The notes beneath the pieces were generated by a model, which made no database searches, was not told the origin of the DNA, and was given only the letters and a program-made list of their open reading frames with translations. From Ureibacillus acetophenoni (GTDB lineage Bacteria > Bacillota > Bacilli > Bacillales_A > Planococcaceae), in contig NZ_OBQC01000003.1 of the NCBI RefSeq assembly GCF_900220965.1, positions 248,001-312,000 of the forward strand: a DNA stretch of 64,000 bases. The letters run 5' to 3'. The position numbers and the translations under genes are program-made. Of the stretch, positions 1 to 64,000 are shown piece by piece (within the stretch, counting starts at the first letter, position 1; every line of letters begins with the position of its first letter).

Positions 1-1104
1 AACTCCATTTGGATAACACATACTTCCATCCTGTAAAGTATCAAAATTACGTTGAATCCCCCACATTCCTTCTCCAAAATGCGGATAAAGGTGACAGTGA
101 ATAATTGCATCTCCAATGGCACCATGTAAGCTTCCAGCACCATACATTGGAGAAACTGTATACTGCGCTTGAGGTGAAATTGCTTGAACATCCAAAATTT
201 CAGAATCCATATCATTATGTTCAAATAGCCATTGGTGAACATGATAGTGGAATGAATGGGTTTCTTGAACTCCAGCATGAACAAGTCGAATTTTGATTGG
301 ATCACCAACATAACATTTTAATATCGGCGTATCTGGGTCACCAAATACCCAAGAGTCATGGTGCACTTCCTCACCTTCACAATCTGGACAAACGACTCCT
401 TCTTGTATTAATCTCAATCGATTTCTCATCGGCTCTGCACGGTAGTTAATTAGGTGAGTTGCTTCAGGTTGGAGTGTATGCGGACTAATCGGTGATTGCC
501 CTGTTAAATCATCAACTTCCTGTTCATCATGGAAGAACCAACCAAATTCGCGAAACGATGGCAACAGTGGATTATGAACATCCGCAAAATTACCGCTGTT
601 AATCGGTTTACCTGTTTCAGGATGTGTCCACCAAGAACCTCTTGGCTCAACGAATAATGCACCAAATAATCCATGAACATTACTACCTTGTTCACTAGAT
701 AACGCATTTCCTAAATCTGAAAAGAAATTAACCCCTTCATCAAATACTTTCCATTTATATAATATTTTCTCGCCTTTTTTCACTGTCGTATTACGGTTTA
801 AACCAACAAATGCCCCATCAGCAGTCATGACATCATATTCGGCATCTTGAATGTGAATCCCCGTATTGAATGGAAGTTGGTTTTCGAACAATACTTCAAC
901 TTCGTCACCGACACACGCTCTAATCACTAATGGTTCTACTAAATCTACTGGTGTAAAAGGGTTCTTTTCAACTTGTTTTTTCACTAAACTTTCGTTTTCT
1001 TTTAGTACATACATCATTCCATCAGGGTCGTGATCACCAAATCTGTTTACAACGATTCTTATGGGTATTGCAACTATATGATATCTTCTAATCATGTTCA
1101 TCAT
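1..1104 (-). CDS. Multicopper oxidase, MnxG-like (partial, C-terminus off window)
   Basis: The reading frame is open from an ATG at 1104 to the left edge, giving 368 residues without a stop. It is read from the minus strand by direct translation. Two copper-type motifs are visible: a His-rich HSFHYHVHQW near residue 282 and HCHLYPHFGEGMW near residue 334, which fits the HCHxxxHxxxxM type-1/type-3 copper signature. A CPDC pair lies near residue 235. In ordinary laccases such as CotA the HCH motif sits close to the C-terminus. The order of motifs and the small genes upstream resemble the manganese oxidase MnxG of marine Bacillus, a roughly 1200-residue exosporium enzyme oxidising Mn(II). That assignment is inference because the rest of the gene is outside the window. 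The start overlaps the end of the upstream gene, so the two are probably translationally coupled. Other bacterial multicopper oxidases remain possible. Confidence 0.72.
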   Translation of the reverse strand, partial: MMNMIRRYHIVAIPIRIVVNRFGDHDPDGMMYVLKENESLVKKQVEKNPFTPVDLVEPLVIRACVGDEVEVLFENQLPFNTGIHIQDAEYDVMTADGAFVGLNRNTTVKKGEKILYKWKVFDEGVNFFSDLGNALSSEQGSNVHGLFGALFVEPRGSWWTHPETGKPINSGNFADVHNPLLPSFREFGWFFHDEQEVDDLTGQSPISPHTLQPEATHLINYRAEPMRNRLRLIQEGVVCPDCEGEEVHHDSWVFGDPDTPILKCYVGDPIKIRLVHAGVQETHSFHYHVHQWLFEHNDMDSEILDVQAISPQAQYTVSPMYGAGSLHGAIGDAIIHCHLYPHFGEGMWGIQRNFDTLQDGSMCYPNGV

Positions 1105-1438
1105 TCCTATGCCGTATATCTGGTATTTCTGGTTTACCAGGTTGTTCAATATAGAATACTTCAATTTCATCAATATGGATTCGGAAGATTTCATCATCAA
1201 GTTCATTTACATTCGTTACATCAGCTTTTATGATTAAAAAATCACCATTCACAGCTTTAATCGTTCCAATAATTAAAAATGGAAATGGGGCGATGAGAAT
1301 TAATGCTTTTTTTCCCACATTTACTCGGAACTCTTCAGTAACTACAAATTCACGAACTGTATTAATATCAGGTCTTCCAACTCCGTTAATATTAAAATCA
1401 AAGTTATCAAATTGAAATTGATCTCTCACTTTTTTCAT
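1088..1438 (-). CDS. Small protein upstream of the multicopper oxidase, MnxF-like candidate
   Basis: This is a 116-residue protein with no signal peptide or transmembrane segment. It overlaps the start of the multicopper oxidase by 17 bases, and the preceding small gene ends 24 bases upstream. The sequence alternates short hydrophobic strands (for example ALILIAPFPFLIIGTI near residues 45-60), acidic turns and FRIHIDEIEVFYIE near residue 90, which suggests a small beta-barrel of SH3/Sm type. In Mn-oxidising Bacillus the oxidase MnxG is purified with two small partners, MnxE and MnxF, encoded just upstream. Size and position match that arrangement. Homology was not tested, so the role as an oxidase partner is inference. 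Confidence 0.6.
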   Translation of the reverse strand: MKKVRDQFQFDNFDFNINGVGRPDINTVREFVVTEEFRVNVGKKALILIAPFPFLIIGTIKAVNGDFLIIKADVTNVNELDDEIFRIHIDEIEVFYIEQPGKPEIPDIRHRNDEHD

Positions 1439-1462
1439 CCTTTCTAAAGATGTTTAAAAACC

Positions 1463-1750
1463 CTATATTAGAGGTATTTTTCTGTTCGGATCAAAAGGTG
1501 TAAAAATAGCTATTTTTTCAATTGGAAAACTTAATGGCGTTGGAAATTTATAAAACGGCGCATTATGCATTTTAATAATCACTGGAAATAAAGTAATAAA
1601 ACCATTGGTAACTTCAGTTACTCGACCACTAAAAATCGGTCGAAATGTTTGCCCTAAAATACTTAATTGCTTACTTTCAGTTACAAGTAAAATATCTTTA
1701 TTCAATACATCAAGGAATACTGCGTTTTCCTCAAGGATTGGACTTTCCAT
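1463..1750 (-). CDS. Small protein, MnxE-like candidate
   Basis: This is a 95-residue soluble protein that begins at an ATG preceded by GGAGGTG. It shares the general look of its downstream neighbour: short beta-strand-like stretches such as FSGRVTEVTNGFITLFPVII around residue 40 and a closing LSFPIEKIAIF strand. That pattern is compatible with a small beta-barrel. It lies directly upstream of the 116-residue gene and the multicopper oxidase, in the position of mnxE in the mnx operon of Mn-oxidising Bacillus. I did not recognise a named domain. The assignment rests on size and context only. Confidence 0.55.
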   Translation of the reverse strand: MESPILEENAVFLDVLNKDILLVTESKQLSILGQTFRPIFSGRVTEVTNGFITLFPVIIKMHNAPFYKFPTPLSFPIEKIAIFTPFDPNRKIPLI

Positions 1751-1869
1751 CCTAAATCACCTCCGATATTTCATTCGGTTACTATATTGTATAAACATTT
1801 ACTACTATTGGTTAAACGAACGCACAATTTCCAGTCAATTTCCAATCACAATCTTAAATTTTTACAATT

Positions 1870-1897
1870 GAAAAAGAGTTTCCAAAATGAAAACTCT
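1870..1897 (-). terminator. Weak intrinsic terminator
   Basis: A 7-bp stem (1875-1881 with 1891-1897) is followed on the minus strand by a run of five T. It lies just after the 232-residue gene and may separate it from the small genes and the oxidase, which would then use a promoter between 1751 and 1870. Confidence 0.45.
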
Positions 1898-1898
1898 G

Positions 1899-2597
1899 TT
1901 AATTCGACTTATTTAACATCTTTGAAATAACTCGTTGCCAGAAAGAGCTAAACCTTGACTGTTTAATGTAATTAATTTTTGTAAGTAGAATTTCTTTACC
2001 ATCACTTAAAATAACCTTTCCTTTATTAACTTTCTTAATTTTTCCACTTAAAAACTTTTCCGTATAGATAGTAACTTTTGTACCTTTCCAACTTTTTAAA
2101 TTAGTCTCCAATAACTCTTCATAAAATTGTTGCCTGAGCACTTCCTTTTCTGCTACAACCGCACCAAAGTTTGTTAATAATTTATTTCTAAGTTCCTGAT
2201 CGTAAGCGACATGTTGGTGTGAGCCAGAAACGTCTGGAATGCCAAAGGGTGATTTTGCTGAAATGATTACCGTGTATGGTATCCAATATCGTACAAACAG
2301 CGTTTTTAACATAACAAAGTTTCGACCAATCGCAGCTACTTTTCCCATGGTGTGTATTACTTCTTCTCCATTTTTCGAATGAATTTCAACTAATTGATTT
2401 TTCTTTGATTTGAAAAATTTTAATAACACCATCTGTTTTTTTGAATTTGGTAGTGTCGTACCAAGATTTTGCAAATTTGCGTTATGAATATATTCTTGTA
2501 GCATTTTTAATTCGTACATTGGTAATCCACTAGGAGGAGAGGTGAACTTTCCTTCTCTCTTTAATTCAGGATAGTCTTTTTCAAACAGCTCACTCAT
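1899..2597 (-). CDS. Uncharacterised 232-aa protein of the oxidase locus
   Basis: I do not recognise this protein by name. It has a strong ribosome site (GGGGGG) eight bases before the ATG, and no signal peptide or membrane segment. Two parts can be seen. Residues 50-120 are beta-rich. Residues 140-215 carry LRNKLLTNFGAVVAEKEV followed by WKGTKVTIYTEKFLSGKIKKV, a pattern typical of small Bacillus spore-coat Sm/SH3-like domains (DUF2642 type). In mnx operons an unknown gene, mnxD, occupies this place, so it may be a counterpart. It is transcribed away from the small membrane protein gene at 2673, sharing a 75-bp intergenic region. Confidence 0.6.
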   Translation of the reverse strand: MSELFEKDYPELKREGKFTSPPSGLPMYELKMLQEYIHNANLQNLGTTLPNSKKQMVLLKFFKSKKNQLVEIHSKNGEEVIHTMGKVAAIGRNFVMLKTLFVRYWIPYTVIISAKSPFGIPDVSGSHQHVAYDQELRNKLLTNFGAVVAEKEVLRQQFYEELLETNLKSWKGTKVTIYTEKFLSGKIKKVNKGKVILSDGKEILLTKINYIKQSRFSSFWQRVISKMLNKSN

Positions 2598-2672
2598 TCA
2601 CATTTCCCCCCTTTACTAAGGTGATTTAAGCTAGGTGTCGTTTCATACAATGCTTCTGAAGGAGTGAATACT

Positions 2673-3080
2673 TTGAAATTGTTCATCATTCTTATCTTAT
2701 TAAGTTATTTTCTTGTTTGTGCCGTGTCTTACTTATTTTTAAGAAAAATTAAGTATCAAATTAGTTATCATTTAGGGATGAACGTTGCGATGACAAGTAG
2801 TGGAATTATGGGGATTGCCGTTGGAACTCTGTTAGTTTACGGATTTCCTGGCCATTATACGTTGATTACGATCGTTTCAACGGTTATCGCGGTTTTAATA
2901 GGTGTAATATATGGTGCTTTAGTAGATTACCAGACATTACTCTCAGGTGTGTCAAGCGGAATAATGTCTGGACTGATGGGACCAATGATTGGAATGGCGG
3001 CAGATCTTCCTCTGGTAGCTTTTTGTACGATACTTGTTTATGCTTCTTTTGCATTACTTTGTTTTTCTGTACGTTCCTAG
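2673..3080 (+). CDS. Small four-helix membrane protein, unknown function
   Basis: The product is about 135 residues with roughly four hydrophobic segments (residues 1-23, 38-58, 63-85 and 95-130). The middle is rich in glycine and methionine (MTSSGIMGIAVG, GIMSGLMGPMIGMAAD), which suggests tightly packed helices. I prefer the TTG at 2673 because GGAG lies eight bases before it; a GTG at 2664 overlaps that ribosome site. It converges with the CopC-CopD gene, whose stop is two bases away, and diverges from the oxidase-locus genes. The Met/Gly-rich helices and the location hint at a metal-linked role, but that is inference. Confidence 0.65.
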   Translation: MKLFIILILLSYFLVCAVSYLFLRKIKYQISYHLGMNVAMTSSGIMGIAVGTLLVYGFPGHYTLITIVSTVIAVLIGVIYGALVDYQTLLSGVSSGIMSGLMGPMIGMAADLPLVAFCTILVYASFALLCFSVRS

Positions 3081-3081
3081 T

Positions 3082-4332
3082 TTATGGTGTAGGACTCAAG
3101 TAAGTTAAAATTGATACAATGATTAAAATGATAATCATTAGTGAAAAGTCTAAAACGAGCCATTTTCCAAGGGATTGGTTACTATCTTTTATTTTCTTTC
3201 GGATAAATGCTGCAAATAAAATGACAATAGCAACAACAAGGATTTTTACAAGTAAAATGCGTGACCAGTCATTTGATAATAAGAAGAAGTCTGGTGAATA
3301 GATTAATGTAACGATACTTCCTGAAACTGCCATTAAAATGAAACTGATTAAAGCGTAGGTTGAGAAGGTTGGTAAAAATGACATCACATAAAGCTTTTGT
3401 TTTTTCCAAAAGAGGACTATAAACGCTAAACCCCCTGCCCAAATCGCAGCTGCAATCAAGTGTAGACTATTAAATGGCACTGTTATTAAGGTAAAATCAA
3501 AGGTACTTGCATGCCCATTTAAGCTCTTGCAAAGTACGAGAATCGTAATCCAAAGGATATCTATCCATCGATTTTTAAATAAACATAAAAAACCAATTAA
3601 CGAGAGTACTAACGAAACTAGCCAAAAGGAACCGAAATTTGTATCAAAAGGAAAATTCGGTGTAAAAAATAATCCTTTACTCGTAAATATATCTACCTGA
3701 ATTAGAATCATAGAAATTAAACCTACAAGATGGAGCATTTGAAATACTAATCCCCAAAGTACAAATTTTCTCCTTAAATCATTTGAATAATGCTGAACAG
3801 TTTGCCACCAAATGATCCATCCAATAAGTAACACAAACCCAATATAATACATAGCCTTTAATGCAAAAATTATTATTTCTAAAACATTCATATTGCTCAA
3901 TTCATTGTTAGAATTTGAACTTCCAAATGCGTTCCCCTCTGCGCTAACATATGAATCTGTATCAGTACCAACTAGAATAAAGAAATCCCCTTGCAATGCA
4001 TGACCGTCATTTGAAGAAATAAAATAGTACTCAATTTTATAAATTCCATCTGCTAAAGAAGGTAATTGAACGGAAATTTCCTTGTTGTCATCAGTAATTT
4101 GTGGTGAATGACTACCGACTTCTTGATAATTTTCATCATATACTTTTATGGTGAAGTTTTCTTCAACTTCACTGTTAAACTTTAATATCACTTCAGATGG
4201 TGCTGTTTCGTTATGACTGTTTGGTTGTGGTGATTGTTCCACAACATAAGCGTGACTCCAAACTTTCTGAGAACCGATAACAAAAAATATAAGAGTAAAT
4301 AAAATAATTAGAGGAAACTTTCTAAATAAAAT
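3082..4332 (-). CDS. CopC-CopD fusion, copper import/resistance protein (YcnJ-like)
   Basis: The protein begins with a hydrophobic signal sequence ending at SHA, so the mature protein would start near AYVVEQSPQPN, typical of a CopC beta-barrel domain (about 100 residues). A CopD membrane domain with about eight helices follows. HGHALQGDFFILVG-type CopC residues and the LHLIAAAIWAGGLAFIV helix of CopD can be recognised. Proteins of this kind handle copper at the membrane. The start is abnormal. The signal-peptide frame has no ATG, GTG or TTG before its upstream stop at 4354-4356. The first usable codon is ATT at 4332, eight bases after GAAAGG. A GTG at 4242 would remove the signal peptide and is unlikely. 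An ATGATGAAA in another frame lies just upstream, suggesting a one-base deletion. The gene may supply copper to the multicopper oxidase. Confidence 0.75.
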   Translation of the reverse strand: MLFRKFPLIILFTLIFFVIGSQKVWSHAYVVEQSPQPNSHNETAPSEVILKFNSEVEENFTIKVYDENYQEVGSHSPQITDDNKEISVQLPSLADGIYKIEYYFISSNDGHALQGDFFILVGTDTDSYVSAEGNAFGSSNSNNELSNMNVLEIIIFALKAMYYIGFVLLIGWIIWWQTVQHYSNDLRRKFVLWGLVFQMLHLVGLISMILIQVDIFTSKGLFFTPNFPFDTNFGSFWLVSLVLSLIGFLCLFKNRWIDILWITILVLCKSLNGHASTFDFTLITVPFNSLHLIAAAIWAGGLAFIVLFWKKQKLYVMSFLPTFSTYALISFILMAVSGSIVTLIYSPDFFLLSNDWSRILLVKILVVAIVILFAAFIRKKIKDSNQSLGKWLVLDFSLMIIILIIVSILTYLSPTP

Positions 4333-4411
4333 GGCTATTATCCTTTCATCATTTTAGTCCTATCCTATTCAACAATTAGGATAATGACTATGCATGTGAA
4401 GGATAATAGCC
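4333..4411 (-). promoter_or_regulatory. Perfect 13-bp inverted repeat at the copCD start (attenuator or terminator)
   Basis: The arms at 4333-4345 and 4399-4411 are perfectly complementary, enclosing 53 bases that include a smaller hairpin (about 4364-4380). On the minus-strand RNA the second arm contains the GAAAGG ribosome site of the CopC-CopD gene and is followed by a T-rich stretch. It can therefore be read either as the terminator of the His/Cys-rich gene or as an attenuator that hides the copCD start. Confidence 0.5.
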
Positions 4412-4426
4412 TGTCTCATCAAAAGC

Positions 4427-5488
4427 CTAGTTTTTTTTGCCCCAAATAATATGGTCAATTTTGTCTTTTAAAACCGTAATGATATGATCATTATTTTTCA
4501 TGTCTAAATAATCAATTCCGACTTTGTTCATTTTTCCACCAATGCGGAAACCACCTGCTGTTACTATTTCCAATTGTCGATGAATGTTTTTCCACAATTT
4601 CATGTTCAATTCATTTCTCAAACCGTTTAAATTCACTCTCATCAAGTCGTGACAATCAAAATAAGACTTATTATCGTCATGACATTTACATTTATGGTTC
4701 ATAAAACACCGCTCATTATGATCGTGATGATGATGGCAATGGCAAATGTGTTTGTTGACTTCGCAGTAATCATATTCGTGATGTTTATTTTGACATTTAC
4801 AACGAAGGTTCTTGTCAAACCAGTTGTCGATGTTATGGAAATGTTCGTTTTCATCATCATGTTGCTGGTACAAACTATGCCAACCATTATCTCTATTTTC
4901 ACAACAATTACACTCATGTTTCATATGAGAACATTCATTTTTATGGTGGTCATCGCAGCATCTACATTTATGGTGCTTTTCATATGAATCTTCTATGTGA
5001 TTATTATGACATTTGCAATCATGCTTCATGTCATTCCAATCATTTCTATGATGGTCATCATAACAATCATCATATGGATGTTTATTTTGACATTTGCAAT
5101 TATGCTTCATATCTTCCCAATTGTTTCTATGATGATCATCATGACACTTACACTTATGGTGCTTTTCATGACAATCATCATAAGGATGTTTATTTTGGCA
5201 TTTGCAATCATGCTTCATATCTTCCCAATTGTTTCTATGATGATCATCATGACACTTACACTTATGGTGCTTTTCATGACATCTACACTTTACCTGGAAC
5301 TTGATACAACAACAATCTCTATCTGGCTTTTTAGGACACTTATCGTCAGGATCTTTTTTACGTTTATCAACAACGTCATTGAATAATCCTGTACAATTTC
5401 CGTAACCATTCTTTTGGTGTTGGTGTTTAGCTTCTTTGTCATTCAAATTCTGATTATGAGAATGATCGTCAATCAAATCAAAAAACAC
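4427..5488 (-). CDS. His/Cys-rich repeat protein, probable metal-binding spore-surface protein
   Basis: I start the gene at the GTG at 5488, ten bases after a perfect AAGGAGG; a TTG further upstream overlaps that ribosome site. The product is about 353 residues. Most of it (residues 60-270) is made of degenerate units with CKC, HDDHH, DMKH and NKHPYDDC motifs, giving dozens of His and Cys side chains. Two units of 36 residues are almost identical. The last 70 residues are different: WKNIHRQLEIVTAGGFRIG followed by VGIDYLDM and a hydrophobic strand, resembling the small beta-barrel domain (DUF2642 type) of Bacillus spore-coat proteins. There is no signal peptide. Next to a copper protein and an MnxG-like oxidase, a role in storing or nucleating metal on the spore surface is a reasonable inference. 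Confidence 0.65.
   Translation of the reverse strand: MFFDLIDDHSHNQNLNDKEAKHQHQKNGYGNCTGLFNDVVDKRKKDPDDKCPKKPDRDCCCIKFQVKCRCHEKHHKCKCHDDHHRNNWEDMKHDCKCQNKHPYDDCHEKHHKCKCHDDHHRNNWEDMKHNCKCQNKHPYDDCYDDHHRNDWNDMKHDCKCHNNHIEDSYEKHHKCRCCDDHHKNECSHMKHECNCCENRDNGWHSLYQQHDDENEHFHNIDNWFDKNLRCKCQNKHHEYDYCEVNKHICHCHHHHDHNERCFMNHKCKCHDDNKSYFDCHDLMRVNLNGLRNELNMKLWKNIHRQLEIVTAGGFRIGGKMNKVGIDYLDMKNNDHIITVLKDKIDHIIWGKKN
5064..5279. repeat. Two tandem 108-bp repeats inside the His/Cys-rich gene
   Basis: The blocks 5064-5171 and 5172-5279 differ at about three positions and encode consecutive 36-residue units. More diverged units flank them at 4980-5060 and 5280-5300. The near identity points to recent duplication, so repeat number probably varies among strains. 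Confidence 0.85.
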
Positions 5489-5567
5489 GAAAAAATTGCC
5501 TCCTTTCAACTATTATTAATCCAATATATTCATAGTTTGTTAGTTAGTAAGAGGCAAATGCACACCA

Positions 5568-7646
5568 TCAATTGTTAGATTTTTGACTGCTAGTAACAAA
5601 AACAAAGTCTAACTTCCCATTATGAAGTTTTAGTTTCGCTTTTCCTTTTTTCCCACTTTTCCAAGTAAAGAGAATCTCTCGCGTTTCTTTTCCATTTAGT
5701 AATTTTTTTGCATCTGTGACTGTAATTTTCCCTTTCATTATTGATTTACTAATAGCAAATTTACAATTTTTATTTGAACATTGATAAGTTTTAAATCCTT
5801 CAATTACAGGACTCTGGCATTCTACACATTTACCTACGACTGTAGTTTCTTTTTCTACCACATTCATTTTTAGAGAAATAAACCGAGCAGTTGTTTCTCT
5901 CACATATTGCAACATATCCTTATAGAACACGCTTGATTGTAATTGACCATCGACGATATCTTTTAGCTTTTTACTCCAAACAGCTGTTAAAACAGGTGAA
6001 ACAATATCATGATTCCCAAGACTATTAATAACATCAATACCAAACTGTGTAGCTTTAAATGTCTTTCCTTCCCTTGCTATCATCCCAATTGCGATTAACT
6101 TTTCGATAATTTCTGCTCTAGTGGCAGAAGTACCTATACCTTCAGCGTCTTTTAATATTTTTTGTAATTCTCTATCTTCCACAAATCTTCCCGCATGAAA
6201 CATTGCATCAAGTAGTGTGCTATCCGTATATCGGCTAGGTGGTTCTGTTTGCTTTGAAAGTATCTTTTTGTTTTGAATTGGAAGCTCCATCGATAACGAA
6301 AGTTTAGGGAGTGGTTGTTCCTGTTTCTTACGATGTGAATCATATAACTCTGTATATCCTTTTTGAATGACTATATTGCCATTTGCTTTAAAGTAATGTT
6401 TGTTAGATTCTAGTATTGCAACAGTTTTATCAATTACATATGGTGGCATAAAAATAGATAATAATCGCTTTGCAATTAGATGATAAATTTTAAATTCATT
6501 TGGCGTTAACTTTTTTCTACCTAGTGGCACATCTGTTAATGTAATCGCATGGTGATCCGTTAATTTTTTATCATCAACATATTTTTTTGAACGAATGACG
6601 TCTTCAATTTGCTTTTTATTTTGAATGATAGATGAAACTACTTTTTGATAGTCTTCTATGTTTGCTAAATGTTGAATGTTATCTGTGATGGTTTTAGCAA
6701 AATTAGTTGGTAAATGTTTTGATTCGGTTCTTGGATAAGTAATTAACTTCTTTTCATATAAGCTTTGGGCAATCTTCAGTGTTTCAGATGACGTAAACCC
6801 ATAAAACTTATTCGCTTCTTTTTGTAACTCTAATAACGAATGTAATGATGGTGCATAAATGGTTTTTCTTTCTGTTTTTAAATCACGAACAATTGCTTTA
6901 GTATGTAGTTGAGAATAGATTTCCTCAGCAAATTGTTTTGTTGGAATTTTGTTATCATTTGTTTGTAAATCCGTCCAAAGCGCTTTAAACGAACCAAAGT
7001 CTAATTCTAATTGAAAATATGGTTCAGGTTTAAATTGTTGTATTTCTAGTTCTCTCTTTACTACAATCCCAAGAGTTGGTGTCATTACCCGACCAATTTT
7101 AATGATTCTACCACCTTTTACTGTGGCTGCCCTCGTTAAATTTAAACCAATTAACCAATCGAACACAGATCGATACATTGCTGCATTTCGTAAATTACGG
7201 ATAAGTAAATCATTTTCGTCAATTAAATTCGTTAAGGCATGCCGAATCGCAGGGTCCGTTGTTTGTGAAGTCCAAAAACGTTTAACTGGAAGACGACAAC
7301 CACTTTTTTTATAAAACGAATAAAAGATATTTTCTCCTTCCATTCCCGCGTCACATGCATTAATAATAAAATCATAGTGATTGATTTTTAGTTTTTGCTC
7401 AATTTCTTTATACACTTTATATGCAGTTCTTTTTATTCGAAACTCATACTTTTCGGGAATCATTGGTATTACGTTTAAGTCCCACTTTTTCCATTCTTTT
7501 TTATATTCATGTGGTTCTTTTAGTTCAACGACGTGTCCAACAAAGGATGCAAAGTCAATTTCATATGGTAATTGCATGGAATTATATACTTTTTGTATAT
7601 CACGCATTAGGGATGGCTTCTCAGCGATTAATAATGCTCTTTTCAT
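5568..7646 (-). CDS. topB: DNA topoisomerase III (type IA)
   Basis: The gene encodes a 692-residue type IA topoisomerase that passes single strands to relax or decatenate DNA. The start is the ATG at 7646, six bases after AGAGGA, giving the usual MKRALLIAEKPS beginning of the TOPRIM domain. The catalytic tyrosine is in KLITYPRTESKHLP. Near the C-terminus a CVEC/C-x4-C zinc finger and a small repeat (FTWKSGKKGKAKL) are present. The acidic TOPRIM motif reads DAGMEGE at residues 99-105, where family members usually have DAGREGE, so the conserved arginine is replaced by methionine at residue 102. Length is close to the family norm. The gene stands alone, between the His/Cys-rich gene and a divergent small membrane-anchored protein. 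Confidence 0.92.
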   Translation of the reverse strand: MKRALLIAEKPSLMRDIQKVYNSMQLPYEIDFASFVGHVVELKEPHEYKKEWKKWDLNVIPMIPEKYEFRIKRTAYKVYKEIEQKLKINHYDFIINACDAGMEGENIFYSFYKKSGCRLPVKRFWTSQTTDPAIRHALTNLIDENDLLIRNLRNAAMYRSVFDWLIGLNLTRAATVKGGRIIKIGRVMTPTLGIVVKRELEIQQFKPEPYFQLELDFGSFKALWTDLQTNDNKIPTKQFAEEIYSQLHTKAIVRDLKTERKTIYAPSLHSLLELQKEANKFYGFTSSETLKIAQSLYEKKLITYPRTESKHLPTNFAKTITDNIQHLANIEDYQKVVSSIIQNKKQIEDVIRSKKYVDDKKLTDHHAITLTDVPLGRKKLTPNEFKIYHLIAKRLLSIFMPPYVIDKTVAILESNKHYFKANGNIVIQKGYTELYDSHRKKQEQPLPKLSLSMELPIQNKKILSKQTEPPSRYTDSTLLDAMFHAGRFVEDRELQKILKDAEGIGTSATRAEIIEKLIAIGMIAREGKTFKATQFGIDVINSLGNHDIVSPVLTAVWSKKLKDIVDGQLQSSVFYKDMLQYVRETTARFISLKMNVVEKETTVVGKCVECQSPVIEGFKTYQCSNKNCKFAISKSIMKGKITVTDAKKLLNGKETREILFTWKSGKKGKAKLKLHNGKLDFVFVTSSQKSNN

Positions 7647-7873
7647 GGAATCCTCTCTTTCTATGTTTCTAGTATAGAATGAATCATACCTAAATGTAAA
7701 AATAGTAAAAAACATTGTTTTCACTAGGTATTAAAAAAAAACGCAATTTCAAGTAGTTAGAATATTATAAAATAATTTATTTCCAAGTATATAAACAGAT
7801 ATTTTAAACTATTTCTAGCGAATATTTACATATACTGATATAATCATTTTAGTAGTTTTTAGGGGGTTGGGGT

Positions 7874-8272
7874 ATGCAAAATGTTTCAAAACGAACGATT
7901 CTATGGATTGTTCCAATTTTAATTATTGTGATTTTTTGGTACTTTTATGGTCCAAAAGAAGAAATCACAGATAATGAGTACATAACTTATATTAAGGAAG
8001 AAAAACTATTACATTCAAACAAAACTATTGGGGAAGCATTCGCTAACTATTGCGAAGAAGGAAAATGGGTATATTTCAAAACACAACGAGAACAACATGT
8101 TGTTGAATTTAAAGGGACTTGTCCTCAAAATAATGAACTAAAGTCAGTGAATTTACAATTTGTCGTTGAGAATGATCAAACTGGATATGAACTAAATGTG
8201 TTACTTCTTGATAATATTCAACAAACTAGCGAACAACGTGATCACTATTTAACAAATGTTTTTTCACCATAA
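7874..8272 (+). CDS. Small membrane-anchored protein of unknown function
   Basis: This 132-residue protein has a single N-terminal transmembrane segment (residues 9-24, ILWIVPILIIVIFWYFY). An extracellular domain follows, with KTIGEAFANYCEEGKWVYFKT and a later VNLQFVVEN strand. The pattern of 'GEAF..W.YF...VVEF.G' followed by a 'LQFVV' strand occurs in many uncharacterised Firmicutes membrane proteins. The ribosome site AGGGGG precedes the ATG by about seven bases, and a strong terminator follows directly, so it is a single-gene transcript. Confidence 0.7.
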   Translation: MQNVSKRTILWIVPILIIVIFWYFYGPKEEITDNEYITYIKEEKLLHSNKTIGEAFANYCEEGKWVYFKTQREQHVVEFKGTCPQNNELKSVNLQFVVENDQTGYELNVLLLDNIQQTSEQRDHYLTNVFSP

Positions 8273-8280
8273 TTAGTATA

Positions 8281-8318
8281 AAACCTCGTATTCTATTGTT
8301 AGAATGCGAGGTTTTAAT
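8281..8318. terminator. Bidirectional intrinsic terminator
   Basis: A 15-bp stem (8281-8295 with 8300-8314, one T-G pair) has a TTGT loop and T-rich flanks. It separates the convergent small membrane protein gene and aspA. Confidence 0.85.
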
Positions 8319-8357
8319 TTCTATTATTTTACCACAATTAAAAGAGGAAAACTATTC

Positions 8358-9767
8358 TTATAATCCTGCAATACCAGGTCTAGTCATTGCATAAGGATCT
8401 AAGATCTTTTCAAGTTGTTCTTCTGTTAACACATCATATTTTAAGCAAAGTTCGCGAATTGATTGACCTGACGTATATGCTTCACGTGCAAGTTTTGACG
8501 CTGTTTCATAACCAACATGCGGGTTAATAGCTGTGATGATTCCTACACTTTTTTCTACATATTCTTTCATTCGCTCTTCGTTCGGTTCAATACCCTTCAA
8601 GCAATTTTCTGTAAATGTTTTGAAGACGTTACTCATGATAGAAATTGATTGAATTAAATTAAAGAATAGTACAGGTTCCATAACATTTAACTCAAATTGT
8701 CCTGCTTCAGAAGCAGCAGAGATCGTTAAATCATTACCAATAACTTGGAACGCAACTTGGTTCATAACTTCAGGCATAACTGGATTTACTTTACCAGGCA
8801 TAATGGATGAACCCGGTTGTCTTGCAGGAAGAGTAATTTCACCTAATCCTGTTCGAGGTCCAGATGCCATTAAACGAAGGTCGTTAGCGATTTTTGACAT
8901 ATTTAACATACATACTTTTAATGTTGATGACACTTCTGTATAACAGTCTGTATTTTGCGTAGCATCAACTAAATGTTCAGCACCTTTTAATGGAAGGTTA
9001 CTAATTTCTGCAAGAATACGTGTAACTGCTTTAATATATTCAGGTTTCGCATTTAAACCTGTTCCAACTGCTGTAGCCCCCATATTAATGTCATACATAT
9101 GTTGTCTAGATAATGAAATTCGATCAATATCACGGGCAATTACACGACCATATGCTTCAAATTCTTGACCAAGTAAAATAGGAACTGCATCTTGTAAATG
9201 TGTACGACCCATTTTAATGATACCAGCAAATTGTTTTGATTTTTCAATGAACACATATTGCATATATTTCGTTGAATCAAGTAATTGATTTATTAAATTT
9301 AACACAGCAATATGTGTTGCAGTTGGGAATGCATCATTTGTCGATTGAGACATATTTACATGAGTATTTGGGCTAACGATGCTGTAGTTTCCTTTTTCAT
9401 GTCCCATTAGTTCTAATGCGCGGTTTGCAATTACTTCGTTTGCATTCATGTTAATCGAAGTTCCTGCTCCACCTTGAATCGGATCAACGATAAATTGATC
9501 ATTCAATTTCCCTTCAATTACTTCATCTGCTGCCATAACGATATATTTACCAATCTCTTGATCTAATAAACTAACTTCCATATTTGCAAGAGCTGCCGCT
9601 TTTTTTACAATTCCTAAAGCTTTAATAAGTTCTGGATGAATTCTATAACCAGTGATAGGGAAATTTTCAATTGCACGAATTGTTTGAACGCCATAATAAG
9701 CATTCACTGGAATTTCTCTTTCTCCTAAAAAATCTTTTTCAATACGAAATTCACTGATTGTCACCAT
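8358..9767 (-). CDS. aspA: Aspartate ammonia-lyase (aspartase)
   Basis: The enzyme converts L-aspartate to fumarate and ammonia. The 469-residue protein has the fumarase/aspartase signature GSSIMPGKVNPVMPE around residues 316-330, the QGGAGTSINMNANEV segment near residue 100 and the SQSTNDAFPTA region near residue 140. The N-terminal FRIEKDFLGEREIP is typical of bacterial aspartases rather than fumarase C. An AAAGGTGA ribosome site precedes the ATG at 9767. The gene is monocistronic, ends at a shared terminator, and has a cre-like box 31 bases upstream of its start, which suggests catabolite repression. With dsdA and gdhA elsewhere in this window it points to active amino-acid catabolism. Confidence 0.93.
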   Translation of the reverse strand: MVTISEFRIEKDFLGEREIPVNAYYGVQTIRAIENFPITGYRIHPELIKALGIVKKAAALANMEVSLLDQEIGKYIVMAADEVIEGKLNDQFIVDPIQGGAGTSINMNANEVIANRALELMGHEKGNYSIVSPNTHVNMSQSTNDAFPTATHIAVLNLINQLLDSTKYMQYVFIEKSKQFAGIIKMGRTHLQDAVPILLGQEFEAYGRVIARDIDRISLSRQHMYDINMGATAVGTGLNAKPEYIKAVTRILAEISNLPLKGAEHLVDATQNTDCYTEVSSTLKVCMLNMSKIANDLRLMASGPRTGLGEITLPARQPGSSIMPGKVNPVMPEVMNQVAFQVIGNDLTISAASEAGQFELNVMEPVLFFNLIQSISIMSNVFKTFTENCLKGIEPNEERMKEYVEKSVGIITAINPHVGYETASKLAREAYTSGQSIRELCLKYDVLTEEQLEKILDPYAMTRPGIAGL

Positions 9768-9797
9768 AATTTTTCACCTTTTCTCGAGAAAACAGTT

Positions 9798-9811
9798 AGT
9801 AACCGTTTTCA
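9798..9811 (-). promoter_or_regulatory. cre-like CcpA box upstream of aspA
   Basis: On the minus strand the sequence TGAAAACGGTTACT matches the cre consensus TGWAANCGNTNWCA at 13 of 14 positions. It lies 31 bases upstream of the aspA start, a position suited to repression. Confidence 0.55.
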
Positions 9812-10024
9812 TGTAATAAAATCTATCTCAAAATTAGATTACATTAATCTCACAATTAGAACAAGTATCCTTTCAATAATTTTTTAGATTAAAATTTTCC
9901 TTTTCAAAAAGTTCATATTGATTATTTGCCAACAATGCTGAATAATTGTTGATAAACCTTATTTTGTAAGTAAAATTAGGTAGAGAATGAATTATTGTTT
10001 TTATTTAGGAAAGTAGGAATTGTT

Positions 10025-10924
10025 ATGAATGGATCTGCAATGATTAAATTAACCATATCTATGGCAATATTTGGCTCTATCGGTTTTTTTACGATTAACA
10101 CTGGTATTCCTGCTGTTGAACTTGTTTTTGTACGATGTATATGTGCTACGTTATTTTTAAGCGGAATGTGGTATTTAACTGGCGGCCATAAAACAGAAAA
10201 ATGGAGTAAAGATGAAATACTTCGAACACTTTTATGTGGTGTATTTTTAGTTTTAAATTGGGTGTTCTTATTCAAAGCATTTGAGGTAATGTCAATATCA
10301 ATTGCCATATCTATTTATAATTTAGCACCCATCTTTGTATTAATATTAGGAACATTATTTTTAAGAGAAAGATTGACTATTTCAGGTATTTTAGCAACAG
10401 CCATTTGTTTTGTAGGAAGTATTTTTATTGTTGGGATTGAAAACTTTCAATCGATAGATCAATTTTTAAATTCAGGTTTCATTTGGGCATTACTATCTGC
10501 TATTTGTTATGCTTTAACAATGTTTACTAGTAAGACAATTCAAAATCAATCCCCTTATGCGACGACCTTCATACAAACAATTGTCGGAATCATCATGTTA
10601 CTTCCTTTCTGTAATTTTGAATTATTCACTGACTTAACCACTTCAAATTGGTTATATATTTTAGGAACAGGGATTATACATACTGGATTTGTGTATTATT
10701 TGTTCTTTGATAGTATTCGAAACCTTTCAACAATCGTTGTATCGGTACTAGTTTTCGTGGATCCAGTTGTAGCCATATTACTTGATTCAATTTTACTTGA
10801 TTTTAGACCAACGATTATTCAAACGGTTGGAATCATTTTAATCTTTGCAGGTATTATATATATTGTGTTTAAACCTGCAGATAAACGTGTAGTGGATGTT
10901 GATGAAAAAGAAGCCATTTCTTAA
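10025..10924 (+). CDS. DMT-family transporter (EamA domains)
   Basis: This 300-residue integral membrane protein has ten hydrophobic segments arranged as two EamA repeats. The second begins around residue 148 (GFIWALLSAICYALTMFTS). Such proteins export or exchange amino acids and other small metabolites; the substrate cannot be told from sequence. I chose the ATG at 10025 because AGGA lies about seven bases before it; an earlier ATG at 9995 lacks a ribosome site. The C-terminal tail is short and charged. The gene is divergent from aspA with 257 bases between them and is followed by a terminator. Confidence 0.85.
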   Translation: MNGSAMIKLTISMAIFGSIGFFTINTGIPAVELVFVRCICATLFLSGMWYLTGGHKTEKWSKDEILRTLLCGVFLVLNWVFLFKAFEVMSISIAISIYNLAPIFVLILGTLFLRERLTISGILATAICFVGSIFIVGIENFQSIDQFLNSGFIWALLSAICYALTMFTSKTIQNQSPYATTFIQTIVGIIMLLPFCNFELFTDLTTSNWLYILGTGIIHTGFVYYLFFDSIRNLSTIVVSVLVFVDPVVAILLDSILLDFRPTIIQTVGIILIFAGIIYIVFKPADKRVVDVDEKEAIS

Positions 10925-10995
10925 ATATTGATTGGTAGCGGATAAGGTTTTGGAGATCCACTTTATGTAAAGTTAATAATTTCACAATCATCTAG

Positions 10996-11030
10996 GTCAC
11001 ATAGGATTTCGCTATGTGACTTTTTTATTT
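10996..11030 (+). terminator. Terminator of the DMT transporter gene, with remnant copies in the 322-bp gap
   Basis: A 9-bp stem (10996-11004 with 11012-11020) precedes TTTTTT. The rest of the gene-free stretch 10925-11246 holds scattered partial copies of the same CACATAG/CTATGTG motif (near 11114 and 11150) and a second terminator at its right end, with no plausible gene. Confidence 0.8.
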
Positions 11031-11199
11031 AGCTTTGTATACCTTTGAACAAGTAAATCCATTTATACTATTATATTCATTCTCAAATTGAATTGGTCAT
11101 ATAAGAGCCCCTCTATGTGACTTTCGTCTATATTCTCGGTACTTTGGGCACATAGTGTTCTTGTGATGTGATCTATATGTCTAACAACTCATGCAATAT

Positions 11200-11229
11200 A
11201 AAAAGGTACAATCCAATACGGATTGTACC
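11200..11229 (-). terminator. Terminator of the cvfC-like gene
   Basis: A perfect 10-bp stem (11205-11214 with 11220-11229) is followed on the minus strand by five T. It ends the yfmR-cvfC-like transcript. Confidence 0.85.
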
Positions 11230-11246
11230 CTTCATTCACTAAAGAT

Positions 11247-12362
11247 TTATTTTCTTTCTGTCATTTGCTTCCAAACAGAACCCTTTGCTTCTTCTCCTTG
11301 TTCAATACGAGCAATCGCCATTTTTACTTGAAGTTTTACTTCGAATTCTTTGTCATTTTCTGCTTCACGCAATGCTGGTAAACTTTCTTCTGTTCCTGTT
11401 TCATATAAGAACATAGCCGCGCGCCAGCGTACTAATTTATTTTTATCTTTTAATGCTTGGATCATTGCAGGTTCAAATTCAACAAACCCTAAATCACTCA
11501 TACAATCACCAGCAGTTCTTCGGACAGCAGCACTTTTATCGTTTAAAGCACGAGTAAGTAATGGAACAACTGCTACGTCTTCAATCATTCCTAAATATAT
11601 AGTAGCTAAACGTCGAATTGACATTTGTTCATCTTCTAATGCTTTTTCAAATAATGGTAGGTCATCAACTTCTGGGTCAGGTAATTGATCTAATAATTGA
11701 TAACGTTTTTGCCAATCCTCTGCATTTTCAAATTGTTCAAGAGTTACCTTTTCACGCTGAAGTGTAATCGATTTTCTCGTATTTGCTCCTTCAACGATCT
11801 GCTTTAATCGATCTGCTGGATACGTTGCATCGATTTCAGTTAAAACACTTTGAGCAATTTCTTCTTTCTCACCGTATCGAACACCAAAATCAACCCATTT
11901 ACGTTCTAAAATATAATTATCATCGAATTTATTAATTTCAATGGATTGGAATGCTTCTACAAAACGTTGACCAGTTGAAATTCGGTGTTCTGATGATGAA
12001 TCAAATACTTTAATTTGAAGTGGAATTCCTCTGAACATTTGTACATGTACAAACACTTCCCCAAAATGATCCATTACTTGCTCATTTTGTTCAGCTGCTT
12101 CACCTTTTTCACCTAAAGCGGTACGAATGCTTGATAAGATGGTTTCCCAATTATACTTTGCATTTCTTTCAACAGCTAAAAAATCAGCTACATGATAAAC
12201 CCCTTTTACACCTTCAACATTTAAAATGGACTGAATTTCTGTCGGTGCATTACCAGCATTTTCCTTTGTATAGTTAAAACTTTTTCCAAATGGTAGTTCT
12301 TCATTGACTACGATTTTCATCGAATTCGGACTTGGTGTTGGTTCGATTGTAACGATTTTCAT
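11247..12362 (-). CDS. Conserved virulence factor C family protein (YpgR-like, Nfu-N plus HEAT repeats)
   Basis: The first 90 residues (KIVTIEPTPSPNSMKI, then GVKGVYHVADFLAVER) form an Nfu/NifU N-terminal scaffold-type domain. Residues 210-360 form HEAT-like helical repeats (for example DEQMSIRRLATIYLG and NDKSAAVRRTAGDCM). This architecture is that of B. subtilis YpgR and S. aureus CvfC, whose function is poorly known. I take the ATG at 12362 because AGGAG is eight bases upstream; the ATG at 12368 is too close to it. It follows the ABC-F gene by about ten bases and is surely co-transcribed. In B. subtilis the neighbour is ypgQ, whose homologue lies a little upstream here too. Confidence 0.85.
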   Translation of the reverse strand: MKIVTIEPTPSPNSMKIVVNEELPFGKSFNYTKENAGNAPTEIQSILNVEGVKGVYHVADFLAVERNAKYNWETILSSIRTALGEKGEAAEQNEQVMDHFGEVFVHVQMFRGIPLQIKVFDSSSEHRISTGQRFVEAFQSIEINKFDDNYILERKWVDFGVRYGEKEEIAQSVLTEIDATYPADRLKQIVEGANTRKSITLQREKVTLEQFENAEDWQKRYQLLDQLPDPEVDDLPLFEKALEDEQMSIRRLATIYLGMIEDVAVVPLLTRALNDKSAAVRRTAGDCMSDLGFVEFEPAMIQALKDKNKLVRWRAAMFLYETGTEESLPALREAENDKEFEVKLQVKMAIARIEQGEEAKGSVWKQMTERK

Positions 12363-12373
12363 TTTCATCTCTC

Positions 12374-14260
12374 CTATCCATTTACGATTTCGTCTAAATA
12401 AGACCATCGTTCAATTAATCTTTCGTATTCTTTATTTAGTTCATCTAATTGTTCAGTAAGTTTTTGTAGCTTTGTATAATCGGCGCCAGCAGTTGCAATC
12501 TCCGCTTCTGCATGCTCAATATCTTGCTCAACTTTAGCAATTGAATCAGAAATCGTTTCCCATTCCTTTTGTTCTTTAAATGACAACTTTTTCTTTTCAC
12601 TATTCGTTTTTTGTTGTTTTGGTTTTTCTACCTTTAATTCTTTTACTTCTTCTTTAACAATCGCACTTTGTTTTTCTAAATAATCCGAATAGACATCTAA
12701 ACTTTCGTCCACATTCCCTTTTCCATCCAATATCCATAGCTTTCTAGCAATCCGGTCGAGGAAGAAGCGATCATGGGAAATAGTAATGACAACCCCTGGA
12801 AAATGTTCAATGAAGTCTTCTAATACACCTAACGTTTCAATATCTAAATCATTCGTAGGCTCATCTAGTAAAAGGACATTCGGTTGTTCCATAAGTAAAC
12901 GTAATAAATGAAGTCTCTTTCTTTCTCCACCTGATAATTTCCCAATAGGTGTCCCATGTGTATGCAATGGGAATAAGAATTTCTCCAACATTTGTGCAGC
13001 CGAATATCGAACACCCTCTGAATCCGTTATATCATTTGAAGCTTCTCGAATATATTCTATCATTCTTGCGTTTTCATTCATCTTAGGTAGTACTTGTTTA
13101 AAGTGTACACGCTTTACTGTTGATCCAACGATGACTTCTCCAGTATCAGGTTCTAATTCCCCAGCTAAAATATTTAATAAAGTCGATTTCCCATAGCCAT
13201 TTGACCCGATAATGCCAATACGGTCACCTTGTTGAAGTAAGAAGTTAAACTCTTTTAGGATTACTTTTTCACCAAAGGATTTCGAAAGATTTTCCCCTTC
13301 TAATACTTTCTTTCCAAGGCGTGTTGTAGCGAGGGACATTTCTAAATCCGTATCATTAGAACCACGTTCAATTTGGGTATCTAACTGCTCAAAACGTTGA
13401 ATACGTGCTTTTTGTTTTGTAGTACGTGCTTTTGCACCACGGCGAATCCATTTTAACTCTGAACGGTATCGATTTTTCAACTTTTCTTGCGTAGCTGTAT
13501 GCATTTCTTCACGTATTGCACGTGCTTCTAAATAATCTGCATAATTTCCTGTATGTCTATATAAAGTGCGATTAGCAAGTTCATATATGTGTGTTGAAAC
13601 TTCATCTAAGAAGTAACGATCATGGGTAATGAATATTACAGCTCCGCGCAAACGAGTAACCATTTCTTGTAACCATTCAGTCGACTGAACATCTAAATGG
13701 TTCGTCGGTTCATCTAATAAATACAAGTCCGCAGGTTCAATTAACACTTTTGCTAAAGCTACTCTTTTTTGTTGACCACCAGAAAGATTTGTAACCTTCT
13801 CATCATACATATCAATCCCTAATTTTGTTAATGCTTGTTTAGCTAAAGCATTCACATCCCACGCTTTTTCTGAATCCATTTGTTGTTGTAGTTTGAATAA
13901 CTTATTTTGTAATTCGACGGATTCGGGATTTCGTGATAATTGAGCAACTGTATCCTCATACTCACGATTTAACTTGACGATAGGTGAGTTACTAGAAAAG
14001 ACTGCTTGTAAAACCGTTTCTCCTTCCTCAAATTTAGGCTCTTGAGGTAAATGAGCAATGCGGTATTTGTTCGGGTGATCCATTTCAATGGAATCCGCAT
14101 CCTGTACACCAGCTAAAATCGATAGAAGCGTAGACTTACCAGTCCCATTAATACCGATTAATCCAGCTCGTTCTCCTTCGTAAATCGTAAATTCTATATT
14201 TTCAAAAAGGGTCTTGTCCCCCACTGTTTTAGTTAAATTCGAAACAATTAAATGACTCAT
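12374..14260 (-). CDS. yfmR: ABC-F family ATPase (YfmR/Uup-like)
   Basis: The protein has two ATP-binding cassettes in one chain and no membrane segments, the hallmark of ABC-F translation factors, which act on the ribosome. The first Walker A is GINGTGKSTLL near residue 36 with signature LSGGQQKRVALAK. The second is GSNGYGKSTLL near residue 355 with LSGGERKRLHLL. A charged linker separates the cassettes around residues 240-310. The C-terminal 90 residues form a Lys/Glu-rich coiled coil, as in Uup and YfmR. Length (628) matches B. subtilis YfmR. YfmR-type proteins help relieve ribosome stalling, which I cite as family knowledge. Confidence 0.88.
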   Translation of the reverse strand: MSHLIVSNLTKTVGDKTLFENIEFTIYEGERAGLIGINGTGKSTLLSILAGVQDADSIEMDHPNKYRIAHLPQEPKFEEGETVLQAVFSSNSPIVKLNREYEDTVAQLSRNPESVELQNKLFKLQQQMDSEKAWDVNALAKQALTKLGIDMYDEKVTNLSGGQQKRVALAKVLIEPADLYLLDEPTNHLDVQSTEWLQEMVTRLRGAVIFITHDRYFLDEVSTHIYELANRTLYRHTGNYADYLEARAIREEMHTATQEKLKNRYRSELKWIRRGAKARTTKQKARIQRFEQLDTQIERGSNDTDLEMSLATTRLGKKVLEGENLSKSFGEKVILKEFNFLLQQGDRIGIIGSNGYGKSTLLNILAGELEPDTGEVIVGSTVKRVHFKQVLPKMNENARMIEYIREASNDITDSEGVRYSAAQMLEKFLFPLHTHGTPIGKLSGGERKRLHLLRLLMEQPNVLLLDEPTNDLDIETLGVLEDFIEHFPGVVITISHDRFFLDRIARKLWILDGKGNVDESLDVYSDYLEKQSAIVKEEVKELKVEKPKQQKTNSEKKKLSFKEQKEWETISDSIAKVEQDIEHAEAEIATAGADYTKLQKLTEQLDELNKEYERLIERWSYLDEIVNG

Positions 14261-14435
14261 GGAATTCCTTCACTTTCCTTTTTTAGCTGTAAAATTAAAA
14301 ATAGATAAATACATCCATCGAATATTATTAACATTCTTAAATCTTGTAACAGCATTTTATAGTTTTTATTATAACGAAAAATGAACTATAAAGCATTTAA
14401 CTGACTTGATTTACATTTTTCACTAAAAATAATAA

Positions 14436-14460
14436 GAAAAAGCCTACGATATTCGTAAGC
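14436..14460 (-). terminator. Terminator of the HD-domain gene
   Basis: A 7-bp stem (14442-14448 with 14454-14460) precedes five T on the minus strand. The surrounding gap 14261-14487 otherwise contains only AT-rich DNA and the yfmR promoter region. Confidence 0.6.
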
Positions 14461-14487
14461 TCAATAATTGGTGAAAAAGCTATAAAA

Positions 14488-15111
14488 CTAGGATTCCCCT
14501 TTTATTTCTTTTTTTAGTTGATGCAAAAATGATTCCATAAAAGCATGTCTTTCTTCAGCCATTTGCTTTCCCTTTTCCGTTGTCATTAACTCTTTTAAAA
14601 GAAGTAACTTTTCATAAAAATGTGTGACTGATGCAGTTGACTTACTGCGATATTCTTCTTCAGACATTTCCATTCTCGCTTCTTCAGACTCATCATAAAG
14701 CTTCCTTCCCTTTGCCCCTCCATATGCAAAAGTTCTTGCAATTCCAATTGCACCGATTGCATCTAAACGATCCGCATCTCTTACAATTTTTGCTTCAATC
14801 GTTTTTGCAGGGAGTTCATTGCCTCCGTTGAAAGAAACACTCGCAATAATTTCTCGAATATGTTGTTTCCTATCATCACTAATTGGTAAATCATTAATTA
14901 ATTGTTCTTCAAGCTCTTTCGTATCACTATACTTTTTATCGCTTACATCATGTAATAATACTGAAAGACGGACGACTTCTTTATCGCAAGTAGTTTCACT
15001 AGCCATGATTGTTTCTGCATTCTGGAACACTCTTTCTATATGTTGAAAATCGTGACTGGCATCAAATTGTTCGTATATAGTTTTAACTTTATCTTTTATT
15101 GTTTCAATCAT
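14488..15111 (-). CDS. HD-domain phosphohydrolase (YpgQ-like)
   Basis: This 207-residue protein has the HD metal-binding pattern: H in ASHDFQHIERV near residue 19, HD in SVLLHDVSDKKY near residue 53 and D in IVRDADRLDAIGAIGI near residue 112. That is the YedJ/YpgQ branch. B. subtilis YpgQ is a nucleotide pyrophosphohydrolase needing Mn. The start ATG follows AGGACAAG. The gene sits upstream of the YfmR and YpgR homologues on the same strand but ends at its own terminator. The substrate in this organism is not known. Confidence 0.87.
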   Translation of the reverse strand: MIETIKDKVKTIYEQFDASHDFQHIERVFQNAETIMASETTCDKEVVRLSVLLHDVSDKKYSDTKELEEQLINDLPISDDRKQHIREIIASVSFNGGNELPAKTIEAKIVRDADRLDAIGAIGIARTFAYGGAKGRKLYDESEEARMEMSEEEYRSKSTASVTHFYEKLLLLKELMTTEKGKQMAEERHAFMESFLHQLKKEIKGES

Positions 15112-15222
15112 GGTCCACTTGTCCTTTCAAATATAAATATCTTTTCTTCTTTTATTTGTATTATAGATGGACTGGCTTTAATAAACTAGTTTTAAAGAGT
15201 GTAAATACGAAAGGAGATTATT

Positions 15223-15621
15223 CTGAAGGCAAATGATTTTGGTTTATTTCTCATACGGGTAGTATTAGGTGTAACATTTTTGCTACATGGACTAGCTAAA
15301 TACCAAGAAGGAATTGGCGTCGTACAAGATCGGTTTCTAAACTATAATATCCCTTATGCGGATTATGTAGCGATGGGTGTAATGTTTGTGGAAATTATAG
15401 GTGGTCTTTTCATGATCCTTGGATTTACAACTCGATTTATCGCAATATTATTTTCTATTATTATGGTTGGTGCCATCGTTTATGTAAAATTTGAGTTAGG
15501 ATTTTTACAAGGATACGAAATTGATGTACTTTTACTTGCAATGTCGTTGTCCTTACTAGTTAGTGGTAGTAAATTCATTGCACTTGATAACTTTTTTGTA
15601 GAGAAAAAGAAAAAGAAATAA
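15223..15621 (+). CDS. DoxX-family membrane protein with an apparent CTG start
   Basis: The protein of about 132 residues has four transmembrane helices and the DoxX N-terminal pattern LFLIRVVLGVTFLLHGLAKY. That region can only be included if translation begins at the CTG at 15223, six bases after a perfect AAGGAG. The first ordinary start would be a TTG at 15280, which removes half of the first helix and has no ribosome site. DoxX proteins are quinol or redox related in some bacteria. The gene is monocistronic with a strong terminator and ends in a basic KKKKK tail. Confidence 0.78.
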   Translation: MKANDFGLFLIRVVLGVTFLLHGLAKYQEGIGVVQDRFLNYNIPYADYVAMGVMFVEIIGGLFMILGFTTRFIAILFSIIMVGAIVYVKFELGFLQGYEIDVLLLAMSLSLLVSGSKFIALDNFFVEKKKKK

Positions 15622-15644
15622 AACTAAAGATTTTTCTTTTAGAC

Positions 15645-15685
15645 AAGCTTGTTGATTTTATTGATCACAAGCTTTTATTTTTTTG
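15645..15685 (+). terminator. Terminator of the DoxX gene
   Basis: An 8-bp stem (15645-15652 with 15667-15674) is followed by TTTATTTTTTT. Confidence 0.75.
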
Positions 15686-15729
15686 TAACAAAAACTAACA
15701 TTCATCCGACTAATGATAAAAGGAGATGA

Positions 15730-16305
15730 ATGACATTGAATATAAAATGGGTTTTTACTCTCGTTTTTCTAATATTTATTCTTGCTGGTTGTGGAACTGG
15801 TACACAAAATAACAGTAATTCATTGAATTATGAGTTAGAAAATGTAACTGAGGGTTTTGTTGAAGATGGGCATTTTTCTTTTAAACTTATAAGTGAAAAA
15901 GCAGTTTATCAAGTTGGTGAACCACTACAAATCAAAGCAGAACTTACATACATCGGGGAAGAAGAATCAATTCGAATTTCACATGCTGCATCACCTATTT
16001 GGATGCTAACATCTAATTTATCTGAAGGATATCAATTTGATGCTGCCATGAATGAACCTCTTATTTTTACAGATCTAAAAAAGAATGTACCATTTGTAGA
16101 ACAATACCAATTCTCAGGTGGTACTTATTATGAAGGCGCACCAGGTAACCCATACAGTGAGGACGTTTTTTTACAAATGGCAGAAGGGAAATTTCCTCCT
16201 GGTCAATATGAAATTAAAGGGAAAACCGATTTTGCAATCGGAGAAGATATTATGACAGAAAGAGTTCAATTAGAGACTTATATTATCTTTACAGTTGTTG
16301 AATAA
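15730..16305 (+). CDS. Lipoprotein with an Ig-like (BsuPI-type) beta domain
   Basis: The signal peptide ends in a clear lipobox (ILAGC, Cys at residue 21), so the mature protein is lipid-anchored outside the membrane. The mature part (residues 22-191) is beta-rich with the series GHFSFKLISEK, VYQVGEPLQIKAELTYIGEE and FPPGQYEIKGKTDF. It resembles Bacillus proteins with an intracellular-proteinase-inhibitor (BsuPI) fold, but there is no strong motif. The ribosome site GGAG sits four bases before the ATG; a TTG six bases later is an alternative. It stands between two terminators, so it is a single-gene unit. No function is proposed. Confidence 0.75.
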   Translation: MTLNIKWVFTLVFLIFILAGCGTGTQNNSNSLNYELENVTEGFVEDGHFSFKLISEKAVYQVGEPLQIKAELTYIGEEESIRISHAASPIWMLTSNLSEGYQFDAAMNEPLIFTDLKKNVPFVEQYQFSGGTYYEGAPGNPYSEDVFLQMAEGKFPPGQYEIKGKTDFAIGEDIMTERVQLETYIIFTVVE

Positions 16306-16371
16306 TGATGACATTAAGGTGAATAAAAGATACTATTAGTTAGGCTGATAATTGTTTTTACTATATATAAA

Positions 16372-16410
16372 AGAGGAAATATGTTCTCTTCAAACATATT
16401 TCCTCTAGTT
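16372..16410. terminator. Bidirectional terminator between the lipoprotein gene and fhs
   Basis: A perfect 14-bp stem (16372-16385 with 16393-16406) with a 7-base loop has T-rich flanks on the minus side. Confidence 0.85.
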
Positions 16411-16423
16411 ATACTCTATTTAT

Positions 16424-18091
16424 TTAGAATAACCCTACTGCATTTCCGTTTTCATCTACGTCCATTCGTAGTGCTGCAGGATTTTTAGGTAAGCCTGGCA
16501 TTGTCATAATATCACCTGTTAAACAAACAAGGAATCCTGCACCAAGTTTAGGAATAACTTCACGAACAGTAATTGTAAATCCTTCTGGTCTACCGATTAG
16601 ATTTGGCTGATCAGATAATGAGTATTGCGTTTTAGCCATACAAACCGGTAATAAGTCCCATCCATACTGTTCAATTTGAGCAATTTGTTTTTTTGCTTTG
16701 TCTGTAAATTGAACACCAATACCACCATAAACCTTTTGAACAATCGTTGTAACTTTTTGTTCGATCGATTCAGTTAAATCATATAATGGCGTAAATTTTT
16801 GTGATTGCTCTAATACTTCAAGTACTTGCTCAGCTAATTCAATACCACCTAATCCGCCTTCTTCCCACACATTCGTACGAGCAATACGGATTCCTTGCTC
16901 TTTAGCCCAATTCAAAATAAATTCAATTTCAGCATCTGTATCAGTTACGAATCGATTTAAAGCTACAACTGGCTCAACACCAAAAGTACGAATCGTTTCA
17001 ATATGTTTCTCTAAATTAACAATTCCATCTTGTAATGCATTAACATTTTCATTTGATAATTCCGTTTTTAGAACGCCTCCATGCATTTTTAATGCACGAA
17101 TAGTAGCAACAACAACTACTGCATCTGGAGAGAAGTTTCCTTTTCTCGCTTTAATATTCATAAATTTCTCTGCACCAAGATCTGCACCAAAACCAGCTTC
17201 CGTTACTACGATATCTGCTAATTTTCTTGCAGTTTGTGTTGCCATAATAGAATTACAACCATGAGCAATATTTGCAAATGGACCACCATGGACAATTGCA
17301 GGTGTTCCTTCGATTGTTTGCACTAAATTAGGTTTTATTGCATCTTTTAGTAATAGAGTAAGTGCACCTTCAACACCTAAATGACGAACAAACACCGGTT
17401 CCTTATCAAATGTATATCCAATTAAAATATTTGATAAGCGTTCTTTTAAGTCTTTAAGGCTTGTTGCTAAACAGAATATTGCCATAATTTCAGATGCAAC
17501 TGTAATATCAAAGCCATCTTCTCTTGGCATTCCTTGTACAGGACCACCTAAACCGACAACAACTTTACGTAAAGCACGATCATTTAAATCTAAAACACGT
17601 TTCCAAATTATTCTTCTAGGGTCTATGTTTAATTCATTCCCTTGATGTATATGATTATCTATGAAAGCAGATAAGGCGTTATTGGCAGTTGTGATTGCAT
17701 GGAAATCGCCGTTGAAATGTAAATTTATCTCATCCATTGGCAATACTTGTGCATATCCACCACCAGTAGCACCGCCTTTAATACCCATAACAGGCCCTAA
17801 AGAAGGCTCTCGTAGTGCTACCATTACTTTTTGATTTAATCGTTTTAGCGCATCGGATAATCCAACTGTAACAGTTGATTTCCCTTCACCAGCTGGAGTT
17901 GGGCTAATTGCAGTTACTAAGACTACTTTACCTGTACTATTTCCAGTTATTTTAAGTGGATCTATTTTTGCTTTATATCGACCATAAGGTTCAAGTGCAT
18001 CTTCCGGAATTCCGGCAACCTTTGCGATATCAATAATTGGTTTTATTTCTGCATTACCTGCGATTTCTATATCAGTTAAATATTGAGACAT
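16424..18091 (-). CDS. fhs: Formate-tetrahydrofolate ligase
   Basis: The enzyme makes 10-formyl-tetrahydrofolate from formate, THF and ATP for purine and initiator-tRNA formylation. The ATP-binding loop [14 protein letters not shown] is at residues 66-80, followed by [19 protein letters not shown]. The conserved [15 protein letters not shown] and [14 protein letters not shown] segments are intact, and the C-terminus has [17 protein letters not shown]. The length of 555 residues is normal. It is monocistronic and divergent from the cold-shock gene. No riboswitch-like structure was seen upstream. Confidence 0.97.
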
Positions 18092-18248
18092 TTAAATACC
18101 CACTTTCGAAATTATTCAATAATAATTATACACCCACTTATTGAAATAAAACTATGAAGGTTTTTGTACACTTCTTAAACTTTGTTCAAAAAATTATTAT
18201 GTTTGAATAAGGTATAGTAATGACCCGAAAAAGGGAGGAAACTTTAAC

Positions 18249-18452
18249 ATGCACGAAGGTACAGTTAAATGGTTCTGCGACGATAAAGGTTATGGATTTA
18301 TTGAGACGTTTGATGGTGAAGAAGTTTTTGTCCATTTTACAGGCATTACAGGTGAAGGATTTAGGACTTTAAAGGATGGAGAGAAGGTTTCTTTTGACAT
18401 AGTGGAAGGAAATCGTGGTCCACAAGCTACTAGCGTTTTGAAATTATCATAA
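18249..18452 (+). CDS. Cold-shock domain protein
   Basis: This 67-residue protein is a single cold-shock domain that binds single-stranded nucleic acid. RNP1 is KGYGFIE (residues 14-20) and RNP2 is VFVHF (residues 27-31). Compared with CspB, the aromatic residue usually seen in NxxKGFGF is retained as KGYGF, while the Asn-Ala after KWF is replaced by Cys-Asp. A GGGAGG ribosome site precedes the ATG by about ten bases. It is transcribed alone and divergently from fhs, with a 157-bp shared upstream region. Confidence 0.95.
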
Positions 18453-18455
18453 AAA

Positions 18456-18486
18456 AATACCCTTCCAGTTGGAAGAGCATTTTTAC
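18456..18486. terminator. Small bidirectional terminator
   Basis: The hairpin CTTCC-AGTT-GGAAG (18462-18475) is flanked by A and T runs, between the convergent cold-shock gene and the glyoxalase-like gene. Confidence 0.65.
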
Positions 18487-19241
18487 AATATAAATTTATA
18501 TTTTGCATTTTCAATTTCCACGATTTTTTCTTTATTCGCACCACTAATAATTACTTCTTCAATATTGTTTACATTATTTTCACTAAAATAGAAAAATAAA
18601 ATAGTATTCGGTAGTTCCATTTTTAAAAGCTTGTTCGAAGATTCAATTTGAAAATTAAATAATCTAGCCCATTGAGAAATTTTCTCTAAATCATTAACTT
18701 TAAATACAATTGAATCAATCTTAAGCTCTCCTAACGGATGTTTAGAGACTGAGCCACTACTAACTAATTCTTCGTACCTTTCTTCATCCTTACGATCCCA
18801 CTCGATTAAAAACGGATAGTCAATTTCTTGATCTTTTTTTCCAAAATGGAGTAATTTCCATGTAATAACCGTTCCATCTGGTCGTTTTCTAGAAAACACT
18901 TGTGGTCCATATACTAAAAACTGAGCCTCTTTTAATTTTTTTGCATCTTCATCAATTGTATTTGTACGAAGGGCAATTCGATTGAATCCATTTTTACGTT
19001 GCCTTTTTTCATAGGTTTCATGTAGTGTAAAGGGTTCTCTAGCTGACTTCTTAAACAGTTGTTGATCGAAAATTCCTATGAACTCTATATAAGACAGATC
19101 TTGAAAATAACTTAATGTATTGTAGGTCCCCCACATTTCGTGTTTTCCACCTAGTACTGTATGAACACCAACATTAGACAGTTGATCAATTAATGTTTCA
19201 GGCTTGTCTACAAAATGAACAATATGGTCTAACTTATACAA
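18483..19241 (-). CDS. Glyoxalase-like (VOC superfamily) protein
   Basis: This 252-residue protein begins with MYKLDHIVHFVDKPE, the first strand and metal-site His of a VOC domain. It continues through GGKHEMWGTYNTLSYFQDLSYIEFIG, which supplies the second metal-ligand region and is characteristic of the Glyoxalase_3 family. A second, less conserved half starts near residue 165. The enzyme reaction is unknown for this family. The start is a TTG with AGGGG about nine bases upstream. It converges on the cold-shock gene and lies upstream of nothing on its own strand, so it is probably monocistronic. Confidence 0.78.
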   Translation of the reverse strand: MYKLDHIVHFVDKPETLIDQLSNVGVHTVLGGKHEMWGTYNTLSYFQDLSYIEFIGIFDQQLFKKSAREPFTLHETYEKRQRKNGFNRIALRTNTIDEDAKKLKEAQFLVYGPQVFSRKRPDGTVITWKLLHFGKKDQEIDYPFLIEWDRKDEERYEELVSSGSVSKHPLGELKIDSIVFKVNDLEKISQWARLFNFQIESSNKLLKMELPNTILFFYFSENNVNNIEEVIISGANKEKIVEIENAKYKFIL

Positions 19242-19286
19242 ATCCCATTTCCCCTTTTAAAGGTTGTTCGCAAACTTACTTACGTT

Positions 19287-19811
19287 CTATTTATTTATTG
19301 TATCCAATTGAACAGCTACAGCATCGTTCTTAAGTTGCTCGTCCCAGTCTTTACTTACATCAACCCACGATTTTGCACCTGAATATTGCATAAGCTCATC
19401 ACAAGTTAATTCAATAGCAGAATTGATGCTTCCACAAGCTGGATAGACGGTTGAGAAACGCTTCAAAGACACATCTAGATATACTGGTAAATCATTCGCT
19501 AAACCAAATGGACATACACCACCAATTATGTGTCCAGTTTGTTCAACTACCTCATCAGCACTAAGCATTTTAGCTTTTACTTCAAACTGATCTCGGAATT
19601 TGCGATTATCAATTTTTGCATCACCTGCAGTTACTACTAAAAATGCATTGCCCTCTTTGTCTTTGAATGATAACGTTTTAGCAATTCGTGCAGGAATGAC
19701 ATTTAATGCATTGGCAGCTTGCTCAACTGTTGCACTGCTTTCAGTGTATTCTAATATATCTTTTTCTCGGTTAAACTTCCTTAAATGTTCACGTACACTT
19801 TGTAATGACAT
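19287..19811 (-). CDS. YbaK/EbsC-type aminoacyl-tRNA deacylase
   Basis: The protein of about 174 residues matches the YbaK family, which hydrolyses mischarged Cys-tRNA(Pro) and related tRNAs. Recognisable segments are SATVEQAANALNVIPARIAKTL (residues 25-46), the lysine-containing FLVVTAGDAKIDNRKF near residue 58 and the GHIIGGVCPFGL loop near residue 94. I place the start at the ATG at 19811 with AAGG upstream; a TTG nine bases earlier is an alternative. It stands alone between the VOC gene and coaB. Confidence 0.88.
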   Translation of the reverse strand: MSLQSVREHLRKFNREKDILEYTESSATVEQAANALNVIPARIAKTLSFKDKEGNAFLVVTAGDAKIDNRKFRDQFEVKAKMLSADEVVEQTGHIIGGVCPFGLANDLPVYLDVSLKRFSTVYPACGSINSAIELTCDELMQYSGAKSWVDVSKDWDEQLKNDAVAVQLDTINK

Positions 19812-19902
19812 ATTAAACAATCCTTCCTTTTCCTAGAAACTTACTTCGATTGACATATATTATACTAAGAAAATTCAGAATTGACCAACAAATGTGAATT
19901 AC

Positions 19903-20589
19903 CTACATTTTATCGGATATTATTTCCATTAACTTCATAGCGGTCTGTTCTTTTCCATTTACTTGTATGACTTCCCCACTTCGGTCAACAATAAAATGCG
20001 GTTCATCCGCTCCATATAATGACTTTGAGCTATTTGCAACCATATATTGTGCTTGAGAAGATTCCATTCGAAGTTTCGCTCTAGAGATTAAATAATCTAA
20101 ATCGTCCGTTGCTTCAAGTTTAAAGCCTATTAAAGTCGTATTAGGTGACCATTCTTTAATATGCCCTAAAATTTTTGGTGCTTTTTTAAAATGTATAATT
20201 GGTGGCTCGTCTGAAGGCATTTTCCCTTTCTCTTCTAGTAAGTTTCCGGATTGATCAAATACTTTGTCAATGACCCAATCAGAACCAGCTGCAGCCATAA
20301 TGACAACATCAATTTGTTCGGTTTGAACTGTAGTTTTAATTTTATCTCCTAAATCTTCAATGCCTTCAAACATAATCGTTCGCATCTCGTTTGAATGGAC
20401 AGGAAGCTTTGCAAAATAACCATGTAAATAGATTACTTCTGCTCCTAAAGTTAATGCTGATTCAGCTAAATAACACCCCATTGTACCCTTTGATAAATTC
20501 GTATGGCCACGAACTAAATCCCACTTTTCTAATGTTCCACCACTTGTAATTAATATTTTTTTACCTTGTAAACTATTCACTTCATTCAC
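19903..20589 (-). CDS. coaB: Stand-alone phosphopantothenate-cysteine ligase (CoaB)
   Basis: The 228-residue protein contains only the ligase half of the usual CoaBC enzyme. It starts with KKILITSGGTLEKWDLVRGHTNLS and has the AAAGSDWVID and IGFKLEATDD segments of the nucleotide/substrate site. No CoaC flavin-decarboxylase domain is attached. Single-domain CoaB of this size is known from streptococci and enterococci, whereas Bacillus normally has fused CoaBC. The start is GTG, either at 20589 or at 20580, where GGGTGA is better spaced. It is eight bases downstream of the LysR gene and so is co-transcribed with it. Confidence 0.8.
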   Translation of the reverse strand: MNEVNSLQGKKILITSGGTLEKWDLVRGHTNLSKGTMGCYLAESALTLGAEVIYLHGYFAKLPVHSNEMRTIMFEGIEDLGDKIKTTVQTEQIDVVIMAAAGSDWVIDKVFDQSGNLLEEKGKMPSDEPPIIHFKKAPKILGHIKEWSPNTTLIGFKLEATDDLDYLISRAKLRMESSQAQYMVANSSKSLYGADEPHFIVDRSGEVIQVNGKEQTAMKLMEIISDKM

Positions 20590-20596
20590 CCATTTA

Positions 20597-21493
20597 CTAT
20601 AATAATTGTTGTAACTTATTCTTCTTATTTTCCTTCGATAACCAGCTAGTTAAAAGTTCAATAAACTTCTCTGTCGCTGGAGAAAGTGTTAGTTTTGTTG
20701 CAATTCCAATAGTTCGGTAACAATCTTGCTTTAAAGGGATTGCTCTAACATTTGAAGGTAGCTTTCTTAATACTAGTTCAGGCAAAATAGATATTCCTAA
20801 ACCATGTTCAATCATAGTTACAATACTGGATTCATCGTATAATTCAAAACGAATATTCGTCTTTACATTATACAGATCTAAAATACTCTTTATATCATTT
20901 GTCCCATTATAAGATGATAAAATAAACGGTTCTAATTCAACATCTTTTATATCAACTTTATCTTGTTTAAATAACGAACTCTTAGTTGATACAATACAGA
21001 GAAGTTCATCTCGAAGTAATGGAGTAAACGGAAATAGATTAGAGTATGAACGGTTTAAAAAGCCACAATCAATTACTCCATCCATTAACATTTGCTCAAT
21101 TTCGTAATAATCTCCTTCTCTAAGTTGTATTTGTACTCCAGGAAATTGCACTTCCATTTTTCGTATAATCGTTGGCAGCCATTTTGCAGAAATACTTGAA
21201 AGGGTTCCAATACGGACGATACCTTTTGTTATACCATTGATATTGGCCGCTTCTTGTTTAATCAATTCTTGTGCTTGTAAAGCTCGTCTAATTGCACTCA
21301 ACATAATTTGACCATCTGGAGTTAATTTAAGACCTTGTTTACTACGATGAATCAATTCAAAACCAAATTCTTTTTCCAAGCTAGAAATAGCATGACTTAC
21401 AGCTGATTGGGTTAAACCTAGCATCTCCCCCGCCTTTGTAAAACTACCAATTTCTGCTACCTTATTAAATATTTCATATTTAAATAAATTCAT
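20597..21493 (-). CDS. LysR-family transcriptional regulator
   Basis: The N-terminal 60 residues form the LysR winged helix-turn-helix (FNKVAEIGSFTKAGEMLGLTQSAVSHAISSLE with the usual spacing). A periplasmic-binding-type effector domain follows from residue 90, including GIVRIGTLSSISAKWL and the closing helix. LysR proteins sense a small molecule and usually activate a neighbouring gene. Here the next gene on the same strand is coaB, with only eight bases between. The effector is unknown. A 21-bp inverted repeat lies upstream, beyond the promoter region. Confidence 0.92.
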   Translation of the reverse strand: MNLFKYEIFNKVAEIGSFTKAGEMLGLTQSAVSHAISSLEKEFGFELIHRSKQGLKLTPDGQIMLSAIRRALQAQELIKQEAANINGITKGIVRIGTLSSISAKWLPTIIRKMEVQFPGVQIQLREGDYYEIEQMLMDGVIDCGFLNRSYSNLFPFTPLLRDELLCIVSTKSSLFKQDKVDIKDVELEPFILSSYNGTNDIKSILDLYNVKTNIRFELYDESSIVTMIEHGLGISILPELVLRKLPSNVRAIPLKQDCYRTIGIATKLTLSPATEKFIELLTSWLSKENKKNKLQQLL

Positions 21494-21623
21494 AATACAT
21501 CCCTCAAAGTATGAAGATTATTTACCTGATAAGTCACAAACATTTGTTTCAAGATTATTAAAAACATTATATTATATTATTGCCAACAGGGATATAACAG
21601 AGGATAAAAATACCATACAATAT

Positions 21624-21674
21624 ATAAAACCACATTAGATTGTTAAAAACTTAAACAATCTAATGTGGTTTTAT
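21624..21674. terminator. Perfect 21-bp inverted repeat, bidirectional terminator
   Basis: The arms 21624-21644 and 21654-21674 are exactly complementary with a 9-base loop. The stem lies between the LysR promoter region and the 3' end of the zinc-finger gene, so on the minus strand it terminates the latter. The 207-bp gap holds nothing else. Confidence 0.75.
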
Positions 21675-21700
21675 CGTTACTTGGGTACACCCCAATTTCC

Positions 21701-21892
21701 TTACTTCTCATATATTTTCATTAACTCGTTTCCTAAAAACTTTAATTGCGCTCCAACTGAACATTGTTCAATACAAAATCGATGGGCGCCAGATTTGCCT
21801 CTTTTATTTCGAAGCTCACGTTTTATAGGACAATCGTTACAATATGTGTCAGTAATTTCATCAATATCTTTAATAACAGTATTCTTATTCAT
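21701..21892 (-). CDS. Small zinc-finger protein (CxxC...C...C type)
   Basis: This 63-residue protein has CNDCPIKRELRNKRG (residues 18-32) and HRFCIEQCSVGAQLKFLG near residue 42, giving a four-Cys (C2HCIx2C-like) finger known in many Bacillales. The function is unknown but these proteins are often linked to regulation. The ribosome site GGGGGAG is six bases from the ATG. It is monocistronic, ending at the 21-bp inverted repeat. Confidence 0.8.
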   Translation of the reverse strand: MNKNTVIKDIDEITDTYCNDCPIKRELRNKRGKSGAHRFCIEQCSVGAQLKFLGNELMKIYEK

Positions 21893-22066
21893 AAAGCTCC
21901 CCCTTTACGAATGGATTTATATATTACAATATGGATGTTTTCTCTGTCAAAAACAAATTTCTTTATTAATTAGTGTAAGTTCAACATTATTATTTGATAA
22001 CAATAAGATATAATAACCTTAAGATCAATATTTTATATCAAGAATTAAGTAAAAGTAGGGATTATA

Positions 22067-22456
22067 ATGTTGGAATTATATATAGATGGTGCAAGCGCTG
22101 GTAACCCTGGCCCTAGTGGTATTGGTATTTTTATTAAAGGTGAGGGTCATTCAATTCAATTTAGTGAATTTATTGGTGAAACGAATAATCATATTGCAGA
22201 GTTTACAGCATTAATTCGCGGATTGGAAGAGGCAAAAAAACTAAATACATCGATTATTTCGGTACGTTCTGATTCTAAAATAGTAGTTGCATCAATTGAA
22301 AAACAATATGTTAAAAACGAAGAATATAAGCCGTTTCTTGAAAAAGCAATACAACTTTCAAATGACTTTGATTTATTTTTTATTAAATGGATCCCTGACA
22401 ATCAAAACAAAGCTGCAGATACACTTGCAAGACAAGCAATTCAAAAAGGTAAGTAA
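22067..22456 (+). CDS. RNase HI-like protein (YpeP/YpdQ type)
   Basis: The 129-residue protein has the RNase H fold and all four acidic catalytic residues: Asp in YIDGASAGNPG (residue 7), Glu in HIAEFTAL (residue 44), Asp in VRSDSKIVV (residue 68) and Asp in KAADTLARQA near residue 119. RNase HI removes RNA from RNA-DNA hybrids. It lacks the basic handle of E. coli RnhA and is the short Gram-positive type. B. subtilis relatives have weak or unproven RNase HI activity, so this could also be a non-canonical member. The ribosome site AGTAGGGA precedes the ATG; the gene is monocistronic. Confidence 0.85.
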   Translation: MLELYIDGASAGNPGPSGIGIFIKGEGHSIQFSEFIGETNNHIAEFTALIRGLEEAKKLNTSIISVRSDSKIVVASIEKQYVKNEEYKPFLEKAIQLSNDFDLFFIKWIPDNQNKAADTLARQAIQKGK

Positions 22457-22557
22457 CTATATATAATTTTAGCATTTGAAGTTTCTTTTAAAAATATGCT
22501 ATGCAAAATCTGTCCGAAATGTTTAGTAATTATTAAAATTTTGTACATAAATATGAA

Positions 22558-22589
22558 AGATACCTAATGAGGCACATTAGGTATCTCCA
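22558..22589 (-). terminator. Terminator of coaW
   Basis: A perfect 12-bp stem (22558-22569 with 22575-22586) with a 5-base loop lies directly beyond the coaW stop on the minus strand. Only TTTCAT follows, so the T-run is short. Confidence 0.75.
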
Positions 22590-23420
22590 TTAACGTTCAG
22601 ACATTTTGTTTAACAATGCACCAATAGCACCTGAAAAACCACAATTATTTAAAAAGATTGGATTACGTTTTTTTAACTTTGTATAATTCCCGATTACATT
22701 TTTTAAATGATTGTTTTCTGCTAAAGTTGAGCCTATAAATATGATATGTTCCGTATTTTTTTGTTCTGCATATTGAATACTTAAAGTTGTAATGACTTCT
22801 CCAACAAGCGCTTGAATTGTTGAAAGTAAGTCATTTACACTATGATCCATATCCTTTAAAATACTAACTTTACCAAAATTACTTGCAGTTAAATGACCTT
22901 CAATCGGTGCTTCCATCCCCTGAAAAATATCTTTCACAAACAAATCAATCGATTCACGACTGCCTAATAAAGACTTCTCAATAATTTCATTAAACTCAGA
23001 AACACCTGTCATTATCGATGATAAACCCGTTAAAGTTCCACCACCGACACCAGTTCCACCTACACGAATATGTTCATTTCCATCCATAAAATGAATAGAT
23101 GTTCCAGTCCCGATGTTTGTAATGATACTTTTTTCAACATTAAGACCTTCTTGTTCTAATAAATACCTTACACCTTTAATGGTTGCTTCAAACTCAACAA
23201 TGTATTGAATAGACTTCATTGTCTTTAAAACATTCAGTAATTGCTCAGTACGACCACCAGTTAAACCAATTTCTTCGATTTGTGGGTTTTCCTCAATCCA
23301 TTCTTTCACTAACAACAAATTGTTTGATGGGAAAATTTTGAATTGAAGTTCTTGATTATCATCTATATATACTAGTTTTGTTAAAGTTCCACCAGCATCA
23401 ATTCCTACTACATTTTGCAT
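22590..23420 (-). CDS. coaW: Type II pantothenate kinase
   Basis: The enzyme phosphorylates pantothenate, the first step of CoA synthesis. The ATP-binding start VGIDAGGTLTKLVY and the FEATIKGVRYLL and TGTSIHFMDGNEHIRVGGTGVGGGT segments identify the type II (Staphylococcus CoaW) class. That class is not inhibited by CoA, unlike CoaA. The 276-residue length is normal. It lies 2.7 kb from the stand-alone coaB, so two CoA-pathway genes of unusual type occur close together. Bacillus subtilis uses CoaA and CoaX instead, so this is a lineage feature. It is preceded by a short AT-rich promoter region. Confidence 0.9.
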   Translation of the reverse strand: MQNVVGIDAGGTLTKLVYIDDNQELQFKIFPSNNLLLVKEWIEENPQIEEIGLTGGRTEQLLNVLKTMKSIQYIVEFEATIKGVRYLLEQEGLNVEKSIITNIGTGTSIHFMDGNEHIRVGGTGVGGGTLTGLSSIMTGVSEFNEIIEKSLLGSRESIDLFVKDIFQGMEAPIEGHLTASNFGKVSILKDMDHSVNDLLSTIQALVGEVITTLSIQYAEQKNTEHIIFIGSTLAENNHLKNVIGNYTKLKKRNPIFLNNCGFSGAIGALLNKMSER

Positions 23421-23521
23421 TATGCTTACTCCTTTAAATTTTTCCCTTTTTAAACTTTAACTTTCCAAATATAATATTGCAACCATTACTTACCAATTTA
23501 TTTCCTAAAACTATAGAAAAA

Positions 23522-24592
23522 CTAAATTTTCACTTCTTTTTTTAATAGATTTCTTTTTTTAAATTCTTCTATTATTACATTTTGAAATGTACCAATTAAA
23601 TTTTCTATCATAAGGTCATTTTTTAAAGTATGGCAATTAATTTTAAATTCTTCTATTTTATTTTCATCTTTAAAAATATTTTTAAGATTTATAGTTTCAG
23701 TTTTCGGAAATGATGATCCATGAATACGTGCAATTTTAGAACTAGTTTTTAAACCTGTAAATGTTATTAACACTTTATTTTCCAATTGAACAATAATCTC
23801 ATCAAGAAACCTTTTCACATCGTCGCTCGGTAGTATATCATGAACTTGAACGATTATTGGTTTTCCATCATCATCTTCTGATTGTTTTTCCACTTCACGT
23901 ACTTGAAAAAGTAGTTCTTTATTTACACTGTGTATTTCATTAATTGTTATGTATTTACTTTCAACTTTACCAGTTAGGTAAGTAATCTTTGTCTCATAGA
24001 CTGTCTCTTTTTGGTTTATATCGCCTAATAGAATTATAAAATCATCCGTTTTCTGATTATTAATTACTTCCGTACCGTCTGTAGCAATAAATATTTTCAG
24101 CAAACTTTCTGCATCTGCTAAAGCCCTATGCTGCAAACCTACTTCAAGGTTTAATGATTGCATTAATGAGTTTAAGCTAGGTTGATTTTTTAATTGATGA
24201 AAAATCATATATTTTTGCTGATAATCAACGATTGGGTATAGAAAATCCGTGTTTAACTTATAACGCAAAAACTCTTCCTCAAGAACTTTCCGATCAAACT
24301 CTCCAAATGTAACGAATACTTTCTCACCATCTAAACCACCACAAAAGGCAATGAAGTCCTTTATTACTTTTTCAAAGGTAGGTGCTTTTAATAGTTCTTC
24401 TGTAGTAATTCCTGTTAAATGTTGAATATGACGATTAAGTTTTTTAAATTTCGAAGGTTTTACAAGTTGCTCAAACGATTCAATAATCTTATTTGGTGAC
24501 CATTTATACGCACCTATTTCAATAATGTGTTGCTTCCCGTTTATAAGAGTAGCCTCAATATCTAAAAAAATATATATCTCATTTTGATGCAA
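23522..24592 (-). CDS. DEDDh 3'-5' exonuclease with long C-terminal extension
   Basis: Residues 1-180 form a DEDDh exonuclease of the DnaQ superfamily: FLDIEAT (D11, E13), FGEFDRKVL (D), and HRALADAESLL (H, D). KapD-type proteins of Bacillus share this domain. Residues 190-356 form an unrecognised extension rich in Lys and Ile (VESKYITINEIHSVN, VLITFTGLK), roughly doubling the size of a stand-alone exonuclease. The start is TTG at 24592 with GAAGGTG upstream. The substrate could be RNA or DNA; that cannot be told here. Confidence 0.8.
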   Translation of the reverse strand: MHQNEIYIFLDIEATLINGKQHIIEIGAYKWSPNKIIESFEQLVKPSKFKKLNRHIQHLTGITTEELLKAPTFEKVIKDFIAFCGGLDGEKVFVTFGEFDRKVLEEEFLRYKLNTDFLYPIVDYQQKYMIFHQLKNQPSLNSLMQSLNLEVGLQHRALADAESLLKIFIATDGTEVINNQKTDDFIILLGDINQKETVYETKITYLTGKVESKYITINEIHSVNKELLFQVREVEKQSEDDDGKPIIVQVHDILPSDDVKRFLDEIIVQLENKVLITFTGLKTSSKIARIHGSSFPKTETINLKNIFKDENKIEEFKINCHTLKNDLMIENLIGTFQNVIIEEFKKRNLLKKEVKI

Positions 24593-24794
24593 TTTTACAC
24601 ACCTTCGTCTTTCTAATGTTCTATTAACCTACGACATTTCATATTGTACCGAACTTTCACAGATTAGACACTAATTTTATCGTCAGCAAATTGTGGTAAG
24701 ATGAAAAAAGACGCTTTTATAAGTTTCTATTTTTATTTTCACAAAAATTCATGGTACGATAGTGAAGATGGTGTATTGAACGGAGGAAATAACA

Positions 24795-25622
24795 ATGAAT
24801 GGAAAAGAACTCCAAAAAGACGCAATTCGCGTACTAAAAGAAACAAGTCGTACGTTTTTTATTCCTATTACTTTCTTACAAAAGGATTTAAAGATGGCGG
24901 TGGCAACTGCTTATCTTATGATGCGTGCAATAGATGAAATTGAGGACAATGAACATCCAGAAGTAACAAATGATGTGAAGTATCTATTATTAAATGAAAT
25001 AAGTGGCTTACTCGAGTCCACTTCGTTTGATGAAGAAAAGTATTTAGAAATACTAACTCCATTTGAAAAATACATGCCAGAAGTAACTATGCGTTTAGGT
25101 GATTGGATTAAATTAATACCTAACGGTGCTGATCATTTAATAAAACGTTCTACAAGTGAAATGGCTTTTGGTATGGCAAAATGGGCAAAAGCTGAATGGC
25201 AAGTGAAAACACGTGAAGATTTAGATGAGTATACATACTATGTTGCTGGACTTGTTGGTGTCATGCTTTCCGACTTATGGGAGTGGAATGCGGGAGTAAA
25301 GACTGATAGAGAATTAGCGATAGGTTTTGGTCGTGGACTTCAAGCTGTAAATATTTTAAGAAACCAAGATGAAGATATGATCGAACGTGGAGTTAGTTTT
25401 GTCCCCGATGGCTGGAATCGTGCTCAATTATTTAAGTACGCAGAAGAAAATTTAGTGAAAGCGGATCTATATATTAAAGATATTAATAAAAAGTCGATTT
25501 TATTATTCTGTAAACTTCCCCTTGCATTAGCACATAAAACATTAAAAGCTTTAATAGAAGGTAAAGAAAAAATGACTCGTGCTGAAGTAGAACAAACTGT
25601 GAAAGAAATTGAAGCAGAATAA
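24795..25622 (+). CDS. Squalene/phytoene synthase family protein
   Basis: This 275-residue all-helical isoprenoid enzyme joins or hydrolyses prenyl diphosphates. The first aspartate-rich motif is MMRAIDEIEDNEHP near residue 44, and the second region is LRNQDEDMIERG near residue 190. In most relatives the second motif begins with Asp; here it is Asn. Family members of this size in Bacillus include YisP, a farnesyl-diphosphate phosphatase. GGAGG is a good ribosome site nine bases before the ATG. It stands alone and ends at a terminator, with no other carotenoid genes nearby. Confidence 0.85.
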   Translation: MNGKELQKDAIRVLKETSRTFFIPITFLQKDLKMAVATAYLMMRAIDEIEDNEHPEVTNDVKYLLLNEISGLLESTSFDEEKYLEILTPFEKYMPEVTMRLGDWIKLIPNGADHLIKRSTSEMAFGMAKWAKAEWQVKTREDLDEYTYYVAGLVGVMLSDLWEWNAGVKTDRELAIGFGRGLQAVNILRNQDEDMIERGVSFVPDGWNRAQLFKYAEENLVKADLYIKDINKKSILLFCKLPLALAHKTLKALIEGKEKMTRAEVEQTVKEIEAE

Positions 25623-25636
25623 TCATCATAATTTTT

Positions 25637-25668
25637 AGTCCTGACCTTTATCAGGGCTTTTTTTATTT
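25637..25668 (+). terminator. Terminator of the squalene/phytoene synthase gene
   Basis: The stem CCTGA/TCAGG (25640-25644 with 25651-25655) extends to weaker pairs and is followed by TTTTTTT. Confidence 0.75.
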
Positions 25669-25728
25669 CAATATTTTATTTACACTAATTAGTATTGCTA
25701 TGTAACATTTAAAAAAGGAGATAGAATT

Positions 25729-26346
25729 GTGGAACCTTTTTTTCACGGTATAGTATTAGCCTTTGGGTTAATATTACCTTTAGGAGTACAAAATGTTTTT
25801 ATTTTTAATCAGGGGGCAACTCATCAGAAGCTGCGATATGCATTACCTGCTGTTTTTACTGCAGGAATTTGTGATACGATTTTAATTTCCTTAGCAGTTG
25901 CTGGAGTATCAATTTTCATTTTTAGTTTTGAATGGCTAAAGTCTTTCATGTTTCTGATAGGTTTCATTTTTTTAGCCTACATGGGTTGGTTAATGTGGAA
26001 AGAGAAGCCTGATGTAACAAAAAATCATAACTCTAACCCGTTTACTGCAAAACGTCAAATATTATTTGCTGCTTCGGTATCATTGTTAAATCCCCATGCC
26101 ATTTTAGACACGATAGGAGTAATTGGAACAAGTTCCTTAGTATATAGTGGATATGAAAAATGGATTTTTACCATTTCGTGTATACTAATTTCATGGATAT
26201 GGTTCATCTTATTAGCAATTACAGGTAAAAAAGTTGGACAAATTGATACAAAAGGAACATTTTTACAGCGTATGAATCAAATTTCCGCACTGATTATTTG
26301 GTGTATGGCTCTTTATATGGGTTCACAACTATTTATTTCAAATTAA
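25729..26346 (+). CDS. LysE/RhtB-family amino-acid exporter
   Basis: This 205-residue protein has six hydrophobic segments and the LysE N-terminal pattern GIVLAFGLILPLGVQNVFIF. A later LLNPHAILDTIGVIG loop carries the conserved Asn-Pro. LysE-type proteins (ArgO) export basic amino acids, but the substrate here is not known. The start is GTG at 25729 with AAGGAG eight bases upstream. It shares a terminator with dsdA, which converges on it. Confidence 0.9.
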   Translation: MEPFFHGIVLAFGLILPLGVQNVFIFNQGATHQKLRYALPAVFTAGICDTILISLAVAGVSIFIFSFEWLKSFMFLIGFIFLAYMGWLMWKEKPDVTKNHNSNPFTAKRQILFAASVSLLNPHAILDTIGVIGTSSLVYSGYEKWIFTISCILISWIWFILLAITGKKVGQIDTKGTFLQRMNQISALIIWCMALYMGSQLFISN

Positions 26347-26355
26347 CCCCTAAAA

Positions 26356-26386
26356 AAATGCACAGTGCTATTTAACTGTGCATTTT
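26356..26386. terminator. Bidirectional terminator between lysE and dsdA
   Basis: A 12-bp stem (26356-26367 with 26375-26386) has A- and T-rich ends suited to both directions. Confidence 0.85.
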
Positions 26387-26395
26387 AAAATTCAT

Positions 26396-27721
26396 TTATA
26401 CAAATTCTGAATTCAGATAAAGTTGACGTTGTTCTTCCGGCACCATATTACCACCTGTAGACCAAGCTAAATGTGTTGCACCTTCCATCTTATCCACTAG
26501 GTTTAACCTTTTCAAATAGCCCTTTCCTTTTGTTAATAGAATATTAGGACCAAATAGACCAGCATGTGCGGATGGCTCCATAAATATATTTTCTTGCTCA
26601 TACATTTCTCTTAGACTAGTTAATAAATATTGATCTTCTACGGTATAACATCCACTTAAAATCGGTTCCATTACTTTTCCGACGAATGAAGAAGCTCTTC
26701 CAACTGCTAAACCATCAGCTATTGTTTTATTTGATAGTCCTAAATCCTGAACAGAAATACGATCATGTAATCCCGTCATCATCCCTAGTAACATGCATGG
26801 TGATTGGATTGGTTCCGCAAAGAATATATGAACATTTTCACCATAGATTTGTTTCAAACCATATGCAACTCCACCAGGACCCCCACCTACTCCACAAGGT
26901 AGATAGACGAATAATGGATGGTCATGATCTACTTTTATATTTAACTGTCTGAATTGTTGTTGAACTCTAATCGCACTAACTGCATATCCAACGAATAAAT
27001 CTTTGGAGTTCTCATCGTCAACAAAATGGCACATCGGGTCACTTTCAGCCTGTTTTCTACCTTCTTCAACTGCCTTACTGTAATCAGACTCATATTCAAT
27101 GACTGTTACACCTTTTTCTCTTAGTAATGATTTCTTCCACTCTTTTGCATCACTAGACATATGCACAGTTACATTGAACCCTAATTTAGCACCCATTATT
27201 CCAATACTTAATCCTAAATTGCCTGTAGAACCAACCGCAATTTTATAATTACTAAAGAATTTTCTATACGACTCATCGTTTAATTTTGAATAGTCATCAT
27301 CAATTTTTAATAACCCATTTTCTATTGCCAATGTCTCGGCGTGTTTTAAAACTTCATAGATACCTCCCCTTGCTTTAATCGAGCCCGATATAGGTAATGA
27401 ATGGTCACTTTTTAACATTAATTTGCCTGCTATGTCAATCCCTTGTTTTTTTTCAATTAACTTTTTCATGTTAGGTATTTCAGTAATCTCAGATTCAATT
27501 ATTCCATTTGAGTTTGTCGTTTCAGGAAAAGCTAATTGAATATATGGAGCGAATCTTTCTAATCTATTTTTCGCATCAATTACCTCATTAAATTGCAAAA
27601 GCTCTATATTGTTTTCGTTATTTAAATAATGTTCATTCTCCCAAAAAACTGTATTTAATTGTTTTATTTCATTTATTAATGGATATTGTTCATGTAATTT
27701 CTTAAAGTTATCTACGGTCAT
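26396..27721 (-). CDS. dsdA: D-serine ammonia-lyase
   Basis: This PLP enzyme turns D-serine into pyruvate and ammonia. The Lys-bearing segment SGSIKARGG is near residue 116, the glycine-rich [18 protein letters not shown] near residue 164, and [18 protein letters not shown] near residue 275 binds the phosphate of PLP. Length (441) matches DsdA. It overlaps the end of the YqxD gene by four bases, so the two are translationally coupled. With aspartase and GDH in the window it suggests a diet including amino acids. Confidence 0.93.
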
Positions 27722-28194
27722 TGTGTATCTACCTCTCTCTTTTTCATAATAGCTCGTTCACAAATTTGTTGAAATTTTCTTTCAAATGATAAATTATTTT
27801 CCTCAGTACGTTTTTTAGGTCCCTTTGTTCTGCCGCCAGCACGTCTAAATTTCGCACTTTCATAACGAAATGCGAGGAGTTGGTCTATATTTTCTGGTGT
27901 CATTTCCCTTCCATTTTGATCGACTACAAATGCCCCTTTTGCTAAACACATAGCAGCTAATCCATAATCTTGTGTAATGACAATATCATACTTTGTAACC
28001 GCATTCACTAGCTTGAAATCTACAGAATCTGGACCCTTCGGAACCATAATTGTTATTGCATTTTCACGCTCTATTCGGTGGGATGTATCGCAATAGAGTA
28101 TAGGTTTAATCTCATAACGAGATGAAATTGAAAGCGCCAAATCAATTACAGGACAAGCATCAGCATCTATTAATAATTGTAAAATCGTTCTCAC
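27718..28194 (-). CDS. UPF0178/DUF188 protein (YqxD/YaiI-like)
   Basis: This 158-residue protein carries the family's [15 protein letters not shown] start and [16 protein letters not shown] segment, in a PIN-like or NYN-like fold with unknown activity. The basic C-terminus ([10 protein letters not shown]) is usual. The start is unclear. A GTG at 28194 directly abuts AGGAAG, too close for a ribosome site, while an ATT at 28185 lies six bases after AAGGTG and begins exactly at the conserved strand. It is co-transcribed with dsdA. Confidence 0.85.
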
Positions 28195-28352
28195 CTTCCT
28201 ATTATTTTTATATTATTTTCAATGTAGTTTATTATATTAAAATAATTTTAATCAAAGTACATCTAAATTCGGTATTATACTCATCTAAAAACAAGATTGA
28301 ATAGATTGAAAATTTTTAATACGATACAAACATCAATTATATTGGAGGTTAC

Positions 28353-29729
28353 ATGATGACGACACCTATTGTAAATGCAAAAGTAGATGCTCAAAAATAC
28401 GTTGATTCAGTATTTGATGAGCTTCAAATGAAATATGCTCATCAAAAAGAATTCTTACAAGCTGTGGAAGAAATATTTATCTCATTAGTACCGGTATTTG
28501 AACAGCACCCTGAATATATTAAACATAATATTTTATCGCGTATTGTTGAGCCAGACCGTATTATTTCTTTCCGTGTAACATGGCAAGATGATAATAACCA
28601 AGTTCAAGTTAACCGTGGATATCGAGTACAATTTAGTAATGTAATGGGGCCTTACAAAGGCGGATTACGTTTCCACCCTACTGTGAATGAATCTATCATG
28701 AAATTCCTTGCATTTGAACAAATCTTCAAAAATGCTCTAACTGCCCTTCCAATAGGTGGTGCTAAAGGTGGATCTGATTTTAATCCAAAAGGAAAATCTA
28801 ACTCAGAGATTATGCGTTTCTGCCAAGCATTTATGACTGAATTATACCGTTATATTGGTCCAGATGTCGATGTCCCAGCTGGAGATATTGGTGTTGGTGC
28901 TCGTGAAGTAGGTTACTTATACGGACAATATAAACGCATACGCGGTGCACATGAAGCGGGTGTTCTTACTGGTAAACAACCTGGCTACGGAGGCTCCCTT
29001 GCTCGTAAAGAAGCAACTGGATATGGTTTAGTTTATTTCGTAGAAGAAATGCTTCAAGATGCAAAAGAAACTTTCTTAAACAAAACAGTGGTCGTTTCTG
29101 GTTCAGGAAATGTAGCAATTTATGCGATGGAAAAAGCTCAAAATTTTGGAGCAAAAGTAGTCGCTTGTTCAGATTCAAACGGGTATATTTATGATCCAGA
29201 CGGAATTGATTTAAGAGTAGTAAAACAAATTAAAGAAGAAAATGGAGAGCGTATTAAAACTTATTTAGATTACCGCCCGAATGCAACTTATACTGAAGGT
29301 TGTACTGGAATTTGGTCTATTCCATGTGACATTGCTCTACCTTGTGCTACTCAAAATGAAATTGATGGTGAAGCGGCACGTACATTAATTGCAAATGGTG
29401 TAAAAGTTGTTGCAGAAGGTGCCAACATGCCATCTGACTTAGAAGCTATTAATGAATTTTTAAATAATGGTGTATTATTCGGTCCAGCAAAAGCTGCAAA
29501 TGCAGGTGGTGTTGCAACTTCAGCTCTTGAAATGGCTCAAAATTCAAGTCGCGTTTATTGGGATTTTAACCAAGTAGATTTAAAATTACATGAAATTATG
29601 AAATCGATTTATGCAGAATGTAAAAAGTGCGCTGAAAATTATGGGTATGCAGGTAACTTAGTTGTGGGAGCTAACATTGCTGGTTTTGTTAAAGTTGCCG
29701 ATGGATTGTTAAAAGAAGGTGTTTATTAA
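28353..29729 (+). CDS. gdhA: Glutamate dehydrogenase (NADP-type)
   Basis: The enzyme interconverts 2-oxoglutarate plus ammonia and glutamate. The 458-residue sequence has the substrate-binding GPYKGGLRFHPTVN and GGAKGGSDFNPKG motifs (with catalytic Lys) and the GDIGVGAREVGYLYGQYKR region. The nucleotide fold is VVVSGSGNVAIYAMEKA. Length and the N-terminus fit the NADP-dependent biosynthetic group rather than the short catabolic RocG. GGAGG precedes two successive ATGs at 28353 and 28356. It is monocistronic with its own terminator. Confidence 0.95.
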   Translation: MMTTPIVNAKVDAQKYVDSVFDELQMKYAHQKEFLQAVEEIFISLVPVFEQHPEYIKHNILSRIVEPDRIISFRVTWQDDNNQVQVNRGYRVQFSNVMGPYKGGLRFHPTVNESIMKFLAFEQIFKNALTALPIGGAKGGSDFNPKGKSNSEIMRFCQAFMTELYRYIGPDVDVPAGDIGVGAREVGYLYGQYKRIRGAHEAGVLTGKQPGYGGSLARKEATGYGLVYFVEEMLQDAKETFLNKTVVVSGSGNVAIYAMEKAQNFGAKVVACSDSNGYIYDPDGIDLRVVKQIKEENGERIKTYLDYRPNATYTEGCTGIWSIPCDIALPCATQNEIDGEAARTLIANGVKVVAEGANMPSDLEAINEFLNNGVLFGPAKAANAGGVATSALEMAQNSSRVYWDFNQVDLKLHEIMKSIYAECKKCAENYGYAGNLVVGANIAGFVKVADGLLKEGVY

Positions 29730-29745
29730 AATGAATAGATAGTTA

Positions 29746-29785
29746 GGGACTTCTAATTTATGATTAGGAGTCTCTTTCTTTTATT
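29746..29785 (+). terminator. Terminator of gdhA
   Basis: A 10-bp stem (29748-29757 with 29763-29772, one G-T pair) is followed by TTTCTTTTATTTTT. Confidence 0.75.
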
Positions 29786-29881
29786 TTTCAGAATTTTAAT
29801 AAAACTTAAGTGCATCTACTTGGTAGACTACCCTTTTTTTGTTAAAATTGAATTCTAGTAAAAATCTTTAGGGGGATATGT

Positions 29882-31678
29882 ATGATTAATAGAAGCGAAG
29901 TAAAAATAGAAGAAACATGGGATTTATCTCACCTCTTTCAAACAGATGAAGAATTTGAAAAAGCTTTAGAAGAATCAAAAATTGAAACTACGAAACTCGT
30001 AGAAACTTTCAAAGGAAAAATTACAGATGTAGATTCGATCGTTAACGTAATCAAAGCATCACAAAAATTAGAAGAAAAAATTATTCCAATTGCTACTTTT
30101 GCAAACCTTGCCTTAAGTGTCGACCAAACAAATGATACAGCACAACTTCGTGCAGCTAAAGTTGGCCAAGCTATTGCTTCTATTAGCGCTGACATATCGT
30201 TTGTTACAAGTGAACTGCTTGAGTTAAACGAATCACTACTTGAAGAAGCAAGTAAAAAAGCACCTGAGTATGCAAATATGATCAAACAACTCATTCGTAA
30301 AAAACCTTACCAATTACATCCGGAAGCTGAAAAAGCATTAGCTGCATTTGGTACTACTTTTGATGGACCGTACGAATTATACAATACTACAAAACTTGTA
30401 GATATGAAATTCGATGATTTTGAAGTAAATGGAGAAAAATATCCCCTTAGCTATAACTTATTTGAAGGCGATTGGGAGTTAGAGCATGATACAGAAAAAC
30501 GTCGAGCAGCATTCGAAGCATTTTCAGAGAAGTTAAAAGAATATCAACATACAACAGCAAAGACTTATGATATGCATCTTCAAACTGAAAAAACAAATTC
30601 TGATTTAAGAGGCTATGAATCTATCTTTGATTCGTTATTGTTTAACCAACAAGTTGACCGTTCGTTATACAATCGTCAAATCGATGTAATTATGTCAGAA
30701 CTAGCACCTCATATGCGTCGTTATGCGAAATTAGTTCAAAAAGTGCATGGATTAGACAAAATGACATTTGCTGATCTGAAAATACCTTTAGATCCATCAT
30801 ATGAGCCTACTATTTCAGTAGAAGAATCTCGTAAATATATGAAAGACGGTTTAGCGATTATGGGCGAGGATTATGTGAATATGTTAGACCGCTCATTTGA
30901 TGAACGTTGGATTGACTTTGCACAAAACAAAGGAAAATCTACAGGTGCCTTTTGTTCAAGCCCATATGGACACCATCCATACATCTTAATTTCATGGACT
31001 AGTCGTATGAACGAAGTGTTCGTTTTAGCCCATGAGTTGGGTCATGCTGGACATTTTTATTTAGCACATCAAAATCAAAACATCTTTAATTCAAGACCAT
31101 CATTATACTTTATCGAAGCACCATCTACGATGAATGAAATGTTAATGGCAAATCATCTTCTTTCAAACTCTACAGATGCACGTTTCAAACGTTGGGTAAT
31201 CTCAACAATTATTGCTAGAACATACTACCATAACTTTGTTACACATTTACTAGAGGCAGCATATCAACGTAAAGTGTATGAAATCGTTGATCAAGGTGGA
31301 AATGTAAATGCATCCATCTTAAACAAATTGAAAAAAGAAGTTCTTGAAGAATTCTGGGGTGGCGAGGTTGAAATTAACGACGGCGCTGAATTAACATGGA
31401 TGCGTCAACCTCATTATTATATGGGATTATATCCATATACGTATTCTGCAGGATTAACAATTGCGACACAGGTTTACCAACGTATTCAAACTGAAGGTAG
31501 TAAAGCAGTTGAAGACTGGATTGAAGTGTTAAAAGCAGGTGGCACAAAAGATCCAGTAGAACTTGCTAAAATGGCTGGGGTTGATATTACAACAGATCAA
31601 CCACTAAAAGACACAATTGCATTCATCGGCTCATTGATCGATCAATTAGAACAATTAACAGAAGAAATTGAAAAATAA
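29882..31678 (+). CDS. pepF: Oligoendopeptidase F (M3 metallopeptidase)
   Basis: This cytoplasmic zinc peptidase of 598 residues cleaves short peptides. The zinc site VLAHELGHAGHF (HEXXH) lies near residue 385, with the third ligand Glu in YFIEAPSTMNEMLMAN about 30 residues later. The N-terminal helical half starts with EETWDLSHLF, standard for PepF. A GGGGGA ribosome site is seven bases upstream. It is monocistronic. In Bacillus, PepF-type enzymes can affect peptide signalling and sporulation; that is family knowledge, not shown here. Confidence 0.95.
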   Translation: MINRSEVKIEETWDLSHLFQTDEEFEKALEESKIETTKLVETFKGKITDVDSIVNVIKASQKLEEKIIPIATFANLALSVDQTNDTAQLRAAKVGQAIASISADISFVTSELLELNESLLEEASKKAPEYANMIKQLIRKKPYQLHPEAEKALAAFGTTFDGPYELYNTTKLVDMKFDDFEVNGEKYPLSYNLFEGDWELEHDTEKRRAAFEAFSEKLKEYQHTTAKTYDMHLQTEKTNSDLRGYESIFDSLLFNQQVDRSLYNRQIDVIMSELAPHMRRYAKLVQKVHGLDKMTFADLKIPLDPSYEPTISVEESRKYMKDGLAIMGEDYVNMLDRSFDERWIDFAQNKGKSTGAFCSSPYGHHPYILISWTSRMNEVFVLAHELGHAGHFYLAHQNQNIFNSRPSLYFIEAPSTMNEMLMANHLLSNSTDARFKRWVISTIIARTYYHNFVTHLLEAAYQRKVYEIVDQGGNVNASILNKLKKEVLEEFWGGEVEINDGAELTWMRQPHYYMGLYPYTYSAGLTIATQVYQRIQTEGSKAVEDWIEVLKAGGTKDPVELAKMAGVDITTDQPLKDTIAFIGSLIDQLEQLTEEIEK

Positions 31679-31684
31679 TTATAT

Positions 31685-31722
31685 GGAGATGTGATTGTTT
31701 TCTTTCACATCTCCTTTTTTAA
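31685..31722 (+). terminator. Terminator of pepF
   Basis: A perfect 10-bp stem (31685-31694 with 31705-31714) is followed by TTTTTT. Confidence 0.85.
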
Positions 31723-31753
31723 TATAAATTTACAAGCATAAGCTCAGTTTAAT

Positions 31754-32929
31754 TTATATTTGTGATACTCCCGACTCAATGGCTGCTTTAGCAACAGCTT
31801 CTGAAACAACAATTGCTACCCTTTCATCTAATGATCTAGGAATTATTAAATCTTCACATAATTCTTCTTCAGAAACGATCGATGCGATTGATTTAACTGC
31901 GGCTAATTTCATTGCCTCATTTATATCCTTTGCCCTAACATTTAAAGCACCTCTAAATATCCCTGGGAATGCGAGCATGTTATTCACTTGGTTTGGATAA
32001 TCAGATCTTCCAGTACCGATAATCCTTACTCCCCACTCTTTAGCATTTTCAAAGGTAATTTCAGGATTTGGATTTGCTAGAGCAAAAACAATTGGATCCT
32101 GATTCATTGATTGAATATGTGACTGACTTAATAGATTTGCTACTGAAACGCCAATAAATACATCTGCACCTACTAATGCATCATCTAATTTTCCTTGTAT
32201 GTTATTTTCATTTGTAAGTTTTGCAATTTGTTCTTTAATAGGATTCATACCATTAGGTCTACCACTATAAATAACTCCGGATGAATCACACATAATAATA
32301 TGTTTATAGCCAATTTGAAGTAATAATTTTAAAATGGCAATACCAGCAGCCCCAGCTCCATTAATGACAATTTTAATATCTTCCTTTTTCTTCTTAACGA
32401 TTTTTAACGCATTTTCTAATCCTGCACTAACGACTATTGCTGTACCATGCTGATCGTCATGAAACACAGGTATATTACATTCTTTCCTTAGTCGTTCCTC
32501 TATTTCAAAGCATCTTGGTGCTGAAATATCCTCAAGATTAATTGCCCCAAAAGTTGGTGAAATTGCTTTTACTATTTTCACAATCTCATCTACATCCTTT
32601 GTATCTAAACATATTGGATAGGCATCCACATTACTAAATCTCTTTAATAATAGTGCTTTTCCTTCCATCACAGGTAATGCTGCTTCCGGTCCAATATCTC
32701 CAAGTCCTAATACTGCTGTTCCATCGGTAACGATGGCTACTGTATTCCCCTTAATCGTATAGTCATAGACTTTTGATCGATCTTTTTCTATTTCAATACA
32801 TGGTGCTGCAACTCCAGGTGAATAGGCTAAACTTAAATCATAAATATCTTCAATAGGAACTTTTGATTTAATTTCCATCTTCCCTTTATGTTCTTCATGC
32901 ATTTCCAGTGATTTTTTCATCAATTCCAT
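31754..32929 (-). CDS. NAD(P)-dependent malic enzyme (YtsJ-like)
   Basis: The enzyme decarboxylates malate to pyruvate. The 391-residue protein is the short bacterial form without a phosphotransacetylase domain. Key segments are LSLAYSPGVAAPC, TDGTAVLGLGDIGPEAALPVMEGK and FHDDQHGTAIVVSAG, followed by a nucleotide fold with INGAGAAGIAILKLL. The start is taken at the ATG at 32929, because the earlier ATG at 32938 abuts the GGAAGG ribosome site. B. subtilis YtsJ is the main NADP-linked enzyme of this type. The gene is alone, with a long AT-rich upstream region. Confidence 0.92.
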   Translation of the reverse strand: MELMKKSLEMHEEHKGKMEIKSKVPIEDIYDLSLAYSPGVAAPCIEIEKDRSKVYDYTIKGNTVAIVTDGTAVLGLGDIGPEAALPVMEGKALLLKRFSNVDAYPICLDTKDVDEIVKIVKAISPTFGAINLEDISAPRCFEIEERLRKECNIPVFHDDQHGTAIVVSAGLENALKIVKKKKEDIKIVINGAGAAGIAILKLLLQIGYKHIIMCDSSGVIYSGRPNGMNPIKEQIAKLTNENNIQGKLDDALVGADVFIGVSVANLLSQSHIQSMNQDPIVFALANPNPEITFENAKEWGVRIIGTGRSDYPNQVNNMLAFPGIFRGALNVRAKDINEAMKLAAVKSIASIVSEEELCEDLIIPRSLDERVAIVVSEAVAKAAIESGVSQI

Positions 32930-33338
32930 CGATCTCATCCTTCCGTCATTTTTCGGATATATAATTTTGAATAATATTGCTTTAATGAATTAAAGTCAAT
33001 GAAGTTTATTGAAAATTTTAGAAAAAATAAATATTCCTATCATATTGCGCATTTTTCTGTTATTAGTGCAATTATTCACAATCAAATCTATTCCTAATTT
33101 CAACCGTCATTTTATTTTATCAATATAATAAACACTTCCTTTATTATGAATGGCAAAGCTATAGTTTACACATAATTATTTTGTGAATTTTTGCACGTTT
33201 CACTTTGTTCAATAAAATATTAAAAATTTCACAAACTTATAATTCTTTAAGATAGAACTTATAAGTTAATATTTCACAAAAAGTTCACAATTTGTAAATA
33301 AAAAACCTATGAAGCAAAATGCTCCATAGATTTTTTTG
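32930..33338. other. 409-bp AT-rich intergenic region, no gene seen
   Basis: Between the malic enzyme start and the next gene's 3' end the DNA is very AT-rich with several short T- and A-runs. Apart from a promoter presumably serving the malic enzyme gene and a terminator at the right end, I see no ORF with a ribosome site, RNA gene or repeat. Confidence 0.6.
33300..33337 (-). terminator. Terminator of the secreted stalk-domain gene
   Basis: The stem CTATGAAGC/GCTCCATAG (one G-T pair) encloses AAAAT and lies directly beyond the gene's stop, with A-rich DNA giving a T-run on the minus strand. Confidence 0.7.
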
Positions 33339-34295
33339 TTACTTTACTTCTATTAGTTCTTCTAAAAATTTATACGGTACATAAGTTTTACCATACTCTA
33401 ATATTGCAGGTGCTTCAGAGAAATATCTAAGTGCCTTATTGTAACCATACATTTCTTCTCCAAATGTAATTGTGAAGCTTACAGCACCCTTCGATAAAAT
33501 AGCGCCCTTTCCTGTAAATTCAACCTTATAATCTAACTGCTCAGCTATTAAACGCAATGGAATCATCTTTACACCATTTACTTCATAATTGTCTATGTCA
33601 GCAATTTGGTATGCTAATTCTTCATCAGATTTCTCCAAAACAATAACTTTTGAAGGACCAGATTGCATTGGATAGCTCTCCAACACTACTTCATAAAAGA
33701 TAATAACATCTTTATTAATAATATCTGTTGGTGATAATTTATTTCCTGATAGATTTGTGATAAGCGTCTCTTCATTTAAATTAATGACTAAATCTTTATT
33801 TTTATTTAAAAAGTTTTCGTCAAACTGATCTAATTGCACAGTACCTACTTCTTCCGTTTGTGCAATTATAACTTCTGGTGAATATCTAGGAGGATAAATC
33901 ATAGTCATTGGTTTAGAAGAGTCGACATATGCTGTAAATTGCATGCCTTCTTTTAGTTCTACTTCTTCACCAAGATTATTTAAAATTATTGTCTTTTTGT
34001 CAAAATAAAAACCAAATGGGTCTTCACTATCTACAGTTACAAAATAATAACCACTCATTTCTTCACTAATTTTAGTGATGATTCCTTCAATTTGTATGTA
34101 GTTTAGAATCTCTACATTCTCCTCCACAGAAATAGTTTGGAACTCACCATCTTCTATAATTAGAGTTTTATACTCTAACCCTTCAGTTTCCTCAATTTCT
34201 TGTCCTTCTAAATATTGTGCTGTTGCCGTTGGTACAATTAATGAACTTGCCATAATAGAAGCAGTTGCAATAATTGTTAGTGATTTTTTCTTCAT
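33339..34295 (-). CDS. Secreted protein with copper-amine-oxidase N-terminal-like (stalk) domain
   Basis: The 318-residue product starts MKKKSLTIIATASIMASSL, a signal peptide cleaved near TATA. I start it at 34295 because AAGGAGAG is eight bases upstream. The middle (residues 60-230) is beta-rich and not recognised. Residues 240-318 carry VNGVKMIPLRLIAEQLDYKV and KTYVPYKFLEEL, the Cu_amine_oxidN1 (stalk) domain found on Firmicutes cell-surface proteins, which despite its name usually has no copper-enzyme activity. The gene is monocistronic. Confidence 0.8.
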   Translation of the reverse strand: MKKKSLTIIATASIMASSLIVPTATAQYLEGQEIEETEGLEYKTLIIEDGEFQTISVEENVEILNYIQIEGIITKISEEMSGYYFVTVDSEDPFGFYFDKKTIILNNLGEEVELKEGMQFTAYVDSSKPMTMIYPPRYSPEVIIAQTEEVGTVQLDQFDENFLNKNKDLVINLNEETLITNLSGNKLSPTDIINKDVIIFYEVVLESYPMQSGPSKVIVLEKSDEELAYQIADIDNYEVNGVKMIPLRLIAEQLDYKVEFTGKGAILSKGAVSFTITFGEEMYGYNKALRYFSEAPAILEYGKTYVPYKFLEELIEVK

Positions 34296-34393
34296 TTTTC
34301 TCTCTCCTTTCATGCTGTTCATTTTATTTGTCGTACTAAAATAGAAAAAGTTACTTGAAAGTTAAAAATTGAGTGATGTAAATAAAGAACAAT

Positions 34394-34432
34394 AAAAAAG
34401 ACATCTCGGAAGTCATTCTCCCAAGATGTCCT
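34394..34432 (-). terminator. Terminator after the sulfurtransferase gene
   Basis: A stem of about 12 bp with mismatches (34400-34412 with 34418-34430) is followed on the minus strand by TTTTTT. It ends the dynA-sulfurtransferase transcript. Confidence 0.75.
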
Positions 34433-34443
34433 TTATTCAATAA

Positions 34444-35253
34444 CTACTTATTTTCACCGGTTTCAATTTCATATTGAGTAATCCAGTCACTAAAACTACC
34501 GACATATAGCCGAACATTCGTGTATCCAGAATCTACTAATACTGCATATAATGGTGAAGCTGTTACACCCGAACCACAATACACTACAATTTCTTCATCC
34601 TTTTCAAATCGGTTGAGTAATTGTTCATTTGCTGTTAGTTTGTTGTTTTCTTTCAATTGTTCCCAGTCAAAGTTTTTAGCAGAAGGAATATGACCTGCCT
34701 TGACATCTATCGTCTCATGTTCGCCTCTGTATCGTACAGCTGCCCTCGCGTCTAACAATGTAGCCTGTTCTTGACCATCCACAATTCGTTTTACATCTTC
34801 ACGACTTGCATAGATGTTTTCATTCCAATTTAGTTGTAGAGTCGATTTAGCATATTCCTTTACTTCACTAGTTACCGGAAAACCTTCTTCTACTAATGCA
34901 TTTATTCCCCCGTTAATTATATATACATTCGGGAAATTTGCATATTTTAACATCCACCAAGCACGTGCAGCAAATGGTGCTGCGCCTTGATCATAAATAT
35001 AAATTGTATCGCCTAATGACAGTCCAGCAGTTTCAAATAAATTTGTTAACTGCTCTTTTGTAGGCATTGGATGTCTACCTTCTGTACCTGACATATTAGA
35101 CAAATCTTTTTCTAAATCCCAATAAATTGCCCCTTCTATATGGGATTCAGTAAAAGCTTTTTCACCCCACGACTTATCTTGCAAATTAAATCGCGTATCG
35201 ATAAACCGGCCCTCTTTTGTTACTTCGCTTGCTTGAACGATAAATTTCCCCAT
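34444..35253 (-). CDS. Two-domain sulfurtransferase (rhodanese family)
   Basis: This 269-residue protein has two rhodanese domains (residues 1-135 and 150-265). The active cysteine is in IVVYCGSGVTASPL, and the CGSGVTA loop is typical of 3-mercaptopyruvate or thiosulfate sulfurtransferases of the SseA type. It transfers sulfur to a thiol acceptor or cyanide. The gene starts two bases after the dynA stop, with its GGGGG ribosome site inside dynA, so the two are co-transcribed. The functional link to a membrane-remodelling dynamin is not obvious. Confidence 0.9.
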   Translation of the reverse strand: MGKFIVQASEVTKEGRFIDTRFNLQDKSWGEKAFTESHIEGAIYWDLEKDLSNMSGTEGRHPMPTKEQLTNLFETAGLSLGDTIYIYDQGAAPFAARAWWMLKYANFPNVYIINGGINALVEEGFPVTSEVKEYAKSTLQLNWNENIYASREDVKRIVDGQEQATLLDARAAVRYRGEHETIDVKAGHIPSAKNFDWEQLKENNKLTANEQLLNRFEKDEEIVVYCGSGVTASPLYAVLVDSGYTNVRLYVGSFSDWITQYEIETGENK

Positions 35254-35255
35254 TG

Positions 35256-38200
35256 TTAAACCCCCGTCTTTTGCAATTCAGAATAGATTTCTTTCCAAGT
35301 TGAAAGGCGACTTTCTTCTTGCAATAACATACGTTCTGTATCAATTTGAGCTAATGCTTCATGAGAGATATGTGCACGAAGTCGCTCTGCTTCCCCATTA
35401 ATAAAATGAATAGCCCACTTAAATAGTTCGTTTTTCTCTACATTTAAGTATTTTTCAGCATCTGGTTTCGTTAATTCTTCTAATGCTGCTTTCAGCTGTT
35501 CTTTTTCATTTTTTTCAAAGAATGCCCTTGCATTTTTAAAGTAGGATTTTACAGATTCATACTTTTCATATTGGTCAAATGGGCCGGCAAATTCTAATAA
35601 GTTAGGTTCATCAGATTCATATGGAATAAATGAAAAACTTGAATTCATTTCTTTTAATGAACGTACTTCATCTTTATAACGCTCTTGAATTTTCTTTTGA
35701 ATAAATTGTGCTAAACGGAAATTCGTTACTCGTAATTCTTGAGCAAAGTCAAACTTCAACGCATCTAACGTTTCTGTTAAAGCTTGTTTTAGTGCAACTT
35801 GAGCTTGTTTTGATGCAAATGTTGAAGGGTTGTAGCTCTCTCTAAAGAAATCTGGATAACGGTAATAAACCCTTTGCAGTACATAATATAAAAGCTCATC
35901 TAATTCTTGTTTTACATCACTTTCTAAACTAGTAGTAGAGACAACAGAATACGTCTTTCTAATTTTATCTTCCAGTTGATCAAGTTCTTTTAGACGCTCA
36001 TCTTTACGCAGTAAGTTTTCTTCCGTTTGTTTTATTAATGATTGTAATCTTTGTTGCGTTTTTTCTACTTCTTCATTTAAAGCTTGAATTGCAATTGCCG
36101 TTAAATCCTCTTTTAAGAATTGGTAGAAGGATTGTTCAAACGGTTTCATTCCTGATTGTAAATCATTATTATCTACTTTTTCACGGAGTGCATTTAAGCT
36201 TGATACTCCAAATATTTTAGGGAATCGAATTCCAAAACGTTGTAATTCATAACGAACGTAGTTTTTAACGTCCTCTTCTTCGTCTTTTGTCGATGCTAAA
36301 TCAATTGCATTGACAATGAAGAACATTTTATCTAATTCGAATGCATCTTTAACACGACCTAATTGAATTAAAAATTCTCTGTCCGCTTTTGCAAAGGCAT
36401 GGTTGTAATAAGTGATGAATAAAATAGCATCAGCATTACGGATATAGTCAAAAGCTACACCAGTATGTCTTGCATTAATAGAATCTGCACCAGGAGTATC
36501 TACTAATGTCACGCCCATTCGTGTTAATGGACAATCATAATAGAAATCAATATTATCTACAAAGCAAGATCGACTTTCTTCAGCTACGAACAGTTCAAAC
36601 TCTGAACGATTCACACGAATTAGTTTACCTAATTGATCTTTAAAAGATGGATAGCCTTTTGCATAAGCACGAATAAACGACTTATGCACATTTAAACGTT
36701 CATCCGTTAATTTAACTGCAAGCCCTTCATCCGCGCGCTTAAATGCTTCCTCTAACGAAGTAATTGTAAGTCCAATGGCTTCGTATGCATATTGAATATC
36801 TGTTAACAATTGATCAGCGGTTTTTAATTGAACATCTGCAGTTTCATGGGGATGTTCCTTTGTAGCTGGACGAATTTTATTAATTGTTGCAGTTGTTGGA
36901 TTCGGTGAAACCGGTAACACTTTTGCTCCTAGTAAGGCATTTGAAAAACTGGATTTCCCTGCACTAAATGCACCGAATAATGCAATTGTAAAATCCTGTT
37001 GTTGTAATCTATCCACTTTTTTCATTAAAAAGTTTGATACTTCTTCAAAACCATTGATTTTACCTACTGCCTTAGCAGTTCTAATCGCAGAATGTATTAC
37101 TTCTTCTCCATTTACTTTTTCAATAGAAAGCTCATTTGAACTATGTTCGAAGTTCGTTGATTCTTCTTCTTTAGTAGCAATAAGCATAGATGGATCAAAT
37201 AGACGAATTTCTTTTTGATCACGCTCAAACTCTTTTTCCCATATTGCACTTTGCTTATTTGCCTCATCACGAGTTTCATTATTTACTTGAATCATTTGCT
37301 TTTCTGCATATTGTTTTCGATTTTCAATTTCTAAAATCGTATTAATAACCGAAACTTTTTCATCAAGGTAACTTAACTTATCAGAAACAGGTGCTAAAGA
37401 TGATTTCGCAACTTCATTTAACATTTCTTCTTGGCTATCTTTCCAAGAGTCTGTTTCTTGAACAAAATAACGTTTTGTCGCTTCAGCAACACGATTTGCA
37501 AAATTCAATACTGCGTCACCCGTTACTAGTGAGCCTTTATGAATTTGGTCTTCAATAATTGAAAATGGTAGAGAAAATTCTGACCCGTCAATTTGAGCTA
37601 TCAACTGATCTGTTAATGCACCGACATCTTTTAAAGATTGTTTCATTAAACTTTTTAAGTGCCCAATAATTTGAGAACTTACAATTGATTGGTACTGTTC
37701 GTACACTTCATTTTTTCGTCGATTAATTTCTTCTTCTGTTTTCTTCTTAGCAGTGAATAGCCCACCTACTTTAAATCCTGGTTGCTGACTTTCTAAATAC
37801 AATCGTAGTTTTTCTCTAAAATCAGCCGGAATAATAGCTGCATTTTCCAACAATTCTTTTCGATTATCTTTAAAGGTGTCGCTCCAGTTTTCAAATGAAA
37901 ACAATTCTGTTTGAAGTTTTAGTTTTTCATATTGTTCTATTAAATCATGTCGATTTTCCCAATCATCTTCAGACAAAATTTCAGCATGTTCATCAAACAA
38001 ATGACCTTTTTCTTCAATTAAATAGTCAATATGCTCATCTTGCATTTTCTTTAATGTACTTTCAGCCGTTAATAATAATTGTTCCTGCCAATCGTTCATC
38101 GAATCATTTACTATTTGTTTTACTGTCTGGAAGTCATTGTTCGGATGATCTAACTGTTTTAATGATGTAAAGAAAATCCCCTTAGGTTCAACTCCCCACG

Positions 38201-38879
38201 CAGCAAATGATTGATGGACAGATTGTTTATATTCTTCAAAGGTTAGTTCATTTTCTTTATGTTTGTCAATTTGGTTTACGATTAAATATAAATTAGGATT
38301 ATATTTTAAAAGTTGTTTTGTGAATTGGAAATTTAATTCGGATTGTACGTGATTATAATCCATTGTATAAAACACGATATCTGCAATATGCAATGCTGAT
38401 TCTGTTGACATTGCATGAGCATCATCGGTAGAATCTACACCTGGAGTATCCATAACTGTGACTCCTAAAGGTAGAATTGAATCACGATGACCAATTTCAA
38501 TTTGTGAAACGAGCTCCCCATTTTTACTTAACTCTTTTACTGTTTTAAAGTCATACCCAGCTTCAAATTTAATTGGTTTTTCATGGTGCATATATATAAT
38601 TGCATAGTCTTCTTCTGATTTATGTACTTTTACTATATTAGCAGAGGTTGGAATAGGACTAGCAGCTAATATATCTTCACCAGACAAAGCATTAATCATA
38701 CTGGATTTACCAGCTGAAAAGTGTCCCGCAAAAGCAATTGTATATTCTTTTTGTGATAGTTTGCGTGCAAATAATTTTAACTTCTCCATACGAGCTGTAT
38801 CGTTATTTTTTTTATAAATTATGTATTGCACAGCAGTTTGAGATAATAATTGTTGAATTTTTTCATCAAATGTACTCAT
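35256..38879 (-). CDS. dynA: Bacterial dynamin-like protein DynA (two-headed)
   Basis: This 1207-residue protein has two fused dynamin GTPase units. The first P-loop is GHFSAGKSSMINAL near residue 52 with DTPGVDS. The second is GAFSAGKSSFSNALLG near residue 635 with DTPGADSINARH. Long coiled-coil and neck helices follow each. B. subtilis DynA (YpbR, 1193 residues) tethers and fuses membranes and helps against membrane-attacking agents and phage. Length and double layout agree closely. The gene leads an operon with the sulfurtransferase. A hairpin lies 64 bases upstream of the start. Confidence 0.95.
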   Translation of the reverse strand: MSTFDEKIQQLLSQTAVQYIIYKKNNDTARMEKLKLFARKLSQKEYTIAFAGHFSAGKSSMINALSGEDILAASPIPTSANIVKVHKSEEDYAIIYMHHEKPIKFEAGYDFKTVKELSKNGELVSQIEIGHRDSILPLGVTVMDTPGVDSTDDAHAMSTESALHIADIVFYTMDYNHVQSELNFQFTKQLLKYNPNLYLIVNQIDKHKENELTFEEYKQSVHQSFAAWGVEPKGIFFTSLKQLDHPNNDFQTVKQIVNDSMNDWQEQLLLTAESTLKKMQDEHIDYLIEEKGHLFDEHAEILSEDDWENRHDLIEQYEKLKLQTELFSFENWSDTFKDNRKELLENAAIIPADFREKLRLYLESQQPGFKVGGLFTAKKKTEEEINRRKNEVYEQYQSIVSSQIIGHLKSLMKQSLKDVGALTDQLIAQIDGSEFSLPFSIIEDQIHKGSLVTGDAVLNFANRVAEATKRYFVQETDSWKDSQEEMLNEVAKSSLAPVSDKLSYLDEKVSVINTILEIENRKQYAEKQMIQVNNETRDEANKQSAIWEKEFERDQKEIRLFDPSMLIATKEEESTNFEHSSNELSIEKVNGEEVIHSAIRTAKAVGKINGFEEVSNFLMKKVDRLQQQDFTIALFGAFSAGKSSFSNALLGAKVLPVSPNPTTATINKIRPATKEHPHETADVQLKTADQLLTDIQYAYEAIGLTITSLEEAFKRADEGLAVKLTDERLNVHKSFIRAYAKGYPSFKDQLGKLIRVNRSEFELFVAEESRSCFVDNIDFYYDCPLTRMGVTLVDTPGADSINARHTGVAFDYIRNADAILFITYYNHAFAKADREFLIQLGRVKDAFELDKMFFIVNAIDLASTKDEEEDVKNYVRYELQRFGIRFPKIFGVSSLNALREKVDNNDLQSGMKPFEQSFYQFLKEDLTAIAIQALNEEVEKTQQRLQSLIKQTEENLLRKDERLKELDQLEDKIRKTYSVVSTTSLESDVKQELDELLYYVLQRVYYRYPDFFRESYNPSTFASKQAQVALKQALTETLDALKFDFAQELRVTNFRLAQFIQKKIQERYKDEVRSLKEMNSSFSFIPYESDEPNLLEFAGPFDQYEKYESVKSYFKNARAFFEKNEKEQLKAALEELTKPDAEKYLNVEKNELFKWAIHFINGEAERLRAHISHEALAQIDTERMLLQEESRLSTWKEIYSELQKTGV

Positions 38880-38942
38880 TTACTGTCTGCCCCTTTGCCT
38901 TAATTTTGTCACAATTATTATATATTATCATGATACTATATA

Positions 38943-38982
38943 AAAACACAATATGACCCTAAATAGGGTTAATTTGTGTTTT
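38943..38982. repeat. Nested hairpin between dynA and the CheX-like gene
   Basis: The outer arms 38943-38951 and 38974-38982 are perfect, with an inner perfect 5-bp stem (38956-38960 with 38965-38969). Forward it is followed by TTATTTTG, like a terminator. But both neighbouring genes start away from it, so it has no gene to terminate. The 284-bp gap holds nothing else. Confidence 0.6.
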
Positions 38983-39163
38983 ATTTTGTTGATTTCTCAT
39001 GATTTTAAAATATTCAACAATTTGCGACATATTTTTCAAAAAAACACATACTATTCTTTCTTTTCAAGTTATAATGTAACTACTAATATAATTGATAATT
39101 ATTAAAAACTATTTAAATTTATACATAATCTATTTCTTTATAAATTCTTGAAAGGTGAATGGT

Positions 39164-39622
39164 ATGGAAAATTCAAAATACATTCAATCCATTTTAGATG
39201 GAACCATACATGCAATACAATCGATTGTCCCAGGAAATGTTACGATACAACCTGTATCTTTTAAAAATGAACCATATATTCAACAAGACATAGGTGTTTT
39301 AATTGGATTTTTTGGTGATGTAAAAGGAAGAATCATCATTGATAGTAAACAGTCGACTTTTAGTGGATTAGCATCTAAAATGTTTGGGATGCCAATTGAA
39401 GGTGAAATGTTAGAATCATTTACTGGTGAGTTTGGAAATATGCTTGCTGGTACGATTTGTACGCATATTGGTGAAAAAAATATCAATATTGATATTACCC
39501 CACCAACAGTAATGGTAGGTAAAACGAAACTGTATGGCTTTGAGTCAGCATATAACCTGCCTGTCTCTATTGAGGATATTGGTGATTTAGTAATACTTTT
39601 TACATTCGATGAAAATGAATGA
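39164..39622 (+). CDS. CheX-like chemotaxis phosphatase family protein
   Basis: This 152-residue protein resembles CheX of the CheC/CheX/FliY phosphatases, which dephosphorylate CheY-P. The key ExxN motif appears as GEFGNMLAG (E89, N92). The N-terminal helix and ITPPTVMVG segment fit CheX. The ATG at 39164 is preceded by AAAGG eight bases away; a GTG nine bases earlier is too near. It stands alone, not in a chemotaxis operon, and ends at a terminator. Single-domain relatives may regulate other response regulators. Confidence 0.8.
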   Translation: MENSKYIQSILDGTIHAIQSIVPGNVTIQPVSFKNEPYIQQDIGVLIGFFGDVKGRIIIDSKQSTFSGLASKMFGMPIEGEMLESFTGEFGNMLAGTICTHIGEKNINIDITPPTVMVGKTKLYGFESAYNLPVSIEDIGDLVILFTFDENE

Positions 39623-39654
39623 CAATAATATAGAAGAAACTGTATAAAACCGTC

Positions 39655-39686
39655 AAGGAGGCTCGTAATACGAGCCTCCTTTTCTT
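39655..39686 (+). terminator. Terminator of the CheX-like gene
   Basis: A perfect 11-bp stem (39655-39665 with 39671-39681) is followed by TTTTC. Confidence 0.85.
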
Positions 39687-39732
39687 ATTCCCTATGTACT
39701 TTCACATTTATTTCACATTTCCAAAGGAGAAG

Positions 39733-39748
39733 TGTGATTTTTATCACA
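39733..39748 (+). promoter_or_regulatory. Fnr/Crp-type operator
   Basis: TGTGA-N6-TCACA is a perfect Crp/Fnr palindrome and lies 71 bases before the first oxidase-operon gene. A -10-like GATAAT at 39773-39778 would place the start point near 39784, about 42-44 bases from the palindrome centre, the distance of a class II activator site. Confidence 0.7.
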
Positions 39749-39753
39749 TCATA

Positions 39754-39767
39754 TGAAAACGTTTTTA
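39754..39767 (+). promoter_or_regulatory. cre-like CcpA box in the oxidase promoter
   Basis: TGAAAACGTTTTTA matches the cre consensus TGWAANCGNTNWCA at 13 of 14 positions. It lies between the Fnr-type site and the -10-like element, where binding would block transcription. Confidence 0.5.
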
Positions 39768-39818
39768 TTTATGATAATCGTATAGATTACCAATCTTCAT
39801 AACTAGGAGGGAGAGACA

Positions 39819-39947
39819 ATGGCTGGTAATAACAATAAACATACAGATGATAATTTAAAAGGAACTTTATATGCAGTATTTGGTTTAGGATTTTTCATTA
39901 TCATCGTTTGGGCACTTTGCTTTAACCTATTTTTGGATCGCTTCTAA
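39819..39947 (+). CDS. Cytochrome c oxidase subunit IIA (CoxIIA-like, 42 aa)
   Basis: This tiny gene encodes MAGNNNKHTDDNL followed by one transmembrane helix (GTLYAVFGLGFFIIIVWALC) and a short end. It matches the ba3-oxidase subunit IIA, which supplies the missing first helix of subunit II. A very good AGGAGGGAGAG ribosome site precedes the ATG. It is the first gene of the operon; the next starts 36 bases later. Confidence 0.85.
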   Translation: MAGNNNKHTDDNLKGTLYAVFGLGFFIIIVWALCFNLFLDRF

Positions 39948-39983
39948 TTTAAAAAAACCTTTATTAAAGAGGGGGATAAACAC

Positions 39984-40460
39984 ATGCACTTACATAAGTA
40001 CGAAAAATGGTGGCTAACGTTTGGTACAGCCATATTAGTCGTTTTTCTAGTGGTTGTTGGTGTGACAGCTGTTCATGGCAGTACTCATCCAAACCAATCT
40101 AAATGGACTATTAATTATGAAGAAGTAGATACAATCGCTCCTTTCGACAACCCTGGAGTACACAAAGTTGAAGGGAAAGATTGGGATTACGAAGTAGTAT
40201 TAGTTGCTTCTGCATTTAACTACAACCCAATGGAAATTGAAATTCCTGTTGGTTCAAAAGTAAAATTCATTGCTACTACAAAGGACGTTATTCATGGCTT
40301 TCAGGTTGCAGGTACAAATATTAATATGATGTTAGAACCTGGTTACGTTTCTCAATATGTTACTACAGTAGATAAAGTTGGAGAGTTCACAATCGTGTGT
40401 AATGAATACTGTGGTATCGGTCACGCAATGATGTATTCAACTCTAAAGGTGGTGGAGTAA
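39984..40460 (+). CDS. cbaB: ba3-type cytochrome c oxidase subunit II
   Basis: This 158-residue protein has one N-terminal helix (residues 13-32) and an outside CuA cupredoxin domain. The ligands appear in the order expected: His in DVIHGFQVA, then CNEYCGIGHAMMYS, giving the CxxxCxxxHxxM CuA site. It accepts electrons from cytochrome c and passes them to subunit I. The single helix and short length are typical of B-type (ba3) oxidases. Only one base separates its stop from the next start. The AGAGGGGGA ribosome site is strong. Confidence 0.93.
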   Translation: MHLHKYEKWWLTFGTAILVVFLVVVGVTAVHGSTHPNQSKWTINYEEVDTIAPFDNPGVHKVEGKDWDYEVVLVASAFNYNPMEIEIPVGSKVKFIATTKDVIHGFQVAGTNINMMLEPGYVSQYVTTVDKVGEFTIVCNEYCGIGHAMMYSTLKVVE

Positions 40461-40461
40461 G

Positions 40462-42180
40462 ATGACAATAGCTATTAAAGAAACGAAAGTTAGTCAATCT
40501 ATTCATTCCAAAACATTAAATAAAACTAAAACGATTGCAAAAGTTGATCGTAAAGACGCAAAACTTGCACTAGCTCATATGTATGTTGCATTCATCGCTT
40601 TATTTATTGGTGGGCTTTGTGGTTTACTTCAAGTGTTAGTTCGTTCTGGTAAATTCCAATTACCTTGGGGTATTGGATATTATCAAGTATTAACAGTACA
40701 TGGTGTTTTGTTAGGTCTTGTACTTACAACATTCTTCGCTATGGGATTCCATACTGCGGCAGTAAGTCGTACATGTGGCGCTTATTCAGATAGTCAACGT
40801 AAACTTGGTTGGGTTGGGTTCTCAATCATGACAATTGGTACAACAGCAGCAGCTATTATGGTACTTTTAAATGAAGCTTCTGTTCTATTTACTTTCTATG
40901 CTCCACTACAAGCACACTGGATCTTCTATGCTGGTATCGCTTTAGTTGTAGTTGGAAGTTGGATTTTAGCTTTAATGCAAGGTTTACGTTTTGCTCAATG
41001 GAAAAGAGAAAATAAAGGTCAAGTAACTCCTTTATTATCATTCATGGTAATTATTAATAACTTAATGTGGACGGTTGCAACAATTGGTGCGGCAGCGGTA
41101 GTATTATTTCAATTGATCCCATGGTCTATTGGATGGGTTGAACGAATTGATATTTTACTATCACGTACTTTATTCTGGTATTTTGGTCACGCTCTTGTTT
41201 ATTTCTGGTTATTACCTGCATACATGGTTTGGTATGTTGCAATTCCAAAAATTATTGGTGGGAAAATTTTCTCTGATGCTTTAGCTCGTCTAGCATTTAT
41301 CTTATTCTTACTACTATCTATTCCAGTAGGTATCCACCACCAATTAACTGAGCCTGGTATTGATGCATTTTGGAAATTCTTACAAGTTACATTAACTATG
41401 TTTGTTGTAGTTCCCTCTTTAATGACAGCATTTTCATTATTTGCAACTTTTGAATTAAGAGGACGTGAGCTAGGATCAAAAGGTATTTTCGGTTGGTTTA
41501 AAAACTTACCTTGGAATGATTGCCGTTTCTTATTACCATTCATCGGTATGGTTGCATTCATCCCTGGTGGTGCTGGTGGTATTGTTAACGCATCTTATCA
41601 AATGAACCAATTAATTCACAACACAATTTGGGTAACAGGTCACTTCCATTTAACTGCGGCTACTACTGTAGTATTAACATACTTCGGTGCTGCATTTTGG
41701 TTGATCCCTCACCTAACTGGGCGTAAGTTAACGAAGAGAATTAACAACATGGCAATTACTGGTGGTATTTTATGGACTGTTGGTATGATCATTATGTCTG
41801 GTGCAATGCATATCGCTGGATTATTCGGTGCTCCACGTCGTTCTGAATACTCAACTTATGGTGGTTCAGAACAAGCTGCTGAATGGATTTCTTATCAAAT
41901 TGCTCAAGCCGTTGGTGGTACAATATTATTCGTTGCAATTCTAGTAATCTTAGGTGTAATTATTAACTTATTATGGTATGGACCAAAAGGCGACGAAGAA
42001 TTCCCTGTTGCAGAAGTTGCAGAAGGAGCAGCAAAAACTCCAATGATTTTAGAAAACTTCAAAGTTTGGGGCGTTGTATTAGTAGCATTAATTTTAATCG
42101 CATACACAGTTCCAATTTTTGATATTCTTACAAATTCACCATTAGGTTCAGTAGGATATCCTCACCTAATTGGTCGTTAA
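40462..42180 (+). CDS. cbaA: ba3-type cytochrome c oxidase subunit I
   Basis: This 572-residue membrane protein has about thirteen helices and carries heme and CuB. Heme or copper ligands are visible: His in YQVLTVHGVLLG, the CuB helix FWYFGHALVYFWLLPAY, the His pair GIHHQLTEP, and the GHFHLT motif. As in B-type oxidases the D-channel residues of A-type enzymes are absent. It reduces oxygen to water with proton pumping. Such high-affinity enzymes act at low oxygen, fitting the Fnr-like site upstream. A GC-rich element follows the stop. Confidence 0.95.
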   Translation: MTIAIKETKVSQSIHSKTLNKTKTIAKVDRKDAKLALAHMYVAFIALFIGGLCGLLQVLVRSGKFQLPWGIGYYQVLTVHGVLLGLVLTTFFAMGFHTAAVSRTCGAYSDSQRKLGWVGFSIMTIGTTAAAIMVLLNEASVLFTFYAPLQAHWIFYAGIALVVVGSWILALMQGLRFAQWKRENKGQVTPLLSFMVIINNLMWTVATIGAAAVVLFQLIPWSIGWVERIDILLSRTLFWYFGHALVYFWLLPAYMVWYVAIPKIIGGKIFSDALARLAFILFLLLSIPVGIHHQLTEPGIDAFWKFLQVTLTMFVVVPSLMTAFSLFATFELRGRELGSKGIFGWFKNLPWNDCRFLLPFIGMVAFIPGGAGGIVNASYQMNQLIHNTIWVTGHFHLTAATTVVLTYFGAAFWLIPHLTGRKLTKRINNMAITGGILWTVGMIIMSGAMHIAGLFGAPRRSEYSTYGGSEQAAEWISYQIAQAVGGTILFVAILVILGVIINLLWYGPKGDEEFPVAEVAEGAAKTPMILENFKVWGVVLVALILIAYTVPIFDILTNSPLGSVGYPHLIGR

Positions 42181-42186
42181 TTAAGA

Positions 42187-42366
42187 AATGCGAAAGAACG
42201 CTCGCCCAGCTCTGAGAGCAACTGGCCGTTCGTAAACGCAACTTCCTGTCGCACTTCCGGCACTCGTACATCCATGTACATCGGAGGAACCGATAAAAGG
42301 ACGCGCCTTTTTGTCCTTGCAGGCGGTTTCGAAGTTGCCGAGGAGCTAGCGTTCGAAGCTAGACAA
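42187..42366. repeat. GC-rich structured intergenic element (180 bp)
   Basis: This stretch is clearly more GC-rich than the surrounding DNA. It contains many inverted repeats: outer arms GAACGCT/AGCGTTC (42196-42202 with 42348-42354), inner arms GCAACTT/AAGTTGC (42238-42244 with 42332-42338), the palindrome GTACATCCATGTAC (42266-42279) and CGGAGGAACCG (42282-42292). It sits between the oxidase stop and the shared terminator. I do not recognise a named element. It may be a dispersed repeat or a structured RNA; an ORF in it is not convincing. Confidence 0.6.
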
Positions 42367-42396
42367 TATTCAAACTCCAAAGAGTTAATAAAAACT

Positions 42397-42455
42397 AAGA
42401 ATAAGAACCCTCCCCTACTAGACTCGAACTAGTTTAGGGAGGGTTTCTTATTCTT
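42397..42455. terminator. Bidirectional terminator between cbaA and the acyl-CoA ligase gene
   Basis: Long, nearly perfect arms (42397-42414 with 42437-42455, one extra T) enclose an ACTAG/CTAGT region. The minus-strand stem takes in the stop codon of the ligase gene. It can end both convergent transcripts. Confidence 0.85.
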
Positions 42456-43941
42456 CATATAATTGCACTAATTTCTTCTTATCAATTTTCCCAACGTGGG
42501 TTTTTGGTAATTCGCTTGTAAAGATAATCTTCTTTGGTACTTTATAAGCTCCGAGATGTTTTCGGCAGATTGACTGAATCTCATCAATTAATGCCGCGTC
42601 CCTCTCCTCACTAACAACAATAGCTGTAACGATTTCTCCCCATTTGGAATCTTTTAACCCAACGACGGCAACTTCTTTAATTTTAGGATGTGTAATGATA
42701 CATTGTTCAACTTCTTGTGGATAAACATTTTCCCCACCTGTGATGATCATATCTTTCGAACGACCAACTATATACACGTCACCATCTTCATCCATTTTAG
42801 CTAAATCACCTGTTTTTAACCAACCATTAATGATTGCTTTGTACGTTTCTTCTTGGTTGTTCCAATAGTAGGAAAACATGTGCTTCCCTTGTACGTAAAG
42901 TTCTCCTACTTCATTTGGACCACAAATATTACCTTCAGTATTCAATATTTTTATTGAATTAAATACCATACTTCTACCTACAGAGCCAGGTTTTGTTGCA
43001 GATCGTTCTGGAGGAATATAAAAGTTATTCGGCCCTGCTTCAGTTAGACCGTAGCCCTCCTTAAATTTTAATCCCTTATTTAAGAAGTGCGTATAGATCG
43101 TTTTCGGACATGGAGCCCCTCCAGATAAAAATAACTTTACGGTTGGAAAGTTGGACTGTTTAAAATACTCTGTTTCAATCATTGACTGATACATAGTTGG
43201 TACAAATAGTGATATCGTTGTTTTGTAGTCATCAATAGCACGAATTGCTTCTTCTGGATTGAATTTGTTACCAATTACCACTGTTCCACCAACCATTAAA
43301 ATAGGAATGGTCAATGCATTCAACCCACCGGTATGAAACAGTGGCATATAATTTAAAGTACAATCATTTTCCTCTAAACTCCAACTAATAATTGTGTTAA
43401 TTGCATTCCAATTGACAGCATCAAAGGATAAAACTACTCCCTTAGGTTTACCTGTTGTACCACCGGTGTAAATCATTAACCAAGCATCTTTACTACACCA
43501 ATCTGTATTAACATTTGGAAGGTTTTCATAAATCTCATAGTCTATCGTTTCACTAAGTTCAATCGTATGTCCCTCAAACATTTCCTCTGCAACGTCATTA
43601 TATTTATCATCCGCCAAAAGAACGGTAGGTGAACAATCTTGTATGATCGTTTGAAGTTCTTCTATACTTAACCTCCAGTTAAGAGGTACATATATATATC
43701 CACCTAAGCCACATGCGAATAGGAGCGGAAAGAGATCTATTGAATTTTCTGCTAATACTGCAACCCGCTCCCCCTTTTTTAGCCCTCGAGAGTGCAAATA
43801 TCCATAACAATTCAATGTTCGAGTTGCAAGTTCTTCATAAGTCCAAGTACGGTTAGTTCGTATATCGATTAACGCTATCTTATCAGGGGTTAATTTTGCT
43901 CGATTTAATATCCAGGACTGTTCATTAAACATATTACCCAC
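42448..43941 (-). CDS. AMP-forming acyl-CoA ligase
   Basis: This 497-residue member of the acyl/aryl-CoA synthetase (ANL) family activates a carboxylic acid with ATP and CoA. The phosphate loop YTGGTTGKPKGV is at about residue 157, the GYGLTEAGPN motif near residue 293 and the GWLKTGDLAKMDEDG hinge near residue 368. The C-terminal Lys motif is PKTHVGKIDKKKL. The acid cannot be named from sequence; fatty, aromatic or branched acids are possible. It is the last gene of the 42.4-51.4 kb operon, six bases after the SDR gene. Confidence 0.9.
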   Translation of the reverse strand: MGNMFNEQSWILNRAKLTPDKIALIDIRTNRTWTYEELATRTLNCYGYLHSRGLKKGERVAVLAENSIDLFPLLFACGLGGYIYVPLNWRLSIEELQTIIQDCSPTVLLADDKYNDVAEEMFEGHTIELSETIDYEIYENLPNVNTDWCSKDAWLMIYTGGTTGKPKGVVLSFDAVNWNAINTIISWSLEENDCTLNYMPLFHTGGLNALTIPILMVGGTVVIGNKFNPEEAIRAIDDYKTTISLFVPTMYQSMIETEYFKQSNFPTVKLFLSGGAPCPKTIYTHFLNKGLKFKEGYGLTEAGPNNFYIPPERSATKPGSVGRSMVFNSIKILNTEGNICGPNEVGELYVQGKHMFSYYWNNQEETYKAIINGWLKTGDLAKMDEDGDVYIVGRSKDMIITGGENVYPQEVEQCIITHPKIKEVAVVGLKDSKWGEIVTAIVVSEERDAALIDEIQSICRKHLGAYKVPKKIIFTSELPKTHVGKIDKKKLVQLYEE

Positions 43942-43947
43942 CCCAAA

Positions 43948-44688
43948 TCACATCATAATTCCTCCATCAACATTTAAAACATGGCCATTCACATAACTTG
44001 ATTCATCTGAAGCTAAAAACAAATAGGCATTGGCAATGTCTTTTGGAACACCTAGTCTTTGTAGACTGACAATTGACTCCATGTAGTTTAAAACTTTTTC
44101 TGGCATTTTTTCTGTCATTGATGTCTTTGTAAATCCTGGAGCAACTGCATTAACATTAATTCCTTTTCTCCCTAATTCTTTCGCCCATGTTTTTGTCATC
44201 CCAACTACAGCAGCTTTTGTTGCAGCGTAATTCGTTTGACCAACATTTCCGTATACCCCACTTACAGATGATGTATTGATGACTTTTCCATAACCCTTTT
44301 CGATCATGTGGGGAACAACAGCTTGTGTACAGTTAAAAACGCCTTTTAAATTTACATCTATTACACGGTCAAAATCTTCTTCAGTCATTTTTACAAGCAT
44401 AGCATCCTTTGTAATACCGGCATTATTAACTAATATATCAATCGTTCCATAGTTTGATAGAACTGTATCCACCATAGATTGAACACTTTCTTTACTAGCA
44501 ACATTTAATTGTACAAATAGAACATCCAAATTTTTCTCTCTCAATTCGGATTCTAATTGCTTACCTTGTTCCTCAGCGAAATCTGCAATAACTACTTTAG
44601 CCCCTTCACTTGAGAAAGTTTCTACTGCAGCTCTTCCGATTCCATTTGCACCACCAGTTATGATGGCTACCTTATCTTTTAATCTCAA
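43948..44688 (-). CDS. Short-chain dehydrogenase/reductase (FabG-like)
   Basis: This 246-residue SDR has the nucleotide-binding TGGANGIG loop (residues 10-17), NNAG (residues 88-91), the catalytic Ser in INTSSVSGVYG, and YAATK. It most resembles 3-oxoacyl-ACP or acetoacetyl-CoA reductases. In this operon it probably acts on a CoA or ketone intermediate as an oxidation or reduction step. The stop is followed at once by the ligase gene; the start is 11 bases after the hydrolase stop. Confidence 0.9.
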   Translation of the reverse strand: MRLKDKVAIITGGANGIGRAAVETFSSEGAKVVIADFAEEQGKQLESELREKNLDVLFVQLNVASKESVQSMVDTVLSNYGTIDILVNNAGITKDAMLVKMTEEDFDRVIDVNLKGVFNCTQAVVPHMIEKGYGKVINTSSVSGVYGNVGQTNYAATKAAVVGMTKTWAKELGRKGINVNAVAPGFTKTSMTEKMPEKVLNYMESIVSLQRLGVPKDIANAYLFLASDESSYVNGHVLNVDGGIMM

Positions 44689-44699
44689 ATGATCACCTT

Positions 44700-45596
44700 C
44701 TAGTTCAAGAATTTTTCTATCTCTGTTTTTAATTGTTGTAAATCGTCAATTAATGGTGAATGGCCACAGTTTTCAAGTTTTACTGTTTTTGCTTTATCAC
44801 CAAAGTCTTCGATAATTTCTTCTGTCATACTAAATGTCACAACTAAATCTCTATCTCCATATAGATTTAGTACTGGAATGTTAATTTTATCGACTTCACC
44901 AGTGCCTTCAGCTGCAGCGTTATCAACGTGACTTATATTAAAAGTATTTAAAGCATGGTAAACATCTGCTAGATTTCTTTGTGTCAACATATCGTTAACA
45001 TACTCATTATATTTTTCTTCCTCAGGTTGCTTATGAGTATAAATTGCTGCATTCCATATCATTTTTAACCCTTCAGTATTTCTTGTATCGTAAAGAGCTT
45101 GCATTGGAATGGTCTTCATTGCATCAGCTTCAATTTCCTCTATCGTTGTAAAACGAGTTGAAAGATCAGGTGATCCATCACTATTTGATTTGTAGTGTGG
45201 ATAGCCTCTAGTAGAACCTGAAGCTAGCAGAACTAGTTTTTCGCAATATTCTGGATATTGGATGCAGAATTGCATACAAACTGTTCCTCCGAATGACCAA
45301 CCTACTAAACTAAAATTCTTTAACTCTAAAGCGTCGGCGAATAGTTTAATATCATCGCTGAAATCTCTTACATGTTCAGCTCTAGAGTTATATGTTGACC
45401 CACCGAAGCCTCTTAAATCAGGAGCGATGATAGTAAAATCTTTACTAAATGCTTCCATTAATACATCCCAATGTTTAGAAGATGTCATATTTCCGTGAAT
45501 AAACAGAACAAGCTTTTCACCACCTGGTCGTTCACGATACGTAATTGTTTCGCCATTTGGTAGTTGTACAGCCTTTAATTGATCGATAACCTTCAT
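44700..45596 (-). CDS. Alpha/beta hydrolase
   Basis: This 298-residue protein has the HG oxyanion motif LFIHGNMTSSKHW, the nucleophile elbow GWSFGG (Ser near residue 104), an Asp in YGDRDLVV and His in NCGHSPLID. It may cleave an ester, thioester or C-C bond, as hydrolases of aromatic and diketone pathways do. I take the ATG at 45596, six bases after AGGAGGG, over an earlier one at 45644 inside the KASIII-like gene. It lies 11 bases after the KASIII-like stop. Confidence 0.9.
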   Translation of the reverse strand: MKVIDQLKAVQLPNGETITYRERPGGEKLVLFIHGNMTSSKHWDVLMEAFSKDFTIIAPDLRGFGGSTYNSRAEHVRDFSDDIKLFADALELKNFSLVGWSFGGTVCMQFCIQYPEYCEKLVLLASGSTRGYPHYKSNSDGSPDLSTRFTTIEEIEADAMKTIPMQALYDTRNTEGLKMIWNAAIYTHKQPEEEKYNEYVNDMLTQRNLADVYHALNTFNISHVDNAAAEGTGEVDKINIPVLNLYGDRDLVVTFSMTEEIIEDFGDKAKTVKLENCGHSPLIDDLQQLKTEIEKFLN

Positions 45597-45607
45597 GACA
45601 TTCCCTC

Positions 45608-46618
45608 CTATTCTTTTCCCCATCGAATTGTAATTGCACCCCATGCATAACCAATACCGGCACTTACTAAAGTAATTACATCACCATCTCTAATTTTTCC
45701 TTCTTCTAGTGCCAGTTTAAGAGATAAAATTTGATCGATTTGACCGATATGACCATAATTCGAAAGATAAATAGAATTTTCCTCATCTAAATTAAACGAT
45801 TTTAAAATATAATCATGTGCTGATTTTTTCACGTGAAGCATTCCTAGATAGGACAAATCACTTTCATTAAATCCGCTTTTTATCAAAGAATTACGGATTA
45901 CTTTTATAAAATTATCTATTGACTTCTGTTCAAGTCGGCTTTTCATGCCAGCAGGATCTAACACATCTAATCGATATAGCCCTTGTGCTAAGTGCTCCGA
46001 AGTTAAAGGTTCTTTTGTTCCTCCTACCGGAACTAATACATCTTCAGAAAACGAACCATCTGTAATAATTTCACTTTCATAGACGATATTTTCTTTTACA
46101 TCTTTTCTTAGTACTAGTGCTCCTCCACCAGCTCCGAGATTAAACATAAATCTTGTTCTTTCATTTTTATAATCGATGAAATCATGATTACGATACCCAC
46201 CAGCAAGTAATACAGTATTTATATTTTCATCTGACAACATTAAACTTTTAGCTAGTTTTATAGCCATAATCGTCGTGCCACATCTTAATTGTGTGTCAAA
46301 AGCCCACGCATTCGTTGCTCCAATTTCCTCTTGAATCTTTATGGCAGCTGTCCATAATGGATATTCTTTATGTTCTTCTCCAATGTAAATAATGACATCG
46401 ATTTCTCTAGGATCAATATTTGCATTATCAATGGCATCTTTTGCTGCATGAATTCCCATTTGAACAGTATGATCATCTTTTCCAGCAATCGTTTTTTGAT
46501 TAATACCCATTTTTGTTTTTACAATATGTGCAGGTATATCTGCAATTTGAGCAATCTCTTCTCCTGTCATTCTTTCCGAAGGTAAATATAAACCTATTCC
46601 AATGATCCCTACATTCAT
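45608..46618 (-). CDS. KASIII-like (FabH/thiolase superfamily) synthase
   Basis: This 336-residue protein is a chalcone/KASIII-type condensing enzyme. It has a complete catalytic triad: Cys in TQLRCGTTIMA (C113), His in LHVKKSAHD (H262) and Asn in YLSNYGHIG (N287), spaced as in FabH. FabH starts fatty-acid synthesis, but here it sits inside a transport and acyl-CoA operon with no acyl-carrier-protein gene. It might condense or cleave an acyl-CoA. The ATG overlaps the livM-like stop by four bases, so translation is coupled. Confidence 0.85.
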   Translation of the reverse strand: MNVGIIGIGLYLPSERMTGEEIAQIADIPAHIVKTKMGINQKTIAGKDDHTVQMGIHAAKDAIDNANIDPREIDVIIYIGEEHKEYPLWTAAIKIQEEIGATNAWAFDTQLRCGTTIMAIKLAKSLMLSDENINTVLLAGGYRNHDFIDYKNERTRFMFNLGAGGGALVLRKDVKENIVYESEIITDGSFSEDVLVPVGGTKEPLTSEHLAQGLYRLDVLDPAGMKSRLEQKSIDNFIKVIRNSLIKSGFNESDLSYLGMLHVKKSAHDYILKSFNLDEENSIYLSNYGHIGQIDQILSLKLALEEGKIRDGDVITLVSAGIGYAWGAITIRWGKE

Positions 46619-47634
46619 TTTGAACTCTCCTTATTCTTTGAAAGTGGAACGACATTTAATTGAGCTTTCTTATCTTTCCATTGGAAGTACTTTGCTTGAA
46701 TAGTACCAACAATTCCTTTAGGGAAGAAGATTACTGCTAAGATATAAATAATACCGAAGAAGATAATCCATCGTTCAAATATTGGGAAATCCCTCGCTAG
46801 TCCTGATAAGTAATGCTGTGCCGATTCAATAACTACTGCCCCTACTAGTGGACCAATTAATGTTCCTACCCCACCTATGATCGTCATTAGTAAAGCATCT
46901 AACGTAATTTCCATTGTTAAAACGGCTGTATTCACAAATCGAAGTGAAACTGCATATAGTGAACCCGCTAAACTTGCGATGACACCAGCTAATACTGAGG
47001 CTATTACTTTATAATAAAGTGTTTTAAAGCCTAATGATTTTGTTCTTTGTTCATTTTCACGAACAGCGATTAGTACGCGACCTAATGGTGAATTTACAAA
47101 ACGTTTCAATACAATAAATACGATAACTATTAAAGCAAGAACGACTAAATAAAATACAATTCGATCTTTAAACACTTCCGGTGCTTTAAATGTGAATCCA
47201 TCATTTCCTTTTGTCACACTTCTCCACTTTTCAGCTACTACTAATAGAAGACCTGAAATTGCCATTGTTAACATAGCAAAGAAATGACTTTTCAAACGTA
47301 AAGTAAGTAGACCTACTATAAAACTTAATATTCCAGCAATTACCATACCAACGGCAATTGATCCAATAAATACGAAAATAGTAGATTCAAAGTCGTTTAG
47401 CATTATTGCTGTACAATAGGCTCCAATCCCGAAGAACATTGCATGACCAAAGGAAACGATCCCAGTATACCCAAGTAAAATATCGTAACTCATTGCCAAA
47501 ATACCAAAAATTAATATTTGTGTTACCAAAATCGTCAGTGTTCTAGAATCCATTACAAATGGGAATGCAATAAGGGCAAGCACAATAATAAATAAAAAAA
47601 TATTTGATCTTGATAGTAATATTGGTTTATTCAT
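46615..47634 (-). CDS. livM: Branched-chain amino-acid-type ABC permease (LivM-like)
   Basis: This 339-residue protein has about ten transmembrane helices and the LivM signature ISFIV..LTLRLKSHFFAMLTMA near residue 105 and GGVGTLIGPLVGA near residue 255. It forms the membrane channel with LivH. Transporters of this group import branched-chain amino acids, amides, urea, benzoates or other acids, so the substrate is open. It starts four bases after the livH-like stop. Confidence 0.92.
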   Translation of the reverse strand: MNKPILLSRSNIFLFIIVLALIAFPFVMDSRTLTILVTQILIFGILAMSYDILLGYTGIVSFGHAMFFGIGAYCTAIMLNDFESTIFVFIGSIAVGMVIAGILSFIVGLLTLRLKSHFFAMLTMAISGLLLVVAEKWRSVTKGNDGFTFKAPEVFKDRIVFYLVVLALIVIVFIVLKRFVNSPLGRVLIAVRENEQRTKSLGFKTLYYKVIASVLAGVIASLAGSLYAVSLRFVNTAVLTMEITLDALLMTIIGGVGTLIGPLVGAVVIESAQHYLSGLARDFPIFERWIIFFGIIYILAVIFFPKGIVGTIQAKYFQWKDKKAQLNVVPLSKNKESSK

Positions 47635-47638
47635 TTCC

Positions 47639-48502
47639 TCACCCCTTCGCCGTTGTGAATAATCCTTGAGGACGGAAGATTAACACAACTACCATTATTA
47701 TCATATTTACTGCAAGTGATAGATATGGAACGTAGTAAGCCATGAAACTACCTGCTAATCCAACTAAGATTGCAGCAAATAGTGATCCCTGGAAACTACC
47801 CATTCCCCCTATTACCACTACGATAAATGCCATAATTGCAAATTCCATTCCAAGCTCAGCATAAATTGCTCCAGAATATGGTGCAAATAACACACCCGCT
47901 AATGCTGCAAGAGCTGAACCCGTCATAAAGACAACTAAGAAGATTCGTTTAATATTAATCCCAAGTGCCTGTACCATTTCACTGTTCATAACCCCAGCTC
48001 GAACAACAAGACCAATTTTTGTGCGTGTGAGCATATAATGGAATAGCCCAAAAATGATAAATCCAAAGAAAATAATGAAAATACGATATTTAATAATAAT
48101 AATATCTCCTAGTTGCCAACTTCCGGCTAAAAGTTCAGGTACCTTTACTGCAACAACGTTTGGCCCGAAGACTACCTTAATCATTTCTTGAAGAACGAGC
48201 ATAAATCCTAAAGTGATTAGAATTTGTTGAACGAGATTTCCGTAAACTGGAGTAATAATTAACTTTTCCGTAATAAATCCAAAGACAAGTCCCGTTAAAA
48301 TCGCAACAATAATCCCTACAATAAAACTTCCAGAATAGGCATAGCTAAATACACCTGCATATGCACCCCACACGAATAACCCACCGTGTGCAAAGTTAAG
48401 GACATGCATTAAACCAAAAATAAGTGTTAGACCAGAAGCAAGTAAAAAAATTAACATTCCTGTGGCTAGCCCATTGATAATCAAACTAAAAATTAAATCC
48501 AT
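47639..48502 (-). CDS. livH: Branched-chain amino-acid-type ABC permease (LivH-like)
   Basis: This 287-residue protein has eight hydrophobic segments and the LivH pattern GLTLIFGLMHVLNFAHG (residues 24-40). GGMGSFQGSLFAAILVG near residue 234 is the loop touching the ATPase. It pairs with LivM to form the pore of the importer. A good ribosome site (GGGGGG) precedes the ATG, which is 12 bases after the LivF-like stop. Confidence 0.92.
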   Translation of the reverse strand: MDLIFSLIINGLATGMLIFLLASGLTLIFGLMHVLNFAHGGLFVWGAYAGVFSYAYSGSFIVGIIVAILTGLVFGFITEKLIITPVYGNLVQQILITLGFMLVLQEMIKVVFGPNVVAVKVPELLAGSWQLGDIIIIKYRIFIIFFGFIIFGLFHYMLTRTKIGLVVRAGVMNSEMVQALGINIKRIFLVVFMTGSALAALAGVLFAPYSGAIYAELGMEFAIMAFIVVVIGGMGSFQGSLFAAILVGLAGSFMAYYVPYLSLAVNMIIMVVVLIFRPQGLFTTAKG

Positions 48503-48514
48503 GTAGTTCCCCCC

Positions 48515-49225
48515 TTAGCCGATTCCTAAGTATTTATGCTTCAATTCATCATCTTCTATGAGTTCCTTCATTTCACCGTGGCGAACTGTTCTCCCATCGT
48601 CAATTAATGTAAAAGTGTCACCGATTTTGCTAGCCATATAAAAATTTTGTTCAACTAATACAATGGAAGTCTGTTTCTTCATTTCCACTATAGCTTCCAT
48701 TACTTTTTCAATGACAATAGGCGCTAGACCCTTGGAAGGCTCATCAATAAGTAGTAGCTTACTATCATTTACGAATGCTCGAGCCATCGCAAGCATTTGC
48801 TTTTGACCACCCGATAAATTTCCACCAGCTTTTTTCCAAAACTTTTTTAAATCAGGAAATAAGTTTAGAACGTATTCTAACTTTTCCTTACTTTCATCAT
48901 TTTCTTTTCGCATGGCTACTTTAATATTCTCTTCAACTGTTAAATCAGCAAAAACCCCTTGATCCTCTGGAACATATCCAATCCCTAAATTTGCAATATC
49001 ATAAGTTGGCTTTTTCGTTATGTCCTGATTTAAAAATGTAACCGAACCAGCTGTAGCCGGTGTTAAACCAATAATAGTTTTTAAAGTAGTTGTTTTTCCC
49101 GCACCATTTCGTCCTAGAAGAACAGAAACTTCACCTTCTTTAGCTTCAAAATGAACTCCTTGTAGAATATGGTACTGACCTATATGGGTATTGATATTAT
49201 CAAGTTTCAACAAGCTCTCCATCAT
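48515..49225 (-). CDS. livF: ABC transporter ATPase (LivF-like)
   Basis: This 236-residue ATPase has Walker A LLGRNGAGKTTTLK near residue 37, signature LSGGQKQMLAMARA and Walker B LLLIDEPSKGL. The short form and GYVPEDQGVF are typical of LivF. It drives import with LivG. It overlaps the LivG gene by 26 bases, and the AGGAGGG ribosome site is within that gene. A second ATG three bases later is equally possible. Confidence 0.92.
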   Translation of the reverse strand: MMESLLKLDNINTHIGQYHILQGVHFEAKEGEVSVLLGRNGAGKTTTLKTIIGLTPATAGSVTFLNQDITKKPTYDIANLGIGYVPEDQGVFADLTVEENIKVAMRKENDESKEKLEYVLNLFPDLKKFWKKAGGNLSGGQKQMLAMARAFVNDSKLLLIDEPSKGLAPIVIEKVMEAIVEMKKQTSIVLVEQNFYMASKIGDTFTLIDDGRTVRHGEMKELIEDDELKHKYLGIG

Positions 49226-49973
49226 AAAGCCCTCCTAAATAAGCATTTTGAACAGTTGTATTATTCATAATTTCGCTAGGGGATCCATCGGCTAATAGTT
49301 TCCCATTAAATAACACCATGATGGAATCTGATAAATCTAAAATCATATCCATTTTGTGTTCAATTAATAGAATTGTTTTGTCCCCTCTACTTTTAATAGA
49401 CTTAATAACATCTAAGATCGCTGGTACTTCCTCCAATGACATTCCAGCCGTTGGTTCATCAAGCATTAACACTTCCGTGTCAAGCGCAAGTAACATAGCG
49501 ATTTCTAGTTTTCGTTTTTCACCATGGGCTAATTGACTAGCAATATGATGGGCTTTGTTTTCGAGTAATACTTGTTCTAGGATTGTCAGCGCATCTTGTG
49601 TAATCTTTTTATAATGTAAATAATGTTTAAACGGGTTAAATCTTATTTTTTCTCTAGACTGTACAGCAAGGCGAACATTTTCTAACACTGTTAAATTTGG
49701 AAAAACATTTGTAATTTGGAAAGAGCGGCCTAATCCAAGTCTTGTACGTTCAACCGAAGACAGATTTGCAATCGATTGACCTTTAAAAAATACGTCACCT
49801 TCTGTATTCTTAAGCTCACCACTGATTAAGTTAAAAAATGTTGTTTTCCCAGCTCCATTTGGTCCAATGATGGACTTAAAATGTTTTTCTGGCATTTCAA
49901 AGTTGACGCGATCCACCGCCTTATGTCCACCAAAACTAATACTTAAATTTTCTGTACGAATAATTGGTTCCAT
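49200..49973 (-). CDS. livG: ABC transporter ATPase (LivG-like)
   Basis: This 257-residue ATPase has Walker A GPNGAGKTTFFN near residue 37, GLGRSFQ, signature LAHGEKRKLEIAM and Walker B VLMLDEPTAGM. The AHGEKR signature is typical for the LivG group. The ATG at 49973 follows AGGAGGAG; an upstream start at 50021 has no ribosome site. A hairpin separates it from the binding-protein gene. Confidence 0.92.
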   Translation of the reverse strand: MEPIIRTENLSISFGGHKAVDRVNFEMPEKHFKSIIGPNGAGKTTFFNLISGELKNTEGDVFFKGQSIANLSSVERTRLGLGRSFQITNVFPNLTVLENVRLAVQSREKIRFNPFKHYLHYKKITQDALTILEQVLLENKAHHIASQLAHGEKRKLEIAMLLALDTEVLMLDEPTAGMSLEEVPAILDVIKSIKSRGDKTILLIEHKMDMILDLSDSIMVLFNGKLLADGSPSEIMNNTTVQNAYLGGLYDGELVET

Positions 49974-50045
49974 TTTTCTCCTCCTATCTGCTCCTCTTAA
50001 AATCTTCTTGATAGTTTTCAAGAATCTAATGAAAAGATTTTAAGA

Positions 50046-50074
50046 GAAACAGACCAAATTTGTTGGTCTGTTTC
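50046..50074 (-). promoter_or_regulatory. Intercistronic hairpin after the binding-protein gene
   Basis: An 11-bp perfect stem (50046-50056 with 50064-50074) lies between the stop of the binding protein and the LivG start. It has no strong T-run. Such hairpins often protect the upstream mRNA or lower read-through, giving more binding protein than permease. Confidence 0.6.
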
Positions 50075-50085
50075 AAATTTTGTCC

Positions 50086-51357
50086 TTAATTCATAATTGG
50101 TGGCTCAGTTTCCTCTGGTGAAAGCTCACGAATTAATACAGGAACAGGATAATCAAATCCTTCCACTTCCTCTAAAGTTACAGAGTATAGCGGTTGTAAT
50201 GCCTGATGATCTTCCGGACGGAATGTCATAGTTCCTTTTGGAGTTTCAAATGACATACCTTCCATTAAAGGTATTAATGTATTACCATCTGCATCCCCAC
50301 CTGATTTTTCTAAAGCAGTAACAATTGCCATCGCAGCGGCAAATCCACCTGGAGTGAATAAATCAGGAACTTCGCCATTATGACGCTTTTTATGTTCGTC
50401 TACTAACCAATCATTAATTGGATTGTCTGGTAGAGTATGATAGTAAACTGAGAATCCTTCCATACCAACTAATTGACCCATTGTCATTAAAGCTGGAATA
50501 TCTGGAGCACCTGTTGAAATTTTGATGCCATTTTCTTGTAACTTCATGTCTGAAATTTGTCCCCAAGGTGAGTTAGCACCTGCCCAAACAACGAATAAGT
50601 AATCTGGTTTTGCATCAATAATTTTTTGTAAGTTTGATGTGAAGTCAGTAGCGTCAGCTGGCGCGTACTCTTCAGCAACAATTTCAGCTCCTAATTCTAA
50701 AGCTGCTGTTTTGAAAGCAGATACCCCATCCCAACCGAAAGAATAGTCCGGAGCAAATGTTGCAATTTTCACACCTTCACCAGCAATCGCAGCAGCCGCT
50801 GCATATGCGTCTTGTGAAGAGTTACGAGCTGTTCTAAAGATATAAGGATTAAACTCTGAACCTGTAATACTATCAGCAACAGCAGGTTCAACGATCATAA
50901 TCGTTTCATATTCTTCAGCTAATGGTAATACAGCTAATGTATCCCCTGAACTCGAAGAACCAACTAAGAAATCAACTTGATCATCTTCTAATAGTTTCGT
51001 AGCTTTTTGAACAGCTACTTCTGGTTTTGTTTCAGTGTCTTCATAAACTACTTCAATCTTTTTCCCTGCAACTTCCATTGTTCCACCAGTTGCATATTCA
51101 AGTCCTAATTCAAATCCCTTTTGTGTTTGTTTACCGTAGGACTCTAACGCACCAGTTAATGATGCTAGAACACCGATCTTGATAGTGCCACCAGATTCAG
51201 TTGCAGTTTCTGTCGTTTCTGTTTGCTCTTCAGAAGTTGAATCTTCTTTGTCAGTCGATGTGTCTGGTGTATTAGAAGATGATTGCTGTTCTCCACCACA
51301 TGCTGCAAGAATGATAACTAGAAAAGCCATCATAAGCAGATACCAAAACTTTTTCAT
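50086..51357 (-). CDS. livK: ABC transporter substrate-binding lipoprotein (LivK/AmiC-type)
   Basis: The product starts with a lipoprotein signal ending in ILAACGG (Cys at residue 20). A Ser/Thr/Glu-rich spacer of about 40 residues precedes a type I periplasmic-binding domain with IKIGVLASLTGALESYG. The mature protein sits on the outer face of the membrane and delivers the ligand to LivHM. The ligand is not evident. It is the first gene of the operon, with AAGGGGG as ribosome site and a cre-like box 22 bases upstream of the ATG. Confidence 0.93.
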   Translation of the reverse strand: MKKFWYLLMMAFLVIILAACGGEQQSSSNTPDTSTDKEDSTSEEQTETTETATESGGTIKIGVLASLTGALESYGKQTQKGFELGLEYATGGTMEVAGKKIEVVYEDTETKPEVAVQKATKLLEDDQVDFLVGSSSSGDTLAVLPLAEEYETIMIVEPAVADSITGSEFNPYIFRTARNSSQDAYAAAAAIAGEGVKIATFAPDYSFGWDGVSAFKTAALELGAEIVAEEYAPADATDFTSNLQKIIDAKPDYLFVVWAGANSPWGQISDMKLQENGIKISTGAPDIPALMTMGQLVGMEGFSVYYHTLPDNPINDWLVDEHKKRHNGEVPDLFTPGGFAAAMAIVTALEKSGGDADGNTLIPLMEGMSFETPKGTMTFRPEDHQALQPLYSVTLEEVEGFDYPVPVLIRELSPEETEPPIMN

Positions 51358-51378
51358 GAAAAATACCCCCTTCGTAAT

Positions 51379-51392
51379 TTAAAGCGCTTTCA
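51379..51392 (-). promoter_or_regulatory. cre-like CcpA box upstream of the liv/acyl operon
   Basis: The sequence, read as TGAAAGCGCTTTAA on the minus strand, matches the cre consensus TGWAANCGNTNWCA at 13 of 14 positions and has a near-perfect palindromic core. It lies 22-35 bases before the first start codon, where CcpA could act as a block. Confidence 0.6.
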
Positions 51393-51471
51393 TTTGCTTT
51401 GAATATAAGATAAACCATGGGAGTTACAAAAAAGTTACAACTTCGTGAACATTTACAACAAAATGTAGAAA

Positions 51472-51529
51472 ATAACAAAAAACGCTAATAACTTATGAAG
51501 AGAATTTACTCTTCCATAAATCATTAGCG
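51472..51529 (-). terminator. Terminator of the giant regulator gene
   Basis: A stem of about 20 bp with few mismatches (near 51483-51502 with 51509-51529) includes the regulator's stop codon and is followed on the minus strand by TTTTTT. It separates the regulator transcript from the operon. Confidence 0.8.
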
Positions 51530-54500
51530 CACAATCATTTCATATATTTCGTAGGTTGACTCCATTGGTTCAATGTTTAATTCATTTTTTAATACTTCTA
51601 CACATTTTTCAAACCACTTAACAGCTTGGGACCGGTTATTTAACTGGAAATAACTTAGCATAAGAAGTCGATATCCTTCTTCCCAAGTATTATCTTGTTG
51701 TATTAACTTTTCAGCCCAGTAAACAGCATCTTGGAATTTCTTTAGTCGTATTAAATTTTGAGCGATTCTTTCTATTACTTGAATGTATAAATTTACTAGT
51801 TCATTTCTAATTTGTTGAAGCCACTCTATATGCTGAAACTCTTCTAAAAGATTTCCTTTATATAATGATACTGATAACTGGAGCCACTCAATTGAGAGTG
51901 ATGGATTCTTCTCCGCTAACCCATTGGATGCAAACTTTTTAAAATATTCAATATCTGAAGAACTAGAAATACTAGGGTGAAGTTGATACATCGAATTTTT
52001 TCTTATAATATACGCACTTTCTTCTCTCGCATTTCTTTCTGGCTCTAATACTTTTAAGCAAGCATTATAAATTACCTTAAAGTCTCGTGCCATTGCCACA
52101 TCGTTACCATTCGGCCAAAGAATATGCAAAAGTTCGTCCTTTGTAACAAAGCGATCTTTGTTTAACAGTAAATATAAAAACAATTCCTTCGCTTTTTCAC
52201 GTTTCCATTCTTTATCATCTATTTCTTCATAGTCGCGAAAAATTCTAAATGCACCAAGTAAATTTACTGAAATGAAGTATCTAGGAACCACTACTCCCTC
52301 TTTATACTTAATCATCTGTCCTAATTTTTTCAAATCATCATTTGATTCAATTGACAATTGGTAACTTAATAACTGATGAAATATTAATAGATTTCTAGGG
52401 CCCAGTAATGTTATCTTCTGTACGAAAAATTCATATTGATGATTAAAACAGATTGATACAAATTGTTGAAATTCTAATGTAAAACGGTCCTTATCATCTT
52501 TTAAGAAATAAATATAAGACAACCAGAAACTACTGACCATCTGTCCATACTTATCTTTACATTGACTAAATAATTCTTTTGCTCTTTTTGCATAATGTAA
52601 TGCATCAGTGAGCGAATGATTCTCTACGTTAATTTTCGTAAAAGTAGCAAGTAATAATGCAGAGACCCAGGCATCTTGCACTCTTTCAGTTTCATATAAA
52701 CCAAGATTTGCATATGAAATACCTTCATCGATATTGCCATTTCTACTATACACAAGAGCTAACCCCATATAAGATTCTGCTTTTGCCCTAGTAACGTGAA
52801 TTTCATCCATAATTTCTATCGTTTTTAAATAGCTTTGTTCCGCAAATTTCACTTCGAATGGATTTAGTAAAAGCAAAGCATGTCCTCTACGTAAATAGGC
52901 AACGGCTTCAGCATATTGGGAAAAGTCCCTTTCACTATTTATTACACAATTGTTTGCTCGAACAAAAGATTCCTCAATTTCACCTAACATTGATAGAATT
53001 AATGAATTTAATACATCAGATTCGCGATGTGCATCTAAAGGAAGTACTTCTTTTGCTTCTCTAAGTTTAATTAACATCTTCGCATCATTTAGTTTCCCTT
53101 GTCTTAACAACGTTCGAACATCTAAATTTCCTTGATATAGTACTTCTTCAGGGAGATTCATATTCTTAACCCATTGTTCAGACTCATATGCTTTCCCTAA
53201 ATTGACTAAGTTCTCAGCGTATTGTCTTTGTAACAAATAAAGTTCTTCTTTTTCTATATTTACTCGCTCTGCAATTTTTAATGCTTTTTCTAAATAATCC
53301 TCTGCAAATGCTGGTTGTATCGTATCTAAATAGATATGAGCGATTCCTGCATATGTCTTTAATATAAAATAGTGATCCGACAGTTTTTCAGCATAAAATA
53401 AACATTGATCATAAGCCTTTTTAGCCTTTTCATATTGAGCTTTGTAACGTAAACATTCACCTTCATAAAAGAATATGGCGTAATAATCAGCCTTTATTGG
53501 ATCTGATAATTCTTTAATTCGCTCTAAGTAATAATCAAATTGTCCAGCATTAATAAAGAAGTTTGCGAATTGTACGAGTATTTCTGCGATTATTAATTCA
53601 TTTTTCGCTTTATTTGCATGATGGAGTGCAAACATGGGCTTATTTTCGTCGATAAAATATTGGGCAGCTTTGACATGTAGATTTGTAAATTCATCTTCAT
53701 CTTTTTCTTTCAGCTTCATTTCTAAAAACTGTTGGAATAATACATGGAAACGAAACTCCTTTTGTCCATTTAAATGTTGGATGAATCCTTGAATTTTTAA
53801 TAGCTCTTTTAACTGTTCTGCCATTGTTTCATTATAAAATTGCTTTATCAACTCAAAAGAGAATGTTGGGAAAATACTGAATTTTAATAATGCATCTTGC
53901 TGTAGGCTATTCATATTTTCAAAGATTTCTTCAGATAAATATGAGAAAAATTCATTTAATGAAAGATTGGTAATCTCATCAATGGATGTTGTTGAATCAG
54001 AATCTTTTAATTGTAATGCAAGTAGAATAATTGCAATTGCCCAGCCTTCTGTAACATCTAATATTTTTCGAACTTGAGTAATTGTTAAATAACAATCAAA
54101 ATAATCTTCGAACAATACTTGTATTTCTTCCTCAGAAAAAGCAAAATCCTGTTCTGTACATTCGATTAATTGTCCGTTCATTTTTAACTGGAAAAGGCAA
54201 TTCCAATTCAACTTTTGTCTAGTTGCTACGATAAAGTGAATATGCGAAGGCAAGTTTTCTATTATTTTATTTAGAACATAATTTATTTGGAATACGTGGT
54301 TAACAAGGTGAAAATCATCAATAACAATGTATAAGGGCGTATCAATCTTATAAAATTCATTTACAAACATTTTATACAATTTATTTAATTCATCTAGTTT
54401 TGGAAACATTGATAGATTGTCCCAACCGTTTAATGACGTACCAAAGCTATCACACACTCTTTGAATACTGTAAAATAAATGTCTCATAAAAGGTAATATA

Positions 54501-54718
54501 TCATCATCTTCATCTGAAACTTGGTACCAAGAAAACAGTAAATTTTGGTCAGAAGTTATTTGTGTAAGAGCAGAGGTTTTTCCATAGCCTGCACCACTTT
54601 GGAGAATAGTTAGTTTTGCTTGTGAAATTTTTGAAAGTTTCTTTGCAAGGCCAACTCTCCGCATAAAATGATTTGACGTATCCGGTGGAATAATTTTTGA
54701 TAATAGAACATTTTGCAT
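51524..54718 (-). CDS. Large ATP-dependent SARP/MalT-like transcriptional regulator
   Basis: This 1064-residue regulator has a MalT-like signature. A STAND-type ATPase (P-loop QSGAGYGKTSAL near residue 40, with VIDDFHLV) is followed by a long series of TPR-like helices (residues 340-780). Near residue 805 begins an OmpR-type DNA-binding domain (NLLGAFRIFRDYEEID, KAKELFLYLLLNKDRFVTKDEL) and then a bacterial transcriptional activator (BTAD) domain with TPRs to the end. The DNA-binding domain is thus central to the C-terminal half rather than at the very end as in MalT. It probably senses a pathway compound and activates the operon directly downstream. The start is the ATG at 54718 with AAGGAGG nine bases upstream. 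Confidence 0.88.
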   Translation of the reverse strand: MQNVLLSKIIPPDTSNHFMRRVGLAKKLSKISQAKLTILQSGAGYGKTSALTQITSDQNLLFSWYQVSDEDDDILPFMRHLFYSIQRVCDSFGTSLNGWDNLSMFPKLDELNKLYKMFVNEFYKIDTPLYIVIDDFHLVNHVFQINYVLNKIIENLPSHIHFIVATRQKLNWNCLFQLKMNGQLIECTEQDFAFSEEEIQVLFEDYFDCYLTITQVRKILDVTEGWAIAIILLALQLKDSDSTTSIDEITNLSLNEFFSYLSEEIFENMNSLQQDALLKFSIFPTFSFELIKQFYNETMAEQLKELLKIQGFIQHLNGQKEFRFHVLFQQFLEMKLKEKDEDEFTNLHVKAAQYFIDENKPMFALHHANKAKNELIIAEILVQFANFFINAGQFDYYLERIKELSDPIKADYYAIFFYEGECLRYKAQYEKAKKAYDQCLFYAEKLSDHYFILKTYAGIAHIYLDTIQPAFAEDYLEKALKIAERVNIEKEELYLLQRQYAENLVNLGKAYESEQWVKNMNLPEEVLYQGNLDVRTLLRQGKLNDAKMLIKLREAKEVLPLDAHRESDVLNSLILSMLGEIEESFVRANNCVINSERDFSQYAEAVAYLRRGHALLLLNPFEVKFAEQSYLKTIEIMDEIHVTRAKAESYMGLALVYSRNGNIDEGISYANLGLYETERVQDAWVSALLLATFTKINVENHSLTDALHYAKRAKELFSQCKDKYGQMVSSFWLSYIYFLKDDKDRFTLEFQQFVSICFNHQYEFFVQKITLLGPRNLLIFHQLLSYQLSIESNDDLKKLGQMIKYKEGVVVPRYFISVNLLGAFRIFRDYEEIDDKEWKREKAKELFLYLLLNKDRFVTKDELLHILWPNGNDVAMARDFKVIYNACLKVLEPERNAREESAYIIRKNSMYQLHPSISSSSDIEYFKKFASNGLAEKNPSLSIEWLQLSVSLYKGNLLEEFQHIEWLQQIRNELVNLYIQVIERIAQNLIRLKKFQDAVYWAEKLIQQDNTWEEGYRLLMLSYFQLNNRSQAVKWFEKCVEVLKNELNIEPMESTYEIYEMIVR

Positions 54719-54815
54719 TATCACGAACCTCCTTCTTCTCTAATTACAAAACCACTTCAACGAATCTACCTATTACTAAAATATTATTATACTTACTGCA
54801 ATATTTTCAATAATG

Positions 54816-54858
54816 AAAAAAAGGCTATGTAAAAATTAAATCAAATTTTTACATAGCT
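54816..54858 (-). terminator. Terminator downstream of the DinG-like gene
   Basis: A perfect 14-bp stem (54824-54837 with 54844-54857) with a 6-base loop precedes seven T on the minus strand. It lies 215 bases beyond the helicase stop, with the repeat element in between, so the repeat is transcribed as part of this mRNA. Confidence 0.8.
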
Positions 54859-54871
54859 GTCATTCATTTTA

Positions 54872-54967
54872 TCCCGGTGTAACCGTCCGTAAGTAAGATC
54901 ATATCAATATTCTTATGAACTAGAGAAGCATATATAGAAGTTAACGGACGCTAACACCCCGATTGGT
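54872..54967. repeat. Dispersed repeat, copy A (about 96 bp, terminal inverted repeats)
   Basis: The left end TCCCGGTGTAACCGTCCGTA and right end GACGCTAACACCCCGATTGG form an imperfect inverted repeat of about 20 bases each. The middle is AT-rich and unrelated to that of copy B at 63902, whose ends match closely. No coding potential is seen. It is probably a MITE- or REP-like element. Confidence 0.65.
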
Positions 54968-55068
54968 TGCAGACTAAAAACGCCACGTCCTGTGGCAACG
55001 TCTGCATGACCCACGTCCTGTGGGCCCCAACTAACCATCAATGTAGTGAAAAGCGTCTACATTGATGG
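54968..55068. repeat. Palindrome cluster next to repeat copy A
   Basis: Two copies of a CCACGTCCTGTGG palindrome (GCCACGTCCTGTGGC at 54982-54996, CCCACGTCCTGTGGG at 55010-55024) lie 28 bases apart. The first is enclosed by GCAGAC/GTCTGC (54969-54974 with 55000-55005). A third perfect 12-bp stem (55035-55046 with 55057-55068) follows, near the helicase stop. Confidence 0.65.
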
Positions 55069-55073
55069 AAGTT

Positions 55074-56969
55074 TCACTTTATGGAAACTGGTAAAATATC
55101 GATGAAATGTTCTTTCACTTTTGCTTCTTCCTCATTTAATAGTATATGAATTTCACCATGGTCATTAGAAGTACGAATTAGTCGACCAATCCCTTGTTGT
55201 AGTCTTAGTAACATAAATGGTAAGTCAACTTCTTCAAATGGTTGTTTAGAAAAAGCTCGTTTTGCATCGAAAAGTGGATCTTGTGGTGGGAACGGCAAAT
55301 CATAGATGATTACCCTAGTTAAGTTCTCTTCTGGTAAGTCGAGACCTTCCCACAAATGATACGAACATAATGTGTTTATATTGCCATTTTGGAATTCACG
55401 AATAGTTGAAGATAATTCTTGATCACCTTCAAAAAATATCGATAATCTATCCATTAACGGTAAACTTTCCTTAAACTTTTCCATCGAATATTTTGATTTG
55501 AATAATATTAACGTCTTCTGTTTATCTTTTAGTAAGCTACTTACAATTTTCACTTTTTCATTGTCTTCATGTGCGAAGATTTTCATAACTTCCTCATAAT
55601 CAAATGGAGAAGGAACACTAAATGACATATAGGATTTGATTCCCAAACTTGATGCAATGAAAGTAAAATCCTTTTTCACAGATAAAGTCGCTGACGAGAA
55701 GATAATTGGTAGTTTTTTAGAGAAAAGTTTCTCTTCAAGTACTTCAGTAATTAATCGGGGCATGATTACTAATGTATCTTCACCATCAGTTTCTTCTAAC
55801 CAGTCGATTGCATCACCCTGTGCAGTAAATATTTTAATAGCTGCTTGATATTGCTCAAGAAACTCTTCAGCCATATTTAACTCATACTCTGGAATCATAT
55901 AAAGTTCTGATTCAAATACAAACTCTTCTAACAGTTTTTCTACATCATCAATTAATCTTTTTCCATAGGCTAATAACGTTTTTGATTTATTAATTCTTTT
56001 ACGATTTTCTTCAGATGAAACGATTTCATCTTTAAGTTGATCAAAGAATATTTCATGATCTTCCTGTAACTTTTCCATTGCATAAAGAGTACTTTCTCGA
56101 ACACCATCAACCATTAAACGATCTAACAAGTTAACAATTGTATAGTTTTGAACTTTATAAGTCATCGCTTTTTGTGCAGCATACTCTAGTAAATGTCCTT
56201 CATCTAATACAATCATAGATACCTCAGGTAGTAATGGTAAATGACCTTCCCTCTCACGTGATTCTTTCGTCGCCAAATGCTCCATAAGAAAATCTTGTGA
56301 ACAGATTATTAAATCACTTGAACTACGGTAATGGGCACGATGTAAAGTTTGGCCACAACGATTTCTCATTTCACAAACTCCACACTGCATAATTGAATTG
56401 TAGTTCACTTTTTGCCATGACTCATCACTAATAAATGGATAGTCACTTCGAGAACCATAAAGTTCTGTTGAAACCATTGAACCTTTCGTATATACGCTTT
56501 CGGGAATAGACATTGCAATATCATCAATCCATTCCTCTGTTTCAACCTTCTCCGCTTCTTCAAAACGTTTTAAACATAAATATTGGTCTCGTGATTTTGC
56601 AAGACGTACATCAATATTTAAATTCAGAAGATTTTCAAGTTTTTCAATATCCCCGCCAGCTTTTACAAGTTGGTCAATTAAAGTCTCATCAGCACATGCA
56701 ATTAATGCTGGTCTACCAGTATAACGGGCGTAGGAAATGGCAGGTAGAAGATAAGCAATGGTTTTTCCTGTTCCTACTCCAGCTTCGGCAAATAATACGG
56801 TTTTTTCTTTTAAAGCTTTTTCAATCTGATAAGCCATGAAAATTTGTTCATCACGCATTTCTAATCCTTTTTCAGGCAATTCGTCGTAAAGAACATCCCC
56901 AATCCAATCGCTTAATGAATCGAAAAAGGATTTATCCTTTGATAATTCAAATGGTAAAGATTGTCTCAT
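55074..56969 (-). CDS. DinG-family ATP-dependent DNA helicase (YpvA-like)
   Basis: This 631-residue superfamily 2 helicase of the XPD/DinG group has Walker A AEAGVGTGKTIAYLLPA near residue 60, the DEGH box IVLDEGHLLE and the last motif QQGIGRLIRTS. Four cysteines, one near residue 111 and three in CGVCEMRNRC near residue 195, fit an iron-sulfur cluster. DinG unwinds forked DNA and R-loops. It lies in the B. subtilis ypvA position, upstream of ypsC by gene order. A terminator separates it from the methyltransferase gene. Confidence 0.9.
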   Translation of the reverse strand: MRQSLPFELSKDKSFFDSLSDWIGDVLYDELPEKGLEMRDEQIFMAYQIEKALKEKTVLFAEAGVGTGKTIAYLLPAISYARYTGRPALIACADETLIDQLVKAGGDIEKLENLLNLNIDVRLAKSRDQYLCLKRFEEAEKVETEEWIDDIAMSIPESVYTKGSMVSTELYGSRSDYPFISDESWQKVNYNSIMQCGVCEMRNRCGQTLHRAHYRSSSDLIICSQDFLMEHLATKESREREGHLPLLPEVSMIVLDEGHLLEYAAQKAMTYKVQNYTIVNLLDRLMVDGVRESTLYAMEKLQEDHEIFFDQLKDEIVSSEENRKRINKSKTLLAYGKRLIDDVEKLLEEFVFESELYMIPEYELNMAEEFLEQYQAAIKIFTAQGDAIDWLEETDGEDTLVIMPRLITEVLEEKLFSKKLPIIFSSATLSVKKDFTFIASSLGIKSYMSFSVPSPFDYEEVMKIFAHEDNEKVKIVSSLLKDKQKTLILFKSKYSMEKFKESLPLMDRLSIFFEGDQELSSTIREFQNGNINTLCSYHLWEGLDLPEENLTRVIIYDLPFPPQDPLFDAKRAFSKQPFEEVDLPFMLLRLQQGIGRLIRTSNDHGEIHILLNEEEAKVKEHFIDILPVSIK

Positions 56970-57008
56970 ATATAGTAAACTCCTCCATCATGTCTTAGAT
57001 TAGACATT

Positions 57009-57041
57009 GAAAACGGAAGGAGGTTTCAAATCTCCTTCCGG
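57009..57041 (-). terminator. Terminator of the ypsC-like gene
   Basis: A perfect 9-bp stem (57014-57022 with 57032-57040) is followed by TTTT on the minus strand. Confidence 0.8.
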
Positions 57042-57066
57042 TTTCTTTTATTCATTCATTATATTT

Positions 57067-58206
57067 CTATTCTTCTCTTTTTGATTTTTGTCCCCAAAAC
57101 TGATATAAATCTGTACGAATAAATCCGTTAAACAATTTACGTTTCTTTGTTGCTTTTTTACCATAATGTTCTTCAAAGTTTTCCATTGAAGATAACATAT
57201 AAACAGACCACGTTGGATAGTTTTTCATAACAGTTCCTAAATCTTTAATGACGCGTTCAATAATCTCTTTTTCACCAATACGTTCTCCATAAGGAGGATT
57301 TGAGACAATTACACCATCCGTCAATCTTGTTGTAAAGTCAGTCGCTTGCATTTGTTTAAATTTAATAAGATCGCCAAAACCTGCTTCGATTGCATTTGCT
57401 TCTGCAATTGAAATCATACGATGGTCGATATCCGAACCTATAATTTCAAGTTCTTGGTCATAATTTGCTAATGATTCTGCTTCGTCACGAGCATCATCCC
57501 AAATTTTTGATTTGAACCAAGACCAATCTTCTGATATAAATTCACGGTTATATCCTGGAGCAATATTTTGCCCTATCATTGCTGCCTCTAACGGAATCGT
57601 CCCTGAACCACAAAATAAATCAACAAATGGTCTGTTAGGGCTCCATCTTGAAATTTTCACAAGTGCCGCTGCAAGAGTTTCCTTAAGCGGAGCTTCACCT
57701 TGTGTTTGACGGTATCCACGTTTATGTAGACCTGCACCAGATGTATCAATGGTTATTGTTGCCAAGTCTTTCAAAATTGAGACTTCAATTTTATAAGTTG
57801 CTCCTGATTCATCTAAAAATCCTAAACGTTTATAATGAGATTTCATACGTTCCACAATTGCTTTTTTAACAATTGCTTGGCAATCAGGTACACTAAATAA
57901 CTTAGATTTCACTGACTTTCCTGATACAGGAAAAGCAGCATCTACTGGTAAAAAACGTTCCCATTCAATCTTTTTTGTACTTTCAAATAATTGGTCGAAT
58001 GTGTTTGCTGGAAATTGTGCGACAACGATTTTAACACGATCTGCAACTCGTAACCACAAATTACATCGTGCTATAGCTGTTTCATCGCCTTCAAAGTAAA
58101 CTTTCCCATTTTCTACTTTTGTTTCATATCCTAAACTTTTAACTTCTTCTGCAACAATTGATTCAAGTCCCATTGCACTCGTTGCTACTAATTGATATTT
58201 AGTCAT
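57067..58206 (-). CDS. ypsC: THUMP-domain 23S rRNA methyltransferase (YpsC/RlmL-like)
   Basis: This 379-residue SAM methyltransferase has an N-terminal THUMP RNA-binding domain (residues 1-160) and an UPF0020 methylase domain. The SAM site is VDLFCGSGTIPLEAA near residue 200 and the NPPY motif is VSNPPYGERIG near residue 305, so it should methylate the N2 of guanine. It corresponds to the methyltransferase part of RlmL acting on 23S rRNA. The ribosome site AGGAGTGG is strong. It precedes rnpB, as in B. subtilis. Confidence 0.93.
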   Translation of the reverse strand: MTKYQLVATSAMGLESIVAEEVKSLGYETKVENGKVYFEGDETAIARCNLWLRVADRVKIVVAQFPANTFDQLFESTKKIEWERFLPVDAAFPVSGKSVKSKLFSVPDCQAIVKKAIVERMKSHYKRLGFLDESGATYKIEVSILKDLATITIDTSGAGLHKRGYRQTQGEAPLKETLAAALVKISRWSPNRPFVDLFCGSGTIPLEAAMIGQNIAPGYNREFISEDWSWFKSKIWDDARDEAESLANYDQELEIIGSDIDHRMISIAEANAIEAGFGDLIKFKQMQATDFTTRLTDGVIVSNPPYGERIGEKEIIERVIKDLGTVMKNYPTWSVYMLSSMENFEEHYGKKATKKRKLFNGFIRTDLYQFWGQKSKREE

Positions 58207-58552
58207 ATAATTCCACTCCTGGCACTCCTGGTATTCAACTTCCCAAATTTGTAAAAAACCATCGCCTTATCTGCTTGATTCATATATCATCTCTAGCATT
58301 TCCATTATGTGGATAGATACTTATTCCTATACTTGTAGAGATGTAAATTTCTTGTTCCTTAATATAAAAAGGTTTTTTATAATTCGCATTTTATCTATAA
58401 ATATTCTGCCTTTATAGGATGCTGTATATTTGTTAATGTTATAATAAATTTCCTCGCCACAATACATTTTAATGGTATGTATATTAAATACACTCAATTG
58501 GATTACGGTATAGATATTAATTGTTTACTATTTGTAACTCCCATCACTAAAG
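58207..58552. other. 346-bp intergenic region, no gene seen
   Basis: This AT-rich gap between ypsC and the rnpB terminator has no ORF with a ribosome site and no strong hairpin. It should contain the ypsC promoter on the minus strand. A short forward ORF starting at 58477 is rejected because it runs through the rnpB terminator. Confidence 0.6.
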
Positions 58553-58582
58553 AAAAAGCTCTCCACTGCTATGGAGAGCTTT
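58549..58582 (-). terminator. Terminator downstream of rnpB
   Basis: A perfect 11-bp stem (58555-58565 with 58572-58582) is followed by TTTTTC on the minus strand. It is 115 bases past the rnpB 3' end, so the primary transcript may be longer than the mature RNA. Confidence 0.75.
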
Positions 58583-58696
58583 CAAGATTTGAGCGTTTGC
58601 TCTTTCCTTATCAAACCATACGTCATTCGAATTTAACGTTCGACGTGTTGAGTAAATGAAAAATCAGCATTTTTTTAAAAGTAAAAAATAATTTAA

Positions 58697-59092
58697 TCAA
58701 GTAAAATTCAATAAGCCATGTTTTGTTCCCGAGTACTCAAACGGCTAAAGCCTCGTACGAACCGGGTAGTAATCATCTATCTACGCGAACTAGCGCGTCC
58801 CTCCATCCGTTCATTTCCTTCAGGAGAGTGCCCCTACCATAATTTGGGTTTCTCACTCGTGGGGTTTACCTCGTTCCACCTTCACCGTTTCCGATGAAGC
58901 TCCGTCACTGTGGCACTTTCAGGAAGTGTCAACCATATCACAAGGACTTAGGTTTTCCTTCCGCCGTCAAGCTTTCGCTTGCCTTACCTTATTTTTTCGG
59001 TAAGCACGAACACTACGGTCATCTCAGATCCGTGTGAGCATGGACTTTCCTCTACAACTTCTATGAGTTGCAGCGATTACTCGAATTTCACA
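58697..59092 (-). ncRNA. rnpB: RNase P RNA (B-type)
   Basis: The minus strand contains the diagnostic pieces of the Bacillus ribozyme in order: GAGGAAAGTCCATGCTCACA near the 5' end, the GTAGTGTTCGTGCTTACCG stem, GACGGCGGAAGGAAAACCTA, GAAAGTGCCACAGTGACGGA, AGGTAAACCCCACGAGTGAG, AACCCAAATTATGGTAGGGG and the closing TACGAGGCTTTAGCCGTTTG, with GGAACAAAACATGGCTTATT at the 3' end. It trims 5' leaders from tRNAs together with RnpA. Ends are set by comparison with the B. subtilis RNA and may be off by about ten bases. It is flanked by ypsC and gpsB as in Bacillus. Confidence 0.95.
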
Positions 59093-59150
59093 TTGATAAA
59101 ATTATTATACTAAAAAACAATATCATTTACAATAAAAGCGACCAATTTAA

Positions 59151-59444
59151 TTACTCGTATAATTTGCTACCAAATACATGTTTTTCTAAATTTGAAAGTC
59201 TCTTTAAAATATCAAAGTTGGTATTACCAACAGATTGGGTTGGTTGAGGCCTTCTAGCAGTATTTTGTAATTCTTCTTTCAAACGTGTATTTTCAGCGCG
59301 AAGTTCAGTCAGAATTTTATCAAAAGCGTCATAATCTTCCATGATTTGATCTAAAAACTGATCAACCTGGTCAACACTATAACCTTTCATCGCTTTCTTA
59401 AATTCTTTCTCTAATATTATTTTTGAATTTAACTTTATTTCCAT
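59151..59444 (-). CDS. gpsB: Cell-division protein GpsB
   Basis: This 97-residue DivIVA-like protein has the membrane-touching start [31 protein letters not shown], a coiled coil to residue 62 and a C-terminal three-helix part ([14 protein letters not shown]). It shuttles penicillin-binding protein PBP1 between side wall and septum. Length and motifs are standard. The ribosome site GGAAGGG precedes the ATG. It lies next to rnpB, as in B. subtilis. Confidence 0.95.
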
Positions 59445-59654
59445 TCACATCGCCCTTCCATACAAACATACGTGGTTTTATTATATCATATGAACATGTT
59501 GAAAAGTGAACGAAAACACACTTTAAAACTAAAATTACCAAATATTAAATGATAATAGTTAGTATTTTCATTGAGAATAATGTCAAATTATTGTAGACGA
59601 CAAAGGAAAGTTGTGTCAAATCTTGCGCTTGCCTGGGAAATGAAAATAAAATTG

Positions 59655-60902
59655 TTAGGAAATATTTTTATTTTCTAGCCTTTGTATTCTCTTTTCCCAA
59701 CGTTCGATTAGTTTCATTTTTTGTGTTGGATCGATACATGTTGCCTTTTCAATTAATTGAATACCTTGCAATGCATATTCCAACGCTATATCAAACTTTT
59801 TGAATTGATGTTCATATACAATTGCTATTTGTTCATATGCTTTTAGTTGTTTTTTTAAACTTAAATTTGTTAATGATTTTTTAAAACTACTTACTGATTC
59901 TTCAAACTCACCTTTTCTTTTTTGTTCAATAGCTAAGAAGAAATATGCGAGAGAAGCTTCTTGCTCATCAAAATTCTCTGTAACTGTTCGTAGAAACTGT
60001 TCACTTTCACTCGTATGTTTTAAATCTCCATACCATTTTCCAACATTCGTAATCGTTGTAGCTGCTTCATCAATTATTGAATCTACTAATATGTTGGTAG
60101 AGTGAATATAAAGAGTAATTAATGATAATAAATCCCATTCATTATGGTATAAAACTTTCATTAATGTTTCTATATGACCACTTTTTACTGCATCTGCATA
60201 AATGATCGGTGCTAGAAAACCAGGAATATCACCTTGACGTTTAAATCCTAATTTTTCTTCTTCCACAATTGTTAACTTTAGTTTCTCTAAATTGTTTTTC
60301 CAAATTCGTTTTGAACTATGAAGTAGATCAACCTGTTTATGAGTTTTTAGTTTTGGTAAATGCTTACGATGTAAGGTCCATCTTGACTCAAGTTGTGGCC
60401 AGTCAAAACTTTTCCCATTATACGTGACGATTGTTTTAGGCTTCTCCCAAAATCTAGACTCAAATAATAATGCGGCTTCATTTGAAGGATCAGCTAATAC
60501 ATATTGAGTTAGTGTAAAACAATCATCCCTTGCTTCAAGCAGTCCAATAAGGAAAATTTGAGTTCCAACACCTTTCAAGCCAGTTGTCTCTGTATCAAAA
60601 AAGAGGATCTCTTCATCAAAACTTAAAGAAAAAGGATGTTCTAATTTCGAGTTTTCCCATTTTTCAATTGAATGGAAAAATTCTCCCAACTCATAAAAGC
60701 CATGTTTATAGTTAAGTTGATAAGTCACAACACGTTTGAAAACAACACCAAAGTCATTTTCCACCACTGATAATCCAAAGTTTTCCCAATCCTTTATGTA
60801 GAATGGTTTTGGTGGTTTTTTAAAAGCTGGTTCTTCCTTTACCTTTTCTTTTTTACTACCAAGCATTTTTTTTAATTGCATTATTTTATTTTCATATGAC
60901 AT
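59655..60902 (-). CDS. mrfB: MrfB-like exonuclease (YprB)
   Basis: This 415-residue protein has an RNase-H-like DnaQ exonuclease domain. Acidic residues are in ILFFDTETTGLKG (near residue 105) and TIVTYNGKSFDWPQ. TPR-like helices form the C-terminal 120 residues. B. subtilis MrfB (YprB) works with MrfA on mitomycin C lesions, outside the UvrABC path. Its start is six bases from the stop of the helicase gene, so they form an operon. GAAGTGA is the ribosome site. Confidence 0.9.
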   Translation of the reverse strand: MSYENKIMQLKKMLGSKKEKVKEEPAFKKPPKPFYIKDWENFGLSVVENDFGVVFKRVVTYQLNYKHGFYELGEFFHSIEKWENSKLEHPFSLSFDEEILFFDTETTGLKGVGTQIFLIGLLEARDDCFTLTQYVLADPSNEAALLFESRFWEKPKTIVTYNGKSFDWPQLESRWTLHRKHLPKLKTHKQVDLLHSSKRIWKNNLEKLKLTIVEEEKLGFKRQGDIPGFLAPIIYADAVKSGHIETLMKVLYHNEWDLLSLITLYIHSTNILVDSIIDEAATTITNVGKWYGDLKHTSESEQFLRTVTENFDEQEASLAYFFLAIEQKRKGEFEESVSSFKKSLTNLSLKKQLKAYEQIAIVYEHQFKKFDIALEYALQGIQLIEKATCIDPTQKMKLIERWEKRIQRLENKNIS

Positions 60903-60908
60903 TTAAAA

Positions 60909-63188
60909 TCACTTCATCTCATTTAACAATAGGGATAATATTTTAATAACTTTGTCTTTATTATTTTGCAAGCTGTCTTGCGCTCCAATACACGATGGAC
61001 AACCATTTTCACAAGGACACGTATCTACATGTTGAATAGCTTCTTCTAAAATTGAATCTAAAATATCATATACTTTTTCACTCAATCCAATTCCACCGGG
61101 ATAACTATCATAAATGAACAATGTAGGTTTTTCATTGTGTATCGATTTAACTTGAGGAACGACAGATAAGTCTTTTCGATCACAGTGAATGTATAACGGT
61201 ACAAAGGATCCGATTGCATATGCTGCACCAGTTAATGCATCTGTTAACATATCTTCAGACCAATTTTCAGGCATTTCAAAAGAAAGCCACGTAGAATTTG
61301 TATGCATCTCAAGTGGCGGAATATGAATTTTTCCAGAACCGATATTTTCGTGTGTGTTAAAGCGAATTTTTTTGAAGATCGTTGGGATTGCAAGTAGGCT
61401 GACATCACCGTAACCTAATATAGCGGATTGATAGGATTTCGTCTTATCTTCACTTAAGACTTTTAGCTCTACTGCTAAATTTGCATCCGTGAAATAATCT
61501 ACATCAACCTCTCTTACAAAGGCCTTCTTTTCTTCCCAATCTAGTTTTTCTACTTGGTATTGAACCCCCTGATGAAGATAAATAGCCTCTTCATGGAGTA
61601 GTGTCATGGCACTATATGTATCCATTTCACCAATCACTTTTGTCGAACCAGGGATTGACCAATCAATAATCACTACATTCTCTTGTGCAGCAGAACGTAA
61701 GCTAATTTCGTGGGCTGGGAACCTGTCACTCATCCAATGCCAATTCGAACTCGTCTTTAATAGTACTCCCTCTTCTTCTAAAAAGGCTAAAAGTTCTTGC
61801 ACCTCAAATTCACCATAAGTGTCTGTCATTGAAAATGGTAGTTCAAAAGAAGCGCATTTTAAATGTTCCATTAATATAAGAATGTTTTCTGGATTAATTA
61901 ATGCCTCTTCCGGAGAACTTCCTAACATATATTTCGGATGGTTTACTACGTACTGATCCAGTGCGGTTGCTCCTGCAACATAAATAATTAATGCGGAGTC
62001 TTGTCTTCTTCCTGCACGACCGGCTTGTTGCCAAGCACTTGCTATATTACCAGGATACCCAGTCATAACACATGCTTGTAATTGACCAATATCAACACCA
62101 AGTTCTAATGCATTTGTACTAACTACAACTTGAATCGTTCCATCTCTCAATCCTTTTTCAATGGATCTTCGCTCACTAGGTAAATAACCCCCTCGATAAC
62201 CTCGAATGGATTCATCTTGTATTTTCTTTTTTGTTAATTCTTTTAAATACGTGACAAGCATTTCAACACGAACACGAGATTTTGCAAAGACAATCGTTTG
62301 AATTCCAGCTTCATGAAGTTTAGTCGTTAAATCACGTACTTCCAACACACTACTTCTTCGAACTCCAAAAGTAGGATGTACGATAGGAGGATTATAAAAT
62401 AAGAATGTTTTCTTTCCAACTGGTGCACCCGAATCGGCGATCAGTTGGTGTGATGTATTTGTTAACTTCTCCGCCAGTTCTTTTGGATTTAAAATTGTAG
62501 CTGAAGTACATATAAAAATAGGATCACTACCATAAAACTGACAAATTCTTTTTAATCGTCTTATTACATGTGCGACATGACTACCAAAAACACCTTTGTA
62601 TGTATGTAATTCATCGATAACAATATATTTTAAGTTTTCGAAAAGAGAAACCCATTTTGTATGATGTGGCAAAATACCCGAATGGAGCATATCTGGATTA
62701 GTCATAACAATATGGCCGGCTTTTCTAATTTTTTGTCGAATGGCTGGTGCAGTATCACCGTCATATGTATAACTAAATATTTCTTCTTCCATACTTTCTA
62801 TCAAATTATTTAAATCTGTCTTTTGATCTTGTGCTAACGCTTTTGTAGGAAATAAATAGATTGCTCGACTCGAAGGATCTTGTAAAATTTGCTGTAATAC
62901 AGGTAAATGATAACATAGGGACTTCCCTGAAGCTGTTGGTGTAACTGCTGTAAATGATTGTCCACTAGTTGCATAATCATAGGCTTGTCGTTGGTGAGTA
63001 TAGAGCTGACCAATTCCTCTATCAATTAAAGCCTTTTTAATAGAAGGATGCAATTGTTCAGGAAAAGGTGCGTACTGAGCAGGTTTTGCCTCTAACGTTT
63101 CAATATGTAAGATATTTTGTTTCATATCCGGATCGTTTTTCCAGCTTTGAACGATTTCGTCGACGGATTTCTTCTTATTTAACTGCAT
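60909..63188 (-). CDS. mrfA: MrfA-like DEAH-box helicase (YprA)
   Basis: This 759-residue superfamily 2 helicase has motif I TPTASGKSLCYHLPV near residue 83, motif II IVIDELHTYKG and motif VI QQAGRAGRRQDSALI. The C-terminal DUF1998 domain ends in CPCENGCPSCIGA, a four-Cys metal site. MrfA is the helicase of the mitomycin-repair pair with MrfB. I use the ATG at 63188, eight bases after AGGAGGG; an earlier start at 63302 would overlap yppE. It follows yppE by a single base and belongs to one operon with it. Confidence 0.93.
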   Translation of the reverse strand: MQLNKKKSVDEIVQSWKNDPDMKQNILHIETLEAKPAQYAPFPEQLHPSIKKALIDRGIGQLYTHQRQAYDYATSGQSFTAVTPTASGKSLCYHLPVLQQILQDPSSRAIYLFPTKALAQDQKTDLNNLIESMEEEIFSYTYDGDTAPAIRQKIRKAGHIVMTNPDMLHSGILPHHTKWVSLFENLKYIVIDELHTYKGVFGSHVAHVIRRLKRICQFYGSDPIFICTSATILNPKELAEKLTNTSHQLIADSGAPVGKKTFLFYNPPIVHPTFGVRRSSVLEVRDLTTKLHEAGIQTIVFAKSRVRVEMLVTYLKELTKKKIQDESIRGYRGGYLPSERRSIEKGLRDGTIQVVVSTNALELGVDIGQLQACVMTGYPGNIASAWQQAGRAGRRQDSALIIYVAGATALDQYVVNHPKYMLGSSPEEALINPENILILMEHLKCASFELPFSMTDTYGEFEVQELLAFLEEEGVLLKTSSNWHWMSDRFPAHEISLRSAAQENVVIIDWSIPGSTKVIGEMDTYSAMTLLHEEAIYLHQGVQYQVEKLDWEEKKAFVREVDVDYFTDANLAVELKVLSEDKTKSYQSAILGYGDVSLLAIPTIFKKIRFNTHENIGSGKIHIPPLEMHTNSTWLSFEMPENWSEDMLTDALTGAAYAIGSFVPLYIHCDRKDLSVVPQVKSIHNEKPTLFIYDSYPGGIGLSEKVYDILDSILEEAIQHVDTCPCENGCPSCIGAQDSLQNNKDKVIKILSLLLNEMK

Positions 63189-63189
63189 A

Positions 63190-63546
63190 TTATTTACCCT
63201 CCTGTAAGAAGCGTAAAATATTCGATAATGTATAGTGAACAGATTGAATGGATTGAATAATTCTCTTTTTACTTGTTTCCTTATAAAAGGACTGCACAAC
63301 AAATTGGTTCATAGCATCTACCACGTTTGCTATTTGAACCTCATGTACATATTTCGGCTGATTTTTGCGAATCCAATTGTTTGCTGCAAGTTGCCACTCG
63401 TTTAACATAGCTTGTATTCGATCTGCGTAAGGTTTTACTTCTTCAAAAAACAAAGGTGTTGCGTCCATCTCACGCATTTTAAAAAAGCGGTCGACAGACG
63501 CATCACACTCTTCTATTAATTGTTTTGTTTGTTCGATCAATGTCAT
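63190..63546 (-). CDS. yppE: YppE-family protein (DUF1798)
   Basis: This 118-residue, all-helical protein matches the DUF1798 family (B. subtilis YppE), a four-helix bundle with no known activity. The start is the ATG at 63546, with GAGGTAACGAAAA upstream; the ATG at 63567 is less well placed. It lies directly upstream of the mrfA helicase and overlaps no other gene, in the same order as in B. subtilis. Confidence 0.85.
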   Translation of the reverse strand: MTLIEQTKQLIEECDASVDRFFKMREMDATPLFFEEVKPYADRIQAMLNEWQLAANNWIRKNQPKYVHEVQIANVVDAMNQFVVQSFYKETSKKRIIQSIQSVHYTLSNILRFLQEGK

Positions 63547-63572
63547 TTTCGTTACCTCTATAAACATTTTTA

Positions 63573-63791
63573 CTATTTATAGTGTACCAAAAATTTACGA
63601 GAATCACTACTATAAGGGGAACAAGTATTCTTTACATGAAATTGCTTTTCTGCTAAGCTTACTTTCTGATGAGTGTTTAATAGACTAGTTAAAAATGCAT
63701 CATTCATAGCGTTTCGTTCATTTTCTATTTTTCTACTTAGCATCTCATCAATACAATCTATTTGTGTTAGAAGCATTTGAATTCTATTCAA
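63573..63791 (-). CDS. Small hypothetical protein
   Basis: The 72-residue product starts at a TTG with GGAGG nine bases before it. It is mostly helical in its first half (LLTQIDCIDEMLSRKIENER) and ends in a Ser/Tyr-rich tail. I do not recognise it. It is 26 bases upstream of yppE and is probably in the same transcript. B. subtilis has small genes such as yppF in this place. Confidence 0.55.
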   Translation of the reverse strand: MNRIQMLLTQIDCIDEMLSRKIENERNAMNDAFLTSLLNTHQKVSLAEKQFHVKNTCSPYSSDSRKFLVHYK

Positions 63792-63901
63792 ACTGACCAA
63801 CCTCCTTAGCAAGTATATTCCTTGTATCAATTGAAATTCCTTTCGGCTTGTCAAAACTAGACATAGGATGCTAAAAGAAGAAAAAATTCGATAATCTTTC
63901 G

Positions 63902-63999
63902 TCCCGGTGCAAGCGTCTGTAAAACGCCCATTTCAAATTATGAGGAAAAAATAATATCTTTTTAGTAGGAGTACAACGGTCGCTAACACCCCGATTGGT
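63902..63999. repeat. Dispersed repeat, copy B (about 98 bp)
   Basis: The ends match those of copy A at 54872. The left end begins TCCCGGTGCAAGCGTCTGTA and the right end closes with CGCTAACACCCCGATTGGT. The AT-rich middle differs. The window ends one base later, so any neighbouring palindromes like those beside copy A cannot be seen. Confidence 0.65.
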
Positions 64000-64000
64000 C

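Follow-up and report, generated by a model that had tools for sequence, protein, structure and literature searches.

A nine-gene operon of Ureibacillus acetophenoni may form a dedicated, catabolite-repressed system for the uptake and degradation of exogenous (R)-3-hydroxyalkanoate oligomers or esters, 3-hydroxybutyrate oligomers being the likeliest substrate; we give this reading an even chance of being right. The operon lies in the window, i.e., the whole stretch of 64,000 nucleotides that was analysed, and encodes a substrate-binding protein (BP), the importer subunits LivG, LivF, LivH and LivM, a KASIII-fold enzyme (KAS), a PHA depolymerase homologue (PHZ), an SDR and an AMP-forming ligase (LIG). 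In the proposed route the regulator REG, encoded upstream, would sense the substrate or a metabolite and activate at an 11-bp direct repeat, while CcpA would repress at a cre site; the BP-LivGFHM importer would take the ester into the cell, PHZ would cleave it to a 3-hydroxyacid, LIG would convert this to the 3-hydroxyacyl-CoA, the NAD-type SDR would oxidise the latter to the 3-ketoacyl-CoA, and KAS, running in reverse as a thiolase, would release acetyl-CoA. If true, this would offer a specific candidate for how Gram-positive bacteria take up PHA fragments, explain the "intracellular" depolymerase of many genomes in which no PHA synthase is detected, and supply a predicted DNA-binding site for a very large STAND-BTAD regulator. 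The question bears on which organisms consume natural and manufactured PHA bioplastics, and the presence of one operator and a single binding protein makes the proposal directly testable.

The locus and its conservation

Direct inspection found ten ORFs, all open and on the minus strand, where the preliminary description had placed them. The tight order that it gave for nine of these holds, i.e., every ORF is present with the domain named, and the large regulator located directly upstream is a MalT/BTAD protein encoded on the same strand (Table 1). The overlaps it had noticed were found as well, of 26 bp between LivG and LivF, 4 bp between LivM and KAS, and 37 bp between KAS and PHZ; the last of these depends on an early start codon, since the match to the depolymerase profile starts only at residue 26 of this ORF.

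Table 1. Features of the locus, in positions of the window
Feature	Position	Strand	Basis
Operon terminator hairpin	42397..42455	-	arms 42397-42417 and 42435-42455, then T-run
LIG, AMP-forming acyl-CoA ligase	42448..43941	-	PF00501 and PF13193
SDR, NAD-type FabG-like reductase/dehydrogenase	43948..44688	-	NF004198
PHZ, intracellular short-chain PHA depolymerase homologue	44700..45644	-	NF050089; likely start inside ORF
KAS, KASIII-fold enzyme of family NF005308, with C113, H262 and H290	45608..46618	-	
LivM-type permease	46615..47634	-	BPD_transp_2
LivH-type permease	47639..48502	-	BPD_transp_2
LivF-type ATPase	48515..49225	-	ABC_tran
LivG-type ATPase	49200..50021	-	ABC_tran and BCA_ABC_TP_C
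Perfect 12-bp hairpin between BP and LivG	50046..50074	-	inverted repeat
BP, lipoprotein-type substrate-binding protein (Peripla_BP_6)	50086..51357	-	PF13458, 224 bits
Cre-like site TGAAAGCGCTTTAA	51379..51392	-	10/11 consensus positions
Promoter-like TTGTAA-16-TATATT	51402..51429	-	consensus scan, placed by position alone
Predicted operator TTGTAACT-TTT-TTGTAACT, 11-bp direct repeat	51422..51440	-	conserved upstream box
Hairpin with T-run at REG end, likely terminator	51483..51529	-	inverted repeat, arms 51483-51497 and 51515-51529
REG, 1066-aa regulator: MalT-like NTPase, TPR and C-terminal BTAD	51524..54724	-	profile and PDB matches

The hairpin that ends the operon, with arms of 21 nt that are 86% complementary, overlaps the stop of the ligase gene. 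It had been described as a shared terminator, but it is a minus-strand hairpin: no T-run follows it when read in the plus direction, and the end of the convergent gene is at 42180, so that sharing is unsupported. REG has a hairpin of its own (arms of 15 nt, 87% complementary) followed by a T-run, and for this reason may be a transcription unit separate from the nine-gene operon. The hairpin between BP and LivG has a possible role in RNA processing or attenuation; stems of at least 9 pairs occur near its position in 40 of 76 loci, as a raw count without shuffle control. The scan that produced the promoter-like element gave 47 matches against 66.4 expected, i.e., not above chance.

Conservation was followed in the best 80 of 383 loci that encode a KAS relative, hereafter the relatives. 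Unlinked enzymes in relatives would, according to the preliminary description, have spoken against its proposal; the complete nine-gene order is instead present in 70 of the 80, four more are cut by contig ends and six lack the SDR, and in 68 of the 80 loci the regulator gene immediately precedes the operon, in the same orientation. This grouping is far above chance. The other result that it had named as refuting, an exact match to a characterised pathway with the same order, did not emerge from the open-licence library searched, and no paper found there gives an account of the operon. Related sets were seen in haloarchaea, Chloroflexota and alphaproteobacteria.

Importer and enzymes

The transport genes make up a full Liv/HAAT set, with a Peripla_BP_6 binding protein, two ABC ATPases and two BPD_transp_2 permeases (Pfam). 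Assignment as a branched-chain amino acid or urea importer finds no backing, as no subunit reaches the listed NCBIfam Liv/Urt cut-offs; the best PDB match of BP is 3n0x (358 bits), an entry that names no ligand. We infer that the ligand is a 3-hydroxyacid oligomer or ester.

PHZ scores 456.4 bits with NF050089 (curated cut-off, 300) and is 43.6% identical to the depolymerase of PDB entry 8ynv. Ser117, Asp266 and His295, kept in 80 of 80 relatives, are the probable catalytic residues, as suggested by aligning PHZ with 8ynv and with 8ynw, a variant of it. In a sample of 250 genomes of the family, KAS adjoins PHZ in all 89 KAS-bearing genomes.

The SDR exceeds the cut-off of the FabG-type reductase model NF004198 (318.8 bits versus 296) and remains under that of the 3-hydroxybutyrate dehydrogenase model TIGR01963 (182 bits versus 307). 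Its closest PDB entry, 4nbu (66.8% identity), is listed as an NADH-selective FabG (PMC5249140). LIG has Lys485 in 79 of 80 relatives, the remaining one showing a gap at this position. The action of LIG before the SDR is our presumed order; oxidation first, as in the PhaZ-BdhA-AacS route, is possible.

KAS reaches 508.7 bits with NF005308 (cut-off 315), a model labelled 3-oxoacyl-ACP synthase (PRK06840), a name behind which no activity was seen. Its fold resembles that of FabH, but it scores under the FabH cut-off of TIGR00747 (142.7 bits versus 292.1) and does not have the Cys-His-Asn triad of FabH: Cys113 is aligned, His262 falls one column from the FabH His, and the Asn column is occupied by His290 in 79 of 79 relatives. 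KAS would work in the thiolytic direction. In KAS2, a sister family, the Cys is gone, and yet these proteins accompany the same importer in a LIG2-MaoC-KAS2 set; together with His290 in the place of the FabH Asn, this makes a non-thiolytic role of KAS conceivable. A thiolase gene lies within the run in one of the 80 loci (L069) and after KAS-SDR in L120. In the Chloroflexota locus L096 a CoA transferase and a thiolase accompany the system, and the KASIII protein is distant (26%) and has neither His residue.

Regulator and control sites

The N-terminal part of REG matches MalT, both in PDB entry 8bob (residues 8-406, E=1e-36) and in the MalT profile (residues 8-408), where 208 bits fall under the cut-off of 537, so that the full-length MalT equivalog is not reached. 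TPR matches were also detected with Pfam, and the BTAD domain PF03704 covers residues 925-1064 (69.3 bits versus a cut-off of 22.1). As regards an OmpR-type winged helix ahead of the BTAD domain, residues 820-925 gave no Pfam match, and residues 820-1065 show a weak match to the AfsR profile (E=2e-4); a LuxR-type helix-turn-helix is not among the Pfam matches of REG.

The second half of the predicted operator overlaps the predicted -35. The box (TTGTAACT-N3-TTGTAACT) recurs with at most 3 mismatches in 16 in 73 of 77 upstream regions, and its 18-base core has a single exact copy in the host genome. The box has related copies in L117 and L121, located ahead of LIG and of a lipase-2-like ORF whose start resembles a signal peptide. 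Matches to the cre consensus at 10 or more of 11 positions occur in 25 of the 77 upstream regions, against 0.86 expected, and at 9 or more in 48, against 11.64; in about half of the relatives the distance from this site to the operator is nearly fixed. From these patterns, REG would bind at the predicted operator and CcpA at the cre-like site.

An assembly pathway would use the same enzymes in the other direction: LIG would activate an imported acid, KAS would condense, the SDR would reduce, and the hydrolase would free a 3-hydroxyacid product or signal. The FabH-like fold of KAS and the closeness in sequence of the SDR to FabG-type reductases are consistent with it. Nevertheless, we regard it as improbable, since many relatives have a cre-like site close to the promoter, the SDRs carry the NAD-type residue Asp36 (72 of 72), dehydrogenases and thiolases neighbour the system in some lineages, a His replaces the FabH Asn in KAS, and the intergenic gaps within the run, at most 64 bp, would not hold a carrier-protein gene. 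The conserved synteny, the cre-like site, the dedicated predicted operator and the NAD-type SDR support and strengthen the earlier suggestion that the operon is catabolic and includes a Liv importer.

Substrate, stored PHA and comparison with known systems

An acyl, ketone or aromatic acid had been suggested as the substrate. This class can be narrowed by the homology of PHZ together with neighbouring 3-hydroxybutyrate dehydrogenase genes. Above the cut-off of 307 bits, these genes occur near the operon in three of the 80 loci, all from Bacillales: after LIG in L057 (345 bits), and within a set of permease, dehydrogenase and sigma-54-regulator genes after LIG in L012 (375 bits) and L048 (374 bits). 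In the alphaproteobacterial locus L092, alone among four alphaproteobacterial sets viewed, such a gene (370 bits) precedes BP. That so few loci have this neighbour, and that six of the 80 lack the SDR, speaks against the preferred reading.

The same logic could apply to an ester of some other 3-hydroxy- or 3-keto-acid (aromatic, longer-chain or branched), with PHZ diverged into an esterase; at 44% identity to the PDB depolymerase, PHZ could indeed act on some other ester. For LIG, none of the 25 NCBIfam matches listed reaches its cut-off, and the acetoacetyl-CoA synthetase model TIGR01217 is far from being reached (38.9 bits versus 520.9). In haloarchaea, Chloroflexota and alphaproteobacteria, the hydrolases next to the importer are classed by Pfam as general alpha/beta hydrolases, and the importer also accompanies the LIG2-MaoC-KAS2 set. 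A 3-hydroxybutyrate route apart from the operon exists in the host, with a dehydrogenase of 353 bits (TIGR01963) beside a GntP-like permease and a 3-oxoacid CoA-transferase subunit, so that use of the monomer needs no operon. Despite this, we find another ester unlikely, though a serious contender, because all 89 family-sample genomes with KAS have a PHZ above the PHA depolymerase cut-off, 3-hydroxybutyrate dehydrogenase genes lie close to the operon or importer in the four loci just mentioned, and two PhaC-bearing relatives (L133 and L135, genomes G084 and G218), whose loci have no importer and a KAS gene reduced to a broken remnant, retain REG, the operator, PHZ, SDR and LIG there.

It might also be supposed that the operon mobilises the cell's own PHB, with PHZ attacking intracellular granules and the remaining enzymes processing the monomers. 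PHZ does belong to a family named intracellular depolymerase, twelve carriers in the family sample have PhaC as well, and a B. thuringiensis study reports that deletion of phaZ delayed PHB degradation and did not abolish it (PMC4908106). PhaC was searched with the TIGR01836 model (cut-off 365.3 bits), and the results cover PhaC of that type. The best host score is 20.9 bits; PhaC is present in 12 of 89 KAS-bearing and 24 of 161 KAS-lacking genomes of the family sample (p=0.85, kinship ignored), leaving 77 of the 89 carriers, and 32 of 35 carriers from other families (3 of 35 with PhaC), with none over the cut-off. No association between the operon and PhaC is seen, and since most carriers lack PhaC, the depolymerase seems to act on imported rather than stored material. 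PhaC is found in seven of the eight genomes of the family sample that have PHZ and no KAS over the cut-off (p=2.8e-5 against 12 of 89, kinship ignored); two of these eight are the genomes of L133 and L135. For stored PHB an importer would serve no purpose, and it is missing from the loci L133 and L135 of PhaC-bearing relatives; we consider this explanation very improbable.

A point against uptake of exogenous oligomers is that the host genome has no PF10503 depolymerase, so that the cell would have to rely on oligomers produced by others. More tentatively, and with somewhat less than even confidence, a wider picture can be proposed, in which polyester non-producers scavenge 3-hydroxyacid oligomers shed from the PHA of others by means of a Liv importer and a CoA-first route with a KASIII-fold thiolase as its last step, controlled by CcpA and by a STAND-BTAD activator acting at a single operator; this strategy would be widespread, and the Cys-less KASIII sister branch with its MaoC hydratase would possibly act as a retro-aldolase.

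Several known systems resemble parts of the operon. Liv/HAAT importers for branched-chain amino acids and urea share the binding protein, two ATPases and two permeases; in contrast, the importer described here does not reach their NCBIfam cut-offs, and its companion enzymes suggest an acyl ester. KAS is 16-26% identical to FabH, BioZ and PqsD of the KASIII superfamily, from which it differs by His290 and by having a family of its own. REG shares the MalT-like NTPase and TPR with MalT/LAL regulators and the BTAD domain with SARPs; unlike either, it joins both modules in one protein. Its predicted direct-repeat operator adds a likeness to SARPs, for which an 11-bp spacing is typical. The SDR is similar to the NADH-dependent FabG of Bacillus sp. 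(4nbu) in identity and in Asp36, but is encoded in a putative catabolic operon, from which its direction of use is deduced. Finally, PHB degradation in B. thuringiensis, as quoted in that study (PMC4908106), proceeds through PhaZ, BdhA and AacS, i.e., a depolymerase, an SDR dehydrogenase and an AMP-forming ligase, to which the operon has counterparts; here, however, the SDR is of FabG type and below the BdhA-type cut-off, LIG is far below that of AacS, a KASIII-fold enzyme is added, and the pathway is coupled to an importer in hosts that are mostly without PhaC.

Gene content and conservation

The ten ORFs that fill the operon region of the host genome (3.98 Mb, 39 contigs) are listed in the table together with other features. 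The regulator gene REG ends in its own hairpin and T-run, and a second hairpin with a T-run overlaps the stop codon of the ligase gene LIG. A 29-base piece of the region that follows the operon terminator occurs once within the window.

Features of the window and of loci from other genomes or host contigs (L numbers); operon genes were assigned with Pfam/NCBIfam
Feature	Location	Strand	Description
Ten ORFs	42448-54724	minus	
REG		minus	1066 aa; MalT-like NTPase, TPRs, C-terminal BTAD
BP		minus	Peripla_BP_6, lipoprotein-type binding protein
Two ABC ATPases		minus	
Two BPD_transp_2 permeases		minus	
KAS		minus	KASIII-fold protein, family NF005308
PHZ		minus	alpha/beta hydrolase
SDR		minus	
LIG		minus	AMP-binding ligase
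Direct repeat	51440-51422		upstream of BP; overlaps predicted -35
Operon terminator to convergent oxidase gene	42190-42360		several short self-complementary pieces
Bacillaceae-1 RNA (RF01690)	54958-55024	plus	between REG and next minus-strand gene
Bacterial RNase P class B RNA	58707-59088	minus	
Second exact operator core	L126 (G093:C9:116646)		far from operon, near small ORFs
ORF with signal-peptide-like start	L117:12473-13738		lipase-2 by Pfam; regulator-type box in front
ORF with signal-peptide-like start	L121:12117-13445		regulator-type box in front
3-hydroxybutyrate dehydrogenase, GntP-like permease, sigma-54-type regulator	L102:9622-13428		host contig C25, apart from operon
Comparable stretch	L012:15194-18999		downstream of LIG
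Comparable stretch	L048:16490-20267		downstream of LIG
KAS2	L097:9875-10876		host contig C20; LIG2-KAS2 alone
KAS2	L057:2193-3224		

A search with the KAS protein gave 383 relatives, and among the best 80 of these, which were examined, the full nine-gene order was found in 70; the remaining ten loci are either cut by contig ends (4) or lack SDR (6). In 68 of the 80, REG immediately precedes the nine-gene set in the same orientation. The loci closest to that of the window are from Ureibacillus, with a KAS identity of 91-92%, which suggests that the host belongs to this genus or is close to it. In a sample of 250 genomes, all from the family of the window, KAS exceeded its cut-off in 89 and PHZ, a homologue of short-chain PHA depolymerases, in 97; PHZ was present in all 89 KAS genomes and adjoined KAS in every one. 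Of the 299 genomes in a wider class sample, 41 had a KAS score above the cut-off.

KAS2, a sister family of KASIII proteins with Ser in place of Cys113, was also observed (table, and L098-L101, L109-L116, L118 and L122). Its frequent order is LIG2-MaoC-KAS2-BP, LivGFHM is present in several of these places, and in some genomes the set adjoins the main operon.

The control region

The direct repeat upstream of BP reads TTGTAACT-TTT-TTGTAACT. In a survey of 77 upstream regions, one from the window and the rest from 76 loci, exact 8-mer repeats with a spacing of 11 bp were present in 47, versus 0-2 for each other spacing from 8 to 15, and the box was recognized with at most 3/16 mismatches in 73. 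Repeats with an 11-bp spacing are typical of SARP-type regulators; given this spacing and the conservation of the box beside REG, the box is the predicted binding site of REG. Exact matches to its 18-base core were sought in 24 genomes: eight sampled carriers of the same genus, four carriers from other genera and 12 of the 16 non-carriers within the genus. Nine of the 12 carriers have the core at the operon, one of them with a further copy at another place, and none of the 12 genomes without the operon has it; the reversed control pattern matched once. The host has it once, at the operon. Downstream of the box, a cre-like (CcpA-type) site with at least 10/11 positions occurs in 25 of the 77 regions versus 0.86 expected, and one with at least 9/11, placed 45-51 bp from the box start, in 38 of the 73 box-bearing regions.

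PHA synthase and partial or distant sets

No PHA synthase (PhaC) was detected in the host genome with TIGR01836 (best score 20.9 bits versus a cut-off of 365.3). In the family sample, PhaC was present in 12/89 KAS genomes versus 24/161 others (Fisher p=0.85, kinship ignored); outside the family, the class sample gave 3/35 KAS genomes, plus one partial match under the cut-off. PHZ without a KAS above the cut-off was seen in eight genomes of the family sample, seven of which carry PhaC (7/8 versus 12/89, p=2.8e-5, kinship again ignored). The loci of all eight were retrieved and inspected. In five (L136-L140) PHZ is in the stretch but no REG, KAS, importer subunit or LIG was detected; L138 has two SDR matches besides PHZ, and L139 belongs to the genome lacking PhaC. 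L134 shows PHZ and SDR alone. In L133 and L135, both from PhaC-bearing genomes, the REG-to-PHZ interval of the locus contains no importer, while the operator (0 and 1 mismatches, respectively), PHZ, SDR and LIG are retained. KAS persists in L133 as an N-terminal stub (local alignment score 102; the highest of 500 shuffles scored 41) and in L135 as a C-terminal piece with a broken frame; this difference points to two independent deletion events. Most simply, PHZ, SDR and LIG together would act on material derived from PHA, and the importer would be important where that material has an outside source.

Two other loci, L117 and L121, have the order LIG-REG-KAS-PHZ-SDR with no importer within the stretch. 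Next come an ORF whose start resembles a signal peptide (a candidate secreted polyesterase) and a second PHZ-like hydrolase. A pair related to the operator box, TGCAAC-N5-TGCAAC, occurs at two places in 19 kb of each, once in front of LIG and once in front of the ORF with the signal-peptide-like start.

Among alphaproteobacteria, six plasmid matches had a BP identity of at least 43%, and four sets were viewed. In Mariluticola (L092; BP 53% identical), a true 3-hydroxybutyrate dehydrogenase lies before the BP-LivGFHM set and an alpha/beta hydrolase after it; the other three instead have a hydrolase, and close to it genes for TetR, enoyl-CoA hydratase, AMP-binding and MaoC proteins. A Chloroflexota plasmid (L096) carries a full-length REG relative (26%), SDR (53%), and a distant KASIII (26%) without His262 and His290. 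The same plasmid further encodes a CoA transferase, a thiolase accompanied by an OB-fold partner, a hydrolase, BP and LivGFHM. In the three haloarchaeal loci viewed out of ten plasmid matches (L089-L091), KAS is 36-39% identical and adjoins an importer whose ATPases are 41-44% identical. In L090 and L091, but not in L089, genes for a hydrolase, an AMP-binding protein and MaoC lie next to these.

Proposed route and known systems

The most likely route is that an oligomer or ester would be taken up and hydrolysed to a 3-hydroxyacid, which LIG would activate; SDR would then oxidise the activated acid and KAS would carry out thiolysis. The observed portion of this mechanism is the parts list and its conservation. 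The host has its own 3-hydroxybutyrate dehydrogenase adjoining a GntP-like permease, as well as a 3-oxoacid CoA-transferase subunit, which suggests that free monomer is handled outside the operon; oligomers or related esters are therefore favoured as its substrate. The dehydrogenase, permease and sigma-54-type regulator are likely a cluster for monomer use. In 3 of the 80 loci (L057, L012 and L048), a gene 65-70% identical to the host dehydrogenase, and over the family cut-off, follows LIG; in the last two it is grouped with genes for a permease and a regulator of the sigma-54 type, whose products match their counterparts next to the host dehydrogenase at 34-36%. A thiolase gene lies between SDR and LIG in L069, the single locus of the 80 with a close match to it, and L120 has a row of KAS, SDR and acetyl-CoA C-acyltransferase with no Liv set nearby.

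It is possible that oxidation precedes activation, the order of the PhaZ-BdhA-AacS route as given in PMC4908106, instead of following it as in the preferred route. A description of the operon was not found within one open-licence literature collection; within the literature searched, neither this combination with an importer nor its operator appears to have been described, and the component families are already known.
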